Origin: a virus
DNA length: 56,420 nt
Virus record (IMG/VR): IMGVR_UViG_3300005548_000485
Location: 1-56,420 of that record
Strand: one strand, 5' to 3'
The notes below the pieces were generated by a model that was not told the origin of the DNA, ran no database searches, and saw nothing but the letters and a program-made list of their open reading frames with translations. Shown here piece after piece: positions 1 to 56,420 of this stretch; position 1 is the stretch's first letter, and each line of letters opens with the position of its first letter. The position numbers were made by a program, and so were the translations under genes.

Positions 1-582
1 ATGATTGTAGCGGTGATTGACAACGTGCGGCTGGCGGTTGACTGTCGTTTGTGGATTCTGGATGTTGTCAAACCCAGGCGTCCATTTCTCCTGAATGCCA
101 TTACCGGGGCGGTAGCCCTAGAAGATGCGCGCCTCGCCAATCTCGAACAGTTCCGATGACGTGACGCTGAGCGCGGGATACATGGCGATTTCATAGCCGA
201 TGATCGGAGTCAATCCAGCATCGAACGCCCAGATGATTGCCCGTGATCCGTCATCAAGCTAGACCACAACTGATGTCTACGAATTTCCGCCAAGAAGATA
301 GGGGAAGTTTGAATCCCCAGACCGCTTTCCTTTGATTGTGACCACCATGCCAATAGGAAGCGTGGTGCCTAAGAAACAACCGCAGCGTGGAACAATTGGC
401 GTTGACCATAGCGCCTGCAGGGTAACGACTGCGGTCGATGTAGACGACCAGGTGAAGCGGGTGACATCGGAAGGCGCCGAGTTGTCGAGCACGATGTTGC
501 CAACAAAGGCTGCGCCCCCCGTAATGGCATAGCTCACGCCTGCCGGTGCGCCATAGCCGAATAGGGATGATCCAGACATCAT
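1..582 (-). CDS. Tail-tip region protein, partial at the window edge, amber-interrupted
   Basis: The frame opens at ATG 582, overlapping the TAA of the preceding gene (ATAATG), with a GGAG just upstream. It runs off the window after about 194 codons. TAG occurs in frame at 277-279, 259-261 and 118-120, with normal-looking sequence between them. I recognise no domain. Its place as the last gene of the tail operon suggests a tail-tip or receptor-binding accessory protein (inference). If the molecule is circular, the frame would continue into the complement of the right end and stop at TGA after 12 more codons. Confidence 0.7.
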
Positions 583-3392
583 TATCTCCAACAAACAAGC
601 AGGCAGCTTTGCATAGCGGGGTTCGGATCTACGGCGAAGACAAAAACCTTTGCCCCATCCAGACCGTACCGCCGTGACGTTCCGGCTGAGTTGAGCTTAT
701 AGGTCACCTTGCCAACATCGCCGACATCATATTGAGTTCCTGGCGGCATCTTGACTGTGATCTGGAAGAACTTGCGCGTGTTCACCGCTAGGGCAACTGT
801 GCGCTCGGTTTCTGCCTACATATCGGCCTTAAGGTCGAATAGCGTTTCACGCGGAACGTTAAGCTATGCCTGACCGTACATTTCGCTGAGTTGCACGCCG
901 CTGGTATAGGTAAACTGATAATTCCTTTCCAGCAATTTACGCTCGGCGATTGACACGTCCGTGGTCGTCATGTTCGTAAAGTCGCTCTCTGACGCAGGAG
1001 AGATGTTCTTTCGACCATAGGTGCCAGTCGTCAAGCCCTGCATGACATCGGGATAAACGTAAGGCTCCAAGAGGATGTCGTTCTCGTCGATCTCCCAATT
1101 CACATCCGCATCCGCTACGGTATCCGGATCAATCAGACGAACGACGCCCATTCGTCCATCACGTTTGCGATAGATGGATGCGCCGAACGTGTCAAGGGCT
1201 GGCTGTAGTGCCTACTGAACAGTGACGGGCTGATTCGAGAACCAGTTGCCGATCTGGTAGCCTGTAGCCGCATCGATCGCCCGTGCCTGTATTGGGTCCC
1301 ATTGGCTTTCATCGATTCCAGCGCGTGTTAGCACGGCGCGCATATAGTCTTCTAGGCCGACGCCTTGCAATGGGGCAGCATTGATCGCGTCCGGCAACTC
1401 GTAAAGCACCACACTGCGAATCCACCACGACCCGCCGTTACCATCAACGAAGTTCAAGCAAAGGGGTAGATCAGCGCCGGAATTGTTGGTGAAGCTGATG
1501 GTTGCCGTGGCGGGACAATCGGTTGCGTACGGCTGAAGGTTAAGGCCGGTATTAAAGAACACCGCATTGCATACACCGCCAGCCGCGGCAAGTTGAGGCG
1601 CTCCAGGCTTTCCGCCGGAATCCGTGAACTGAGAATAGTACATCCCCGACCAATGATTTACAGATCGGTACTGGTATTGATCGTGATGCCCGTCTAAGAA
1701 GAAGTGCGCAAGAACCGAGGTCGTGCTATCCAACGGCTGCTGAGTCGCCATGTATGGCGCATCCCAAAACTTGATCTGACAGGCATAGGTCTTACCGTTC
1801 TGCACAACATTGGTCTTGGTCCGGAATCCGATGGCGTAGTTCTGCGGACGCAGGGTTGTCGCATAAAAGTTGATCAGGACGGAACCATTGGAGCCAGATA
1901 GGCCGCCGGTATCATCCACACCGTCAACATGGCCGCCGCCAAACTCGTCAAACCAGCAGGGGCGGTCACCATTGGTATAGGAATCATTTCCGCTCCAATA
2001 GGTTTGCCAGTTGGCTTGCCATACTGCCGGAGTCGTCTAACTGCCGAAGTCGCCATGACCACTGAGCAAATCGGTTGGGCCAGGCGGAATTCCCTGCACT
2101 ACCCCGCTAGCCTCTACGGTCAATTTTCCTGTAGGCGCAGCCGTGAGAGTGATTCGCATGCCGTCAGCGGACAACGTATAGTCCGTGCCGAATACAAGCA
2201 GCTTGCCCTATACCCTAACCGCACCAATTGCACCTATTGCACTATCGCTAATGCGGTAGACATGGTTTACCGGGTCTTCACACACCGGCTCGAAATTGCG
2301 CGCCATGCCGATAAGAACCGGAACCGGCGTATCCACCACGCTAGAATCCTAGTTCGGCAGAAAATAGGTCGTGTTGAACGGCTTTGATAAGAATTCCGCG
2401 ATCGGATCGGCCATATAGATAACCTTGGCCTGGTCGCCTTTTGTTTCCACTCGATCCAGGATGACGGTATCTTCAAGCTATGCGCTATCGTAGCTGCCGC
2501 TCTGGTCTACCGTGCTCAACTTCATCGCCGCATTGCGATGATCAAGCATGAAATCATATGTTCCGTCTGGGTCTTCTAATGCCAGCGTGCTCAGCGATGA
2601 ACCGAGCCGGCTATCGCCCTTGTTCATCCAGAAGTCCGCGCCGCGCGGGAAGACCATCGAATTGTCTGGAATCAGGGCGCCATTGACCGCATCAAAGCGT
2701 TGTGATGGCAAGCTGTCGGATGGCTGCGAGAGATATGGATCGGTCGCAAGATAGACCGATGCGGGCTATGCGGCAGCATCCCACCAGCCCTGCACATTGG
2801 TGTTGTTCTCAAATGTGCGCTGACCTGCATTGAAGAACGTCTGCAACGAGAACGCGGAGCCGCCAGCAACCGTGATTGCCGGATACCATGCCGCCGTGTT
2901 CGTGGTGCTCGCGAGATACGTGCCGATCGTCGTGCTGCCATTGAGAACGGTGATCAAAATCTGATTGTTGTCGAAGTTGACGCGGAAGTAGACGAGATCG
3001 CCTTTCGCACAGGCAGTGAATGTGGCCACTGCCACGCCATTGATGTACAACTTGCCATCATCTAGGCGGAAGCCAATACCGTTCGCATCCTCGCCGACAT
3101 ATTTGTTGGTCGGCGCACTTGCATTCACGATTCCGATGTATACGGCGCCTAACGAACCGTTGGTTAGCGATCCACTACCCCATGTCAGCGTTTCAAACTA
3201 GCTGATCGTATCAGACAGAGGCACTGTGCAACGACACATACGGTGCGAGTTCGCGCCGCCAGTATTGCAGGCAAGGATCGTCGCGCCATCGCTGATATCC
3301 ATCGATGCATCAGTATAGGTGTTATCGAGAATCGAATAGAGCTGTCGCATAGTGAATTCGATTGATGCGGTTAGAGTGCGAGGTACGGTCAT
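582..3392 (-). CDS. Large tail tip/hub protein with SPRY-like segment, amber-recoded
   Basis: This single frame of about 936 codons runs from ATG 3392 (ATGA overlap with the preceding gene) to TAA 582-584. It contains nine in-frame TAGs at 3198, 2766, 2478, 2349, 2208, 2037, 1212, 864 and 816 (lowest base of each codon). I read the stretches between them and saw no TAA or TGA. Residues about 85-190 resemble a SPRY/concanavalin-like fold (GFRLDDGKLYING). The C-terminal third looks like a phage tail hub protein. In the standard code it would be ten fragments. Size and position after the tape measure gene suggest the central tail fibre or hub (family inference). Confidence 0.78.
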
Positions 3393-3640
3393 GGCAGTGA
3401 TTCGAGCAATTCATACTGCACGTTTGTCAATGGTGTGTGCCCGCTTGGAGATATTGAACTTGGCGCGCCGTAGCTGAGCCACGGAGTTTCTTGAACACCC
3501 AAGTACCATCCGGTATTCCAATAGACAGAAAGGCGAGACTGGAACGCATAGAACGCGCCAGCAGAGCGACCAATACCGCGAAGTCCAGCGGATGGCGCCG
3601 TAGGTTGTACATTATAGAATCCACCAGCGCGCGCGGTCAT
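3389..3640 (-). CDS. Small tail protein, unknown
   Basis: This 83-residue frame is locked between its neighbours by ATGA overlaps at both ends. It has no in-frame TAG. It is rich in Gly, Ser and aromatic residues, with no signal peptide or membrane segment. Nothing beyond tail-operon membership can be said about its role. Confidence 0.65.
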   Translation of the reverse strand: MTARAGGFYNVQPTAPSAGLRGIGRSAGAFYAFQSRLSVYWNTGWYLGVQETPWLSYGAPSSISPSGHTPLTNVQYELLESLP

Positions 3641-4725
3641 GTTAAGTTAAACGCTCCGCCGTTCCATGGAATGATGTACTGCCCTACTTGAACGAACTTC
3701 AATGTCTGCGAAAAAAAACTCCAAACGCAAGTTCCGTCACTAATTCCTGTCCCCGTGCCGGTTGGTCCTCCGCTTGATGCAGAAGTTCCAGCGGTAGTGC
3801 AGGTATACACATTGGATCCATTTGTGACTTGTGCGCCGACCGCATATGACGTGCTCGCCGCCCAATTCGCTGCTCCTGGGTAGCTATCACCAGTAGCGAT
3901 GCTAGCGGACCCGATCCACATGTCTTGGAACATGCCAAGGTAGCCAAAAACACCCGCCGTTGTTCCAACGATACAAGCTGGTACCATAGGCCAATTGCTT
4001 GAAATAGAACTCGGACTAGTAAGCGCGGTTAGTTGACTGACGTAACCTACGCTCGCCGTCCCTGGGGTTGCACTTAGCGGGTAAACCAGTATTGCGGTTA
4101 AACTCGGGTTGGCTGTTCCGGTATTCACTCCAACTGCGTAATCCACTATTGGATATGTAGTCCCGGTATCTGGACTAGCAGTTTGCTCAAAGTACCAATA
4201 TCCCCTTAAGCTGCCTGAACCAGCGGTAATGACTCGCGTGCATTGCCCATCCGTACTAACTTCAGTTGACCAGCGCATCGCCTGATCGGAACTTGGTCCT
4301 CCCCACGTCAAATTATTCAACACCGTTGCTTGATCTGTTGCTGTTGGTCTAGCAGTCACGGTACCGCCGGTAAACCCTGCATTTACCGATCGTATTATGC
4401 TTAGATTATTGCTTGCCGAATTGCTTAAGTCGATGCAAAGCTGATAATTGCCCCCAGGCATGCTGGTGTTTTTTAGTACCATCCAAGACCGCGTTGTATT
4501 ACCCCATACCAGATTCGCACCAGTAGACCAGCGATTAACTCCATCTCCTGCGGAGCCTGCCGTGACGGAATTGCATGAATACGCTACCGCCCATTTACCG
4601 GTAGCCAAAAGCGCATTGACTATCGCCAGTAGTAGAGCCTAGCAATCAGCCAAAGCGGTGCCTTGTGCCGTGATAGCGTTGTTGCAGTTGAACGTCCATG
4701 ACTTAGATAGTGTAGGAAGCGACAT
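3637..4725 (-). CDS. Tail protein with carbohydrate-binding-like C-terminus, one amber codon
   Basis: Translation from ATG 4725 gives 362 residues. A TAG at 4639-4641 (codon 29) sits between ALADC and ALLLAIV, and the stop is TGA 3637. A standard caller would start at a later codon and lose the N-terminus. The protein is rich in Ser, Thr, Gly and Asn and looks beta-sheet-rich, as in tail fibre or capsule-facing proteins. Near residue 300, WAASTSYAVGAQVTNG resembles the carbohydrate-binding modules found at the ends of phage tail proteins. Confidence 0.72.
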
Positions 4726-4732
4726 ATATTTC

Positions 4733-5263
4733 TCAAGGTTGAATTTCGATCCACGCTCCAGAACCATTCGCGTAGTTCATGGAATCGGCAACGTTTATCC
4801 ATTCGCGACCAGTGAATAGGCCGGCGTTAGAATTGCTGCGGAAATAGGTTGAAACGTCTGCCGTTAATGTGACGGTCGTGAGTGACGTGGTATTGAGCGT
4901 GACGATGCTCAGTGGTGATCCAGTACCGGATTCCTGAAACAACTCGAAGTAGGCAGCGTTCGAAGCACTGGTTGTTTCCAGGTTGACGTAAAGAGTCGCG
5001 GTTGATGTCGTCGAAAGCTTGTATCGCGCTGCTGTCGGATCGAACTTGACCTTTCCGCAGACGCGCTTCTGCGTCGAGTCGTACTTCGATGAAACAATGC
5101 CCTGGAATATGTCCAGGCGGATGACTGATTTCGACAGTGCAGCAATCGTTGATAGCTTTATGTTAGCTGTATAACCAGTTACATCTGGTCCGCTCCAAAG
5201 AAGTGCACGTTCAGTGCCAGATGGCGCTGTGACTTCTGGATATAGATATATTTGTTTGTCCAT
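4733..5263 (-). CDS. Putative minor tail protein
   Basis: A 176-residue frame from ATG 5263 (overlapping the upstream TAA) to TGA 4733, without TAG. It has a beta-rich, Thr/Ser-rich composition. The motif WINVADSMNYANGSG near the C-terminus is typical of tail-tip-associated proteins, but I do not recognise the family. Confidence 0.62.
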   Translation of the reverse strand: MDKQIYLYPEVTAPSGTERALLWSGPDVTGYTANIKLSTIAALSKSVIRLDIFQGIVSSKYDSTQKRVCGKVKFDPTAARYKLSTTSTATLYVNLETTSASNAAYFELFQESGTGSPLSIVTLNTTSLTTVTLTADVSTYFRSNSNAGLFTGREWINVADSMNYANGSGAWIEIQP

Positions 5264-5649
5264 TATGAGTACAAAATCCTATTACCTGATTCATCGACAA
5301 TGAAGTTGTTATATTCGTCAATGATCGCGTTATCCGGCTCTGATGAGATGATCACGAATGTGATCGTGATGCTTGCGCGGACGCGGTCTGAATTGCGCGC
5401 TGTCAGCATGACGGTATAAATGCCTGCGGTTGTGAGGTTATTGCTAGAAAACGTGATCGAGTCGGATGTCTTCGTAGGGTCGATCGACGGCGGCAACGTG
5501 CCGGTAATGGTGAATGTATAAGGTGGAGGCGTCGGACTGACCGCCGTGAAGATTGCCGAGTACGTCTGTGTTGTCAGGCCGGTTGGTGCGCTTCCATGTA
5601 TCGACATGCCGTCGAACATTTCACTGATGACAATGCGGGGGACGATCAT
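5263..5649 (-). CDS. Ig-like tail protein
   Basis: A 128-residue frame with no amber codon, ending in TAA 5263. Residues about 25-105 have the Pro-rich opening and alternating strands of a bacterial Ig-like (He_PIG-type) fold (YTFTITGTLPPSID, then GIYTVMLTARNSD). Such domains decorate phage tails and capsids and aid weak adhesion. Its ATG overlaps the tape measure stop codon. Confidence 0.65.
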   Translation of the reverse strand: MIVPRIVISEMFDGMSIHGSAPTGLTTQTYSAIFTAVSPTPPPYTFTITGTLPPSIDPTKTSDSITFSSNNLTTAGIYTVMLTARNSDRVRASITITFVIISSEPDNAIIDEYNNFIVDESGNRILYS

Positions 5650-8600
5650 GCCGGCAGCGAAAAGCGAGGTGGCTGCGTGGTGCGTGGACCGCTCAATGCC
5701 GCCGCAGATTGCCGCGTGGTTTGAGTCGTTAGCGCACTGGCGATAACCCTCGCGGTGTTTTGTGTTGCTCCAGTGCCATTATTGATCGCGGCGATGATCC
5801 TATCCGCAATGGCGTTGAGCGCCGTGGAATTGTCCGCAGGCGCGGATTGTGTAGGCACCGGCTTGCTGCCAATTATTCCATCAAGTGTACTGAGTGCATT
5901 GATTGGCTTGCCCTGCAATGTGGCCAGAATATCGGCTAGATATTCGTTCGCCTTGATCGCTGCCTGAGCCTGCAATTCGGCCTGCTGGAATTGCTTGTTG
6001 AGATCACTGCCAGAAAGGCCAAGATCGGTCGCAAACTTATCCAATGGGATGCTGAACTGCTTTGTCAAGTCGTCAAGCGATTGACCAGTGATTGAACCGA
6101 TCTATCCGAGATTGGATAGGAGTGAGGTCGCATCCGCCAGCCGTTGCAGCGCTGCCGCCTAAGCGTTCGCCTGATCGATCTGATCCTGAATCGCTTGCTC
6201 TTGCTTGGCGAAGAAGGGCACCAACTGAGATGCGGTATACGGGTCCACGCCGGCAAGACGCGTTTTGTCTACAGCTTGCAGATCGGTCAATTGCTTGGTT
6301 AGGCGATCAATGTCTGTACCGTAGAGCTTCGTAGCAAGCTGCTGCGTCTGATCTTCAAACGCCTTAAGCGCATCGACGCCGGCCTATGCGGAGGCAGTAA
6401 TGATCTTTGCAATATCCTGCTGAGAAGCGCCAGCCATGCCGGCGGCCTTCGCCAGATCATTCGCCTTTTGGATATTGTCCGTCAGCGTGCCGTGTAGGCC
6501 AATCAGCGAGTTCTCAAACGCCGTGATGCCGAGCGTCTTCGGATCGAACTATGCGACGAAGTCGGAATAGCTCTTCATCGCCGCAGCTTGCGCCGCCGCG
6601 TCTGCCTGGGCCTGTTTCGTTGCCGCATCTGCCGCTTGGCTCATATATGCGGTCAGATTGGCGAGTGCGTTCGCGCCAGCAAGCCACTGCAGCACCTATT
6701 CCGGTGTCAGCGTTGGGAGTGCCGCCTCAAAATCTGCACGGAACTTCGCCATGCTTTCGGCGGGGTCTTCGCCGATAACTTGGAAAGTATCGGTAACGGC
6801 CTTTTGCATCGCCTTGAGCGCATTCGCCTGCCTCTCGGAATCGGAATAGTAGGCGTTGTAATAGCCATCCCAAGCGCTTTGCAGGTTCTATAGGCCGCCC
6901 GCCATGGTGACTAGCTTGTCCGTGAATTCGAGGAAGTCAGCCCCCGTCTTGCCCGTCGTCAGCCCCAACGTGTCAAGAATGGTCTTGAACGTCTGCTGCT
7001 CGGTCTGCAATCTCGAATAGGTCTGCGAAAGAGATTCATTCTGCAACTGCAGCTTCTGAACTTCTTTCGTGATGTCCGCAAGGCTGCCATTGTCCCCGAG
7101 CAAGCCGATACCCTTGTTGATATCAACCTGCGCTGAAAGTAGCAGGCTGGTGCCGTCTAGCAACGCATCCGCAGATGCGCGCCATTGATCGGCGATCTTC
7201 GAAGCGTTCTATGCGGCGGGAAGCAATGCCAGCAAGTTCTCAGCGGTGACGCGCTCCGCGAACTGCTGCATCGTTTCTTTGTATTTCTAACCGAGCACGG
7301 TCGAATAGGCATCGAGTACCTTCCCATCCTTATCGAACTTCTGATAGAACGAGCCAGTAATCAGCGTGCCGACCTTGCCACCAAGCGCATCTGCGCCAGC
7401 GGTCACCGATTTCAGGATGCCGGAGAAAAGCGCATCTGCGGCAGCCATCTAATCGTCGGTCGCGGCGAAGTCTTTCCAGCTATAGGAATTTCCGCCGAAA
7501 AAGGCTTCTTTCTTTTTCGTTTCGTACTGATTTTGTACGGACGCGCTCTCTTGGCCTAGAACAATGTTCTAAGTCGTATTGCCCGTAGGCTTCGCGGCCG
7601 TGCCAAACAAGTTTCCGCCAGAGAGCATGTCAATGGCCATTGCGGCCAATGCAATCCAGCCCACCACGGGAACTGCCGCGAACGCGCCAGATACGCCAGC
7701 AGCAAATCCACCGCCCGCGGCAAGCGAGCCGAGGCCGCCGGCAAGGGCATAGGTGCCCGCGCCATACGCCGCCCCTCCTGCGAGGCCGGCGAGGCCGCCG
7801 CCAGCGCTCTAGTATCGGTTGTAGCCAGCATAGAGGCCGCCAGCAATGCCAATTGCGCTCCCTAGCCCGCTATTCGTCCAGGTCGTCGTGCCGTTATCGG
7901 TGACGAAATTGCCCATGAAATTGCCGCCGACACCGCTACCGCCAGCACCATTCCAAAAGGTGCTGAATCCAGACCAGAGATTCTTGCCTGCATTCACCCA
8001 GGACGAGGCGGAGAAGATCGATGATATGCCAGTTGAACCACCAGCAACGCCACCGCCGCCCGCAATCGCGCTACCCAGCGTCGGCAGCAGATTGAATCCT
8101 GCAGATTGGCCGCCGCCAAAAATTGCATTCAGAATCGGATTGATGACCGCGAGCTTAGCGAAGTATTCAATAATCGCCTAGACGGTTTGCTTGGCCAGGT
8201 TAACAAGGCCGTCGAATAGTGAGCCGCCATTGACCAGAATGCTAGCAAAGGTGCTCGCCAATCCATCGCCTGCAGTTTTCCAGACATTTTGCCAGTCTCT
8301 CGCCGCCTCTTCGCCGCGCTTTGTTTCTTGTTTCAGCAACTCAAGTGACTACACGCGCCCAAGCTCTGCATCAATTTCGTCTTGCTGCGCCTGAGTCAAT
8401 GGCCCCATTACGCCCTCAAGTGCTTTTGAGATTTCCGCCTACGCCTTAATCGTGGCATTCACGATATCTCGCTGGTCGGAATTCAGCCCCAGCGTTTGAG
8501 TTTCTTGCGCTATTTGCGTATCGAGATCGCCAAAGACATGAAGAAGATTCTCGTTTGCATCAGTCTATTCGCGCAACGAACGGGTTGCGAGTTGGGTCGC

Positions 8601-10361
8601 GTCGGATATGAATTGCTGGACCCTGGCCTGATCCATTCCATCCTTGATGAATTTAGCGGAAAGGGCATTAATCTTTTCGATTGCTGCACCGTATTCCGCC
8701 CATGCCTTCGTATGCTTATCTGCAGTTTTGGAAGACAACTGATCAAGAAACGAGGCAAGCTCAACTCCGTCCTTGGCAAGCTTCTCAGCCTGCTTTTCTG
8801 CGTCGGTCATGGCCTTCGCAAGGCCATTGAAGTTTGGCGTTGCCTGTTTCGCCTTATCTCCCGCATCTTTCACCGCATCAGCGGCAGCCTTATGCGCGCC
8901 ACCGGCCTTGAAGGCGGCTATTGCATCATCAGCCATAGCGGAAGTTGTTTCGTGAATGGCCGAAACGGCCTTGTCAGACTGCGTATTTACGTCTGAAATC
9001 TCTTTCGCGTAATCACGGCTAGAACCAACGGTTTTGCTGATCGCCTGAGAAAGCACCTCAAACTGAATGGCAAGAGTGAGATTTCCGCCGTATTGCGCGA
9101 CCTTTGCCGCGTCATCGAGTAAGGAGGCGATCTTGAGCTTGATGTTGTCGATTGAGTCAGAGACTACCTTTTCGACATACAGCCACGAAACTTGAGCGCC
9201 CTGCTTAATGCGCTCCCACGCGCTTAGAATGCCATCGACAAGCGCAATGCCGCCAAGCTTTGCCTCCAAGAAGTTTTCTTCAAGGTATTTTCCGAACTCC
9301 CAGCCAGAGACGGCCGCAGTGACAACGGCCAAGCCGCTTTTCACGGAAAGGAGTGAGCCATTCATCAGCTAAAGCGATCCAGCCGTCACGGTCGCCGCGG
9401 CGCCCATAGAGGCTATCGTGCCAGTAATGAGAGTAAAGCCCTGAGCAATAACGCTAAATGCGATGCGCGAACCAATGATGACGGCGAACTTGTCAAAATT
9501 GTCTACCAGGACGCCGATCGCGCCTGCGAAACGCTGGATCGTTCCGTCCTCACGCGCGGATTTGATGAATTCGAGCACCCTTTCTTCTGCCGAAATCAAG
9601 ACTGGCAATAGTTCTTTGGCAATATCCACGCCAAGACCGACTGCCGCACCCTTGAGGCGCGTCAAATTGTCGTTGAATTCTTCTGATGGCTTCGCGATTG
9701 CGGCGAAATCAAGGCCAAGTTGCTTTGCTTCCTTGGAGAGCTTTGCGATTTCCTCACTTCCTGTGTTCAGGAATGGGATTAGTTCGGCACCAGATTTGCC
9801 GAATAGCGCCATTGCCAGCGCCGTCTTGTTCGCATCGTCCGTGAACCCTTTGAATTTGTCCGATACCTCGGACACGAGCTGCGCTGTAGGCTTAAGTTTT
9901 CCGTTTGCATCATTGAGGCTAACTCCAATTGCGGCGAAAGCAGCAGCCTATTCCTTACTACCACCCGCAGCGGCAGATATCGCCTTGTTGAATTTCTCAA
10001 GCCCGGACCCGAGGGATTCGATGCCAACATCCGAAAGCTGCGCGGCATAGACGAGGCCCTGGAGAGAATCGACGCCAACGCCAACTTTCTGCGCCATCTT
10101 GTTGAGTTTGTCGCCAGTCTCGATCGCTTGCTTTGTCACTTCGCCCAAGCCGGCGGCGAGAGCGCCAAGACCTAGCTAGCCAGTACTTAGGCCGGTCAGG
10201 GATTTCACCGCCTCAAGAAGGCCTTCTTTCGCACCGTCCGCCGTCTCGTTGATCGAGTCACGGATTTCCTTCATCGCCTTCTGCGCCTCTTTCGAGGCGC
10301 GCTAGAAGTCGGTGGTAAAAGACCCGGTAATCGCCTTGAGATCGAAAACAATTGTTGCCAT
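5646..10361 (-). CDS. Tail length tape measure protein, heavily amber-recoded
   Basis: One frame of 1572 codons from ATG 10361 to TGA 5646 contains at least 19 TAGs: 10302, 10176, 9948, 9369, 8565, 8439, 8349, 8178, 7809, 7569, 7449, 7287, 7209, 6888, 6696, 6549, 6384, 6159 and 6102. The N-terminus is Ala/Lys/Glu-rich and helical (SKEAQKAMKEI). Long coiled stretches flank a Gly/Ala hydrophobic block near codons 780-890, as expected for a protein that fills the tail tube. Position after the frameshifted chaperone pair is the standard tape measure location. A conventional call would yield many spurious fragments. Confidence 0.9.
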
Positions 10362-10696
10362 TAGCGCGCCTTGTTATGGTGCCCGAATTCGGTTAGCAGA
10401 TCAGAGAGTGAGGATTCCGACTGCGGAGCATCGCCCCATGCATTGCGGAATAGGAGGAATTCATCGATGCGTTTCGCGGGATCGCCTTCGCGCCGATGCG
10501 AATTGACGTAGAGCGCCTGCAAAGCCGCGAGGGAAATTTCCATGCGGTCATCCGGCGACGGTTCCTTGCCAAGATATTGCGCCCAGAGATCAACATGAGA
10601 TGCAGGCCATTGCATCACATCGTGCAATGGCCTGCGGAAAATCAGGGCAAGACGACAAAGGAACCGAAGCTGCGGATTACCGCTTAGGCGTTTCCC
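10361..10696 (-). CDS. Tail assembly chaperone, T-frame (made by -1 frameshift as G-T fusion)
   Basis: This open frame overlaps the end of the G-like gene and has no good start of its own. It is entered from the G-like frame by -1 slippage at GGGAAAC, continuing GKRLSGNPQLRF and ending at TAA 10361. The tail part (about 88 residues) is helical and acidic near its end. By analogy with lambda gpG/gpGT, the fusion binds the tape measure protein and recruits tail tube subunits. It contains no TAG. Confidence 0.78.
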   Translation of the reverse strand, partial: GKRLSGNPQLRFLCRLALIFRRPLHDVMQWPASHVDLWAQYLGKEPSPDDRMEISLAALQALYVNSHRREGDPAKRIDEFLLFRNAWGDAPQSESSLSDLLTEFGHHNKAR

Positions 10697-11010
10697 TCGT
10701 CGTCATCCTTGTGGACTTCGGATGCCAGTTTGACGAGCGCGCGCACCTTAGCGTCCGACTCGTTTTGCAATTCGCCGATGGTGCGATAGACCAGCGCACC
10801 TTCCGCCGTCACCAGCGTCATTTGCACGAGGCGATGATTGCGCTCCAGGTTGTCGCCAAGGTCGATTTCGATCGTGGCCTTTTCATCGCCAGGATGTGTC
10901 TAGATGCGCTGGCCCTTGAGCAAACCGAGGCGCTGGCCGGCGGTCAGTTCCTTGAAGTAGACCGTTTCTTCCTTGCCCTTGTACTTGAGAGTTTTCTGAA
11001 TCAGTTCCAT
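10684..11010 (-). CDS. Tail assembly chaperone, G-like, one amber codon
   Basis: ATG 11010 follows AAAGGTGG. The 108-codon frame ends at TAA 10684. A TAG at 10900-10902 (after LLKGQRI) would cut it to 36 residues in the standard code. The position just before the tape measure gene, the acidic C-terminus (HKDDDEGNA) and the -1 slippery site inside its last codons identify it as the G partner of a lambda G/GT chaperone pair. Confidence 0.8.
10690..10696 (-). other. Programmed -1 frameshift slippery heptamer GGGAAAC
   Basis: Near the end of the G-like gene the codons are GAG GGA AAC, so the heptamer has the required X XXY YYZ phase. A -1 shift re-pairs as GGG AAA and enters the frame of the T-like coding region. 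Lambda uses GGGAAAG at the same place between its tail chaperone genes. Confidence 0.8.
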
Positions 11011-11106
11011 AAATCCACCTTTATTTTGCGGGGACGGGTCGCGCGACTTGCGCCACGGCGAACAGCGTAGAGGCCGCGCGCCCGATGAACCGCTTTTGCC
11101 GTTGGG

Positions 11107-11589
11107 TTAAGCCGTTGGATCGAGTTTCTTGATTGCCCTTTGAATGCCGTCATTGATGCCTTGAACAACCGCATCTGCAACGGCTTGCCCTATGCCTTCC
11201 GTGGCCTTGCTGAAAGGAGCCTTGGCGACCATGTGTTCATCGCCGTGCTCAAGGATGCCGGCGACCATTGCGACAGGATCACCGTCCGGATACGTGCCAG
11301 CCTTCACGCGAACACGCACCATTTCATCGGCCCCATATTTCTTCGGATTACTGACGCGCTTGGCTCCGATGGATTTTTTGTATAGGCCGATATCCTTGTA
11401 CTTTCCTGCGATATTTGGCTCATCCACCATCCGCTGGACTTCTGCCTGCCAAGCCTTGCGGACGAGCGTTGCGCCCTTGCGCAGGCCAGACAGGACAACG
11501 CCCCCTTTGCTGGAGACGAGTTCTTCAGGGAGGCGCTTGAGCAAGTCAAGCGCCCCCTCCAGTCCGCGAACGTCAACCGCATCAGGCAT
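11107..11589 (-). CDS. HK97 gp10-like tail completion protein
   Basis: A 160-residue protein with no TAG, ending in TAA 11107. It has the HK97 gp10 signature pattern: an amphipathic N-terminal segment (GLEGALDLLKRLPEEL), a central basic region (RKGATLVRKAWQ) and the conserved AGILEHGDEHMVAKAPF stretch. This family joins the tail tube to the head-proximal connector. The next gene starts about 97 bp further on, at 11010. Confidence 0.8.
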   Translation of the reverse strand: MPDAVDVRGLEGALDLLKRLPEELVSSKGGVVLSGLRKGATLVRKAWQAEVQRMVDEPNIAGKYKDIGLYKKSIGAKRVSNPKKYGADEMVRVRVKAGTYPDGDPVAMVAGILEHGDEHMVAKAPFSKATEGIGQAVADAVVQGINDGIQRAIKKLDPTA

Positions 11590-11591
11590 GA

Positions 11592-12059
11592 TCAGGGGGT
11601 CTTCGCGAGGAAGTCCGGGAAGTCTGATACCTGAATCTGCACGCTCGATTGCACCGTCTGGTCAACCTGAAAGTTGAACGGGCAGTTTTGGATGAAGCCA
11701 TCGAACGACAGCCACGAGCGCGTCGCTGGGAAGACGAAATCGCCCGCAGAGTTCACGGTCGGGCTTGCCGTACCATCCGACCAGCCCACCGCGAAATGCA
11801 GTGTTTCGCCAGTGAGGTAGAGATCGTGAAACAGAACGTGGCTAGGCTGGCGAGGATCGAAATCGATCGTCAGCGTTGCCTGCCCTGGAGTCGGAAGGCC
11901 CGGAAGATACGAACGCGACTAAGCGTTCAGACAGGTCGTTTCTATCTGGCCGCGCTGCGCGCCACCCGGATCAAGCGTTTTCACGCAATAGAGTTCGACG
12001 ACCGCATTGGTCGCGGGATTTATCAGGTAGAACTACGTCCCTTTTGTGAGCAGTGCCAT
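11592..12059 (-). CDS. Major tail (tube) protein, two amber codons
   Basis: ATG 12059 opens a 155-codon frame ending at TGA 11592. TAGs lie at 12033-12035 (codon 9) and 11919-11921. The size, the C-terminal pattern ending SVQIQVSDFPDFL, and the position just before the gp10-like and chaperone genes fit a siphophage tail tube subunit. This most abundant tail protein could not be made past codon 8 without amber decoding. Confidence 0.72.
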
Positions 12060-12119
12060 GCAAAATACCTCTCAACTAGTTGATTTATAAACATTTTGTG
12101 GCGAGCGCTCGCCACCTTC

Positions 12120-13019
12120 TCAAATGAGGAATATGCGTGATGCATGCTTCCTCAAGTTTTCCTCAGCCCATAAGGGCCGAAGATTCGTTAGCGCCCATGC
12201 GCGCTTTACATCTGGATCATGGACACTTGAAGCGATGAACGATGATAATGGGCGAATATGATCGATATGCCAATCGCCATAGTTCTCCCACGACATCCCT
12301 GTCGAAAATTGCTTTTCCAAATGTTCGCGCAATTCTTGACCCGTATATCCGACGATTTGCGCAGTGCTCTTGCCTGCCTTGTCAGAAATCAACATCCGGA
12401 TTCTTGTACTGATGGTGCGCATTATCCGAACTGATGGATTGCTTGATCTGTATTGATTTTCTTTCTGTCGCGCCGCCTCCGGATTTCCTGCGCGCCTAAG
12501 CTTTGCGCGCCGAGAGGCTATTCCTGGATTCTTTGCGTTCCATCTATTGGTCTTATCTCTATTTTGTTGCCGAACCCTTGCCGGGTTCTCCATCAGTCTG
12601 CGCGCCCGGTATTCTCTCTGGTATTCCCTACTTGGCCTGTTTTCTTTTTTGCAACACGCCTTGCAATACACCTTCATGCCATCGGTATGTTTTCTGCTCT
12701 TATAAAAATCCGATCGCAATTTCACCGCGCCACATTTTGAGCATCGCTTCTCGATTCGATTAATTAATGCTTTGATCTGAGCGGCTCGTTTTTTCGCGTT
12801 AGCCTCTTTGATCGGCGCATATTTCTTTATCGTGACTGCCGAATTCTTCGCGATAATCTCCGAACGATGCGCGAGATAATATTGATGCGTGCATGCCTTG
12901 CATCGAGGAACGACACCAAGGCGGCAGTTTTTCGATTTGCTAAACTGACCTAGCGGCTTCTCTTCGCCGCATTTCGTGCAAGTCCTGGAATGGACTGCTG
13001 TAGAATGGCCGTCAGCCAT
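12120..13019 (-). CDS. Free-standing HNH homing endonuclease with zinc-ribbon domains, no amber codons
   Basis: A 299-residue protein. Two CxxC/CxxC zinc ribbons occupy the N-terminal 120 residues (CTKCGEEKPLGQF, CSKCGAVKLRSDFYKS). A long basic linker follows, then an HNH module with GDWHIDHIRPLSSF and LTNLRPLWAEENLRK. It interrupts the tail operon between the tube gene and the DUF3168-type gene. It carries no in-frame TAG although its neighbours do, which fits recent arrival from a standard-code source. A hairpin like that of the other large HNH gene precedes it. Confidence 0.85.
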   Translation of the reverse strand: MADGHSTAVHSRTCTKCGEEKPLGQFSKSKNCRLGVVPRCKACTHQYYLAHRSEIIAKNSAVTIKKYAPIKEANAKKRAAQIKALINRIEKRCSKCGAVKLRSDFYKSRKHTDGMKVYCKACCKKENRPSREYQREYRARRLMENPARVRQQNRDKTNRWNAKNPGIASRRAKLRRAGNPEAARQKENQYRSSNPSVRIMRTISTRIRMLISDKAGKSTAQIVGYTGQELREHLEKQFSTGMSWENYGDWHIDHIRPLSSFIASSVHDPDVKRAWALTNLRPLWAEENLRKHASRIFLI

Positions 13020-13040
13020 TGCGACTCCTTTTAGTCGTCT

Positions 13041-13080
13041 TTGGTTAGGGCCGGGATAGCGTTGGCGCGCTACCCGGTCC
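13041..13080 (-). promoter_or_regulatory. Hairpin upstream of HNH gene (copy 1 of a shared element)
   Basis: On the minus strand, GGACCGGGTAGCG is followed by CGCTATCCCGGCCC and then CCTAACCAA, forming a strong hairpin with a short loop 22 bp before the ATG at 13019. A similar element lies before the second large HNH gene. It lacks a T-run, so it is probably not a simple terminator. It may hold back translation, or it may mark the edge of the mobile unit. Confidence 0.55.
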
Positions 13081-13098
13081 GTCTAATCATACTACTTT

Positions 13099-13464
13099 TC
13101 AGCGCGGCTTCCACCATGACAGCATGAAACCGTACCGATAATTCAGTGTGTCCGTGCTGCGCGATTCTCCGAGCCAGTCCGTCACGTATGCTTTGCTCTC
13201 AAATGCGTCACGCAATGCCTAGGCAACCGCGCGAGCGCTTGATGCGGTGTCTGCGTATACATCGACCTATACAACCCAATGATCGATATCTGGTAGCGTA
13301 CCGATATAATTTTCGGGTGAGCCGGCGACGGTTTGCCAGACGGCATAGGGTTTTGCTACGCCCTGCGGAGCCTCGCCGAAAAGATATAGGCGTGTCGGAT
13401 TAGTGCCGAGTAATGCGGTGACGGCGGACGCGGCGACGGCGGTACTGAAAACTGGCGGAAACAT
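13099..13464 (-). CDS. DUF3168-type tail completion protein, two amber codons
   Basis: ATG 13464 lies 8 bp after GGAGG and overlaps the TGA of the upstream gene. The 121-codon frame ends at TGA 13099. TAGs at 13267-13269 and 13219-13221 fall inside an otherwise continuous DUF3168 pattern (PYAVWQTVAGSPENY, then DVYADTASSARAVA). Family members act at the head-tail interface. Confidence 0.75.
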
Positions 13465-14159
13465 CAGCGCGCCGCCTCCAGCCAAATTTCATCGTGCTAT
13501 GCGCCTTTCCAGTTCGGCAATGCGGGACTGCCTAGAGTGAAATGCGCGATCTTCGGGAAGAATGGTTTTTCTTGCACTCCAACAAGCCAGTTCCAATCCG
13601 GCGTAAGCATTCCGATTTCCGAATCATGCAGCCAGTAGAATCGGTGCAGATCGCGGCCGGGACGCTCGTTCACGTCCTGCAAGCTTAGGCGCTGATTCGC
13701 GGGATGACTTGCGTTTATTAGCATCACACTCGACCAGTTCTTCCTATCGTAGTGCAGCTACGATTGACCATCCATTTTCATACCGCCGGTTTCCGGCTAC
13801 GAATGCTTCACAACCATGACAGCCTTACTGTCGTCGGCTTGGGCGAATAACTCTGCCACGTCATCAAGGAATACAACGTCTGAATCCACGAACAACGCCC
13901 AGCCAGTTTGCGCAAGGTGCGAAACGAGGAAGCGCGAGATGGCGAAGTCTGTGGAGCATGGGGCATTGCTCGGCAGATCGTAGATTGTCCCGCGACGATC
14001 CTACGGGCGCCGCAGCAGTCCAAATGAGGCAAGCCTGTCTGCCTTCAATGGAGTGACGCATACCGGAACAGATGCGTGCTTGCGCAGCGACGATTCCGCA
14101 ACGCGGTACGCTTCCTGCTCACGGGCGTCAAAACCGATGTAGACGCGCAACGGATTCAT
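13464..14159 (-). CDS. Glycosyltransferase with DxD motif (GT-A fold), amber-recoded
   Basis: Starts at ATG 14159 (ATGA overlap with the methyltransferase) and ends at TGA 13464, 231 codons. TAGs at 14001, 13797, 13758 and 13497. The N-terminus RVYIGFDAREQEAYRVAESS is typical of GT-A nucleotide-sugar transferases. The metal-binding DxD is visible as FVDSDVVFLDD near residue 90. It likely adds a sugar to a virion protein or a cell-surface glycan; the acceptor cannot be read from sequence. Confidence 0.78.
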
Positions 14160-14671
14160 GCCTTGATGGCCTCGATTCGCATATCCCGGCAATCCCTGCC
14201 GGCAGGATGGTATTGGGTTGGCATCTCCCTGCCATCCTTGAATCCGTTCAAATGCAAAATTTCTATTAATTCCTACGGTGAATACCCCCACCTATGATTC
14301 ATATATGGGTTCCCCGTTCTGGGGTCACCGAAAAGGCCCCACCGAGCGAGCTGGTCGGGGTCTTTGCCGCCACGCTTGCGTCCACTCAGATAGTTTTCGC
14401 AGCACTTCACCAGATTGGGCAGTTCGAGGATCAATTGGCCGCCAGGTTTCAGCAGCCGGCACCATTCGCGCAACACGACTTCTGCATCCCAGCGGTAAAA
14501 ATGCTCGAACAGGTGGATTGCTTGCACCATATCTGCGCATCCATCCTTAAGCGGAACCTACTTAGCATCGCACAGCATTTCAGGATCACGTGGCGCGTTC
14601 GGATCGCGCGCAATATCGCAGTTGAACCAGCCGTCCATGACTCGCGAACCGCAGCCGATGTTGATTTTCAT
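14156..14671 (-). CDS. SAM-dependent methyltransferase, two amber codons
   Basis: 171 codons from ATG 14671 to TGA 14156. SAM-binding motif I appears as INIGCGSRVMDGW at residues 3-15. Later motifs are HLFEHFYRWDAEVVLREWCRLLKPGGQLILELPN. TAGs at 14558 and 14273. It resembles class I methyltransferases found among glycan-synthesis genes (methyltransf_11 type) and lies inside the glycosyltransferase cluster, so a sugar or small-molecule acceptor is more likely than DNA. Confidence 0.75.
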
Positions 14672-15423
14672 GCCGTTACCTTCAAAATGAATTTCCACGC
14701 CTGCGCCGCTTCGCTCGTCTTCCACTGCCACCACGCTAGCCTATGCAGAAAATCCGCCCTGCTCTCTGGCGTGAATTCTTTTCCCGCCAACCATTGCGCC
14801 GCGCCGTCTTCGCATTCAAATGGAACGCCGGCAACGATTGCGTCTACCGCACAATTACTGTGTTTGCAAACCAACAGGGAGGCTCCGCACAGCGCTTGAT
14901 CAATCGGAACCTGATCGCCTTTCTCTCGGATGACGATTTCTCGAATCGGGAAACGTGAACGCAACTCCTATGCCTTGCGTAATTCCCAATCATGAAGCCC
15001 TAGATACGCTTTCGATTTCCTGCCAAGCGCCGCGATGATAATATGGCCTTCCGGCGAGTAGTCATCTCGTAGCGCTATGTTGTGCGCTCGGAATCTTGAT
15101 TCATCTTGCGGCGTCCGATCCATCAAACGTTGTGGGTGCCATTCATCGACGCTGAGGCGAAAGTATCCGATCGCCTTTGCGCGACCGAAATAGCCCAAGT
15201 CCCACAAAATCGCACGTCCGCCACGTTTGACGTGATGCCGCACAATCTCCTCATTCCCCGGCCTTCCGTACCCCCATAGCATGAGAAAGTGACGCTTCCC
15301 GATATAACCCGCCGAGTTTAGGCATCGCAATGGGCTCGCCTGCCGCATCGCATCCAGCATCGTGCGTGCGCTCACCGAATCTGCGGGATGCGTCAGGATT
15401 TCAACGCCAGCCGCAAGAGCCAT
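14668..15423 (-). CDS. Putative glycosyltransferase-like protein, one amber codon
   Basis: 251 codons from ATG 15423, which has GAGG about 8 bp upstream, to TGA 14668. TAG at 14968. The C-terminal part (SLLVCKHSNCAVDAIVAGVP, then RLAWWQWKTSEAAQAW) resembles the end of the 16220-16930 gene, so the two are probably paralogues. The pattern suits a GT-B-like or polysaccharide-processing protein, but I see no catalytic motif I can name. Confidence 0.6.
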
Positions 15424-16238
15424 TCCTTATACCTCGCCGCTATGGATTTCAACGTCAGAACGCTACGATCTTGAAATCTCTAAATGACTTCCCGCGAGCA
15501 GGATGATTCGAGCGCGGAGAATGCAATCGCCACATCCTCATCCGCTTTGATCCAGTGCTCGGAACCGTTCGCGATTTCTCGATATCCCGCTTCTGGACTA
15601 CACAACGCCGGGATGCCCAAAGCCTGAAGGTTCGCTAGTTTCGTTCCGGGCTTCCAATTCTTTTGCGCATAGCCTTCGCCATCCCTCAGGGCAATTCCAA
15701 TATCGGCGTTTTGCATATCGCCGTTGATCTGAAACGTCCACCCGCGTTTGTCGCATTCTCGCTGCACAATCGCTCGCCAGCGTCCAAGGTAGTTTTCAGC
15801 GCCCTCGTAGCCGACGATGCGAATCTTATCGCGCACCGGCTATGCCTGATATTTTGCCCACGCATGATGCGGAAGAACAATCTGCGGGCCGGAGAATCCT
15901 GCATCGATCATCATCCGCTAGGTCGGCCAGACAACGGCGTCAGGCTGAATTCTGCGAAGTTCCCCGTGGAGCCATGACATGCACTGATCGCGATTCCACG
16001 AATTCGGCTGCGGATAGGCGTCTACCACATCCCACACTAGCGGCCTATTGCTGGCCTTGACCGTGTTGACTAGCCTATCCGGTACCCGCTTGATGCAGAT
16101 TACAACCTGCGCAGCGCGGCAATCGTAGGTTTCAGCCTCGGGCAATACTTCTGCCCCGATTGCCTCACCAAGCTATTCCGCCCTGATCTACCAGCTACCT
16201 GATTTTCCACCCTTGCCAGTTATGAGGACAACAGCCAT
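15393..16238 (-). CDS. GT-B type glycosyltransferase, five amber codons
   Basis: 281 codons from ATG 16238 to TGA 15393, overlapping both neighbours. TAGs at 16188, 16173, 15918, 15840 and 15480. The N-terminus MAVVLITGKGGKSGSW begins a Rossmann-like domain. The C-terminal half has the GT-B donor-domain pattern (KNWKPGTKLANLQALGIPAL, then SPEAGYREI). Five amber codons in 281 make it one of the most densely recoded genes here. Confidence 0.72.
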
Positions 16239-16930
16239 GTAAATGCCTCTCCATTTTCAATCTCGCTCAGCCGCCACTAGGCCCAAGCAAGCCGCCGCAG
16301 CATTGCCAATCTCCCGGCATCCGTATTGTCCTGTTCGCCTGCCCACCCCGGCATGTATGATTCGACCTTGATACCCATCATCAGCGCCTTGACCGCTGCG
16401 CCACTTCCCCAGGTCACAACCTTGGATGCGTGCGCAAGATCAGTTTCCAGCGGTACGCAATCCTTCGTTCCCGGATGTGCCCTAATTCGATCACAGCCAG
16501 GAGGAATCCATCCTCGCGGCATCGCAACACCTTCCGGACCTATTCCACGCTGCGGAAGGCCGACTATTTCGCCCCCGTCAGGCCGCCATGCCGCCAAGGG
16601 CATCGTCAGCGCATCCCAACGCTCTCTGCCGCCGTCGCGAATTGAATCAACGCGGTTGTGCAGCCCTCGCCACAACGACAACCACGGGCCTCCCTGCGCA
16701 TCGTTGCCCCATGTTGCATTCTCAGCGACCAGGACGGTCAAGCCCTTCCGTTCAAATGCCTTCGCGCATTCGTGCGCCTAGCCGTATCGATTCCAGATAA
16801 TCAGGACATCGCCAGCATCTGGCGTGAACGTCATTTCCTGACTTACCGCGAACCCGCATTGCTTCAGCCCAGCCGTGAATGCGGCAATCCGAGATTCAAG
16901 CGGCCTGATTGCAAGCCATGCCGTAGGCAT
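16220..16930 (-). CDS. Glycan-related protein, paralogue of the 14668 gene, two amber codons
   Basis: 236 codons from ATG 16930 (MPTAWLAIRPLES) to TAA 16220. It overlaps the end of the upstream gene by 35 bp. TAGs at 16778 and 16277. The segment DAGDVLIIWNRYG and the C-terminal region (GSGAAVKALMMGIKVESYMP, RLAWA) match the pattern of the 14668 protein. Probably a glycosyltransferase-like enzyme; the activity is not readable. Confidence 0.6.
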
Positions 16931-17429
16931 TCAGTTCATCCAACAAATTTCCGCGTGGAAAACATTCAAGCGCCGAATCAGGAGAACAGTTCACGACCGG
17001 AAGGTATGATCGGAGCGCAAACTGCCGTTGAAATACTTGGAACCTCTCCGGCGTCGTATTCTTTAGTCCGGGAAGCGTATGTGGCCCAAAATAATGCGAT
17101 CCCTTCAAATCGCAACCGAGTAGCAAGATTCGCGTTGCGCCAAGATACTTCGCGACCTCGATTCCTAGCGTTCCACTATTCCCTTCCGCGTGCTTGAATT
17201 CCTTGATGCCGAGTTCATGCAATCCCTATGGGTGCGCCGTGAACTTAGGCCCTCGAAAAGTTACCTCGGGATGCGCACGCCACCATTGAGCATCGTGCGA
17301 AACCATCGCGTCAGCCCATGGCGCAAGCTCCCATGCGTCCGATACCGCGACAACCTTGCATCTTCCGCGACATGCATCGACCTATTCACGCGTCAAACTC
17401 TACCCGGTACACAAAACAGCGAACAGCAT
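16896..17429 (-). CDS. DUF115-like glycan-cluster protein, three amber codons
   Basis: 177 codons from ATG 17429 to TGA 16896. TAGs at 17400, 17382 and 17226, all in the N-terminal half. The motifs VVAVSDAWELAPWADAMVSHD and ATRILLLGCDLKGSHYFGPH match small phage proteins related to the DUF115/MAF family, which are sialyltransferase-like enzymes. In the standard code only the downstream half would be called. Confidence 0.6.
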
Positions 17430-17789
17430 TTAGGAGCCGCCCTGATTCACGCCCTCCGCACAGGGGAGCGTTTGATATTCCAAGCCGCTGATCGGATCGG
17501 ACAGAATGCCCTTTATGTTGTAAATCTTTCCCTCAATGCCATTGACCATATGGACCGCGCGCCATGCGGCCGTTACGTCATTCCTGCGGCGGATCGTGAT
17601 GCGAGTTGTTACCTCTGACTGCACGGACTGAGATTGCAAAAACTCGCGCACGGATAGCGGTTCGATTGCCGCCCAAACGGTCGCCTGCGTCTACCACGCA
17701 ACCGTGATTTCTCCCGTGTCTGGGTCTTGCGTCTGTACTTGAGATTGCAGCGCGACGCGATGACGAAGTTTTCCGGCGTCAATTGTCAT
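17430..17789 (-). CDS. Head-tail adaptor (head closure) protein, one amber codon
   Basis: 119 codons from ATG 17789 to TAA 17430. TAG at 17691 follows GEITVAW. The N-terminus MTIDAGKLRHRVALQSQ and C-terminal YNIKGILSDPISG are characteristic of the SPP1 gp16/HK97 head-tail adaptor family. These stopper proteins close the packaged head before tail joining. Confidence 0.85.
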
Positions 17790-17988
17790 TGGATAGAACA
17801 TTCAGTGCGGCGCACATAATTGAGGCTTCCGCGATTGAAGCATCATCGTTCGGGCCAATCAAAATCCATCGATCGGTTTTTTCATCGACCAGTATTGTGA
17901 ATTGTTCGGTATCACGAATTTTTGAAAGAAGACGCTCCTTCAGTTCTGGTTGGCCGGAATAATCCCATTGCTTGACTTCAAATGACAT
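17779..17988 (-). CDS. Small protein between connector genes
   Basis: 69 residues, no TAG, ending in a TGA that overlaps the start of the head-closure gene. Acidic and mixed alpha/beta. Small open frames of unknown role often sit between connector and stopper genes. I do not recognise this one. Confidence 0.6.
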   Translation of the reverse strand: MSFEVKQWDYSGQPELKERLLSKIRDTEQFTILVDEKTDRWILIGPNDDASIAEASIMCAALNVLSNDN

Positions 17989-17999
17989 GCGATTTCCAG

Positions 18000-18356
18000 T
18001 TAAGAAAGACTTGGCGTGCGGTAGCGATATAGCAACGATACGACAGCGCGATTCAGGTAGGCGTAACCATGTTGCTGGTCAACCGGATTTTCGGATTGCC
18101 CTTCGCGATTCTTGTAGAACTCGCCGATAAGCAAGAGTGTTGCAAATTTCATATCGTCCGGGATGCCGAGCGGATCGCCATTGCTATCTAGGATCGGATC
18201 ACCGGCAGAATCCAGAAAGATGTCCGGGCCATTCTTGACGTAGCCGAGCACGGCCGCACTCGCCGCAGAAACAATCAACGCGATGAATGTATCTTCGTCA
18301 GTTGTATCCAACCGAAGATGCGCCCGTGCCTATGAGAGCGAGACAAGGTTTGTCAT
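18000..18356 (-). CDS. Head-tail connector (gp6-like), one amber codon
   Basis: 118 codons from ATG 18356 to TAA 18000. TAG at 18330 is codon 9, inside the conserved opening MTNLVSLS-x-ARAHLRLDTTDEDTF of gp6-type connectors, where glutamine would fit naturally. The helical body (AASAAVLGYVKNG, then LLIGEFYKNRE) matches the DNA packaging/connector family that sits below the portal. Confidence 0.85.
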
Positions 18357-19429
18357 TTGGCAGCGTCCAGTTTTACCGGTGTGGACGGAACATACGCCGT
18401 ACCGGCAGGACCGCGCTCGCCGTCACGCCCCTTGCGAACGCACAAATACCAATCGTCGGCATTCTCCGGGCATGGCTTGCTCGCATTGTCGCGTTTGGCG
18501 ATCCAGAATGAGCCGCCATGCGTCATGCCATCACCAGCCTTGCATGCCGTACCTTCACGCCAGTAACCGCGCTGGCGAATGCCAACGGCGGGATAGCGGA
18601 ATTCCTTCATCTCACCAGCAGCGCTCCACCGTTCGATGATTTCGCCAGTCTCACCATCATAGGCAAGTTCGCGGCCCTCGACACTTAGACCGTCTTTTCC
18701 ATTCGCGCCATCTCGACCAGCCTCGCCATCCTTGCCGACGACAGGGCCGAGCGTCTTGACCGTGCCATTGGTGAGTGTGACGACAAGCTGGCCATCGCGA
18801 TCGATGATTGCGCCGCCAAGACCAACGCCATCGGCGCCGGTCTCGCCCCTTTCTCCCTTGGCACCCTGCGGACCCGGAACGCCGTCTGCACCATCCTTGC
18901 CATCCCTGATCGGATGCTCTTTGAAATATTCGGCAACTCCTGAAGCGACAATCAAATCGATAACAACTCGTATCTCGGGAGACTTTGAAAGCTCAATGGC
19001 AAGGGCGCGCATATCGACTGGAGGTGCGTCCTTCCCCGGCTCGCCTTTTTCGCCCTATGCTCCGATAGCGCCATCTGCTCCGCGCTCACCCTGCGGCCCC
19101 TATGGACCGATTTGGCCGTGTTCGCCAGCAACCCCAGGATCGCCCTTTTCTCCCTTGAGAGAATCGGCAGATTTTTCGAAACAATCCTTGACCGTCGCCA
19201 AAACCGCTAGATCGATATGCGATTTGATCTCGCCCATGTCCGCGTCGCGTCCGCGATCACCTTGCGGACCAGTTTGGCCGGTTTCGCCTTTCTCGCCCTA
19301 TGGACCGGGAAGCAATGCGCGGGATTCCACAGCGATAAGCCGTGCTTCCATTGGCGCCAAGCGTTCCTAAATCAGCGCCTTGACTGACCGCGCCAGTCCC
19401 TTGCCAAATTCAACGGGATCGAAATTCAC
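18353..19429 (-). CDS. Collagen-like Gly-X-Y structural protein, four amber codons
   Basis: 358 codons from GTG 19429 (AGGAG 8 bp upstream, GTGA overlap with the portal stop) to TGA 18353. TAGs at 19367, 19298, 19100 and 19055. Three of the four fall at the Y position of Gly-X-Y triplets (GP-x-GEKG, GP-x-GPQG, GA-x-GEKG), where Gln, Lys or Arg are usual. Collagen blocks trimerise, so this is likely a head fibre or a surface spike near the neck. The C-terminus contains a Cys/Trp-rich domain. Confidence 0.78.
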
Positions 19430-20835
19430 GCGGCTAACTCCTATTCAAATGCTTTTTGCACGTCATAGGCGAAAGCCTTACCGGTCGCCTGGTCTTGGTT
19501 CGGATCGGCATTCGCCGGAGGTCCGCTAACAGATGGGTCGGGATTGGCGGTCGGGCGATCAATGACAAACGGATTGGGCAGAGAATCGCGTTTGGCGAGC
19601 GCTTCGAGGCTAAAGTTCTGCTGCTGCATATATACCGTATCGCCGCCGGCAATCTTGTCGCGATCCATTTCCTCGCGCGCTTCGTTGACGGTCAGGATGG
19701 AACCTTTCACCCCCTCGCCAAGCGTGCGCATCTATGTTGCCGTATCCATGCGGAATAGACCGCGCAAGTCGAGGTCAACGCCTAGTTGTGTGCTGCGCCC
19801 GTTGATAGTGACCGCCTCGCCGATGCCGAGCCCTTCATCCTGACAAAGCTCGTATTCTTCGATCAAAGATTGCAGGCAATCCGAATAATAAATTTGGTTC
19901 AATACTTCGCCGTTTTGGTAGGTCGGCATCTGGCCGATACCCACCTTGAACGCTGGAACATGGAAGGCGGCGCAGACCATTTCCGCGGTCATTTTCAACT
20001 ATTCGATGAGTTGCGCATCGGCGCTCGTCATGACCATCGGTTCATACTTCAAGCCATCGCCGAGTACGGCGATCTTGCCGGAATTCACACCGGTAAATTT
20101 TTCTTCCCATGCCAGCTTCAGGCGGTCAGCGGTTTCCTGGCCGATTTGACCGGGCGCAGTCAGCACGCCAGATGGACGCGCACCATTCGCAAAAAAACTA
20201 CGGCTGGAATTCTGGATCGCGATACCCTGCGCCGAAGGTACGCCGGCAGCGTATAGCGGCGAGATGCCGACCAGCGGATGAAACAGACAGTTCATCCGGT
20301 CATGGATGATCTCTGATGCCGGAACTAGGATTTCTTCCGTAACACCGGAAAGGTTATCCGTGTGAAGCTGATAGTAGACCTGGCCATCTGGCGCAACGAG
20401 TGGCAAAACGCGGCGAGCATCGAGAATGTATTGCTGAACCACGATGCCGCGAGCATCGCGCTCAAGCAGGGCATACGTATTTCCGAAAACCAACTTGCTC
20501 ATCGCCCACCATTCCTTAAACTGGATATGGTTCTGATAGCGATTCGGTTTGCGAATGACTGGCGAAAATGCCGAACTCGTCGTTTCCTTCCAGATGTTCC
20601 CGCGTTTTTCGACAAGGCGAGGACGCAATTTACCGAAGTCATTTGAAATCAATGTGACGCATGCATATGCCGCGTAGTAGGACAATTGTCCATCTACCGT
20701 CTGCGATGCGTTTTGTTGCCATGCGCCGGGAAATGGTTCGCGCACAAGCGGGAGCCAGCCGCGACTATCGACCGACTATAGGCTACCCGGTACGGACTTC
20801 ACCAGCCCGCCAAGCGCTTGAAAAATGTCAGGCAT
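19426..20835 (-). CDS. HK97-type portal protein, four amber codons
   Basis: 469 codons from ATG 20835 (MPDIFQALGGLVKSVPGS) to TGA 19426. TAGs at 20776, 19999, 19732 and 19441. The HK97 portal pattern is clear: YAAYACVTLISNDFGKL, RYQNHIQFKEWWAMSKLVFG, VGISPLYAAG and FFANGARPSGVL. Read in full it has the normal length of the family. The portal is the dodecameric DNA gate of the capsid. Confidence 0.92.
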
Positions 20836-21052
20836 TCCGCACGCCTCTTACGATCAAATACGCCATGGCGAGGCAAAATAGGCCAGCACAAATCCAGCCA
20901 TAAGGAACTCCGGCAGCGAGTGCGATGCCGTGCGTGATTTGTGCGCCGCCAGCCACGAAAAGGGCGAGCACCCAAGTAATCGGCGATAGGGCAATGCGGC
21001 GCACTTGCGCAGCAAACGCCAAAGCATAGCCGCAGATCACCTTCATCTTCAC
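20828..21052 (-). CDS. Small membrane protein with two transmembrane segments
   Basis: 74 residues from GTG 21052 (GTGA overlap), no TAG. Two hydrophobic stretches, about residues 24-44 and 50-68, leave a short loop between them. It sits between the portal gene and the next small gene. Function unknown; its position in the head operon is unusual for a membrane protein. Confidence 0.6.
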   Translation of the reverse strand: MKMKVICGYALAFAAQVRRIALSPITWVLALFVAGGAQITHGIALAAGVPYGWICAGLFCLAMAYLIVRGVRNA

Positions 21053-21354
21053 TCCGCAGTCAAATCGCGACGGCGATATTGCCGCTTAGGAAGGCCGGTG
21101 CGCGGCGAGATTTCGACGCCATCGGATTCTTCTTCGCTGCCGGCATTAGTCTCTTCGGCAACTTCCGCCGATTCGGCGACCGTATCGACTACCGCAACAG
21201 CAACTGGCGGCTTCTCCGGCGTCAATGCCGTGGTGATGTATTGCGCGTGATTGGATAGCACAAGAAACCGCGCCTCGTGCGCCGAAACCCGCATTTCGCT
21301 GCCAACCGCATTACCGCGAAACGCACGAGTAATTTTTATTGGAACTCTGCTCAT
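21049..21354 (-). CDS. Small head-operon protein, unknown
   Basis: 101 residues from ATG 21354, preceded by GGAGGG, ending in TGA 21049. No TAG. The N-terminal half is mixed alpha/beta and basic. The C-terminus is acidic and Ala/Val-rich, then basic (TGLPKRQYRRR). It lies directly after the major capsid gene. It could be a head accessory protein, but I recognise no family. Confidence 0.6.
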   Translation of the reverse strand: MSRVPIKITRAFRGNAVGSEMRVSAHEARFLVLSNHAQYITTALTPEKPPVAVAVVDTVAESAEVAEETNAGSEEESDGVEISPRTGLPKRQYRRRDLTAE

Positions 21355-21407
21355 CATCCCTCCAAAATGGTGCGGCCCCGTTAGGAGCCGCACCCAATTC
21401 AACTTAC

Positions 21408-22841
21408 TCAGCTACCCCAGGTCACCGCGTCGAGATACGACACGGCAGCGCTGCGACGCTTCTGCCAGTTGATGAAACGCTCCGCACGCAGAGCCACGCT
21501 GTTCGTCTGGAACATCGAGACGAGCTGCGATTCGGTGCCGGTGGCGCTATTGACGCTCGGCGCATCGTCCATCTGCAGCGAAGCCTCACGGCTCGCATCC
21601 AGAGTGAAGCCGCCGTCATCTGCCAGCCAGATATCCGAAGCGTTCGCCAAGATGACGAGGCCGCCAGCGGAACCGCCCGTGTTCTTTGCGTATTCCGACA
21701 CAATGACCGGAATACCGAGCAGCGTGCCACCGTTCATCGAAATGTCTGGGAACGCGCGCTGACCCAGGGCATTGACCATGAGCGACAGGGCAAGGGCCGT
21801 AGTCGAAGACATGATGTAGACCGCAGTAGTCGGGGCGATGTTCGCCGCAATGAACGGCGCCCAGAGAGCGCGAAGGTCAGCGCGGACATGCGCTTCATCC
21901 GAACCGCTGGAGCTGATTGCCGCAACACCATTGGTGATCGACGCCGGAGAAACATTCGCAACCGCGGCCTTACCCGGATCGATGAAGTCGATATCCAGAC
22001 GTTCGCGCAGTGCATCCACCAAGCCATTGCGTACAAGCGCCTCGGCAGACGGATTGCTGAAGCGGATCAGTTCATCCGTGATGACCGAGATCGCGGCCAC
22101 CTTGGCCCAGGTCAGATTCGTCGCGTTGTAATCAAATTTGGTGAGCGGTTTCGGCGCGCCCTGACCAACCCAGTAGCCCGCGCCGCCCGAAGTCTGACCA
22201 GCAATTCGGACATTGAACGGGATATTACGCAGCGATGGAATCGCACCCTGACCGAACTTGCCAACGATGGTTTGCGGACGCAGATATTCGACGAAATCAG
22301 CCGTGAAAATCTGATAGTTGACCAGTGGCGAAGCCCACGTCGCATCCGAGGTAGTGCCGGCATTGACGTTGGACTTGATGAGCGATTCAAAGCTCTAGCC
22401 CGTCTCGGCCTGGAACTTCAGTGCGTTGACAACGCGATCGGTCTGCGGGATCTGGCTCTTCGCGATATTGAACGCGCGGCCCACGTCACCCTTCGCGGCG
22501 GCCAGACACATCGCATAGCGGGCGAATTCAACACCCGGCTCAAGCTTCTGCGTATTCTTGACCGTCACACCCTCGCGGGTCTTGCTCGCATCTTCCGACT
22601 TGGCTCCGGCAACGACAACGGCCTTCTCGGCATTAATCTTTTCAAGACGCGTCAGGCGAGCGATATCGCCGTCAATGCGCTTGATTTCATTTTCGAGAGT
22701 ATCGAAAGCTTCGGCCTCGGCCTCATCCATCGAACGATTCTCATCCAACGACTTCTAAGCGAAGGCGTTCATTTCATTGGTCTTGCTGTCACGGGTGGCC
22801 TTGAGATCGGCAACCTGTTCAGCGAAAGTCTTACCTGCCAT
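21408..22841 (-). CDS. HK97-fold major capsid protein, two amber codons
   Basis: 477 codons from ATG 22841 (MAGKTFAEQVADLKATRD) to TGA 21408. TAGs at 22755 and 22395. The N-terminal 120 residues form a charged coiled-coil delta domain that the adjacent protease would remove. The mature part has the HK97 pattern (IVGKFGQGAIPSLRNIPF, GGAGYWVGQGAPKPLTKF, ITDELIRFSNPSAE). The second TAG splits the delta domain from the shell domain, so no full capsid protein could form without suppression. Confidence 0.93.
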
Positions 22842-22912
22842 GTTGAATTTCCTTTGGTTGATTTGCGGCCCCGTGGCCCCCGCAACAAAGGGGAGCGATG
22901 CCCGCATGTGAA

Positions 22913-23527
22913 TTATTTCTTGAGCGAAACTGCGCCCTTCGGGATTCGTGCTGCCGTTACAAGTGGAATTGCATGCTTGATGCGTTTCTGGATTTTCGCT
23001 GGAGCGCTATCGAATTCCTTTAGCTTGTCCACAACATCGCGGGATAGTGCTTTATCCATCGATTTGACAGAAGTAATGATCGCTTCTTGATTGCACGGCA
23101 CCGAAACGGGGCTAAGCTCATACACTTCAATCTCTTGGTATTCGATGCCGCCGTTGTCATTGAAGGCATATTTAAGCGGACGGAAGCCGATGCTCACGGC
23201 GCGCACGATACCCAACTCGATTTCGCCCCACGCCGTATCCAGCCGGTCTTTCAGTTCACAATCAGGCAATCCATCGGACTGCGGTATTGTCGCGGTGAAC
23301 GGGAGTCCATTTTTTGTCGCCTTGCCGAAGACGGCCTAGCCGATCGGCTCATCGTGCTCGTGCTGATGCAGGAGAACCACGGGATTCTGGAACGTCGCAC
23401 CGAGCGGGTCGATCGTATCGCCAACCCGGTCAACGGCTGGCGTAGTCGCCAAGCCCGTAAACGTGCGCTTCGCGGCATCGATCGATTTGACCTAAAAAAC
23501 CGAATAGGCGCGTTTGTTGTCTGACAT
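22913..23527 (-). CDS. Prohead protease (HK97 S78 family), two amber codons
   Basis: 204 codons from ATG 23527 to TAA 22913. TAGs at 23492 (codon 12) and 23336. The conserved NPVVLLHQHEHDEPIG contains the family catalytic histidine. The RAVSIGFRPL stretch contains the expected serine. It overlaps nothing and precedes the capsid gene by 71 bp, where GC-rich inverted repeats lie. Confidence 0.88.
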
Positions 23528-23538
23528 CGTTTATTCCT

Positions 23539-25056
23539 TCACAGAATCATCATTTGGTATTCGGGAGGCTTGGCCGGCGCTTGTGTGTTCGCCGCGCCGA
23601 TAGCCATTGCGAGCGCAACAAGTCCGTCAATTCGGCCTGTTGCTTTAGATTTGTCCAGCTTGCGATTGCCGGCAGGATCGCGAGTTGCTACGGCATTCTC
23701 CGCGCACATATCGAGCACCGGATTGCCGCCATGCCTGATCTTGCCGTCCAGCAGCAGCGATTCAAGCTGATCCAGCGCGGGCGTCATATCCTTAAATCCC
23801 TGACCGAACGGCACAAGCGGCAATTCGGCGCTGAGCCGTGACAGCTCGTTTTTCAGTACATCCATGCGCCAGCGGTCAAACGGTATCGCACGCACATCGA
23901 ATGAATCGCATAATTCAATTAGCTGCTAGGCAACATAGGCATAGTCAACCGATGCACCAGGAGTCAGCGTGATCTTTCCCTCTCGCGCCCAAACATCATA
24001 AGGCTCTCGATCACGCTGGCTGCGTTCCTCGACGCCGACCTTGGGGGCGAAGAAATAGGGCAACACATGGAATAATCCAGCACCATCGCGCCCCACCACG
24101 ACCACTGCCGTCAAGTCATTGCGCGCAGATAGGTCAACGCCGATATAGCATTCCTGTACAACGCTGAAATCCGGCTCAGCGCTATTCGCTTCCCAAACCG
24201 AGCGCGTCACAAACGGATCGCTCATATTCACCCTTTGGTTTAGGATGAGATTTCGATACGCCGACTCTCTCGAAGGCATGCGCCTCGCGCTTTCCGCCAG
24301 CCGCCTGCATTCGTCTGCGTTCAGAAAATCGCCGAACGCCGGGTTTGCCGCCCTGATCGCCTTATCGCTGAACGGATCAAGGTCTTGTGGAGCAGTATAG
24401 AGCGCCACCTTAATCATCGGGTCCGCGCCTTTCAGTGCATCATCGATCATTACTGAGAGCAGATCGCCATCCTTTGCGGCTTGAGTCGAGATGATGATTG
24501 ATAGCGGATGTTCATGCGCGCCCTGCGCAGTATCAATCGCCTCGAAGAAATCATCGCGAGGGCCGCGGACCTAGCCTAATTCGTCGTGGATCGCCAGAGC
24601 TGGCGAGCGGCCCACATTCGTTGCCGCATCAGCACTCAGCGCCTTATACGTCGTTCCAAGTTCAGGACAGACGATTTCCTTGGCTGTATCTTTAATCACA
24701 ACCGCTTGCGAAATATCGGGCGATAGGCGGGCGCATTTGCTCGCATATCGGAAGACCATCGACGCCTGGTCGCGCGAGCGGGCGCCAGATACCACTTCCG
24801 AATTCCCTACTGCTTCCGGTCCGCAAGTATGCAAGAGCACGATGAAGGCAATCAGGGCGGTCTTACCATTCTTGCGGCCAAACGAAAGAATGAATGTCCG
24901 CGTCGGAGAATCGTAGAGCCGAATCAATTCGCGCTACTGCCAATCCCTCAGCTTGACCGGCTTGCCAACATCCTTTCCCTCGGGAATACGGCAAAACGTT
25001 TCGATCCACGCAATGTTTCGCTGCGCGCGTGTTAGCTACCGTTTCCGAACTGCCAC
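23539..25056 (-). CDS. Terminase large subunit, four amber codons
   Basis: 505 codons from GTG 25056 to TGA 23539. TAGs at 25036 (codon 7), 24934, 24571 and 23926. Walker A is visible as SFGRKNGKTALIA, and Walker B as ALAIHDELG immediately before one TAG. The nuclease domain starts at YIGVDLSARNDLTAVVVV. The ATPase plus nuclease pattern and position beside the small subunit are decisive. Conventional calling would give three fragments. Confidence 0.93.
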
Positions 25057-25457
25057 AACTTACCACCCTGCGCCGAGCGCTTGTTTGCCGTGGCCGCTGC
25101 CTGCGGCGTGTACCGGCTCTGATTCGTCAGCCGCAGCTTCGTGGCCAGGCTCGCGACGCGCTTTGATTCCTTATCGCGCATATCGAGAAGGTTTTTTAGC
25201 ATCATGCCTTCCTCTACCGCTTTACCAGTGCATGCCAAATCAATCTTGACTGCAAGTGCATCGCACATAGCAACAGCCCGCACGTATTCCATCAGTAATG
25301 GCGCGCTATCTGCGGCAAACCAATCCACCGGCTTAGTCGCGACCGTCGCGCGCCATAGCTCGATCTATTTAGTTGTCAGAGATTCGGGCGGCTCAAGCCT
25401 TGAAGGCAGTGCCGAAACCGTGGCAACGCTTAGAGATTCTGTGCTTTTACGAGACAT
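25032..25457 (-). CDS. Terminase small subunit (P27-like), one amber codon
   Basis: 141 codons from ATG 25457 to TAA 25032. TAG at 25365 follows ESLTTK. The helical body (PLLMEYVRAVAMCDALAVKI) and the basic C-terminus fit P27-type small terminases, which recognise the packaging start. It overlaps the start of the large subunit by 25 bp. About 105 bp of apparently non-coding sequence separate it from the upstream HNH gene. Confidence 0.82.
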
Positions 25458-25562
25458 TGCGTTGCTTATTTACCACAGAAATTGTTACGAAATAGCTGAA
25501 AAGAAGTGACGGACACGGTGTCAACTTGGATCAGAAAAAGCTTTGAAGGTCCCCGCCTGGGG

Positions 25563-26378
25563 TCATGCGCACAGCGCCAGCGCCAATTGGCCCTTAATCG
25601 TCGCGCCTTTATCGCCATTGCACTTGCGGCATGAGCACTGCACGTTGCTCCATATGTGGGCGCCGCCCAAAGATATCGGCACAACATGGTCCAGCTCGGG
25701 TGCATTAGGTTCATACGTGCCGCGCAGCCTGCGTGGAGTATGGGTGCCGCATAGCTTGCACTTCCACTTATCCCGATCGAAGACTGCAATCGGATCAATC
25801 TTATCGGCAGCAACTCCGCGCTCTATTGCCCTGCGCCTTGCCTTGGCTGTGCGTCTATTGCGGCGACCTGCATCTGATTTGAAGTAGAGTAATCGACTCT
25901 TTCTTTTATTCTTCTTCGTGCAGTCTAAGCAAACTCGCCGGCATCCGCCAAGCGTTCGGGATACGATGATCATTTCCTCACATGACTGGCATTTTCGCCT
26001 GCGCTTTGCCGGTCTTTCCACATATCCAGCGATTCTTCTTAATGCCAGCACTTCCTTGCGAATCATTCGCAGCCTGCGAGCATCGGCTAGGCGTGCGGCC
26101 TTTTCCTCTTTTGGTAGAGGGAGATGTATGCCAACAGCTACGCCATTAGCTACCTTGCATAACGCCGCGCATGATTTGCTGCAATACCGCTGCTCGGGAT
26201 AGAAGCTGCTGAATGGTAACTTACACCACTCGCACAATCCCAGTATCCGTTGTCTGACTGGCCTTGGGCGGGGCTGTAACTTCTTTGCTCGACAATCAGC
26301 GCATCGTTTAGCGCGCTTGCCGCTTGATACAAATACTTTCGTTTGCGCACCGCAATCTATACACTCGCCCTCAGCCAT
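25563..26378 (-). CDS. Second HNH homing endonuclease with zinc ribbons, no amber codons
   Basis: 271 residues from ATG 26378. Several CxxC pairs span the first 150 residues (CIDCGAQTKVFV, CADCRAKKL, CEWCKLPFSSF, CQSCEEMI). The C-terminal HNH module reads WKCKLCGTHTP, then ELDHVVPISLGGAHIWSNVQ and CRKCNGDKG. It lies directly before the terminase genes and, unlike them, has no TAG. It shares an upstream hairpin with the 12120-13019 endonuclease. Confidence 0.85.
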   Translation of the reverse strand: MAEGECIDCGAQTKVFVSSGKRAKRCADCRAKKLQPRPRPVRQRILGLCEWCKLPFSSFYPEQRYCSKSCAALCKVANGVAVGIHLPLPKEEKAARLADARRLRMIRKEVLALRRIAGYVERPAKRRRKCQSCEEMIIVSRTLGGCRRVCLDCTKKNKRKSRLLYFKSDAGRRNRRTAKARRRAIERGVAADKIDPIAVFDRDKWKCKLCGTHTPRRLRGTYEPNAPELDHVVPISLGGAHIWSNVQCSCRKCNGDKGATIKGQLALALCA

Positions 26379-26399
26379 TGGCCTGCCTCAATCAGGTTA

Positions 26400-26440
26400 T
26401 TGGTTAGGCCCGATATAGTGTTGACGCACGGTATCGGGCC
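26400..26440 (-). promoter_or_regulatory. Hairpin upstream of second HNH gene (copy 2 of a shared element)
   Basis: On the minus strand GGCCCGATAC pairs with GTATATCGGGCC-like sequence and is followed by CCTAACCAA, 22 bp before ATG 26378. Aligned with the element at 13041-13080, the loop (GTCAAC/GCCAAC), flanks and spacing to the start codon are conserved while stem bases have changed in compensating fashion. Confidence 0.55.
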
Positions 26441-26486
26441 GCTTTATCTCGCGCGCGATTATCGCATAGCCAAGATAAAGTTTCCA

Positions 26487-26777
26487 TCACCTGTCCCAAT
26501 GCGGACTCATCCCTGCATCGCGTCGTTCAAGTCTCGCCGGCTTGGCTCCTGCCTCTATCTGCGTCTTGCGCTCGTGGCACTCGTCACAGATCGATTGCAG
26601 GTTGTATTCGGTATCCGTTCCGCCGCGCGCCCTAGGCGTGATGTGATCGACCTACTTTGCCTCAGTCACCCTCTCTTGGCGCTTGCATGGCTGGCATAGG
26701 TAATTGTCGCGCTGGAGGATTCGTTCCCTTAGCTTGCGCCATCTACTACCGCCTCGGCCTTGCCCCCATTTGCTCAT
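26487..26777 (-). CDS. Small HNH endonuclease near the terminase genes, one amber codon
   Basis: 96 codons from ATG 26777 (ATGA overlap with the upstream gene) to TGA 26487. Motifs: LRERILQRDNYLCQPC, then VDHITPRARGG directly after the TAG at 26652, then YNLQSICDECHERKT. This is the compact HNH that assists terminase and packaging in many HK97-like phages. The amber codon sits immediately before the catalytic DHI, so truncation would abolish it. Confidence 0.85.
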
Positions 26778-26965
26778 GCAATCAAACGCTCTGCCGTCTC
26801 TCTAACGGTGACGTGCCATACATATTCGGCACTACGCGAGTCAAGGCTGGTCACATCTGTCGCGTGGGCATATACGGTATATCCGCAACCTCCGGCCTCA
26901 GTAAGAGCCTGAGATAGCGCTCTTGCTGCCAGCACTATCTTCTTATCGCAATCTTCTTTGCTCAT
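26774..26965 (-). CDS. Small hypothetical protein
   Basis: 63 residues, no TAG, joined to both neighbours by ATGA overlaps. An N-terminal helix (KIVLAARALSQALTEAG) is followed by strands. Function unknown. Confidence 0.6.
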   Translation of the reverse strand: MSKEDCDKKIVLAARALSQALTEAGGCGYTVYAHATDVTSLDSRSAEYVWHVTVRETAERLIA

Positions 26966-27150
26966 CCGCTCAGGTATCCTGATGCGTGTTCGTCTGGCTC
27001 ATCTGGCGCATTCAAAATTGCCTCAGTCAGTCGCAACATGCTTTCCGCCGATCGATTCACCGCTTCGACCGTCTTGAGCAATGCTTCCGTCGTCTCGGAT
27101 AGGCGAGAGCAGATCCTTTCGATCGCTTCCTGATTCTCTGGCGTCGTCAC
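26962..27150 (-). CDS. Small coiled-coil protein
   Basis: 62 residues from GTG 27150, preceded by GGAGG. Heptad-like Leu/Val spacing through ETTEALLKTVEAVNRSAESM suggests a coiled coil. No TAG. Function unknown. The next 88 bp up to the suppressor tRNA contain no convincing gene. Confidence 0.6.
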   Translation of the reverse strand: MTTPENQEAIERICSRLSETTEALLKTVEAVNRSAESMLRLTEAILNAPDEPDEHASGYLSG

Positions 27151-27238
27151 TTATCAGCCTCCAAACCTACTTGACCTTGTCCAGAATCCATTGCCTGCGC
27201 TTGGCGCATGATTGGCACGACATTGCCTTTTCCTGATT

Positions 27239-27315
27239 TGGCGGGCGCGCTCCGATTCGAACGGAGATCGAGTGACTTTAGAGATCACGGCATTAAACCG
27301 TTATGCTACGCGCCG
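27239..27315 (-). tRNA. Amber suppressor tRNA, anticodon CUA, glutamine-like acceptor
   Basis: A full 77-nt cloverleaf. Acceptor CGGCGCG/CGCGCCC has only pair 1-72 unpaired. D-arm GCAT/ATGC, anticodon stem GTGAT/GTCAC with loop CTCTAAA, T-arm CTCCG-TTCGAAT-CGGAG, discriminator G, encoded CCA. The anticodon CUA reads UAG. A weak 1-72 pair, G2-C71, G3-C70, G73 and U35 are established glutaminyl-tRNA synthetase identity elements, so it is most likely charged with Gln. It lies in the leftward late operon, between the lysis and head modules. Confidence 0.92.
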
Positions 27316-27323
27316 ATTGTTCT

Positions 27324-27608
27324 TTACTTGCCAGCTCGCTGGCTCGGCCATTCCCATTCGCTGCCAATCATTAGGCTTTCGATTTTGGGTTGCTGAACAT
27401 ACATTGCGCCTGCGGACACATCGAGATCTGCGATAAGCGCCATATCCATGAAACGCTTTGGAATGTCACCCTTCCGCAACTCTCCAGCGCTTAGCATTTC
27501 GACGGCCAATTTATCCAGAGTGGATGCGGTTAGCCGAACCTCAAATGGTGGTGGAATACGTTGTTCAATCATTCCCGCGCGGGCCTTTTGCAGAATTTCT
27601 CGGATCAT
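27324..27608 (-). CDS. Hypothetical protein inside the tRNA cluster
   Basis: 94 residues from ATG 27608 to TGA 27324, filling the gap between the Ser and suppressor tRNAs. No TAG. Mostly helical (REILQKARAGMIEQR, LTASTLDKLAVEML) with an acidic centre. No recognised family. Confidence 0.65.
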   Translation of the reverse strand: MIREILQKARAGMIEQRIPPPFEVRLTASTLDKLAVEMLSAGELRKGDIPKRFMDMALIADLDVSAGAMYVQQPKIESLMIGSEWEWPSQRAGK

Positions 27609-27624
27609 GCATTCTCTTATCGTC

Positions 27625-27712
27625 TGGCGGAAACGGTAGGAGTCGAACCTACGCATCCTTGCGGATGTACGGCTTAGCAAGCCGCTGCCTTCGGCCTCTC
27701 GGCCACGTTTCC
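27625..27712 (-). tRNA. tRNA-Ser, anticodon GCU
   Basis: 88 nt with a long variable arm. Acceptor GGAAACG/CGTTTCC, discriminator G and encoded CCA. Anticodon loop TTGCTAA gives GCU (codons AGC/AGU). Confidence 0.9.
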
Positions 27713-27717
27713 ATGTT

Positions 27718-27801
27718 TGGTACGCCGTGAGAGACTTGAACTCCCATGCACTAGGCGCCGACTTCTAAGGACGGTGCGTCTACCAATTTCGCCAACGGCG
27801 C
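27718..27801 (-). tRNA. tRNA-Leu, anticodon UAG
   Basis: 84 nt, opening GCGCCGTTGGCGAAATTGG as in bacterial Leu tRNAs, with a class II variable arm and encoded CCA. Anticodon loop CTTAGAA gives UAG (reads CUN codons). One T-T mismatch in the anticodon stem. Confidence 0.85.
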
Positions 27802-27809
27802 ATTTCAAA

Positions 27810-27887
27810 TGGTCAGGGGTGAAGGATTTGAACCTTCGACAACTCGATTCCAAATCGAGAACTCTGGCCAGACTGAGCTAACCCCTG
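27810..27887 (-). tRNA. tRNA-Pro, anticodon UGG
   Basis: 78 nt. Acceptor CAGGGGT/ACCCCTG with discriminator A and encoded CCA. Perfect anticodon stem CTCGA/TCGAG with loop TTTGGAA gives UGG (codon CCA). Confidence 0.9.
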
Positions 27888-27894
27888 AATGGTG

Positions 27895-27966
27895 AGCCGG
27901 GCGCAGTACTTGAACCCGCAACCTATGCCTTACAAAGGGATTGCTCTGCCATTGAGCTAGCCCGGC
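27895..27966 (-). tRNA. tRNA-Thr, anticodon UGU (slightly irregular)
   Basis: Acceptor GCCGGGC/GCCCGGC is perfect. Anticodon loop TTTGTAA gives UGU (codon ACA). The anticodon stem and T-stem each have one mismatch, and CCA is not directly encoded, so function is likely but less certain. About 115 bp without a clear feature follow to the next tRNA. Confidence 0.75.
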
Positions 27967-28083
27967 GAATCATCTGCTGATGGCTTTTCAACGTTGCCGC
28001 TATGGTGGCCACTGTGCGCACAGTGTTCCTCACGGGCGTATCCATCCCCGGTCACAGGGAGCGCTTTTCGCGCCGAGCATTTC

Positions 28084-28155
28084 TGGTGGAGCACAAGGGA
28101 ATCGAACCCTTACCGATCTGCTTGCAGGGCAGTTCTGCGTCCCAACGCGCACCCC
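28084..28155 (-). tRNA. tRNA-Ala-like, anticodon UGC, degenerate D-arm
   Basis: 72 nt. The acceptor pairs GGGGTGC with GTGCTCC and includes G3-U70, the alanine identity element, then discriminator A and encoded CCA. The T-arm is good. The anticodon loop CCTGCAA has C instead of the near-universal U33. The D-arm lacks the usual positions 8-9 and has a short loop. It may be decaying or unusual. Confidence 0.6.
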
Positions 28156-28161
28156 GAGTTT

Positions 28162-28248
28162 TGGCGGAAGGTTGAAGAGTCGAACTCCCTACCTTTCGGT
28201 AGCCACGGTTTTCAAGACCGCTCGCCGGCCAACCCAGCGGAACCTTCC
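28162..28248 (-). tRNA. tRNA-Ser, anticodon UGA
   Basis: 87 nt with a long variable arm. Acceptor GGAAGGT/ACCTTCC, discriminator G, encoded CCA. Anticodon loop CTTGAAA gives UGA (codon UCA). Confidence 0.88.
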
Positions 28249-28252
28249 TGTT

Positions 28253-28332
28253 TGGAGCGGATAGGAGGAATCGAACCCCTGACTGCTAGCTTGGAAGGCT
28301 AGTGGCCGTCCACTCGGCCTACGTCTACCCGC
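28253..28332 (-). tRNA. tRNA-Gly, anticodon UCC
   Basis: 80 nt. Acceptor GCGGGTA/TATCCGC, discriminator U, encoded CCA. Perfect anticodon stem CTAGC/GCTAG with loop CTTCCAA gives UCC (codon GGA). The D-arm is a few bases longer than usual. Confidence 0.85.
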
Positions 28333-28339
28333 AAATCTG

Positions 28340-28426
28340 TCAGCCGATGCCTGACTGGTTGATTGCGGCCCTTATGGCCTGACCCAACCTGGTGCCGCTC
28401 GGACCTACGGCGTATTGCCGCTTCAT
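28340..28426 (-). CDS. Possible tiny protein (28 residues)
   Basis: An ATG-to-TGA frame, MKRQYAVGPSGTRLGQAIRA and on, between the tRNA cluster and the next gene. The basic helix-turn-like composition is plausible, but the length is too short for confidence. Confidence 0.35.
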   Translation of the reverse strand: MKRQYAVGPSGTRLGQAIRAAINQSGIG

Positions 28427-28454
28427 GTTTTGTGACCGCTAGGCATACAGGCGG

Positions 28455-28664
28455 TCAATTCGTCTTCATCGGCGGCACTTGGTCCAGATAGACCTGCGCC
28501 GCGGTGCGAAGCATCTTGGCAATGGTCTATGGGTCGAACTGCGGCCCGATGATTCGGCAGTTGCCGTCTTCCGTCGTTCGGATCAGGAAAGCCGCTACGC
28601 CTTCGTTGGCGTACTGGCCGCACAAGTCGGCCTAGCGTTCGTCGATTACTTGCAGCGGTGTCAT
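28455..28664 (-). CDS. Small hypothetical protein with two amber codons
   Basis: 69 codons from ATG 28664 (ATGA overlap) to TGA 28455. TAGs at 28632 (codon 11) and 28527. Readable segments ADLCGQYANEGVAAFLIRTT and TIAKMLRTAAQVYLDQ suggest a compact alpha/beta protein. A standard caller would miss it. Function unknown. Confidence 0.65.
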
Positions 28665-28840
28665 GCCGTCAACCGCATGATCGTTCTGGCGTATTCGTCG
28701 GCGTATTGCTCGCGCCTTTCGCCAGCGGTCAGCACGCGGCTGAATTCGGGATGCAAAATTGCATGTACCAGAACATGCCCTCGCGCAAAGCTGCGCGCCA
28801 GATGCTCATTCACCCAGACACCAGTTGTTGACCACTTCAT
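28661..28840 (-). CDS. Small hypothetical protein
   Basis: 59 residues from ATG 28840, no TAG, with 4-bp overlaps on both sides. Helical, with a conserved-looking centre HAILHPEFSRVLTAGERREQ. Function unknown. Confidence 0.6.
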   Translation of the reverse strand: MKWSTTGVWVNEHLARSFARGHVLVHAILHPEFSRVLTAGERREQYADEYARTIMRLTA

Positions 28841-28983
28841 CGCGTCTTCAATTCCTCAACGATGTCAATCAAGTCCTGAAGCGTGAATCGGCCATCAAGG
28901 ATGATTTCGCCTTCACGCTTGAAAAAACTGTCATCGATATATGCGCCGGTCGACTCATCGGCGAGTTCCCGAATCGTTCTCAT
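28837..28983 (-). CDS. Small acidic hypothetical protein
   Basis: 48 residues from ATG 28983, overlapping both neighbours by 4 bp. The TLQDLIDIVEELKTR tail is helical and acidic. No TAG. Function unknown. Confidence 0.55.
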   Translation of the reverse strand: MRTIRELADESTGAYIDDSFFKREGEIILDGRFTLQDLIDIVEELKTR

Positions 28984-29153
28984 GTTCGCCTCGCCCTGTA
29001 ATCGTCATCCGCCCTTTCCAAGCTTGCCGGACTCATCCACTCAGGCGGATCGAGGAACAGTTTCAGCACGCCTCTTTGCGGGTCGTAGATGGACACTACG
29101 CGATGGCCTAGCTGCTCGATGGCGGTTTCTGCAGTTTCTTGCGGATCAGTCAT
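28980..29153 (-). CDS. Small hypothetical protein
   Basis: 57 residues from ATG 29153 to TGA 28980. Mixed alpha/beta with a Pro-rich turn (LDPPEWMSPASL). No TAG. Held in the operon by overlaps. Function unknown. Confidence 0.55.
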   Translation of the reverse strand: MTDPQETAETAIEQLGHRVVSIYDPQRGVLKLFLDPPEWMSPASLERADDDYRARRT

Positions 29154-29376
29154 CTGAACCCATAACGCCGATCTTCGCGCCACCGGTAAGAATCAAAACC
29201 TTGTGCTCAGGGATTATGTCCTTGAGCACTTTGCGCAGATTTGCGAAGACATGATCCGACGGGGCGTCATCAATGCTCAGCACAACGATATCGCCCGGTT
29301 TGAGGCACAGACGCTGCACGTCACCGAGATAGGTAATCTTGTCTTCGCAAATTTCGTCGTGCGACGGGTCCATCAT
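29146..29376 (-). CDS. Small hypothetical protein
   Basis: 76 residues from ATG 29376. Contains LKPGDIVVLSIDDAPSDHV and HKVLILTGGAKIGV, a short alpha/beta fold often seen among phage tail or lysis neighbours. No TAG. Function unknown. Confidence 0.6.
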   Translation of the reverse strand: MMDPSHDEICEDKITYLGDVQRLCLKPGDIVVLSIDDAPSDHVFANLRKVLKDIIPEHKVLILTGGAKIGVMGSDD

Positions 29377-29636
29377 CGTGCTTTCTTCCGCTTATGCGAA
29401 CGCACTATGCTCATGCGATTCAACCGTTTGGCGTGAAACCCACCTTTCCGCTTTGGGTAGAAACGCTTATCGTGCAGCCGAATGAAGATGCCGATAGCCT
29501 TTTCGGCCAACTCGCGGAATGCAATCGCCACTCCCGCCAAGGCATTGCAAATGGCGTTATTGGCGGCGATGAATTGCTCTATGACAATCGTATCGGTCAC
29601 GACATCCCTAGTGCGATTAGACCGCAGGCCAGGCAT
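29373..29636 (-). CDS. Basic hypothetical protein
   Basis: 87 residues from ATG 29636. A hydrophobic helix (ICNALAGVAIAFRELAE) is followed by a strongly basic C-terminus (SHKRKKAR). No TAG. It could bind nucleic acid or membrane. Function unknown. Confidence 0.5.
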   Translation of the reverse strand: MPGLRSNRTRDVVTDTIVIEQFIAANNAICNALAGVAIAFRELAEKAIGIFIRLHDKRFYPKRKGGFHAKRLNRMSIVRSHKRKKAR

Positions 29637-29734
29637 ACCAAGCCGCAACCATTAGTGATATCCCGATCGTTGAACTCGCACTTGGCGAGTCCGACCATGA
29701 ACAGGAATCCGAAGAAGATCAAAAAGACTGCCAT
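29597..29734 (-). CDS. Small membrane protein
   Basis: 45 residues from ATG 29734. The N-terminal MAVFLIFFGFLFMVGLAKC is a membrane segment, and a second hydrophobic stretch precedes the stop. No TAG. Too small for a family call. Confidence 0.5.
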   Translation of the reverse strand: MAVFLIFFGFLFMVGLAKCEFNDRDITNGCGLVCLACGLIALGMS

Positions 29735-29877
29735 TTCGTCCTCACCACTCTCTGCCAGTCATGACGTTCGCGCCGTCGTTCTTGGCGATTGATTGCGCTT
29801 TCGGTCTTGCCCCAACCACCAGAAGCCTCGCGCTTGTCTTTCTTGCCGTCGTTGAGGCGGCGGAAGGTTTTGCTCAT
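29719..29877 (-). CDS. Small basic hypothetical protein
   Basis: 52 residues from ATG 29877. It is rich in Arg and Lys (FRRLNDGKKDKRE, RQERRRERHD), suggesting nucleic-acid contact. No TAG, with overlaps at both ends. Confidence 0.5.
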   Translation of the reverse strand: MSKTFRRLNDGKKDKREASGGWGKTESAINRQERRRERHDWQRVVRTKWQSF

Positions 29878-30086
29878 CGCCTCGCCCATTCCTGGCCTCG
29901 CGTATAGCTGATCTGAACATCGTCCCAACTGTCGCGAGGGACCGCCCTGCGCTGCTTATGCTGCACGATGCCCTCTTCCCCGAAGTCTTCCGCGATGCGC
30001 TCTAGACGCTTGCGCTCGGATTTCTTGCCTTTCGGTACGCGCATCCAGCAACCGCTAGACGGTTCACTACGTTTCGTGCGACTCAT
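29874..30086 (-). CDS. Small basic hypothetical protein
   Basis: 70 residues from ATG 30086. Basic N-terminal half (GKKSERKRLERIAEDFG), then IVQHKQRRAVPRDSWDD. No TAG. Possibly related to the preceding small basic gene. Function unknown. Confidence 0.55.
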   Translation of the reverse strand: MSRTKRSEPSSGCWMRVPKGKKSERKRLERIAEDFGEEGIVQHKQRRAVPRDSWDDVQISYTRGQEWARR

Positions 30087-30238
30087 CTTTGAAAAAACAA
30101 ACTCCAAGAGCCGAATGCGTGTGCGGGATTGACGCCGAAGCTCCGATACCCAGATCCTTGGCAAATCCATTGCCTGCCGCTCTTTCGGATATGCGGCTTT
30201 GCCTGAATTGCTTTAACAAGCCATCGCAGAGGATTCAC
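30083..30238 (-). CDS. Small basic hypothetical protein, GTG start
   Basis: 51 residues from GTG 30238 to TGA 30083 (4-bp overlap). Contains AKPHIRKSGRQWICQGSG, a pattern seen in short phage proteins of unknown role. About 85 bp between it and the next gene hold no clear feature. Confidence 0.5.
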   Translation of the reverse strand: MNPLRWLVKAIQAKPHIRKSGRQWICQGSGYRSFGVNPAHAFGSWSLFFQR

Positions 30239-30323
30239 TTAGCCGTCACCGTAACCGTTAGAAATCCTGGAAGTCATCGCTCACCACGTCCCATCTTTCT
30301 CGCAGAGATCGGTAGTGCCTTTG

Positions 30324-30515
30324 TCAGATGCCGTCATAGTCATCCTTCATTGCCTTGAGCGAACGGAATGCGTCTAGCGGCGTGAAGTGCATGCAAAAAT
30401 CCAAGCCTTTGCTGCACAACCAGAGGGGGCCGAATTTTCTGATATGCGGCTTATTTCCTGAGCAGTGAAGAACGAAACTGCCGCCGTATACGATGTCTGG
30501 ACTCATTTCCATCAT
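30324..30515 (-). CDS. Small hypothetical protein related to its neighbour
   Basis: 63 residues from ATG 30515. Contains NKPHIRKFGPLWLCSKG, which resembles KPHIRKSGRQWICQG in the adjacent gene. The two may be diverged duplicates. No TAG. Confidence 0.6.
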   Translation of the reverse strand: MMEMSPDIVYGGSFVLHCSGNKPHIRKFGPLWLCSKGLDFCMHFTPLDAFRSLKAMKDDYDGI

Positions 30516-30727
30516 TTATACGTCTTGCCGCATACCGCTTTGCCGGCCTCGTTATGCGCCAAGATCAAATCCTGGCTTTCCTTGCCGAGTAGGTCGTATT
30601 CGGCGTTCAGCAGCTTTACGGGCTTGTCGAGTTGGCAATAGTCGTGAACCGTGCGAACTGGCAACAATCCGCAGCCAGTCATTGCCGCTAAGGCAACAAT
30701 CGTTGCTACGCGAGCACCGATATTCAC
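30512..30727 (-). CDS. Outer-membrane spanin-like lipoprotein (Rz1-type)
   Basis: 71 residues from GTG 30727. A signal peptide ends in a lipobox (ALAAMTGC, Cys near residue 19). The mature part reads DYCQLDKPVKLL, then ILAHNEAGKAVCG, as in Rz1/LysC-like spanins. Its start overlaps the end of the single-membrane-segment protein, the usual Rz/Rz1 arrangement. It would join inner and outer membranes in the last lysis step. Confidence 0.75.
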   Translation of the reverse strand: MNIGARVATIVALAAMTGCGLLPVRTVHDYCQLDKPVKLLNAEYDLLGKESQDLILAHNEAGKAVCGKTYK

Positions 30728-30978
30728 TTGTCACGACTCCAATCGGCTTTCAGTTTCTCGACCGCAGCGCCTTCCGGCAGACTGCGCACTTGGTCAACGA
30801 TCGTCGTCTGCTTCACCAGCGCGTCATTCACTGCGCGCGTTTGGGTCGCCTCGATGCTGGCCGTTGCGGCGTTCGATCCCTTGCGGAAGGCGAGGATGAT
30901 CGCCATGAACACAGCCAACAGAATGGCACCGATGCCGATTGCCCAGCCTTTGGCCTTAACGAGAAATGCGGTCAGCAC
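30724..30978 (-). CDS. Inner-membrane spanin-like protein (Rz-type)
   Basis: 84 residues. One N-terminal transmembrane segment (GWAIGIGAILLAVFMAIILA) is followed by a charged helical periplasmic part. It is shorter than lambda Rz but has the same topology and partner. No TAG. Confidence 0.68.
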   Translation of the reverse strand: MLTAFLVKAKGWAIGIGAILLAVFMAIILAFRKGSNAATASIEATQTRAVNDALVKQTTIVDQVRSLPEGAAVEKLKADWSRDK

Positions 30979-31154
30979 CAGCCATCCTCCGGCGCGGGAA
31001 GATTCGGATTCAACATGCCCTCCATCTCTTCCAATAGGGCGTCAAGATACAAATCCAAGCATGCCGACAAACCCGCATTGATGCGAAAGATCGGATCAGT
31101 CAGCCAAAATGCGAACTCGCTCATCAGGTACTCTTCCACGTATACCGCTGGCAT
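30972..31154 (-). CDS. Small lysis-cassette protein, unknown
   Basis: 60 residues from ATG 31154. Acidic and amphipathic (LSACLDLYLDALLEEMEGML). No TAG. It lies between the spanin pair and the endolysin region. Function unknown. Confidence 0.55.
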   Translation of the reverse strand: MPAVYVEEYLMSEFAFWLTDPIFRINAGLSACLDLYLDALLEEMEGMLNPNLPAPEDGWC

Positions 31155-31300
31155 CTGTTCAGTGCCTCACCCTGGATCTTGTTCTTCACCGTGACCTTGA
31201 TCGCGTAGTTGCGCATCTGAACGTATTACTCGTCTTGCTCAGCGATGGTGTAGATCGCCACCGCGAGCAGTAGGCCTAGCAGTAGGGCGAACCATTTCAT
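31124..31300 (-). pseudogene. Small membrane protein frame interrupted by one in-frame TAA
   Basis: The frame opens at ATG 31300 in an ATGA overlap with the endolysin stop. It codes a membrane segment (KWFALLLGLLLAVAIYTIA) and meets TAA at 31226-31228. The same frame then continues through VQMRNYAIKVTVKNKIQGEA to TGA 31124, overlapping the next gene in the manner usual for this operon. Either the gene is only 24 residues long, or a longer gene has acquired an ochre stop. It is the only TAA-split frame I noticed. Confidence 0.5.
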
Positions 31301-31788
31301 CGCAAGCCTTGTAGGCAAAGGTCATGCTCAGCTTGCCGGCGCTTCACAATGCCGTAGCAATTGCTGGCTGCGATGCGGCAGTCCTTACCGTCCACGTATA
31401 CCCATTTCAGCAGCTCGTCACAGGCGCCCTTATGGTCGCCGAGGTTCAGTTTCTTGACGAGCGTCGAGCGGCAGAAATTCCCTTGGCCTGCGTTGAAGAT
31501 GAAGTCCACGTACGAAGCTCGCTCATAGACGCTGACGGGTTCAACCACGCAACGCTCGAAAGCACTATTGGCGGCTACAAGGTTCGCGCGAAGCCGATCG
31601 TCGCACTCTTGGCGTGTTGCTTTGTCGCCCTCTTTGACGCCATGCGTGTCACCCTCGCAGATAGTCCACACGCCGCCTACATCCTGATACGCCTAGTAGC
31701 GCGTACCCTCGTGTTGCGTCGCCATCGTGCCCGCAATGGCAAGCGCGGCGCCGGCAAATAGGGTTGCGATTCGCGTGTTGATTGACAC
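31297..31788 (-). CDS. SAR-type endolysin (lysozyme, GH24), one amber codon in the active site
   Basis: 163 codons from GTG 31788 to TGA 31297. An N-terminal weakly hydrophobic signal-arrest-release-like segment (TLFAGAALAIAGTM) precedes the catalytic region HEGTRY-x-AYQDVGGVWTICEGDT. That region contains the Glu, Asp and Thr triad of T4-type lysozymes. TAG at 31693 is the x. Cell lysis therefore depends on reading TAG as sense. Confidence 0.88.
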
Positions 31789-31792
31789 GCGC

Positions 31793-32005
31793 TTAATCTT
31801 CGTGCTCAGGCAGGTACTTCTTGTCGCGAGCGAAAACATAGCCTCGCCAGCACCAAGACAGCGCGTAGCAGATACCGCAAAACAGGGTCACGTAGTTGAT
31901 CGCATCCGGCACACTCATGCCGAAGAAATTTGCAGCGGAGACGCCCGCAAATGGGACGATCTTCACCGCATCGGCGGCCATCGGATGGTCAGAAATCTAC
32001 TGCAT
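31793..32005 (-). CDS. Holin-like protein with TAG as third codon
   Basis: 70 codons from ATG 32005 (GGGGA upstream) to TAA 31793. TAG at 31997 is codon 3. A second in-frame ATG at codon 9 would give MAADAVKIVPFAG without needing suppression. There is one main membrane segment (INYVTLFCGICYALSWCW) and a charged C-terminal tail, directly before the endolysin gene. A dual-start holin/antiholin is possible, with the long form made only under amber decoding. Confidence 0.72.
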
Positions 32006-32082
32006 TCCCCTGTCACTCCTGCTTTGCGGCTAGCTTGGGGCGAAGCGCCGCAACTGCCTTGTCGTTGCCCCTTCGCGGGGAG

Positions 32083-32433
32083 TTATTTAGAACATTCGCG
32101 CGAGATATGCTCGACTAGATATGCAAGTGCCTCGCATTCTTGCGGTTGCACTTTTACAGCCGAATATCCGAGAATCGAAAACGCCGCGTGTACTATTTCG
32201 TGAACCAGTGTCGGGCTTTCGCCGTCGAATACACCGATATAGACCTCGGACCGATGATCGTTGACGTATGTAATGCCACGCGACTCGTCCAAGTCTTCGC
32301 GCATAACCTTGGCCGAGCCAATCATGCGGCGCAGAATGAATCGAAGCAGTTTTTCCTTGTCGTCAAAGACGAACACTGTCCAGTTGTAAGGCTGGACGGA
32401 AAAGTTCCGCACGTAGGACGGTTTGCGCTTCAT
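32083..32433 (-). CDS. Zinc-peptidase-like protein with HExxH motif
   Basis: 116 residues from ATG 32433 (ATGA overlap) to TAA 32083. The motif TLVHEIVHAAFSILG carries HExxH, as in metallopeptidases, with downstream ECEALAYLVEHI supplying a possible third ligand. No TAG. Similar small phage proteins are annotated as peptidase-like; the substrate is unknown. Confidence 0.65.
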   Translation of the reverse strand: MKRKPSYVRNFSVQPYNWTVFVFDDKEKLLRFILRRMIGSAKVMREDLDESRGITYVNDHRSEVYIGVFDGESPTLVHEIVHAAFSILGYSAVKVQPQECEALAYLVEHISRECSK

Positions 32434-33254
32434 GCCGCCCTCGCTAGACTGAATCGTTCTTTTGCTCGGCGATAGCGGCGCTGCAAATAGCGTGCAAGCG
32501 ATGTGCCGGTATATTTCTGGCAGAGATACGATAGCGTCAGCGGCATTTCGCAAAAGTCGCCGTATTTTACTTCGTTCAGAACAACGATTCCGCGCCAGTG
32601 CGTATTCGCATTTCCGCGATATTCTTCATCGTGCAAGTAGGCCGCGCCGGCAACAATGCCGCGAATCACGCGCCCAGTTGCGTATTGCTTCGTGCCAATG
32701 TCGTAGGTCTGAACGTGACCCATGACGAAGGGTGAACCAATCTGCGTTAGCTTGTAGCTGGCATTGCCGCCGATTGGTCGGCTAGTCATGCTGTTTGCGA
32801 AATAGTGGGCAAACTTGATGCCCTCGATTTCGATAATTCCAGGCGTAGAGCCGTTGTAATCTACTGGTTCCCATCCGAGCGCACGATCGTTGAAATGATC
32901 GAATGAGAACGCCCCCTTCAGTCTCGCGTCAGCCTCTACGGCGCGCGTGATGCGGTGGCAATGGTTACCGCGCAGGATAACCTTGCGCTTCGGCTGGAAG
33001 CCGCCCATCGCGTTCTGTAGGCGGTCCAGTGCGGCATTCCCCGCCTCAATGTCATCCGTATAGCGGCGCCCTTCCTTGGATAGTTGGCCGTCCCATGTTG
33101 AGAGACTTGCCATATCCCAGTGATCGCCGAGATGGACAACGATATCCGGCTCGTAGTCCTTGATCGCGGCACCAATCCAATCGAAATGGTCAGTTGGGTC
33201 GCCCGGCCTCACTTGTGTATCTGGGATAACGAAAATTCGTTTGCCTAGGCGCAT
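32430..33254 (-). CDS. Calcineurin-like metallophosphoesterase
   Basis: 274 residues, no TAG. The phosphoesterase motifs are in order: FVIPDTQVRPGD (D-x-Q variant), IVVHLGDHWD, VILRGNHCHRI, then KFAHYF and FVMGHVQTYDI. This binuclear metal fold hydrolyses phosphodiesters or phosphomonoesters. In phages it is often linked to nucleic-acid processing. Confidence 0.85.
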   Translation of the reverse strand: MRLGKRIFVIPDTQVRPGDPTDHFDWIGAAIKDYEPDIVVHLGDHWDMASLSTWDGQLSKEGRRYTDDIEAGNAALDRLQNAMGGFQPKRKVILRGNHCHRITRAVEADARLKGAFSFDHFNDRALGWEPVDYNGSTPGIIEIEGIKFAHYFANSMTSRPIGGNASYKLTQIGSPFVMGHVQTYDIGTKQYATGRVIRGIVAGAAYLHDEEYRGNANTHWRGIVVLNEVKYGDFCEMPLTLSYLCQKYTGTSLARYLQRRYRRAKERFSLARAA

Positions 33255-33349
33255 CAGTCATCCGAGAAGAGGTAGTTCATCGCAATGAAGAATGCTGCCC
33301 ATCCTGGCTCATCGCATAGACACAACACGAAGGCGCAGAACAGAAGCAT
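33254..33349 (-). CDS. Tiny membrane protein
   Basis: 31 residues from ATG 33349 (ATAATG overlap) to TGA 33254. Two hydrophobic stretches (LLFCAFVLCLC, AAFFIAMNYLF). Overlaps at both ends support it despite its size. Confidence 0.5.
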   Translation of the reverse strand: MLLFCAFVLCLCDEPGWAAFFIAMNYLFSDD

Positions 33350-33732
33350 TATTCCTCGCCCGCCACGCTCAGCGGATGCCGCAGCGCATCTGCCAGTTCG
33401 TCGGCAGATCCGACCGGCAGTCCAGTTTCCGACTCGATCCGCGCACCTGGCGCAATCGGCGCGCCTCGGCGTTCGTATTCTTCCTGCGACAACGCGAGAC
33501 AGCGCCATGCGGCCTCGTCGTAGTCGCCGTCGATCAAGTGGCGAATGATCTTGTTGCGATGGTCCGTGGACTTGCCGCGAGCATGATGCAGCGGTTCGCC
33601 TGCGTTATGCTTGGCATTGCCAAGCAACGACACGCGGGCGACGCCGGCAAGAGCTGAGGGGAAGTACGCAATTAGGCCATCCCACATGGGAAACTGGCCG
33701 CGCTCAGAGTCGTCCTGACCAAAAATGCTCAT
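33349..33732 (-). CDS. dATP/dGTP diphosphohydrolase-like (DUF5664-type) protein
   Basis: 127 residues, no TAG. The central signature KHNAGEPLHHARGKSTDHRN followed by IIRHLIDGDYDEAAWRCLAL matches the phage family annotated as DUF5664 or dATP/dGTP diphosphohydrolase N-terminal. Such enzymes are proposed to shape the dNTP pool. The name rests on my memory of the family, not a search. Confidence 0.7.
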   Translation of the reverse strand: MSIFGQDDSERGQFPMWDGLIAYFPSALAGVARVSLLGNAKHNAGEPLHHARGKSTDHRNKIIRHLIDGDYDEAAWRCLALSQEEYERRGAPIAPGARIESETGLPVGSADELADALRHPLSVAGEE

Positions 33733-33941
33733 TCTGCTTCGCGCACCTCTGCTATCTTTTCAGCCAGCATCGGCCCAAGTGTGGCGAATGCAGTGCATGC
33801 GACTACGAATACGCCAAATACGAAAGCGATCGCCGCCGCAGGAATCCAGAACGGCGCGAACGCCCATACCCAGGGAATGCTGACGACGCCAGCAAAGTTC
33901 AACGCAAGCAGAACAACGCCCAACAGAAAGTATTTGCCCAT
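33729..33941 (-). CDS. Small membrane protein
   Basis: 70 residues from ATG 33941. Two transmembrane segments (FLLGVVLLALNFAGVV and AIAFVFGVFVVACTAF) and an acidic tail. First protein gene after the tmRNA on the late strand. Function unknown. The 33942-34130 stretch holds no convincing gene and may be tmRNA 3' trailer. Confidence 0.6.
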   Translation of the reverse strand: MGKYFLLGVVLLALNFAGVVSIPWVWAFAPFWIPAAAIAFVFGVFVVACTAFATLGPMLAEKIAEVREAE

Positions 33942-34129
33942 CTTCGCCGTCTCCGCGAAAGGTTGAATTTGTTTACGGGCCAGTGCTGATCTCTGGCTTA
34001 CGTAGACTTGAACTATGCTTCTGGTCTTTAACCAAGCTTCGCCGAAGCGAAGGGCCTCTGGAACAACGCATAAGTCGCGGCTCAGCCACCGCGTTCCGCA
34101 AATAATCGGGGCGGATCTCGTAGCGGACG

Positions 34130-34575
34130 TATCCAGACCTACGCTCCTTTCCCCTTTAGTGACCTTGGGGAATCCATTCCCCAGCCATCGGAGCACACGG
34201 CTTGCCGATGGTCTTCAAGTTGTTGCCGCCTTGGTTAAACCCCGGCGGCGGGAGCTTGCTTAGGCTGCTTGAGCCATCGGCATGTACGAATCATCGTTCG
34301 CATTTACGTTTTGCGCCGATTACGTCGGTCGCCTCTCGTCAGGTCCAATGCAACTACCGCACCCCGTCGAAGCCTGACATCCCCATCAAATGCAACTTCA
34401 TCGCCGGACCATTTCTGGCCTTACTCGCAACCAGGGCGTTACCAGCGCCTCAGCGGCTTTCTCAACTCGCGACTAGATGGTTGGTGCCATCGTTTCAAAG
34501 TTGCATTTGGTGGAGATGGGCGGACTTGAACCGCCGTCCGAAATGCCTAGCCACACCTTCATCCCTGCTATTCAG
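34130..34575 (-). ncRNA. ssrA: Circularly permuted two-piece tmRNA
   Basis: On the minus strand the acceptor piece comes first. It ends GGACGGCGGTTCAAGTCCGC, then CCATCTCCACCA at 34508. The coding piece then starts at 34384 with GGGGATGTCAGGCTTCGACG. GGGGATG pairs fully with CATCTCC and includes the G3-U70 alanine identity pair. TAGTTGCATT of the coding piece pairs with GGTGTGGCTA of the acceptor piece (helix 2). The reading frame at about 34298-34258 encodes ANDDSYMPMAQAA and then TAA. The outer limits of both pieces are approximate. Confidence 0.92.
34385..34507 (-). other. tmRNA intervening segment with stem-extending inverted repeat
   Basis: The 123 bp between the mature 3' end and the mature 5' end carry an 11-bp inverted repeat (AAATGCAACTT at 34388-34398 and its complement at 34498-34508). 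It extends the acceptor stem directly. Such a closing hairpin is what a permuted tmRNA precursor needs before processing. Confidence 0.85.
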
Positions 34576-34599
34576 TTGCCAACGACGACAACCCTGAAT

Positions 34600-34962
34600 T
34601 GTTGCCGGGGTCAACTCCCGGCAGGTCCCCGATTGTCAGTCCGCTACGGGTCGAGCGGTTGCGCAGCTCAATCAGGCTGCATCTTTCGCATGTCGGATAT
34701 GCTCAACTTTCGCCGTTTTCTTTACCTGTTTGAGCGATATGTTGCGAATACCCGACTTTCGTATATGTATCGGCGGGACGCTCCGCGCGAAGCTTTGCAG
34801 TGCGGGTTAAGGTTGCGTCTAGCTTCGCGCCAGTCTCCCGACCTCGGCGCAGTTGCTACCGCGCCTTTGTTGCCACTGCCGCCGAATTTCAATGCGGGCC
34901 GGGTCTGGCCCAGAATCTGCCCCAATTACACCGAGGCTCCGTACGCTGTACCCGCAAAATTG
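34600..34962. other. About 360 bp without a gene, upstream of tmRNA
   Basis: No convincing coding frame on either strand. Minus-strand GCCGGG-AGTTGAC-CCCGGC near 34605-34625 forms a stable hairpin just before the tmRNA acceptor piece. It could be a terminator, a processing signal or part of the tmRNA. A late promoter would be expected here, but I see no strong consensus. Confidence 0.4.
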
Positions 34963-35148
34963 TTAGTCGCCGTACTCCACAAGCGCCTCAAGCTGTCTCC
35001 GATCGAGACGAATACCGCGCGGCGCTTCACCGAAATTCAGTTCCTGCGCCTCATCGTACCCGCCCATCCAATCTGGATCGTGGCAAATTCCGTCTGGCAA
35101 GACGTCGCCGCGCATCCCGATCTACTTTCCACTTTTACGTTTGTCCAT
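34963..35148 (-). CDS. Small hypothetical protein, one amber codon
   Basis: 61 codons from ATG 35148 to TAA 34963. TAG at 35122 is codon 9 (after MDKRKSGK). The remainder (DGICHDPDWMGGYDEAQELN, then RRQLEALVEYGD) is a coherent acidic protein. Missed in the standard code. Function unknown. Confidence 0.65.
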
Positions 35149-35157
35149 AATTTCAGG

Positions 35158-35430
35158 TTATCGCGAACGGCGTTGCAAGATTTCACTCTATGCAACACTT
35201 TTGCGGATTACTCGGCTAACGGTGGATTTGTGGCAGCGGACTCGTTGCGCGATGCCGGCACAACTAAGTTTCGTGCGGGCGAACAAATCGGCGATATCCT
35301 GCTCACGCCGCTCTCGCTCAATCGCCCGCGCAAGCTTGTCGGCCAATTCCGTCGCCAAGTCCTCGGCAAGCGCCTTGCTCGCCCCCTGCGATATGAAAAA
35401 CTCGATCAGGCCGTCTTGCAGGAAGATCAT
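35158..35430 (-). CDS. Helix-turn-helix protein at the late-activator position
   Basis: From ATG 35430 the frame gives 80 residues to a TAG at 35188. Read as sense, it continues SEILQRRSR to TAA 35158. A helical N-terminus is followed by a C-terminal HTH (IAQRVRCHKSTVSRVIRKS) resembling Mor-type activators. It is near the end of the early operon and next to the late operon, as lambda Q is, so it may switch on late transcription (inference). It may itself end at, or be extended through, its TAG. Confidence 0.6.
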
Positions 35431-35780
35431 GCTTCGGCTTCCTTGCGCAGCGCGTCAATGGCGTATTGCGGCACGTTGTAGCCTGCGCTGCGCAGCGATT
35501 CGAGACGGTCGGCGCAAAGTGCAGCCGTGGCATCGTTGAACGTTTCGCCGTCGTGCGGGAGGCCGATATGCTGCCGCTCGGCATCCTTTACCATTTCGGA
35601 AACGCGCCTATCGCGCGCCCACCAGCCGTCACAATCCGTGCGGTAGCCAACTGGCGCTGGCAATGGTTCGGCGAAAACGTAGCGGACGCCGGCAACGTGA
35701 GTCGTAAAGCCGCCCCGGCAATCCTCATAGACGTAAACGTCGCACTGAAAATCGTCACTCGACCAACGGCAATAGCTCAT
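35427..35780 (-). CDS. Conserved phage protein of unknown function
   Basis: 117 residues from ATG 35780. Begins MSYCRWSSDDFQCDVYVYED, a signature seen in many proteobacterial phage proteins. A Trp-rich centre (DCDGWWARDRRV) and an acidic helical end follow. No TAG. ATGA overlaps link it to its neighbours. Confidence 0.7.
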   Translation of the reverse strand: MSYCRWSSDDFQCDVYVYEDCRGGFTTHVAGVRYVFAEPLPAPVGYRTDCDGWWARDRRVSEMVKDAERQHIGLPHDGETFNDATAALCADRLESLRSAGYNVPQYAIDALRKEAEA

Positions 35781-36097
35781 GAAATATCCTCTTCCTTCAA
35801 GCGATATCGCCCATTCGGGCCTTTGTCCCACCCCTAAACGAGGATTCTTATCCCCGCCTTCCTCACCGCCGCCACGTTCTCGTGCTCCGAAATCTTCTTG
35901 ATGCGCGATGACATGTTCGATCGGCTTGTGGTCTAGACACCGATGATTTCGCCGTCACCTAGGCAAAGTACGTCAAGGAAGCCGAACAGATCGCGCCGCT
36001 GCCTCGTGAAGCCATCCCAACGTTCCACGACGAACGCCGTATAGCCGCGCTTGCGCATCTCGCGAAGGGTTAGTTGGGTGGCTGGGGTCTTTGTCAT
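35777..36097 (-). CDS. Nuclease-like (VRR/resolvase-type) conserved protein, two amber codons
   Basis: 106 codons from ATG 36097 to TGA 35777. TAGs at 35933 and 35834. The pattern RQRRDLFGFLDVLCLGDGEI, then GV-x-TTSRSNMSSRIKKI and HENVAAVRKAGIRILV-x-GW, belongs to a phage family with a PD-(D/E)xK-like core. There the first x is normally Gln (VQTTS), from memory of the family. This is the right-most gene with clear internal TAGs and the best single site for decoding identity. Confidence 0.72.
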
Positions 36098-36477
36098 TTG
36101 GCTTCTCCGCTTGATGCTGGTGCGATTGGGAGGGGCATCCAATGCGTCGGCATTCCTCGATTGACTTCATCGCTCAAGGTGTTGCCTTCATCATCGCGCC
36201 AAATCCCGTCAGCGAACTCGGCTACTAAATGTCCCCAATTCGGAACCCAAACTAAGGCCTCGCCATTCAGCGCTGTCTCAATTGGATGCCACGGCTGTGC
36301 TGTCCGAGCGCGATGATTCCACAAATCCATCGCCCTCCGTTGGTCAGTAAAGTCTGTTCCGAAAACCGTATAGCCAACTTCGCATCGATAACATTCACAG
36401 AGCGAGCTATCGGATGTCAAAGCCAATGTTGCTGGGCCGCCACAAAACGGGCACGACAACAGTTCTTTCGTACTCAT
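36094..36477 (-). CDS. Lar-like zinc ribbon plus DUF551-like protein
   Basis: 127 residues from ATG 36477. The N-terminal LLSCPFCGGPATLAL with a second Cys pair (CECYRCEVGYTVFG) is the restriction-alleviation (Lar) zinc ribbon. The C-terminus QPWHPIETALNGEALVWVP, then GMPTHWMPLPIAP, is DUF551-like. No TAG. A similar fusion lies at 52765-53448. Lar proteins modulate type I restriction. Confidence 0.75.
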   Translation of the reverse strand: MSTKELLSCPFCGGPATLALTSDSSLCECYRCEVGYTVFGTDFTDQRRAMDLWNHRARTAQPWHPIETALNGEALVWVPNWGHLVAEFADGIWRDDEGNTLSDEVNRGMPTHWMPLPIAPASSGEAK

Positions 36478-36728
36478 GCCGCCCTCCCAAAATGCGCCAC
36501 AACCGCAGCGCGGAATTTCGCCGGACAATGCTCCGGCTTGAAGTGCTCGATGCCGTGGCGCTCGTAGTGCTCGATGTACTCCTGAGCTGTTTCCTCGGGC
36601 ATGCGCTCTGTTCTTGATCGCCGTTGTCGTTGCGATGCCGCCATTCCGCGCATCTTTCTGCGCTCGTCGATCTTTGCCAGCACCTCGGCGCGATACGTGT
36701 ATTTCCGCTTGCGTTGCTCAGTTCCCAT
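36474..36728 (-). CDS. Small basic hypothetical protein
   Basis: 84 residues, no TAG. Arg/Lys-rich N-terminal half with a helical C-terminus (QEYIEHYERHGIEHFKPEHC). It lies between the Lar-like gene and ninB. Function unknown. Confidence 0.6.
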   Translation of the reverse strand: MGTEQRKRKYTYRAEVLAKIDERRKMRGMAASQRQRRSRTERMPEETAQEYIEHYERHGIEHFKPEHCPAKFRAAVVAHFGRAA

Positions 36729-37128
36729 TGCTCACCTCGAAATCAGATGGATTGAATCCACGGGCGATCATCACGACATCGCACCAATGGACGGGTTTGG
36801 TTTGCGTTGGCTCGTATTCCCACGGCGCATCGCCTAGCGCGAAAGCAAGCTCGATTGCCTCTGTGCATTCGGCTTTCAGCAAGTCACGCGAGCTGCCGCC
36901 AAGCATCACGAAGCCGGGCGCACCCTTCCCTCGGTTGATTCCGGGAAGCATGCGAAAGCCCTTCACGGTGCCGCTGAGGAAGTGGCGCCAGTCATCCTGC
37001 GATAGCTTGAACCCGTACCATGTGAGACAGCGGGACAGATCTCGGCATATCGGTTGCAGTAGGTCGTTCTGATCCTTGCTGCGCAGCTCTCGCCACGGCT
37101 CTATCTGCGCGTTTGCTTGAGCATTCAT
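36718..37128 (-). CDS. ninB: NinB-like recombination protein
   Basis: 136 residues, no TAG. Matches the NinB/Orf pattern: LSRCLTWYGFKLSQDDWRHF, SGTVKGFRMLPGINR, MLGGSSRDL and a C-terminal FNPSDF. NinB binds ssDNA and SSB and substitutes for RecFOR in lambda recombination. It is the second of several recombination genes in the early operon. Confidence 0.8.
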   Translation of the reverse strand: MNAQANAQIEPWRELRSKDQNDLLQPICRDLSRCLTWYGFKLSQDDWRHFLSGTVKGFRMLPGINRGKGAPGFVMLGGSSRDLLKAECTEAIELAFALGDAPWEYEPTQTKPVHWCDVVMIARGFNPSDFEVSNGN

Positions 37129-37469
37129 GCCGACCTCGCCAATACTTTGCTTGGCGTGCGCGTGCTGCGCTGCGAATGCCGCCGCCGTGCGTTGTCCATG
37201 TTCTGACCAGCGAGGCGCCCTATGGTCTTGTTGGCGGCGGTTTCTGCATCAATGCCGTATATGCGCCAGCGCGTTTTGTCACCGTGCCAGCCGCCCGCGC
37301 CCTTGTGGCATTCATGGCAGAGCGCAATCGCGGTGAAGTGGTGGCCTTGGCGCTGGTGATGCGCTTCGCTCGGTGCTTTGGCGTCACATACGGAGCACGG
37401 GAGCGCCTTCACCAGACCCATATAATCGCTTTCGATCTGAGTTATTGCGGCGGCGTTTTTGGTTCTCAT
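37125..37469 (-). CDS. Ref-like (recombination enhancement) HNH nuclease
   Basis: 114 residues from ATG 37469. ALPCSVCDAKAPSEAHHQRQ and FTAIALCHECHKGAGGWHGD match the P1 Ref nuclease fold, a zinc-bound HNH variant that acts with RecA. No TAG. Overlaps its neighbours by 4 bp. Confidence 0.75.
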   Translation of the reverse strand: MRTKNAAAITQIESDYMGLVKALPCSVCDAKAPSEAHHQRQGHHFTAIALCHECHKGAGGWHGDKTRWRIYGIDAETAANKTIGRLAGQNMDNARRRHSQRSTRTPSKVLARSA

Positions 37470-37651
37470 TTCTTCACCCGCTTTAGTCCAAAGATCGCCA
37501 TGAACGCATCTGCCGTCGCCAGCGATAGCATGCGATCCGCCATGCGCCGATATGCCGCGCGCTTGCGATGCTTCGTATTCCACGATCCTGCGCCGTGGCG
37601 TTGCTCGCATAGCTTCTTGGCTGCGCGCTCGATAGTGTCAAAGTCGGTCAT
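37466..37651 (-). CDS. Small basic hypothetical protein
   Basis: 61 residues, no TAG. Two helices with a basic centre (TKHRKRAAYRRMADRM). Function unknown; tightly coupled to the methyltransferase and ref genes. Confidence 0.6.
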   Translation of the reverse strand: MTDFDTIERAAKKLCEQRHGAGSWNTKHRKRAAYRRMADRMLSLATADAFMAIFGLKRVKK

Positions 37652-38523
37652 GCGGCGGCTCCGAACATGTCGGATTGGTTATTTGCCGCAGCCAGGTTCA
37701 GCGCGGCTTGTCGGTAGTAGCTCGCTTTCAGTTCTGCGCCTACAGCCTTGCGGCCCATTTGCAGCGCGACGTAAAGCTCCGAGCCGATGCCAGCGAAGGG
37801 AGACAGCACCACATCACCCGGATTCGTCCACAGGTCGATTCCGCGCCGTACTACCTCAAGCTGTAGCGGGCAGATATGGCGCTCGTCGTCGTGCTCGCGT
37901 GCGCTGCGATATTGCAACGTGTCCGAGGGGTCAATATCCGTCCAGACTGGGGAGGCCACCTTCTGCCATTTGTCTACCGGGTAATCCTCGCCGTGCGTCA
38001 CGCGGTCAACTTGATCTCCTGGTGCGCGCATCGTTACCAAATAGTCAGGGATGCCCTGCCGTGACATGGCCGCATTTCCGCGCACGGTCTTGTGCAGCAA
38101 TCCGAGCGCCTTAGTGCGCTGCATAGCCGTTACCGGGTCTTTCCAGATACAGACCTCGCTCGCGTAGATGAATCCCTGCGCTTGGAATGCGCGGATCAGA
38201 TCACCGCGAAAGTCTTTCAGACCGATATAGCCGTCACGCTCCTTGCTGGTCGGCATCAACATGCAGTGAAACGAGACATTGCGTCCCGGCTTCATTATGC
38301 GACGAAGCTCGACGATCAAATGTGCGAAGTGTTCAAAAAACTCCGCGTCATTGCGCACATTGCCCATGTCGCGCGGACTATTAGAATAGGTATATAGACT
38401 TGCAAACGGCGGTGAGAAGATCGAATAGTCAACGCTTGAAGCCGGCAAGCCACGCAAGACCTCGACGCAATCGCCGTGATATAGGGCGAAATTTTCGCCC
38501 ACCGTTGAATCAAGACAGTTCAT
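37648..38523 (-). CDS. DNA methyltransferase, N4-cytosine/N6-adenine class
   Basis: 291 residues, no TAG. Motif IV appears as DYSIFSPPFASLYTY (SPPF is typical of N4-cytosine enzymes). Motif I is near the C-terminus as VVLSPFAGIGSELYVALQMG, so the order is that of the beta group. No target-recognition domain is obvious. It likely protects phage DNA or labels it for packaging. It overlaps the helicase gene by 4 bp. Confidence 0.85.
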   Translation of the reverse strand: MNCLDSTVGENFALYHGDCVEVLRGLPASSVDYSIFSPPFASLYTYSNSPRDMGNVRNDAEFFEHFAHLIVELRRIMKPGRNVSFHCMLMPTSKERDGYIGLKDFRGDLIRAFQAQGFIYASEVCIWKDPVTAMQRTKALGLLHKTVRGNAAMSRQGIPDYLVTMRAPGDQVDRVTHGEDYPVDKWQKVASPVWTDIDPSDTLQYRSAREHDDERHICPLQLEVVRRGIDLWTNPGDVVLSPFAGIGSELYVALQMGRKAVGAELKASYYRQAALNLAAANNQSDMFGAAA

Positions 38524-39923
38524 GCAGCCTCACTCCTAAGCCAGTTGGGTGCCACGATTCGACGCGCCGGCTTGTATGCGTTTGTTTCGCGCACTAAGCC
38601 GAGCACGGATTGCTTTATTGCCGCGCCGGTTTCAGCGGCCAGTGCATCGGCCATCGTTGCGGCATCGGCTTCCTTGCGCTTTAGATTGGCGACAATCGCA
38701 CCTTCAAGTTCGCTCGCGAAGATGTGCGCTTGCACTTCACGCTTCTGCCCAAATCGCCAACATCTGCGGATGGCTTGGTAGTACGATTCCCACGAATCCG
38801 TGACGCCAACGAATGCAATGCGTGCGCAGTTCTGCCAGTTCATGCCCCATCCGGCGATCTTGCTTTTTGTAACGAGCACGCGAATCTTGCCTGCCGCAAA
38901 ATCCATCATGCGTTGCTCTTTGACTTCTGGATCATCCGAGCCGGCAACCTGTACCGCGCCATCAATTGCGGCGGTCAGCGCGTCGCCCTCGTCGTTCAGA
39001 TCGCACCAAACAATCCATTGCTGCTTATCCGAATTCGCCATCGCCGCACACGCCTCAACTCGCGCAGCCAGGCTGGCGCGACGCGCATCACGCCGTTCGC
39101 TCAGACTTGACGCTTCAAGCGCGAATAACATTCCATCGGATGCTTTTGCGGTTGTCTCGACGTGATGTTCTGAAATATCCAGCGGCGGCAGAACGTACGG
39201 GCCATCATCGAAACCTAGATCTGAAGGCTTGCGAACCATTGCTGCCCAGGTCGCCATCCATTTCCAGAACAGGTCGCGAGCATGCCCCTTCAGTCGCCAG
39301 TCCTGCGTCTTTGCCGCGTCATGAATGAAATACTCCGCAAGCATCTCAGCTTGCGTGCAGATGCCTAGAAACTCCGCGTGAGTGCCAAGCTCGGCCCAAT
39401 CGTTAGGGGCTGGCGTAGCGGTCGCGCATAGTTTGAATGGCGTATCTCGGAACGCAGCCAATAGCGCCTTGAGGGTCTTTGACGTGTGATGTTTGATGAT
39501 GCTCGATTCGTCCAGCACGACAGCGCCGAACCGGCCGCAATCTAACTTATGCATACGGTCATAGTTCGTGATGTTGACGCCTGCGCGCACATCTTCCGAC
39601 TCTCGGCAGTGTGTGACGGATAGGCCCATTTCTGCGCCCTCGCGCACCGTCTGAGCAGCGACCGCAAGCGGAGCGAGGATCAGGACATCATGGCCAGTCA
39701 GACGATGCACGGCATCAGCCCAAGCAAGCTGCATGCGTGTCTTGCCGAGTCCGGTATCAGCGAAGATTGCAGCGCGGCCACGGCTCAATGACCAGCGCGT
39801 CAGAACGTCTTGATGTGGGAAAAGTGGGCCGGCGATTTCGCCAACCTCACGCAATCCGGTCGGCGGCACGATCGACAACTTGCGCGCTATGAAATCATCA
39901 TAGCTCACGCCGCAATCCTCCAT
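38520..39923 (-). CDS. SF2 (SNF2-like) helicase
   Basis: 467 residues, no TAG. Motif I FADTGLGKTRMQLAWADA, motif II FGAVVLDESSIIKHH, motif III ATATPAPNDWAELG, and the C-terminal motifs VLVTKSKIAGWGMNWQNC and YQAIRRCWRFGQ. This is a complete DNA-dependent ATPase, commonly found beside phage methyltransferases and recombination genes. Confidence 0.88.
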   Translation of the reverse strand: MEDCGVSYDDFIARKLSIVPPTGLREVGEIAGPLFPHQDVLTRWSLSRGRAAIFADTGLGKTRMQLAWADAVHRLTGHDVLILAPLAVAAQTVREGAEMGLSVTHCRESEDVRAGVNITNYDRMHKLDCGRFGAVVLDESSIIKHHTSKTLKALLAAFRDTPFKLCATATPAPNDWAELGTHAEFLGICTQAEMLAEYFIHDAAKTQDWRLKGHARDLFWKWMATWAAMVRKPSDLGFDDGPYVLPPLDISEHHVETTAKASDGMLFALEASSLSERRDARRASLAARVEACAAMANSDKQQWIVWCDLNDEGDALTAAIDGAVQVAGSDDPEVKEQRMMDFAAGKIRVLVTKSKIAGWGMNWQNCARIAFVGVTDSWESYYQAIRRCWRFGQKREVQAHIFASELEGAIVANLKRKEADAATMADALAAETGAAIKQSVLGLVRETNAYKPARRIVAPNWLRSEAA

Positions 39924-40183
39924 TCAATCCGCGAGCGTCCGTGCGGGTTCGGAAACTGACCGTCTCCGCTAGGCATTTTGCTTGTGGCCTCGATTATTCC
40001 TGCCTCGCGCAGTTCGCCGAGGCGGTTCTGAACATTCTTGATTCCATCGCCAGTCGCCCGTGCGATCTGCTCGGCCTGAACGTTGCCCTTGGATATCTCG
40101 GCAACGATGCGCGCATAGCGACATGCCGGAACGCGGCGTTTCCGTTTCTGGAAATTTCGCAGCACGTCGGCGAAGGTTTTCAT
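39905..40183 (-). CDS. Winged-helix DNA-binding protein
   Basis: 92 residues from ATG 40183 (ATGA overlap). NVQAEQIARATGDGIKNVQN then LGELREAGIIEATSK is a winged helix-turn-helix. No TAG. Likely a local regulator or a replication accessory. Confidence 0.68.
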   Translation of the reverse strand: MKTFADVLRNFQKRKRRVPACRYARIVAEISKGNVQAEQIARATGDGIKNVQNRLGELREAGIIEATSKMPSGDGQFPNPHGRSRIEWRIAA

Positions 40184-40635
40184 GCCGCATCCCTCCATCC
40201 GGCCTTGCTCTGTCGATCGAACATCACCATCGAACCGGCGACCGCAACGTTGTAGGACTGCGTGCGAATCGATGGCAGCGAAATGACGTGATGGCAGCGC
40301 GCTAGTAGCGCTGGCGGGATTCCGTGATCTTCTGCGCCGAGTAGGTAGACCGCTCGCTCCGGATGGACAAAGTTCTGCATCGGCTTGCCGCCCATTTCGA
40401 CAGCGATCAGCGGGCACGAATACGGCAGTCCTTCGACAAGCGCATCGAAGTCCGCATACTCGCGATACGGGACATACTTGTACGCCTTGACCGTATCGCT
40501 AGCTTGCTGCGGATAGCGGCGCCCAACCGTGAAGATGCCTGCGGCGCCCATCTGAAACGCAGAGCGCCATAGCGTGCCTACATTCGCTGGCGTTTTGCTG
40601 CGATAGATTCCGATCTCGAAGAATCCGCGATTCAC
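40180..40635 (-). CDS. SpoU/TrmH-type RNA 2'-O-methyltransferase
   Basis: 151 residues from GTG 40635, no TAG. SPOUT knot motifs: TPANVGTLWRSAFQMGAAGI, AVYLLGAEDHGIPPALLA, and ISLPSIRTQSYNVAVAGSMV. Length and pattern are close to TrmL-like enzymes, which methylate the wobble nucleotide of certain tRNAs. Its presence in a phage that redefines a codon is suggestive. The substrate is unknown. Confidence 0.82.
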   Translation of the reverse strand: MNRGFFEIGIYRSKTPANVGTLWRSAFQMGAAGIFTVGRRYPQQASDTVKAYKYVPYREYADFDALVEGLPYSCPLIAVEMGGKPMQNFVHPERAVYLLGAEDHGIPPALLARCHHVISLPSIRTQSYNVAVAGSMVMFDRQSKAGWRDAA

Positions 40636-40814
40636 GCCGCCTCCTTCGCAATCGCCTTAATCGCCTCGCGCAACTGCGCCGGAGCGATGTTCCACAACCG
40701 CTGCTTTTCCTCTTTCGTCGCGTTCATCAAAATGTCCCTCCATCGTGGCGCGATGTATTTGCACCATTCGGCATAGCTGGTTTGGTGTAGGTTAAATTCT
40801 TCATGGGGTTTCAT
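40632..40814 (-). CDS. Small helical hypothetical protein
   Basis: 60 residues, no TAG. Helical and amphipathic (EEKQRLWNIAPAQLREAIK). It lies between the SpoU gene and dnaB. Function unknown. Confidence 0.6.
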   Translation of the reverse strand: MKPHEEFNLHQTSYAEWCKYIAPRWRDILMNATKEEKQRLWNIAPAQLREAIKAIAKEAA

Positions 40815-42229
40815 GCGGCCCAGGGGTCGGATTGCGCATCAAAGCGACTGGATCGCGCGGACTCTCGCGCGGAACTGGCCGGCCTTTCGCCGTCATCCAA
40901 GCGCATGCGGTCGAAGCTGTTTTTTAGGTAGATCGTCTCGCCGACTTTGATGTTGCGACCCTTGGCAGGGATCAGTTGGACGCATCCTGGTTCCTTGTTC
41001 GGGTCGTAGTAGTCCTCGCGATGCAGGAACATGATTACGTCGCCCTTTTGCTCAATCTCGCCCGCCTCGCGAAGATCGGCTAGCGTGGGTCGCTTGTCGG
41101 TTCTATTCGCAACACCACGGTTTAACTGCGCGGCGGCGACAACGGGGCAGTGGCACTTCTTGGCGAGCGTCTTTAGGCCCTGAACGGCGATGCCAATTTC
41201 ATGGCGAATGGCTTCCGGCTTCCTGCCGTGATCCATGTCATGCAAGTGATCGACTACGATCAGCTCTAGCGGATTCTGCATGTGCGCGCGCCATGCGCGA
41301 GCCTGCAATTGATTGATATTGATGGCCGGCGTGTCATCGATCAGCACTGGCGCCCGCATCAAGCGATCGACAATTTCGCCATTGCGTGACCAGTAGATTT
41401 CCGCGTCAGGCCATTCCTTGCCATTGCTTGGTTGCTCGACCCACGTGAACGGAATATCCCCATGCGATGCAGTTGCGCGCGCCGCATATTCCTGCGCCGT
41501 CATTTCCGCCGAGAAAATCGCGGTGTTTGTTCCACGTAGAGCAGAGAAAAATGCAAGGTTTTCGATGAAGACTGACTTCCCCATGCTTGGGCGAGCGCCG
41601 AGGATGTAGAGCACGCCAGGCCGCAAGCCATGAGTGATTTTGTTCAATTCATGCCAGGGCGTAGGCAAGCCGAGAAGCTTCGGGCCTGCCTCGTAGCGTT
41701 CAATCTGCTGCGCGACAAGCGCCTTGAACGCTCCCTTCGCCGGCATCAGTCCGCCCTTCGGCGTCGCCGCAAGTCCGCTCAGCGCATGCGAGGCGTTAGC
41801 AACGATATCGGCTGACGCTTTACCGTTTGGCGAGAAGGAATCGGAAACGATCGTCGTTCCTGCATCGATCAACTTCCGCAGAACTGACTTTTCTCGAACA
41901 ATCTCCGCATATGCAACGATGTTCGCTGCGCTCGGGGTCGTGTTGGCAAGTTCGATCACATAGTTCGAACCGCCGGCCAGATCAGACAATCCGTTTAGCT
42001 CAAACCAGTCGGCCAGAGTCACTGGATCGCACGGACGCGAAGCCTTGACCAGCTCGCCGATTGCACGATAGACCATCCGATGATCCTTGCGGTAGAAATC
42101 ATCCTCAGCGAGCCAATCCGAAATTTTCGCCAGCGATGCGGGGTCGAGCATCAGGCCGCCGAGCACGCTTTGCTCCGCGTCGATTGAATGCGGCGGCACG
42201 CGTAGCACCTGTTCGTCGTAGCGGCTCAT
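40811..42229 (-). CDS. dnaB: Replicative DNA helicase, DnaB family
   Basis: 472 residues, no TAG. N-terminal DnaB domain (PPHSIDAEQSVLGGLMLDPA). RecA-like domain with Walker A ILGARPSMGKSVFI, Walker B LELIVVDHLHDM and the arginine-finger region MFLHREDYYDP. Full length for the family. It follows the initiator gene, as in lambda-like modules, and should unwind the origin. Confidence 0.93.
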   Translation of the reverse strand: MSRYDEQVLRVPPHSIDAEQSVLGGLMLDPASLAKISDWLAEDDFYRKDHRMVYRAIGELVKASRPCDPVTLADWFELNGLSDLAGGSNYVIELANTTPSAANIVAYAEIVREKSVLRKLIDAGTTIVSDSFSPNGKASADIVANASHALSGLAATPKGGLMPAKGAFKALVAQQIERYEAGPKLLGLPTPWHELNKITHGLRPGVLYILGARPSMGKSVFIENLAFFSALRGTNTAIFSAEMTAQEYAARATASHGDIPFTWVEQPSNGKEWPDAEIYWSRNGEIVDRLMRAPVLIDDTPAININQLQARAWRAHMQNPLELIVVDHLHDMDHGRKPEAIRHEIGIAVQGLKTLAKKCHCPVVAAAQLNRGVANRTDKRPTLADLREAGEIEQKGDVIMFLHREDYYDPNKEPGCVQLIPAKGRNIKVGETIYLKNSFDRMRLDDGERPASSARESARSSRFDAQSDPWAA

Positions 42230-43008
42230 TGCGCACCCCGCATCGTCGCGATGGCCTTGTCCATGACCGACGCGATCCGATCCTCAGCGAGCAGTACATC
42301 GATGTTCTGCTTCCATGCCGGATTATTCGGATTTGGCACGTCGCCACGCATCCATGCATCGCCAGCGCATTCGCCGAAGAAGGCACCCCAGAAAACCGGC
42401 GAGTCGTATTTCCAGCCCTGATCCGCGCAAATCTTCTTCGCCAGCTTTTCGGCGGCGACGAGTCGCTTCTTGCGCTTATCGTTCAGGACTGCGATGCGTT
42501 GGCAGTTCGGTAGCTTGGCGTGGTACTGCTCCAAGATCGACGATGCCGACGAATCCCCGCTAGGGGATATAGGGGTATCTTTTATCTCTTCTCTTCTCTT
42601 CTCTTCTCTAGTCCTATTTTCGTCCGCATTTTGTCCGCTTTCATTCTGGACATTTTGCGGACATTTCCGACCATCCCTTTTGCGCTTTTGATCCTCAGCG
42701 CGGCGCTTTCCTGACTTGCCGTTATGCTCGTCAAACTCAGGCAGAACAAGGGTTTCAGCGCCATCGAAAGATAGCCATTCTGCGCGAATCATCGCCTCAG
42801 AAAACCCGGGCCATCCGATGATGTGGTCGAGCGTATCTGGCGTATAGCCGTTCAGGGTTCCATCAACAGAATGCGTATCGAACACACTCCATACCGCATG
42901 CAGTCCGCCGATGACCCGAAATTTGTCCGCTTTGGTTGCGGACAAAATGCGGACAATTTTCGGATGCGTTTGAAGGTCAACTCGCATCTTGATCCAGTCA
43001 CCCGCCAT
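42226..43008 (-). CDS. Replication initiator/helicase-loader-like protein
   Basis: 260 residues from ATG 43008 (MAGDWIKMRVDLQTHPKIVR). The N-terminal domain is winged-helix-like (GWPGFSEAMIRAEWLSFDGA). A charged linker follows, then a C-terminal domain like those of phage O/DnaT-type proteins. It precedes dnaB. The linker is encoded by a pentanucleotide tandem repeat, and as in lambda O the origin could lie inside this gene. Confidence 0.75.
   Translation of the reverse strand: MAGDWIKMRVDLQTHPKIVRILSATKADKFRVIGGLHAVWSVFDTHSVDGTLNGYTPDTLDHIIGWPGFSEAMIRAEWLSFDGAETLVLPEFDEHNGKSGKRRAEDQKRKRDGRKCPQNVQNESGQNADENRTREEKRREEIKDTPISPSGDSSASSILEQYHAKLPNCQRIAVLNDKRKKRLVAAEKLAKKICADQGWKYDSPVFWGAFFGECAGDAWMRGDVPNPNNPAWKQNIDVLLAEDRIASVMDKAIATMRGAQ
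42585..42609 (-). repeat. Pentanucleotide repeat (AGAGA x5 on the coding strand)
   Basis: Five perfect TCTCT units on the plus strand lie inside the replication-protein linker (coding REEKRREE). Next to it, 42555-42580 has ATAGGGG direct repeats and a CCCC/GGGG palindrome. The unit length is not a multiple of three. Confidence 0.8.
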
Positions 43009-43186
43009 TCTTTCCCCCAAACAACTCTTTCTGCCTACCCTCAACCGGCTGCGCCAGAAGCGCCGCAGCGTCCGCCAGTTCGCGCTCCGTGAATTCCCGC
43101 TCCGTGAGCCTTGCCGCAGCTTCGAGACGAGCGCGTTGCGCTTCCCATGCGGCCTGGCTGCGTTCATGGAAGCGGTAGTAGTTCAT
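42998..43186 (-). CDS. Small helical hypothetical protein
   Basis: 62 residues from ATG 43186 (ATGA overlap). Strongly helical and Ala/Glu/Arg-rich (QAAWEAQRARLEAAARLTER), probably a coiled coil. No TAG. Function unknown. Confidence 0.62.
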   Translation of the reverse strand: MNYYRFHERSQAAWEAQRARLEAAARLTEREFTERELADAAALLAQPVEGRQKELFGGKNGG

Positions 43187-44238
43187 GTGCACGCAACGTC
43201 CATGTAAGCGCCGATCACTTCGGCGGCGACTTGCGGCACGATGGCGTTGCCAAATCCGCGCAGTGCAGCTATGCGGCTATACCAATGCGTTTCTTCGACC
43301 TCGGTACCGCCTTGTTCGACGGTGCGCTGAATAGCCATTCGGCCGGAAACCCCATGAGCCAACAAACGAATTGAGGGTTCAACGCGCCGGGCTTTACCGT
43401 CGTGTCCGACGATCCATCCGGCACGGTCCCAAGCGCCTGCGCCACACGCTGCGGCAACGGAATTCCAGTGTCGTGCGGTCGGATCGTTCCCGTTCCGCGC
43501 GAATGATCCTGCGCTGTTGGGGTCGGCCATAGCGCCGGCCACACCGTCCTGCCCAGCAGCCCGTTCCGCTCCACGTTCTTGCACGGCGGACCATCCTTCC
43601 AGTCCCGCGATGTCGGAGTCGGCCAGAGCGCCTTCGCCGCATAATTCAAGCCGATTTGAGTTTTCTTCCCGTCCGGGCGAATCCCGGTTAGCGTGGTTCC
43701 CTTCGGTGGAATTTTCCCGCCCAGCGCATCGCTCACTGCTGGCGTCGGCCACAAACCAAACTCGGTCGCGTCGGTGGGGCGCGTTGACGGCACAAGCTGG
43801 AACAATCGCCGCTTCGCAGGCGTATCCCTCGCCTTCCAAGTCAGAGAACACTCCATCGAGCCAACCCTTGTTAATCGCCGCTGCAACCTGTTCGCCCATG
43901 ACAACGCAGGGGCGACACTCGCGGATGAGTCGAAAAAAGTGGGGCCATAGATGCCGATCGTCAGCCTGCGCTTTTCCTTTACCCGCGACCGAGAACGGCT
44001 GACACGGCGCGGAACCAGTCCAGAGTTCGCGGCTATCGGGCCATCCGGCGAGACGGGCTGCAAGCGACCATCCTCCAATTCCGGCGAAGAAGTGGCATTG
44101 CGTGTATCCGGCAAGGTCAGCGGGTCGAACATCGAGAATGCTCCGTGTGTCTATGTGGCCGGCGGGAATCAACCCATCGGCGATTAGGTTGCGCAGCCAC
44201 GTTGCGGCTGCGGGGTCGAATTCGTTGTAGTAATTCAT
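43183..44238 (-). CDS. C5-cytosine DNA methyltransferase
   Basis: 351 residues, no TAG. Motif I FFAGIGGWSLAARLAG, catalytic GSAPCQPFSVAGKG (Cys in PCQ), motif VIII RDRVWFVADASS, and C-terminal RGFGNAIVPQVAAEVIGAYM. The second gene of the leftward early operon, so methylation could begin early. Confidence 0.9.
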   Translation of the reverse strand: MNYYNEFDPAAATWLRNLIADGLIPAGHIDTRSILDVRPADLAGYTQCHFFAGIGGWSLAARLAGWPDSRELWTGSAPCQPFSVAGKGKAQADDRHLWPHFFRLIRECRPCVVMGEQVAAAINKGWLDGVFSDLEGEGYACEAAIVPACAVNAPHRRDRVWFVADASSERCAGRENSTEGNHANRDSPGREENSNRLELCGEGALADSDIAGLEGWSAVQERGAERAAGQDGVAGAMADPNSAGSFARNGNDPTARHWNSVAAACGAGAWDRAGWIVGHDGKARRVEPSIRLLAHGVSGRMAIQRTVEQGGTEVEETHWYSRIAALRGFGNAIVPQVAAEVIGAYMDVACT

Positions 44239-44657
44239 GCCGCCCTCATCTCCCGAATCAGGCGCATCTCAACCTCGCGCTCAGTTTTCAGCCGCGCGAG
44301 TTCTTCTTTCGTTTCACGTAGCTCGCGTTCGGTTTCAGATTCGAGCCTGCGAAGGCTGCGCGGGTCGTAGCCACGACGCAGCAAAAGCCATTTGAGGGGC
44401 GCTTCGTTGCCACATCGGTCCATCAACAAATTGAGTGCATCCAAACTCAGGCTGTTCTGTCCAGACTTGACGCGCGACCACACGGCTTCCTGCAGACCGA
44501 TATCTGGCGCGATGATCTTGTCCAGTAGTCCGGATTTGGTTGCGCAGAGTGAAATCACTGCAGAACCGCTTGTCTGGCGAGCGATATCGTCTAGGTCAAC
44601 GTCCACCGCATCGCCGATTACGGGAAGGGCTAACGCCTGTTGATCAAAGTGAGTCAT
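44235..44657 (-). CDS. Cro/CII-like early regulator
   Basis: 140 residues from ATG 44657. HTH-like centre (IAPDIGLQEAVWSRVKSGQN), then NEAPLKWLLLRRGYDP and a C-terminal coiled coil. First gene of the leftward early operon. The pattern resembles phage CII-family regulators. No TAG. Confidence 0.7.
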   Translation of the reverse strand: MTHFDQQALALPVIGDAVDVDLDDIARQTSGSAVISLCATKSGLLDKIIAPDIGLQEAVWSRVKSGQNSLSLDALNLLMDRCGNEAPLKWLLLRRGYDPRSLRRLESETERELRETKEELARLKTEREVEMRLIREMRAA

Positions 44658-44704
44658 GACAATTGATGTGCGTTGACGAACGACTTCTGGGCAAAATTTC
44701 GAGC

Positions 44705-44926
44705 ATGAACAGTCAGCAAAACTTCGTCGTGCTTTGGAGCCACTCCCAGCAAGCAACCCACGTCGAACCCGTACGCGACATGCTCGCGATCAACCGGGTC
44801 AACTTCGGGCAGCAGCGCGGGACGGATTACGTTGTGATTGCCCTCACCCAAACCGAGCGCGAGGCGGATATCGTTGCGACATGCCTGCAGCGGATTCGGG
44901 ATTGCGGGTGGCGTGCGCATGGATAA
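44705..44926 (+). CDS. Possible small protein antisense to the early leader
   Basis: 73 residues from ATG 44705 on the plus strand. It has a regular alpha/beta pattern (NFVVLWSHSQQATHVEPVRD, TDYVVIALTQTEREADIV). It lies opposite the roughly 300-base leader between the leftward promoter and the first early gene. No clear ribosome site or own promoter is visible, so expression is doubtful. Confidence 0.45.
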   Translation: MNSQQNFVVLWSHSQQATHVEPVRDMLAINRVNFGQQRGTDYVVIALTQTEREADIVATCLQRIRDCGWRAHG

Positions 44927-44958
44927 TCGAACAACCCAGGCCAGCTTCGGGAGGCTCA

Positions 44959-45004
44959 ATTATACACTAACAGTTGATGCAGTTGTCAACCACTTGTTGC
45001 CAAC
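44959..45004 (-). promoter_or_regulatory. Leftward early promoter with repressor operator palindromes
   Basis: On the minus strand TTGACA (44989-44984) and TATAAT (44964-44959) form a promoter with a long 19-bp spacer. The -35 is embedded in GTTGACAAC. A second palindrome GTTGGCAAC lies at 44996-45004. Both fit GTTGNCAAC and lie between the divergent repressor and early genes, as operators should. Confidence 0.72.
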
Positions 45005-45037
45005 GACTAAGCGATTGATTTAGTTCACTATCAGCGG

Positions 45038-45541
45038 ATGGCAGACAATTACGATCTCTCAACCGTTGGCGGCAGAGTCGAATACATCATTCGAGAATGT
45101 CGCTATCCGACGCCTGCGGCGTTCTCGCGCGCGATAGGAACCAGTCCACAGAACGTCAACAAGTGGGTCAACACGAATTCGATTGGGACGTTTGGCCCGA
45201 AACTGCGGGCAGTAACCGGGGTCAACCTCAACTGGTTACTTACTGGCGATGGTGATCCGTTTCCGGAAGGTCCGAACTCATACGCCCATGAAGAGGGCGG
45301 CGCGGACAAAAGAGCGGCGGATAAGGCTATCCACCAGCTCGAAAATGACGTTGACTCAATGCGCTATCTTCTAAATGCCTTGGTCGCAGTCATGATCGCC
45401 TCGCGACCAGACGAAGCTGACCACGTGGCTCGGACAATTCGGGACAAGGTTCCGAAGAAATTTGTAGAGAATGGCTACCTGAAATTAACTCTAGATGCGT
45501 TTGATAAGGCGTCGAAGAAAGCAAAGACTCGCCATTCCTAG
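45038..45541 (+). CDS. CI-like repressor; stop codon is TAG
   Basis: 167 residues from ATG 45038. N-terminal HTH (YPTPAAFSRAIGTSPQNVNK) as in Cro/CI-type repressors. A C-terminal helical domain follows in place of a LexA-type peptidase, so cleavage-independent control is likely. The frame ends at TAG 45539-45541, the only gene in the 36-56 kb half that I find doing so. Readthrough would add one residue for TAG plus 22 more before TGA 45608. Confidence 0.85.
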   Translation: MADNYDLSTVGGRVEYIIRECRYPTPAAFSRAIGTSPQNVNKWVNTNSIGTFGPKLRAVTGVNLNWLLTGDGDPFPEGPNSYAHEEGGADKRAADKAIHQLENDVDSMRYLLNALVAVMIASRPDEADHVARTIRDKVPKKFVENGYLKLTLDAFDKASKKAKTRHS

Positions 45542-45682
45542 CTCTCCGGCGAAGCTCTTGAACATCCTCGACCATCTTTCCCATCAGCTCATCGATTAGC
45601 TTTTGCATGACTACTCTACCCCCGTAGGTGGAGTAGCAGTTGAACATCCGGGAATCTCAAAAGTTCAGACGTGGGAAGCATC

Positions 45683-46192
45683 ATGGCGATTGCAGATTGT
45701 CGAGAGTGTGGAACGAAGGTTAGCACCGAGGCGAAGACCTGCCCTAGTTGTGGAGCGACTGCGCCAACGAAGAAAGCGCCGTCGGCAATGGCAAGATTGG
45801 TGGCCGCATGCATCGTTTTGGGGGGCATATTCTTGGTTTTTGGTATGGGCCATACGCCAGGCTCAAAACCTGCAGCTCAGCCAGCAAAGGCGGAACCCAA
45901 AGAAAAGGATGATCCGTTACAGGCGACCAAAATGATGATCGCCGCATCAGCGGTATCAATTAAGCGGTCGTCACGCGATCCCGACGCCTTCATCCTCGAA
46001 AGCGCGCTCCTTATGGATGACAAATCTGGTTGCCTTACATATCGAGCGAAAAACGGATTCGGCGGCTATTCCAGGGGATACGCCGTCATGCGCCCAGACG
46101 GCAATACGCTAGTCGATGAGATGCTGGCATTCCAAGCAACTTGGAATAAATATTGCCAAGGCAAGAAAGGCACTGAGCTTAAAATGGATTGA
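45683..46192 (+). CDS. Zinc-ribbon membrane-anchored protein (lysogeny-region cargo)
   Basis: 169 residues from ATG 45683. N-terminal zinc ribbon (CRECGTKVSTEAKTCPSCGA), one membrane segment (LVAACIVLGGIFLVFGMG), then a globular domain with DPDAFILESALL. The same arrangement occurs in predicted immunity or membrane-sensing cargo. It follows the repressor and precedes a terminator, so it may be expressed in the lysogen. No TAG. Confidence 0.7.
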   Translation: MAIADCRECGTKVSTEAKTCPSCGATAPTKKAPSAMARLVAACIVLGGIFLVFGMGHTPGSKPAAQPAKAEPKEKDDPLQATKMMIAASAVSIKRSSRDPDAFILESALLMDDKSGCLTYRAKNGFGGYSRGYAVMRPDGNTLVDEMLAFQATWNKYCQGKKGTELKMD

Positions 46193-46200
46193 AAAGAAAT

Positions 46201-46239
46201 CCCCGATAGCATTAGCAGTGCTGACGGGGTTGCGTTTTC
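46201..46239 (+). terminator. Rho-independent terminator candidate
   Basis: CCCCG and CGGGG flank an inner AGCA/TGCT stem, followed by TTGCGTTTTC. It lies just after the zinc-ribbon gene, so it likely ends the lysogeny transcript. The 46240-46438 stretch holds no gene I can support. Confidence 0.65.
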
Positions 46240-46438
46240 AACGGCCGGAATGCGCCATTTCTGGCTACGGCGGTGCCGACGGCTTCACCCGATAGGAACG
46301 TACATGAGACGCATGCGAAAGCACGTCCGGACGGCGCAATGCTGACCTTTGTTCACCGCTTCTTCCCTGCCCTCACAAGCCGTTTTTCAGTCGGCGAATA
46401 CATTGTAGCACATTGTTGAAAATATTTCTCATCTTTTA

Positions 46439-46468
46439 GTTGACAACTTCCTAAACTAGGAGTTTAAT
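46439..46468 (+). promoter_or_regulatory. Rightward promoter with operator in its -35
   Basis: TTGACA (46440-46445), 17-bp spacer, TTTAAT (46463-46468). The -35 lies inside GTTGACAAC, the same palindrome as at the leftward promoter, so the repressor probably controls it. It would drive the rightward operon from 46498. Confidence 0.75.
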
Positions 46469-46497
46469 CCCCACATCGACCACCGATGGAGGGGAAG

Positions 46498-46728
46498 ATG
46501 AATCAGATTTCGGCAAGTCTTGGCGGCGTTCTCGCGACAGATGGTGCGGTCGCTGGGTTGAACGTCACGCGCAAAGGAAAGTGGGCCGTCTGGAATAAGC
46601 GCGGCCATCGCCCGCAAGCTTTCTACCGTCACCGCGATAGCGCGCTTGCAGAAGCGGCGCGCCTCGTTCGGCTGAACCCGGAACACAAGTTCCACGTCAT
46701 CTATTTTGACGTGAAGGTATCGGCATGA
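46498..46728 (+). CDS. Small protein, first gene of the rightward operon
   Basis: 76 residues from ATG 46498, preceded by GGAGGGGA. Contains GLNVTRKGKWAVWNKRGHRP and RHRDSALAEAARLVR, a compact alpha/beta fold. No TAG. Function unknown; as the first gene of a repressed operon it may be an early takeover or regulatory factor. Confidence 0.68.
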   Translation: MNQISASLGGVLATDGAVAGLNVTRKGKWAVWNKRGHRPQAFYRHRDSALAEAARLVRLNPEHKFHVIYFDVKVSA

Positions 46729-46865
46729 CCCGCCTCGACCTACCCCGCCTGATTGTCTACGGCGCAGTGGCGTTCGCAATCGCGCTGGTCGCTGACGTAG
46801 CCGCGCACGAAGTCTCCGCATGGCTGCATGGCGTTGCGTCTCTGATGACGCGGGGTGCGCCATGA
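46725..46865 (+). CDS. Small membrane protein
   Basis: 46 residues in ATGA overlap with both neighbours. Hydrophobic segment LIVYGAVAFAIALVADVAAH. No TAG. Function unknown. Confidence 0.55.
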   Translation: MTRLDLPRLIVYGAVAFAIALVADVAAHEVSAWLHGVASLMTRGAP

Positions 46866-47083
46866 ACGCCGCCGTCAACATCCGTGCCGTCAACGCCCTG
46901 ATCGCGCAGCAGCGCCCCGAGGATCGGACAGACGATCTGATTCAGGCCCGCGCCGACGAAATCCATGCCAGCATTCTCAAGCTGCTCGCACCGCATGAGT
47001 CGTGCCGCGCAATGTGGGACGCCCTGCCCGACCTGACCTACAAGCAGGCCGAGTACGAGGCCAACAAGGGGAAGCGGTCATGA
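46862..47083 (+). CDS. Small helical hypothetical protein
   Basis: 73 residues, helical (NIRAVNALIAQQRPEDRTDD, ADEIHASILKLLAPHE). ATGA overlaps on both sides. Function unknown. Confidence 0.6.
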   Translation: MNAAVNIRAVNALIAQQRPEDRTDDLIQARADEIHASILKLLAPHESCRAMWDALPDLTYKQAEYEANKGKRS

Positions 47084-47643
47084 ACGCGCATACAAATCAA
47101 TTTTCGGTTGGCGATGCCGTCACATGGAAAAGTCAGGCCCAAGGCAGTACGGTCACCAAGCGCGGCATCGTCGTGGCAATCATTCCTCCTGGCGAGCGCC
47201 CAAACAGGATGGACTTTGTGCAGCTATATAAAGGCGGCTGCGGATGGGGTCGCCCCGGTGAATCGTATGTCGTTAAGGTCGGCAACAAACTGTACTGGCC
47301 ACACACCAAAAACCTACGCCACGCGGTTGATCCTGTAGAGGCGGCTCGTGCTGCGGAAAGTTCCGAAGTCGCTGAACTGCGCGCTGACCGCGATAGCTGG
47401 ATGGAACAAGCAAACGCACGCGTGAAGGATTGGGATGACATGCGACGACGCGCTCAAGCAGCCGAATTCCGAATCAGTGAACTTGAAGTCATAGCCCGCG
47501 CCTTGGCTGACGGATATGGCGGAAGCGTCCTAACCAACGAGGTTTTCTGCTTGCACTACGAATTGCGCGAGCAGGCCGTTAAGGCGCACGAGTTGCTGAC
47601 CAACCTGATCGACGCAGTGAATGTGCAAAAGGCCACGCCATGA
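47080..47643 (+). CDS. Accessory protein with SH3-like N-terminus, paralogue of the 47915 gene
   Basis: 187 residues. Residues 1-85 (VGDAVTWKSQAQGSTVTKRG, then GESYVVKVGNKLYWP) nearly match the gene at 47915-48286. The rest is a coiled-coil C-terminus (RDSWMEQANARVKDWDDMRR) absent from that copy. Probably a duplicated small beta-barrel domain. Function unknown. Confidence 0.68.
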   Translation: MNAHTNQFSVGDAVTWKSQAQGSTVTKRGIVVAIIPPGERPNRMDFVQLYKGGCGWGRPGESYVVKVGNKLYWPHTKNLRHAVDPVEAARAAESSEVAELRADRDSWMEQANARVKDWDDMRRRAQAAEFRISELEVIARALADGYGGSVLTNEVFCLHYELREQAVKAHELLTNLIDAVNVQKATP

Positions 47644-47918
47644 ACACCCGCACCCTAACCCGCATCGACTCACGTGCCGCAGCGTACATGGCCGATCCGA
47701 ATTGGGTTGGCGAACAGGCCGCGAGCATTTTGGATGCAGCGAATTCGATGTATCCGTCGAGTCGTGGCACTTCCAAGTTGCTCAGCGACCTGTTGATAAG
47801 GCGCGACTACATCGGTTTCGGCGAACGCCTGCACCACTACGTCCAGCAGCGAGCCGACGAGAAGGCGCGGGAAGACATTGACGACGAAGACAGCGGAATC
47901 AAAGCGAGGGCGGCATGA
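47640..47918 (+). CDS. Hypothetical protein between two paralogues
   Basis: 92 residues, acidic C-terminus (EKAREDIDDEDSGI) and helical body (EQAASILDAANSMYP). ATGA overlaps at both ends. Function unknown. Confidence 0.6.
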   Translation: MNTRTLTRIDSRAAAYMADPNWVGEQAASILDAANSMYPSSRGTSKLLSDLLIRRDYIGFGERLHHYVQQRADEKAREDIDDEDSGIKARAA

Positions 47919-48286
47919 GCGCGGAACTGAAAGTTGGCGATCCTGTCGAGTGGACGAGTCAAGCACACGGCTATGTGTCCACAAAGCGCGGCGTCATCGT
48001 TGGCTCTATTGCTGCGGGCGAGCGTCCTGACAAATACGACTTTCCGCAGCTACATAAAGGCGTCGGCTGTGGCTTGGGCCGTTCTGGCGAATCGTATGTG
48101 GTGAAGGTCGGAAATAGGCTGTATTGGCCATACACCAAAAACCTACGTCATGCGATTGATCCCGCAGAAGTGTTAATCGACGCATTGAAAGCCATCGTAC
48201 ATCGCGCCCAGTGCAGCAGCTTCGACATAGGTTCGGACGTTTGCAAAATCGCCAATGCAGCCCTCGCAAAGGTTGGTGCGCTATGA
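47915..48286 (+). CDS. SH3-like accessory protein, paralogue of the 47080 gene
   Basis: 123 residues. VGDPVEWTSQAHGYVSTKRG and GESYVVKVGNRLYWPYTKNL align closely with the 47080 protein. The C-terminus is short and helical. Tandem duplication with divergence suggests selection on binding specificity (inference). Confidence 0.68.
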   Translation: MSAELKVGDPVEWTSQAHGYVSTKRGVIVGSIAAGERPDKYDFPQLHKGVGCGLGRSGESYVVKVGNRLYWPYTKNLRHAIDPAEVLIDALKAIVHRAQCSSFDIGSDVCKIANAALAKVGAL

Positions 48287-48375
48287 CCATCGACCCACAC
48301 CGTCACGTCCCGAACTGGCTTTCCGTGCTGGCAATTGTGGTGGAAGTTTCGATACTTTTTTGGAGGATGGGATGA
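48283..48375 (+). CDS. Tiny membrane protein
   Basis: 30 residues, one hydrophobic segment (WLSVLAIVVEVSILFW). Overlaps its neighbours by 4 bp, which supports translation coupling. Confidence 0.45.
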   Translation: MTIDPHRHVPNWLSVLAIVVEVSILFWRMG

Positions 48376-49397
48376 GCAACAAGAAGGTGAAAGAAGATGC
48401 AGTTTCTAGCAATCCGGTGGTTGCCTATAAGGGCTTCAACAAGGATTGGAAATGCCTTGATTTCCAGTATGCGGTCGGCAATACCTACGAGCACAAAGGC
48501 AGCGTAGCCGCATGCAAGCAGGGATTCCATGCCTGCGAAATACCGCTGGATGTGTGGAACTACTATCCTCCGAATTCGAGCGTCTTTGCTGTTGTCGAAG
48601 CAGACGGCAAGATCGATCGCAAAGCAGATGGCGATAGCAAGCTCGCCGCCGGCAAAATCACGGTCAAGGCAGAACTCAAGCTGCTCGATCTGATTAAGCT
48701 TCAAGTAACCTGGACTCGTGATCGTGCAAAGGACGCGACGAGCGGCTACTCCGCCCACAGCGCGACGAGCGGCTACCACGCCAACAGCGCGACGAGCGGC
48801 AACTACGCCAACAGCGCGACGAGCGGCAACTACGCCAACAGCGCGACGAGCGGCGACTACGCCCACAGCGCGACGAGCGGCGACTACGCCAACAGCGCGA
48901 CGAGCGGCTACTCCGCCCACAGCGCGACGAGCGGCTACTACGCCCACAGCGCGACGAGCGGCTACTCCGCCCACAGCGCGACGAGCGGCAACTACGCCAA
49001 CAGCGCGACGAGCGGCGACTCCGCCAACAGCGCGACGAGCGGCTACTCCGCCCACAGCGCGACGAGCGGCTACTACGCCCACAGCGCGACGAGCGGCTAC
49101 TCCGCCCACAGCGCGACGAGCGGCGACTCCGCCCACAGCGCGACGAGCGGCGACTCCGCCAACAGCGCGACGAGCGGCTACCACGCCAACAGCGAAGCAA
49201 AAGGTGACAAAGCAATTGCAGCCAACGCTGGAAACGGTAAGGCGCGCGCAGGATTGGGTGGTGCAATTTTCATCGTGGAGCGTAACGACGAACTGACAAT
49301 TCTCTCGGTGTTCGCATCGAAGGTTGGCGAAAACGGCATCAAGCCTAATACGTGGTACGTGCTCCGGGATGGCAAACCGGTCGAGGTCGACAAATGA
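48372..49397 (+). CDS. Protein with 17 nine-residue repeats (DUF7666-like)
   Basis: 341 residues from ATG 48372. The N-terminal domain reads VVAYKGFNKDWKCLDFQYAV and CKQGFHACEIPLDVWNYYPP, typical of a widespread phage family (DUF7666-like). Then come 17 copies of S-A-T-S-G-x-x-A-x, a likely beta-solenoid or beta-roll. A C-terminal cap ends TWYVLRDGKPVEVDK. Variation is limited to the x positions (Y/N/D, S/Y/H, H/N). Role unknown. Confidence 0.75.
   Translation: MSNKKVKEDAVSSNPVVAYKGFNKDWKCLDFQYAVGNTYEHKGSVAACKQGFHACEIPLDVWNYYPPNSSVFAVVEADGKIDRKADGDSKLAAGKITVKAELKLLDLIKLQVTWTRDRAKDATSGYSAHSATSGYHANSATSGNYANSATSGNYANSATSGDYAHSATSGDYANSATSGYSAHSATSGYYAHSATSGYSAHSATSGNYANSATSGDSANSATSGYSAHSATSGYYAHSATSGYSAHSATSGDSAHSATSGDSANSATSGYHANSEAKGDKAIAANAGNGKARAGLGGAIFIVERNDELTILSVFASKVGENGIKPNTWYVLRDGKPVEVDK
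48732..49190 (+). repeat. 27-bp tandem repeat, 17 copies
   Basis: Units of AGCGCGACGAGCGGC plus a 12-bp variable part follow each other in frame for 459 bp. There are no spacers. The constant 15 bp are almost identical between copies, which points to recent expansion or gene conversion. Confidence 0.92.
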
Positions 49398-49588
49398 CTG
49401 ACGAAAAAATCCTACGCTTTCCCATCGCTCGCCGCCTCGCCGAGAAACATTGGGGCAAGTCCGCCGGCAACTACGTCCGCGACCTACAGCGCGCAAAGCC
49501 ATGCAGTGAGGCAATGGCGCTGAACGTCACCAAGCACAAGTTTGACAGGGCGAGCCAGGGAAGGCCGTTTCCTTTGGGGGCGGCGTGA
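49394..49588 (+). CDS. Small basic hypothetical protein
   Basis: 64 residues from ATG 49394. Basic helices (FPIARRLAEKHWGKSAGNYV). ATGA overlap with the repeat protein. Function unknown. Confidence 0.58.
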   Translation: MTDEKILRFPIARRLAEKHWGKSAGNYVRDLQRAKPCSEAMALNVTKHKFDRASQGRPFPLGAA

Positions 49589-49881
49589 ATATGTACATGC
49601 ACACACCCGGACCTTGGGCCACGAAGGGGCATGGCGTAATCGTAGGCGGCGTATTTTTTGAGTACGTCAATGGCGCTGCGCAATCACAAGTCGCTCTGGC
49701 GACCATGTCGCGCGAAGTCGATAGCGAATCTGTGCGTGATGCTAATGCGCGCCTGATCGCAGCGGCGCCGGAATTGCTCGAACTACTTCGAGCGGCGCTG
49801 ACTGTATTGCCCGATAGCGTCGGCGACTTTGACCGTGATGCGGCGTGCTATGTCATCGCCAAGGTGGCTGGCACCGCATGA
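49585..49881 (+). CDS. Small conserved phage protein
   Basis: 98 residues from GTG 49585. HTPGPWATKGHGVIVGGVFF and DANARLIAAAPELLELLR are hallmarks of a common phage protein family of unknown function. No TAG. Confidence 0.7.
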   Translation: MNMYMHTPGPWATKGHGVIVGGVFFEYVNGAAQSQVALATMSREVDSESVRDANARLIAAAPELLELLRAALTVLPDSVGDFDRDAACYVIAKVAGTA

Positions 49882-50066
49882 ACAAGTCCGCCCTACTTCT
49901 CGACCGCGCCATAGGTCGCCGACTGGTCCGCACTGGTGGGCGTGCGCTAATTCAGCGGGCTACGCGAAAGATGGAATCCGTAATTGTCCCGACCGAAGAC
50001 GAACGCCGAGCGGCTTGGGCTGCGCGGTATTACGCACTCGGTATGCATCGCAAGACGATTAACTAA
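49878..50066 (+). CDS. Small basic hypothetical protein
   Basis: 62 residues, basic (LLDRAIGRRLVRTGGRALIQ), ending in TAA. ATGA overlap with the previous gene. Function unknown. Confidence 0.58.
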   Translation: MNKSALLLDRAIGRRLVRTGGRALIQRATRKMESVIVPTEDERRAAWAARYYALGMHRKTIN

Positions 50067-50079
50067 CTTGGAGTAGACG

Positions 50080-50961
50080 ATGAACGCTGTAGTCGCAATT
50101 CACCAACCATCGCATGCGCTGAATCTTGGAGATGACCAGGTTGCGCTAATCAAGCGAACGATCGCCAAGGGAAGCACCGACGACGAACTGAATCTTTTCG
50201 TTTCGCAGTGCCGGCGTACCGGGCTCGATCCATTCGCTCGCCAGATCTATGCGATCAAGCGCTGGGATTCACGTGAGAAACGCGAAGTCATGGCGATACA
50301 GGTTAGCATCGATGGCTTCCGCTTGGTAGCCGAGCGAACCGGAAAATATGCTGGTCAGCTTGGCCCGTGGTGGACGGCAGACGGCAAGGAGTGGGTTGAC
50401 GTGTGGCTGGCGAAGGAAATGCCGGCAGCAGCCAAGGTCGGCGTGATGCGTTCCGACTTCAAGGAACCGCTGTACGCCGTCGCTCGCCTTGATTCTTATA
50501 TGCCGAAAACGAAGGAAGGCAATCCCTCTGGCCTGTGGGGAAAGATGCCGGAACTGATGATCGCCAAGGTCGCCGAAGCACTGGCTCTGCGGCGCGCGTT
50601 CCCAGCAGAGCTTTCCGGTCTCTATACGTCAGACGAAATGGCGCAGGCCGATAGCCCGACTGTCGCCAAGGTCGAATCATCGCGCTCCGTTGTGTGGGAT
50701 TCGCTCACCGATGATCGAAAGGAATTCGTTCAGCGAGTCGCCGTGACGATTCAGGAATATCTCGATCAAGATGACATCTTGGGCGCTATCGACTATTCGC
50801 AGCGCGCGGGTCTCGACGGCGCCGAGGAAAAATCCGCAGCCTGGTCCATGTTCAAGTCCTACGAGCGCGCGGCGATGAAGCTGGCCGGCGAGGATATGGA
50901 AAAGGCCGTGGCGCATCTGCAGCGCAATCGCGAAAAGACTCTCAACAAGGAAACGGCATGA
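50080..50961 (+). CDS. bet: Bet/RecT-type ssDNA annealing protein
   Basis: 293 residues, no TAG. Bet signatures: [60 protein letters not shown] and [20 protein letters not shown]. It anneals ssDNA in phage recombination. The next gene is SSB. I find no recognisable exonuclease partner nearby, which is unusual for a Red-like system. Confidence 0.9.
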
Positions 50962-51326
50962 ACAATTTTTCAGCAATGGGGCGCATTGGCAAAGATGCGG
51001 TTGTGCGTCACACGGCCTCCGGCGAGCCCGTCGCTGGCTGGTCGCTTGCCGTCGATTCTGGCTATGGCGAAAAGAAGCAAACACTGTGGATCGACTGCTC
51101 GCTGTGGGGCAAGCGCGCTGAATCGCTATCCGAGTACATCCGCAAGGGTGCGCAGCTTGGCGTGACTGGCGAGCTTGGCACGCGCGAGCACGAGAACAAA
51201 ACCTATCTGACCCTGCGCGTTGCAAACGTCACCCTGGTTGGTAAGCGCGAGGATGGCGAGAAGCAACATAGTTCACGCCAAGCACCTGCGCCGGACAACT
51301 TTGACGATGACAGACCACCGTTTTAA
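50958..51326 (+). CDS. ssb: Single-stranded DNA-binding protein
   Basis: 122 residues. OB-fold pattern ([60 protein letters not shown]) and an acidic tail ending FDDDRPPF, the partner-docking tip. ATGA overlap with bet. Confidence 0.92.
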
Positions 51327-51369
51327 CGACTACGGCAGCGAATGCGCAGGCTGATGCGCTAGTGGCGGA

Positions 51370-51522
51370 ATGGGTTGTGCTTGTGGCAGACGCTTGGGCA
51401 CATGGGACGTTCGATTCGTCCACTGCCATGAAGGCCAATCCGAGAAATCAGCACTCGGCGCTGCCACCCAATCCCAACCCCGCCGGGCCAGTTCATCGGC
51501 TCGGCGAAAGGAGAATGAATGA
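51370..51522 (+). CDS. Small Cys/His-containing protein
   Basis: 50 residues from ATG 51370, ending in a TGA that overlaps the next ATG. MGCACGRRLGTWDVRFVHCH could bind zinc. A competing frame (51362-51553) is also open, so this call rests on the overlap pattern. Confidence 0.45.
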   Translation: MGCACGRRLGTWDVRFVHCHEGQSEKSALGAATQSQPRRASSSARRKENE

Positions 51523-51980
51523 GCTACGCCAAGCGCACGACGGTCAGTTCTGATCGCACGCGCAACGAAATCGAGCAGACCTTGCGCCGATACAAGGCGT
51601 CGGGCTTTGCCTACGGTTGGCAGGGATCGTCTGCTGTGATCATGTTCGAAGCGCACGGCCGGCGCATTCGATTCAACCTGCCGCTGCCTGATCCTCAGGC
51701 GCGCGTATTCACGCACGGAGCGCGCGGGCCGCGCTCTACTGATGTTGCGCACAAGGATTGGGAGCAAGCCTGTCGATCGCGCTGGCGCGCTTTGGCGCTC
51801 GCAATCAAGGCGAAGCTCGAAGCCGTCGAGATCGGAATAACGACGTTCGAGGACGAATTCCTGGCTCACATCGTATTGCCGAACGGTTCGCGCTTCGGAG
51901 ATTGGGCGCAACCGCAGATCGCTCGCGCTTACGAAACTGGCTCGATGCCGCCGCTGCTACTTGGAGGGCCGAAGCCATGA
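51519..51980 (+). CDS. Conserved phage protein of unknown function
   Basis: 153 residues from ATG 51519. Contains FAYGWQGSSAVIMFEAHGRR, then ACRSRWRALALAIKAKLEAV and FEDEFLAHIVLPNGSRFGDW, a pattern found in recombination-region phage proteins. No TAG. Confidence 0.7.
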   Translation: MSYAKRTTVSSDRTRNEIEQTLRRYKASGFAYGWQGSSAVIMFEAHGRRIRFNLPLPDPQARVFTHGARGPRSTDVAHKDWEQACRSRWRALALAIKAKLEAVEIGITTFEDEFLAHIVLPNGSRFGDWAQPQIARAYETGSMPPLLLGGPKP

Positions 51981-52768
51981 CCAACCGACAACTGCTGATC
52001 GACTGCCGCCGACTAATTACTGGCCGTGCCGGACGTGATAACGCTGAGGCCATAGAAGTACAAGCTCGCATCGACGCCGCCCTCGCTGCGGTCGGTATCA
52101 GCGTTCATCCGAATACGCAAAGTGATGAATGGTGGTGTCCACATTGCAAACCAATAGATGGCGCAGGTTGTGGTTCTTGCACGAACTATCCAAAACGCAA
52201 GGAACAGCGCCTCGACGCCGCCCTCGCCGAGCAATGCACCGCAGCGGAGGGGACGACTCTTCGGCCAATCGAGTTTGAAGGCTCGCGCGCATACATTCCG
52301 CTACCCGGTGGCTGGGAAGTGCAGACGAAAGGCGGCGGTAGTTCGTTCCGCATCGCGAATACGAAAGACGGCGAACGCCTGAACATTCCTGAATCGCCGT
52401 ACTTGTACGAATGGCTTGAACGCATGGCGCGCGAGATTCATGCAGCGTGTTCCCAAGCACCCGAACCGCCCTCATCGTTAACTGGCGGACAGGGGAAGGA
52501 AAGGATCGAGCCGGTATCGGTGAGCGGGGAGAAGGGTAAGGGTAAGAGAATGGTGACGCGGGATCATGTGCGTGACAAGTTGGAACGTGGTGGCGACTGG
52601 TTGATGGCCGCCCGCCTATGGATGCAAAGCAACGTGAAAGACGGTGACCGTTTGCTTTGGGATAGTCATCAACTCGTCGAGGTTCCTTTCCGTGCGCTAG
52701 AAGATTTGGCATTGACAGTCGCCATTGCGCAAGCCGTCGCCGATCAACTTGCGGGAGGTGGGAAGTGA
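51977..52768 (+). CDS. Hypothetical protein with zinc-finger-like centre
   Basis: 263 residues from ATG 51977 (ATGA overlap). Helical N-terminus, then WWCPHCKPIDGAGCGSC, a possible zinc site. A central block RPIEFEGSRAYIPLPGGWEV and a low-complexity linker lead to a helical C-terminus. Function unknown. Confidence 0.65.
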   Translation: MTNRQLLIDCRRLITGRAGRDNAEAIEVQARIDAALAAVGISVHPNTQSDEWWCPHCKPIDGAGCGSCTNYPKRKEQRLDAALAEQCTAAEGTTLRPIEFEGSRAYIPLPGGWEVQTKGGGSSFRIANTKDGERLNIPESPYLYEWLERMAREIHAACSQAPEPPSSLTGGQGKERIEPVSVSGEKGKGKRMVTRDHVRDKLERGGDWLMAARLWMQSNVKDGDRLLWDSHQLVEVPFRALEDLALTVAIAQAVADQLAGGGK

Positions 52769-53448
52769 ACGAATACATGGCGCAGAAGATGGACGAACAG
52801 ATCGAGGGCGCGAACTCGGGACAGGAATTGTTGCCGTGTCCGTTTTGCGGCGGCGAAGCCACATTCAATTTCTGGTTGGGCAATGTGCAAGAGATTTACT
52901 GCAAAGCCTGCTTAGCGGCTATGAAATTTCGCTGCGATACAGACTGGATGCAGGAAAGCGCAATGCAGTGGAACTGCCGTTCCCCTATTCCCCCAAGGCA
53001 GTCGGAAGGTCGTATAGCCTTAGCCGCGAAGGCTTTGCGCGATGCACAGCGTGCCTATATGGCAGATCGCGGCAATGACACGCTTGGAAGAGTTGTCGCG
53101 AGGCGCGCGGAAGAACTGGATAGCGCACTCGCCGCGCAGCCCGTGGCGCAGTCAGGCGCGCCAGAGGGGTGGCAACCGATCGAGACGGCGCCGAAGGGTC
53201 GAACGATCTTACTCGGTTATTTCAATCCGCTAGGCAAATGGCGCACATTGCGCGGCACCTGGATAACTCAGGACGAGATCGACGACGAATGGGAAAGCGG
53301 CAGCGATTTCTTGGAGGGATGGTACGAAACGTCCGTAGAGGCCGACGACGTACCGAGTTGTTGGCCAACTAGCCCGACGCACTGGCAACCATTGCCGGCG
53401 CCGCTCGCCGCCGCGCCCACGCCGAGCATGCAGAGCAAGGAGGGGTGA
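52765..53448 (+). CDS. Lar-like zinc ribbon plus DUF551-like protein
   Basis: 227 residues from GTG 52765. ELLPCPFCGGEATFNFW with a second Cys pair is the Lar zinc ribbon. The C-terminus GWQPIETAPKGRTILLGYFN, then PTHWQPLPAP, is DUF551-like. Same two-part plan as 36094-36477 but longer. Possibly anti-restriction. Confidence 0.72.
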   Translation: MNEYMAQKMDEQIEGANSGQELLPCPFCGGEATFNFWLGNVQEIYCKACLAAMKFRCDTDWMQESAMQWNCRSPIPPRQSEGRIALAAKALRDAQRAYMADRGNDTLGRVVARRAEELDSALAAQPVAQSGAPEGWQPIETAPKGRTILLGYFNPLGKWRTLRGTWITQDEIDDEWESGSDFLEGWYETSVEADDVPSCWPTSPTHWQPLPAPLAAAPTPSMQSKEG

Positions 53449-53597
53449 TGACTATTTCCTACCTCTCACTGCTCTGGTCGCTCGCCTGGTACATCCCGTA
53501 CAGCCGAACGTCGAAATCAGTCTATGGCGTGCTGTGCCTGCTCGGGTGGGTTGTGTTCTTTGGGTGGTGTGGGTGGGTGATTTGGGGGACGAGATGA
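53448..53597 (+). CDS. Small membrane protein
   Basis: 49 residues (TGATG overlap). Two membrane segments (SLLWSLAWYIPY; VLCLLGWVVFFGWCGWVIW). Function unknown. Confidence 0.55.
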   Translation: MTISYLSLLWSLAWYIPYSRTSKSVYGVLCLLGWVVFFGWCGWVIWGTR

Positions 53598-53806
53598 AAT
53601 CTGGAAACACGTCCGCTCCGTTTGCGCCTGAGCATGACGATGTTGGCGAGCACATTTGCCGCTATCCACATGGCATACGTGTCTGCGCGCCGCACGGCTT
53701 CGATATGACATGCGCTCTGTGCGGAAGATCGAGAATTCATGCAGCGCCATTCCGTCGTTACTTGGATGCTGACGGCAAGCCTCTGCATTCGGGAAACGGC
53801 GCCTAA
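53594..53806 (+). CDS. Small Cys/His-rich hypothetical protein
   Basis: 70 residues from ATG 53594. Contains HICRYPHGIRVCAPHGFDMT then CALCGRSRIHAA, a likely zinc-binding site. Ends in TAA. Function unknown. Confidence 0.58.
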   Translation: MKSGNTSAPFAPEHDDVGEHICRYPHGIRVCAPHGFDMTCALCGRSRIHAAPFRRYLDADGKPLHSGNGA

Positions 53807-53858
53807 TCCTTCCCTCTTTCGCGGATCGTCCGCCGGGGTGAACTTTTTGGAGATTGAA

Positions 53859-54038
53859 ATGCTTGGTTGGATTGCAGAACGTCAATACAACAGGTTTGAT
53901 CCGCTATGGATCGCCCTGGTCGCGCTTGCCATTCGTGATGATAACTGGTTCGCAGCAGCAGTCTTCGTCGTTATTGGTGTCTCAATATCGGTTGTGATTG
54001 AGCATTTGGCCAAGCGCGCAACAAAACACACAGCCTAA
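53859..54038 (+). CDS. Small membrane protein
   Basis: 59 residues from ATG 53859, preceded by GGAG. Membrane segment WFAAAVFVVIGVSISVVIEH. Ends in TAA. Function unknown. Confidence 0.58.
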   Translation: MLGWIAERQYNRFDPLWIALVALAIRDDNWFAAAVFVVIGVSISVVIEHLAKRATKHTA

Positions 54039-54061
54039 TCTAGCGGAGTGAGGAAGAGAGA

Positions 54062-54235
54062 ATGAAAACGGCAAAAAGTCTTATCGGCAAGTTGAAGGTG
54101 TTGCAGGCAAGAATGGCGAAGGATCGTGACGCCTTGCGCGAACTTCGCGACGAGGCCGAACAAATCTTGGAAGACTGCGACGAGGCAAACGACGATTTGG
54201 AGCGCGCCATTGATGCGCTTAGCCGGTTGCAATAA
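54062..54235 (+). CDS. Small coiled-coil protein
   Basis: 57 residues from ATG 54062, nearly all helical and charged (KLKVLQARMAKDRDALRELR, ILEDCDEANDDLERAIDA). Ends in TAA. Function unknown. Confidence 0.6.
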   Translation: MKTAKSLIGKLKVLQARMAKDRDALRELRDEAEQILEDCDEANDDLERAIDALSRLQ

Positions 54236-54273
54236 ATAGCCAGCGACTGATTGCGGGATAAGACGAGGAACCC

Positions 54274-54522
54274 ATGCACCCATCGAATGAGATCAGCCGC
54301 TTGCGGCGTCGCGTGAACAGGGCGCGCAATTTCCCTATTAACACCTGTCCGGCAAGTCGCCATCTGCATTCGATCGCCGATATATTGCTCGACAAAAAAC
54401 GGAAGTCGCCGATAGAGGGATGCTGGGATGCGGAGCACATGGCAGGCACAATGCTATCGGTGCTCGAATCGTTGTGGAAGGCCAGAACCGAACTTGCGCG
54501 ATTGAAGGCTGAGACGCAGTGA
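54274..54522 (+). CDS. Small helical hypothetical protein
   Basis: 82 residues from ATG 54274. Basic N-terminus (NEISRLRRRVNRARNFPINT) and helical C-terminus (VLESLWKARTELARLKAET). Common position before xis. Function unknown. Confidence 0.6.
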   Translation: MHPSNEISRLRRRVNRARNFPINTCPASRHLHSIADILLDKKRKSPIEGCWDAEHMAGTMLSVLESLWKARTELARLKAETQ

Positions 54523-54553
54523 GCGCCGCTGAGAAGCTACTGAGGGTTGAGCC

Positions 54554-54790
54554 GTGACTGCGCAACTTATCTCGTTGGAAGATTGGGCCGCGTCCGTCTA
54601 CGGCGGGAAGGCGCCATCGCTGTACACTCTGCGGCGCTGGGCGCGTGACGGCAATATTCAGCCCAAGCCGGAAAAGCACGGCAGGACGTACTTTGTCGTT
54701 CCTGGCGCATCGTACAAGGCAAACCCATATGGCAGGCGTTCGCGCCTACTGGACCGCGTGAATGTCACCGCACCCAAGAAGTGTGCGTAA
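54554..54790 (+). CDS. xis: Excisionase
   Basis: 78 residues from GTG 54554. Winged-helix excisionase pattern: ISLEDWAASVYGGKAPSLYT, LRRWARDGNIQPKPEKHGRT, YFVVPGASYKANP. It overlaps the integrase start by 29 bp, as in lambda. Directs prophage excision. Confidence 0.88.
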   Translation: MTAQLISLEDWAASVYGGKAPSLYTLRRWARDGNIQPKPEKHGRTYFVVPGASYKANPYGRRSRLLDRVNVTAPKKCA

Positions 54791-55850
54791 CCGAAAGCTT
54801 CCGCCTGGATTGCGTGTTCGCGACGGGTATTTTTCGTGGCGACACCCGGAGACGGGCAAGGAATTCGGCCTTGGTCGCGACCGCGATAAGGCAATCGCCG
54901 AAGCCAACGAGGCGAACATTCACATCGCTGGCGTTGCCGGTCATGTCAGGCTCGTTGACCGGCTCAGCGGACAGTCGGACCATTCGCTTGGCGCGTGGCT
55001 GGATAACTACGAACGTTTGCTGGCCTCACGCAAGCTCAAGGCCAACACGCAGCGATCCAACAAGAGCCGTCTGAAACTCATTCGCTCAAAGCTCGATCTG
55101 TCACTCGCAATCGAGCGCATCACCACAAAGATGCTAGCCGACTTTCTCAACGGACTGCGCGCCGAAGGAAAGGCGCGTACAGCGCAGGCGATGCGCTCGC
55201 TATTGCTCGATGTTTTCCGCGAGGCCGTGGCGGATGGATGGATCGAAACAAATCCCGTTCTCGTCACGCGCAACGAATTGGTCGAGGTGCAGAGAGCGCG
55301 CCTCACCCTTGATGTGTATCTGCGCGCCCGTGAAACGGCGACAGGTTGGATGGCGAATGCGATGGATCTGGCGATTGTCTCAGCCCAACGTCGGGAAGAT
55401 GTCGCGGACGCCAAGTTTCCCGACTTCCACGATGACGCATGGTTCTGCGTTCAGGGGAAAACGGGTAACAGGCTTTGCCTGCCGCTTTCCCTGCGCCTCG
55501 CGGCGGTGGGGCTATCGCTGAGTGACGTGCTCAGTCGGTGCCGCTCTACGGGCGTCCTGAGCCGGTTCCTGATCCATCAGACTCGACCGCGCGGCAACTC
55601 GAAGGTCGGATCGCAGATTTGGGTTGATACCATCACGCGGCATTTCAGCGCCGCTGTCGAAGCGCTTGGCATTGATTGGGAAGGGAAGACGCCGCCAACG
55701 TTCCACGAAATCCGCAGTCTGTCGGAGCGCCTGTACGCCGAGCAGGGGAACGTGAACACACAGGAATTGCTCGGCCACAAAGACCCGAGAATGACGGCTG
55801 TTTACCACGACTCGCGCGGCGCAGAGTGGGTTAGGGTCGCAGTGCGGTAA
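54762..55850 (+). CDS. int: Tyrosine integrase (lambda type)
   Basis: 362 residues from ATG 54762. N-terminal arm-site DNA-binding domain (LPPGLRVRDGYFSWRHPETG), SAM-like core domain, and catalytic domain with the first Arg in VSAQRREDVADAK, HEIRSLSERLYAEQG, and LLGHKDPRMTAVYHDSRG with the tyrosine nucleophile. All key residues are present, so the phage should be able to lysogenise. The attachment site is not identified. Confidence 0.93.
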   Translation: MSPHPRSVRNRKLPPGLRVRDGYFSWRHPETGKEFGLGRDRDKAIAEANEANIHIAGVAGHVRLVDRLSGQSDHSLGAWLDNYERLLASRKLKANTQRSNKSRLKLIRSKLDLSLAIERITTKMLADFLNGLRAEGKARTAQAMRSLLLDVFREAVADGWIETNPVLVTRNELVEVQRARLTLDVYLRARETATGWMANAMDLAIVSAQRREDVADAKFPDFHDDAWFCVQGKTGNRLCLPLSLRLAAVGLSLSDVLSRCRSTGVLSRFLIHQTRPRGNSKVGSQIWVDTITRHFSAAVEALGIDWEGKTPPTFHEIRSLSERLYAEQGNVNTQELLGHKDPRMTAVYHDSRGAEWVRVAVR

Positions 55851-55862
55851 GGAGGAAAAAGA

Positions 55863-56420
55863 ATGCCACGTCAACGAATCTTACATAACGCAAGACTGCC
55901 CAAGGGTCTGCGGTGTCGCGATGGCTACTATTCCTTCCGAGATTGCTCTGGCAAAGAACACGGCCTAGGACGCGACGAAGCGGAGGCGGTCAAGTTCGCC
56001 GATGGCATCACTGCGACTTATCCGAACGGGTTTGAGAGGGTCGCAAAGCATTCGGCTCGGGCGATGACTAATTCAGCATTTTCTGAGATGGCCATGCGCG
56101 CATTTTCATTCATGGTCACAAGGGCGAAAAAAGACGGTCGCGAAGTGATGTCCAAGGATGAATTTCTTGAGCTATGGCGCGGATCGTATGGGATGTGCGA
56201 ACTAACCAGAATCAGGTTTTCAGCGCAGCGCATGAAGGGCTGCACAAAGCGGCCTTGGATGCCAAGCGTTGACCGAAGGGATTGCTCGAAAGGCTACACG
56301 GCGGACAACTGCCGCTTAGTATGCGTTGCGGTGAATTTGGCCCTGAATGAATTTGGCGATGCCGTGCTTATGCAGATAGCCAGATCAATGCTTGCTGCCG
56401 GAAAACTCAGGGTTGCTTAA
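55863..56420 (+). CDS. Integrase-like arm-binding domain fused to HNH-like domain
   Basis: 185 residues from ATG 55863 (AAGGAGG upstream) to TAA at the last base. Residues 10-45 (LPKGLRCRDGYYSFRDCSGK, then EHGLGRDEAEA) match the integrase N-terminal domain of the preceding gene. The C-terminus (YGMCELTRIRFS, then PSVDRRDCSKGYTADNCRLV) is a phage HNH-like module. It may compete for or act at att arm sites. The catalytic status of the HNH is unclear. Confidence 0.75.
   Translation: MPRQRILHNARLPKGLRCRDGYYSFRDCSGKEHGLGRDEAEAVKFADGITATYPNGFERVAKHSARAMTNSAFSEMAMRAFSFMVTRAKKDGREVMSKDEFLELWRGSYGMCELTRIRFSAQRMKGCTKRPWMPSVDRRDCSKGYTADNCRLVCVAVNLALNEFGDAVLMQIARSMLAAGKLRVA

Follow-up and report, generated by a model that had tools for sequence, protein, structure and literature searches.

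An Integrase Arm-Binding Domain Fused to a PacI-like HNH Nuclease beside a Phage Integrase: A Likely Homing-Type Endonuclease Aimed at attP Arm Sites

Introduction

Odn (Gp88) of Vibrio phage ICP1 is derived from a homing endonuclease gene (HEG); at its N-terminus it shares 42% identity with the RepA_N domain found in its target, whose origin it cuts (PMC8263062). The modules that have been described for HEGs include zinc-finger, AP2 and RepA_N domains, and it has also been noted that the HNH protein of phage HK97 cooperates with terminase at cos (PMC10448857). In the open-licence literature, nothing relevant was found on fusions of a nuclease with an integrase arm domain.

Such a fusion is described here at the end of an IMG/VR virus record of 56,420 bp, the whole of which is referred to below as the window. 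No near relative of the whole-window DNA was found in the phage collection. It is likely that the fusion gene encodes a free-standing homing-type HNH endonuclease, with a recognition module from a phage integrase, aimed at attP arm sites.

Position and Architecture of the Fusion Gene

The final three genes of the record, all on the plus strand, encode in order an excisionase, a lambda-type integrase and the fusion protein. The excisionase-like gene (Exc, 78 aa, 54554–54790) matches PF07825 (E 1.4e-12) and phrog_629 (E 2e-17). The tyrosine integrase (Int, 362 aa, 54762–55850) matches PF09003 and PF00589 and is 42–43% identical to the Int proteins of lambda and HK022, its arm-binding domain occupying aa 1–56 (54762–54929; PF09003 E 7.9e-14). 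The fusion gene (185 aa, 55863–56420) begins with an ATG 12 nt past the int stop, with a GGAGG ribosome-binding sequence (55851–55855) in between, and its TAA stop is the last codon of the record.

Two regions can be distinguished in the protein, both on the plus strand like the gene itself. The integrase arm-binding module covers aa 1–47 (55863–56003), and the PacI-like HNH (ββα-metal) nuclease region covers aa 58–177 (56034–56393). The latter includes the invariant Asp-Arg of the nuclease family, D137-R138 (56271–56276; alignment A11), and the invariant Asn, N158 (56334–56336; alignments A1, A4 and A11); D137/R138 of the window correspond to D136/R137 of L040, a prophage locus in a Burkholderiaceae MAG. 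The original prediction that about 45 N-terminal residues match the adjacent integrase and that the remainder is HNH-like is borne out on both counts: residues 2–47 align with Int 3–49 at 51% identity (24/47, BLASTP E 7e-12), and residues 59–177 match phrog_3322, annotated as "endonuclease" (E 6e-17), as well as phrog_3118 HNH. The 185-aa protein gave no match to the PF00589 catalytic core, nor to an Exc, AlpA or MerR-like winged-helix domain, Exc being a separate gene.

The late genes of this phage appear to read TAG as an amino acid. The portal gene (4 in-frame TAG; phrog_2271 E 6e-128), the tape measure gene (19 TAG) and a 936-aa ORF (9 TAG) are open only under TAG readthrough, and the window also encodes a tRNA whose anticodon is CTA; the tRNA and these genes lie at 27239–27315, 19426–20835, 5646–10361 and 582–3392, all on the minus strand. 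The int and fusion genes have no in-frame TAG.

Arm Module of the Fusion Protein

The arm module scores 113 in pairwise comparison with the Int arm, with a Z of about 20 against the shuffled background. In the PF09003 (Arm-DNA-bind_1) search, Int is clear at 51.9 bits, whereas the fusion protein is marginal at 22.2 bits against a cut-off of 22.0; some 45 of its residues also align with the solved arm domain of lambda Int, 1kjk (E 0.002). Since the Int of a Providencia phage is about as close to the module (53% over 46 aa) as its own neighbour, the module belongs to the same arm family and is not a recent copy. The structure model predicts a β-β-β-α topology, with strands at residues 16–19, 22–26 and 32–36 and a helix at 39–52, and has a pLDDT of about 75–80 over residues 11–40.

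Nuclease Domain and Its Family

PacI is the nearest solved structure to the nuclease family: a 24-row family profile matches it with an E of 1.1e-6, and the structure model of L040 does so with a Z of 9.0. The invariant Asp-Arg and the distal Asn align with DR and N of PacI, which we take to be the active-site residues of that enzyme, and D, R and N are retained in all members in the family alignments. An earlier fold search with the first structure model, which was built from a 4-row alignment and was too poor in its nuclease half, returned nothing. For the single pair L057 and L096, two of the viral loci described below, dN/dS is 0.026 in the nuclease domain and 0.42 in the arm part, and the former value indicates that the nuclease is maintained.

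In named phages, family members occur as free-standing genes next to those for the portal, DNA polymerase, thymidylate synthase/dCMP deaminase, head–tail adaptor or major capsid protein, and their N-terminal module is zinc-finger-like or absent; such settings are the usual picture for free-standing homing endonucleases (compare PMC10448857).

Genome searches suggest from sequence that the family is rare; the sole close member in the Burkholderiaceae sample was the one already known. L046–L053 from this sample were set aside, being larger proteins with different N-termini. Two HNH proteins among them (L050:856–1806 and L053:1033–1773) show a weak N-terminal resemblance to the SAM domain with which tyrosine recombinases bind the core (PF02899 E 0.08 for L050). 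In addition, L095:4968–5612, from the same nuclease clade, has a C-terminal AlpA domain (PF05930 E 8e-11) in place of the arm module; AlpA is another DNA-binding module from integration control, and the integrase of L095 lies about 16 kb off.

Recurrence of the Hybrid at int and att

When the window HNH or Int was scanned singly against the viral and genome collections, no match emerged, and searching DNA directly for the fusion with a degenerate pattern was equally negative; further hybrids were located by scans with family alignments. The two-domain protein is no singleton: as had been proposed for checking, it was sought beside other integrases and recurs in four other viral contigs of IMG/VR (L056, L057, L058 and L096), within about 200 bp of int and of the tRNA att core. 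Among 35 viral records searched for PF00589, an integrase core adjoins the nuclease only in these four arm-HNH loci, the core being absent or distant in the remaining records. L040 is probably also an arm-HNH gene at int/att, whereas the gene in a Thiocystis MAG (L041), 32 bp from a tRNA-Arg, is cut off ahead of its N-terminus.

The position relative to the core varies. The HNH end lies some 20–40 bp from a tRNA-His 3′ half in L040; in L058, about 13 bp separate it from a tRNA-Arg 5′ half. In L056, L057 and L096, a tRNA-Ser or tRNA 3′ half stands between int and HNH, which places the gene beyond the core; it is therefore not always beside int after integration. The tRNA-Ser between int and the arm-HNH gene of L056 is complete (L056:644–733), and the contig looks to be in the attP form. 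An ORF just upstream of the L057 integrase (L057:1926–3041; IMG/VR record 2634166272_000003) resembles a reverse transcriptase.

Arm-domain matches in Halomonas H4907 and Pseudomonas MR15 were rejected, since these proteins have integrase length (386 and 392 aa) and are not nuclease fusions. A search for the window Int in 369 genomes from the class to which the Burkholderiaceae MAG belongs, run with no positive control, was negative.

Matching of Arm Modules to Local Integrases

The arm modules differ in type from locus to locus. Both proteins of the window pair carry PF09003; the nucleases of L057 and L096 carry Arm-DNA-bind_2 (PF12167, E about 1e-12), as does the L057 integrase; the type in L058 is unnamed. 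When the arm of each nuclease is scored against the Int arms, the values within the own locus or clade are 113 for the window, 125–128 for L058 and 139 for L057, while off-diagonal values are mostly 21–56, with 79 for L058 against the related Int of L056. All loci have nuclease domains that are related to one another (Z 25–47, and 113 for the L057/L096 pair), whereas the arm modules are near noise across most of them. Because the nucleases are related throughout and the arms match the local Int type, a single nuclease lineage with several targeting modules is indicated, and sequence comparison argues that the targeting module has been acquired repeatedly.

The match is to the clade and not to the neighbour alone. 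The L056 arm scores 77 against the Int of the relative L128 and 51 against its own Int, and the L058 arm is about equally close to every Int of its clade (117–128, L114–L124); the modules are therefore clade-matched, not recent copies. Among the 30 Int-arm columns that are invariant in the L058 clade, the HNH arm keeps 21, and in 10/25 variable columns it holds a residue seen among the Ints. For L040, no sequence similarity was detectable between the N-terminus and its own Int; only its predicted succession of three strands and one helix matches the window module, at low confidence. Integrase arm domains were absent from the L040 fold list, in which this low-confidence half of the model was barely tested.

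Empty Sites in Gene-Free Relatives

Relatives of the L058 integrase were collected with the aligned integrases of L058 and L056, and most are 57–94% identical to L058 Int; the L058 locus itself is L114 in this comparison. Nine relatives (L115–L121 and L123–L124) are gene-free. At the int stop they have TTTGCGGAG repeats, either direct or inverted, the first at +1 to +14 (0–13 bp), followed by the tRNA core at about +80, and the attP-form contigs have two more repeat copies near +162 and +221. In L115, L117, L118 and L120, all TTTGCGGA copies of the 7-kb locus fall in the region of repeats behind int. By their position and conservation, the repeats are read as putative arm-type sites.

In L058/L114, the gene fills 553 bp exactly between the int stop and the first TTTGCGGAG repeat, and the distance from repeat to core is 79 bp both there and in the gene-free L115–L118 and L120. 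The arm repeats persist in L058, but the insert parts them from int. Set against the empty alleles of L115–L121, this is the precise insertion expected of a free-standing HEG, in an arm type unlike that of the window; among all observations, the comparison with empty sites carries the most weight. L125 carries an unrelated HNH_3-AP2 gene (L125:4121–4744; PF13392 E 2e-15, PF00847 E 1e-3) at the same int/arm-site boundary, with the arm repeats beginning right behind it, and L126, whose Int is 86% identical, is empty there. In both L058 and L125, the nuclease frame continues through the repeats. A nuclease occupies the site in 3/14 integrase relatives with readable downstream DNA, i.e., its presence is sporadic.

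The L056 gene has the tRNA-Ser core on one side and the arm-type repeats on the other, the HNH stop being about 7 bp short of the first repeat. These downstream repeats keep the spacing seen in the gene-free L128 (122 and 61 bp in L056, 121 and 62 bp in L128), and L056 has no counterpart of the plus-strand site of the first inverted pair in L128. The GGAATC[AG]AAC repeats behind the HNH gene in L057 and L096 may be arm sites, though they are tRNA-core-like. Between L114 and L115/L116, the DNA identity falls toward the junction; this region varies in all relatives, and the drop is only suggestive of co-conversion of the flanks.

Proposed Mechanism and Alternatives

The arm module would bind the arm-type sites that the integrase uses in attP, and the PacI-like HNH would cut beside them, at the int/arm-site boundary of gene-free related phages. 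Repair from a gene-carrying genome would then copy the gene into the cut site; alternatively, the cut might merely disable the attachment site of a competitor. The carrier would be spared, because its int and arm site are held apart by the gene where the cut would fall. We infer DNA binding, cleavage, the position of the cut, homing and self-protection, and likewise that the copies in the window and in L058 act alike. Direct support exists for the two-domain architecture and its recurrence, the repeated acquisition of arm types, the position at int/att and, in a relative, one precise insertion with intact empty alleles. The gene also has the marks of a HEG, i.e., a HEG-type nuclease class (phrog_3322/3118, PacI-type fold), a separate DNA-binding module (by homology) and sporadic presence. 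Homing is favoured because the insertion is sporadic and precise beside the predicted site and its position is shared with an ordinary HNH_3-AP2 HEG.

The strongest alternative, to which we give slightly less than an even chance, is a domesticated HEG kept, in the manner of Odn, for destroying attP in rival temperate phages or satellites that use the same arm sites, and not for homing. The captured targeting domain is of the same kind as in Odn (PMC8263062, PMC10448857), the nuclease is under strong purifying selection in the one pair L057/L096, and the arm modules resemble the Ints of the clade in general, beyond the neighbour. However, a sporadic, precise insertion by the predicted binding site, at a position also taken by an HNH_3-AP2 HEG, is what homing predicts, and destruction of attP by itself does not require the position between int and the arm sites. 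The two functions are compatible and not exclusive, and interference is a possible second role of a homing endonuclease.

The original prediction offered two functions, regulation of the direction of integration or cutting at att, and the second is the better half: the L058 gene abuts the putative arm-type repeats, and gene-free relatives show the site intact and empty. A regulator, in which the arm module would compete with Int for arm sites while the HNH is structural or assists strand exchange, is improbable. The arm module is of the same type as that of the local Int, the spacing to int is tight in the window, L058 and L040, and HNH partners of phage machinery exist, as in HK97. Yet most close Int relatives do not have the gene and keep complete attP structures, the gene sits on either side of the att core, the window has its own Exc gene, and the nuclease residues D, R and N are kept in all members, with strong purifying selection in the pair L057/L096; the direction-of-integration half is not sustained by these observations. 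That the gene is a chance remnant, a non-functional chimera from a one-off recombination of int with a nearby HEG, is very improbable, because although the window protein barely passes the PF09003 cut-off, the architecture recurs with different arm types, the frames are open throughout, dN/dS is low in one pair (L057/L096) and the start signals are good.

Significance and Comparison with Known Systems

More broadly, the loci tentatively point to a class of attP-directed nucleases, in which a single HNH lineage would repeatedly acquire arm domains from several integrase families and use them to cut rival temperate phages at their attachment sites; we regard this extension as possible, though rather doubtful. 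If it is true, integrase arm-site specificity would be a battleground that may drive the turnover of arm sites and int alleles. The fusion as read here would show a second, independent route to Odn-like action, i.e., a selfish nuclease bearing the address label of another element's key protein, for lysogeny and not for replication. The comparison yields test pairs, in which gene-carrying and gene-free members belong to one integrase clade, together with a predicted cut position and a reason why arm-type sites and the int–attP boundary may evolve fast.

The fusion protein shares parts with several known systems. Like the lambda Int arm-binding domain (PF09003), its N-terminal module aligns over about 45 residues, but no core-binding or catalytic recombinase domain follows it. 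It shares the ββα-metal HNH core and the D-R … N pattern with the PacI restriction endonuclease, which has no integrase-type module. The free-standing HNH endonucleases of phrog_3322 (PaMx28, AAT-1, PA11 and IME346) have the same nuclease domain family; unlike the fusion gene, they neighbour structural or metabolic genes instead of int/att, and their N-terminal module, where there is one, is a zinc finger. The HNH_3-AP2 homing endonucleases likewise combine HNH with a small three-stranded β-sheet DNA-binding module, and one occupies the same position in L125, whereas the fusion has a different HNH family and an N-terminal module related to integrase arms rather than to AP2. Odn and the Odn-like RepA_N-T5orf172 nucleases are alike in joining a HEG-type nuclease to a domain from a protein that binds the target site (PMC8263062, PMC10448857), a relation that is here drawn by homology. 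Unlike Odn, which directs a T5orf172 nuclease with a replication-initiator domain against satellite origins, the fusion combines a PacI-like HNH, not T5orf172, with an integrase arm domain, presumably for attP, and it sits at its presumed target.
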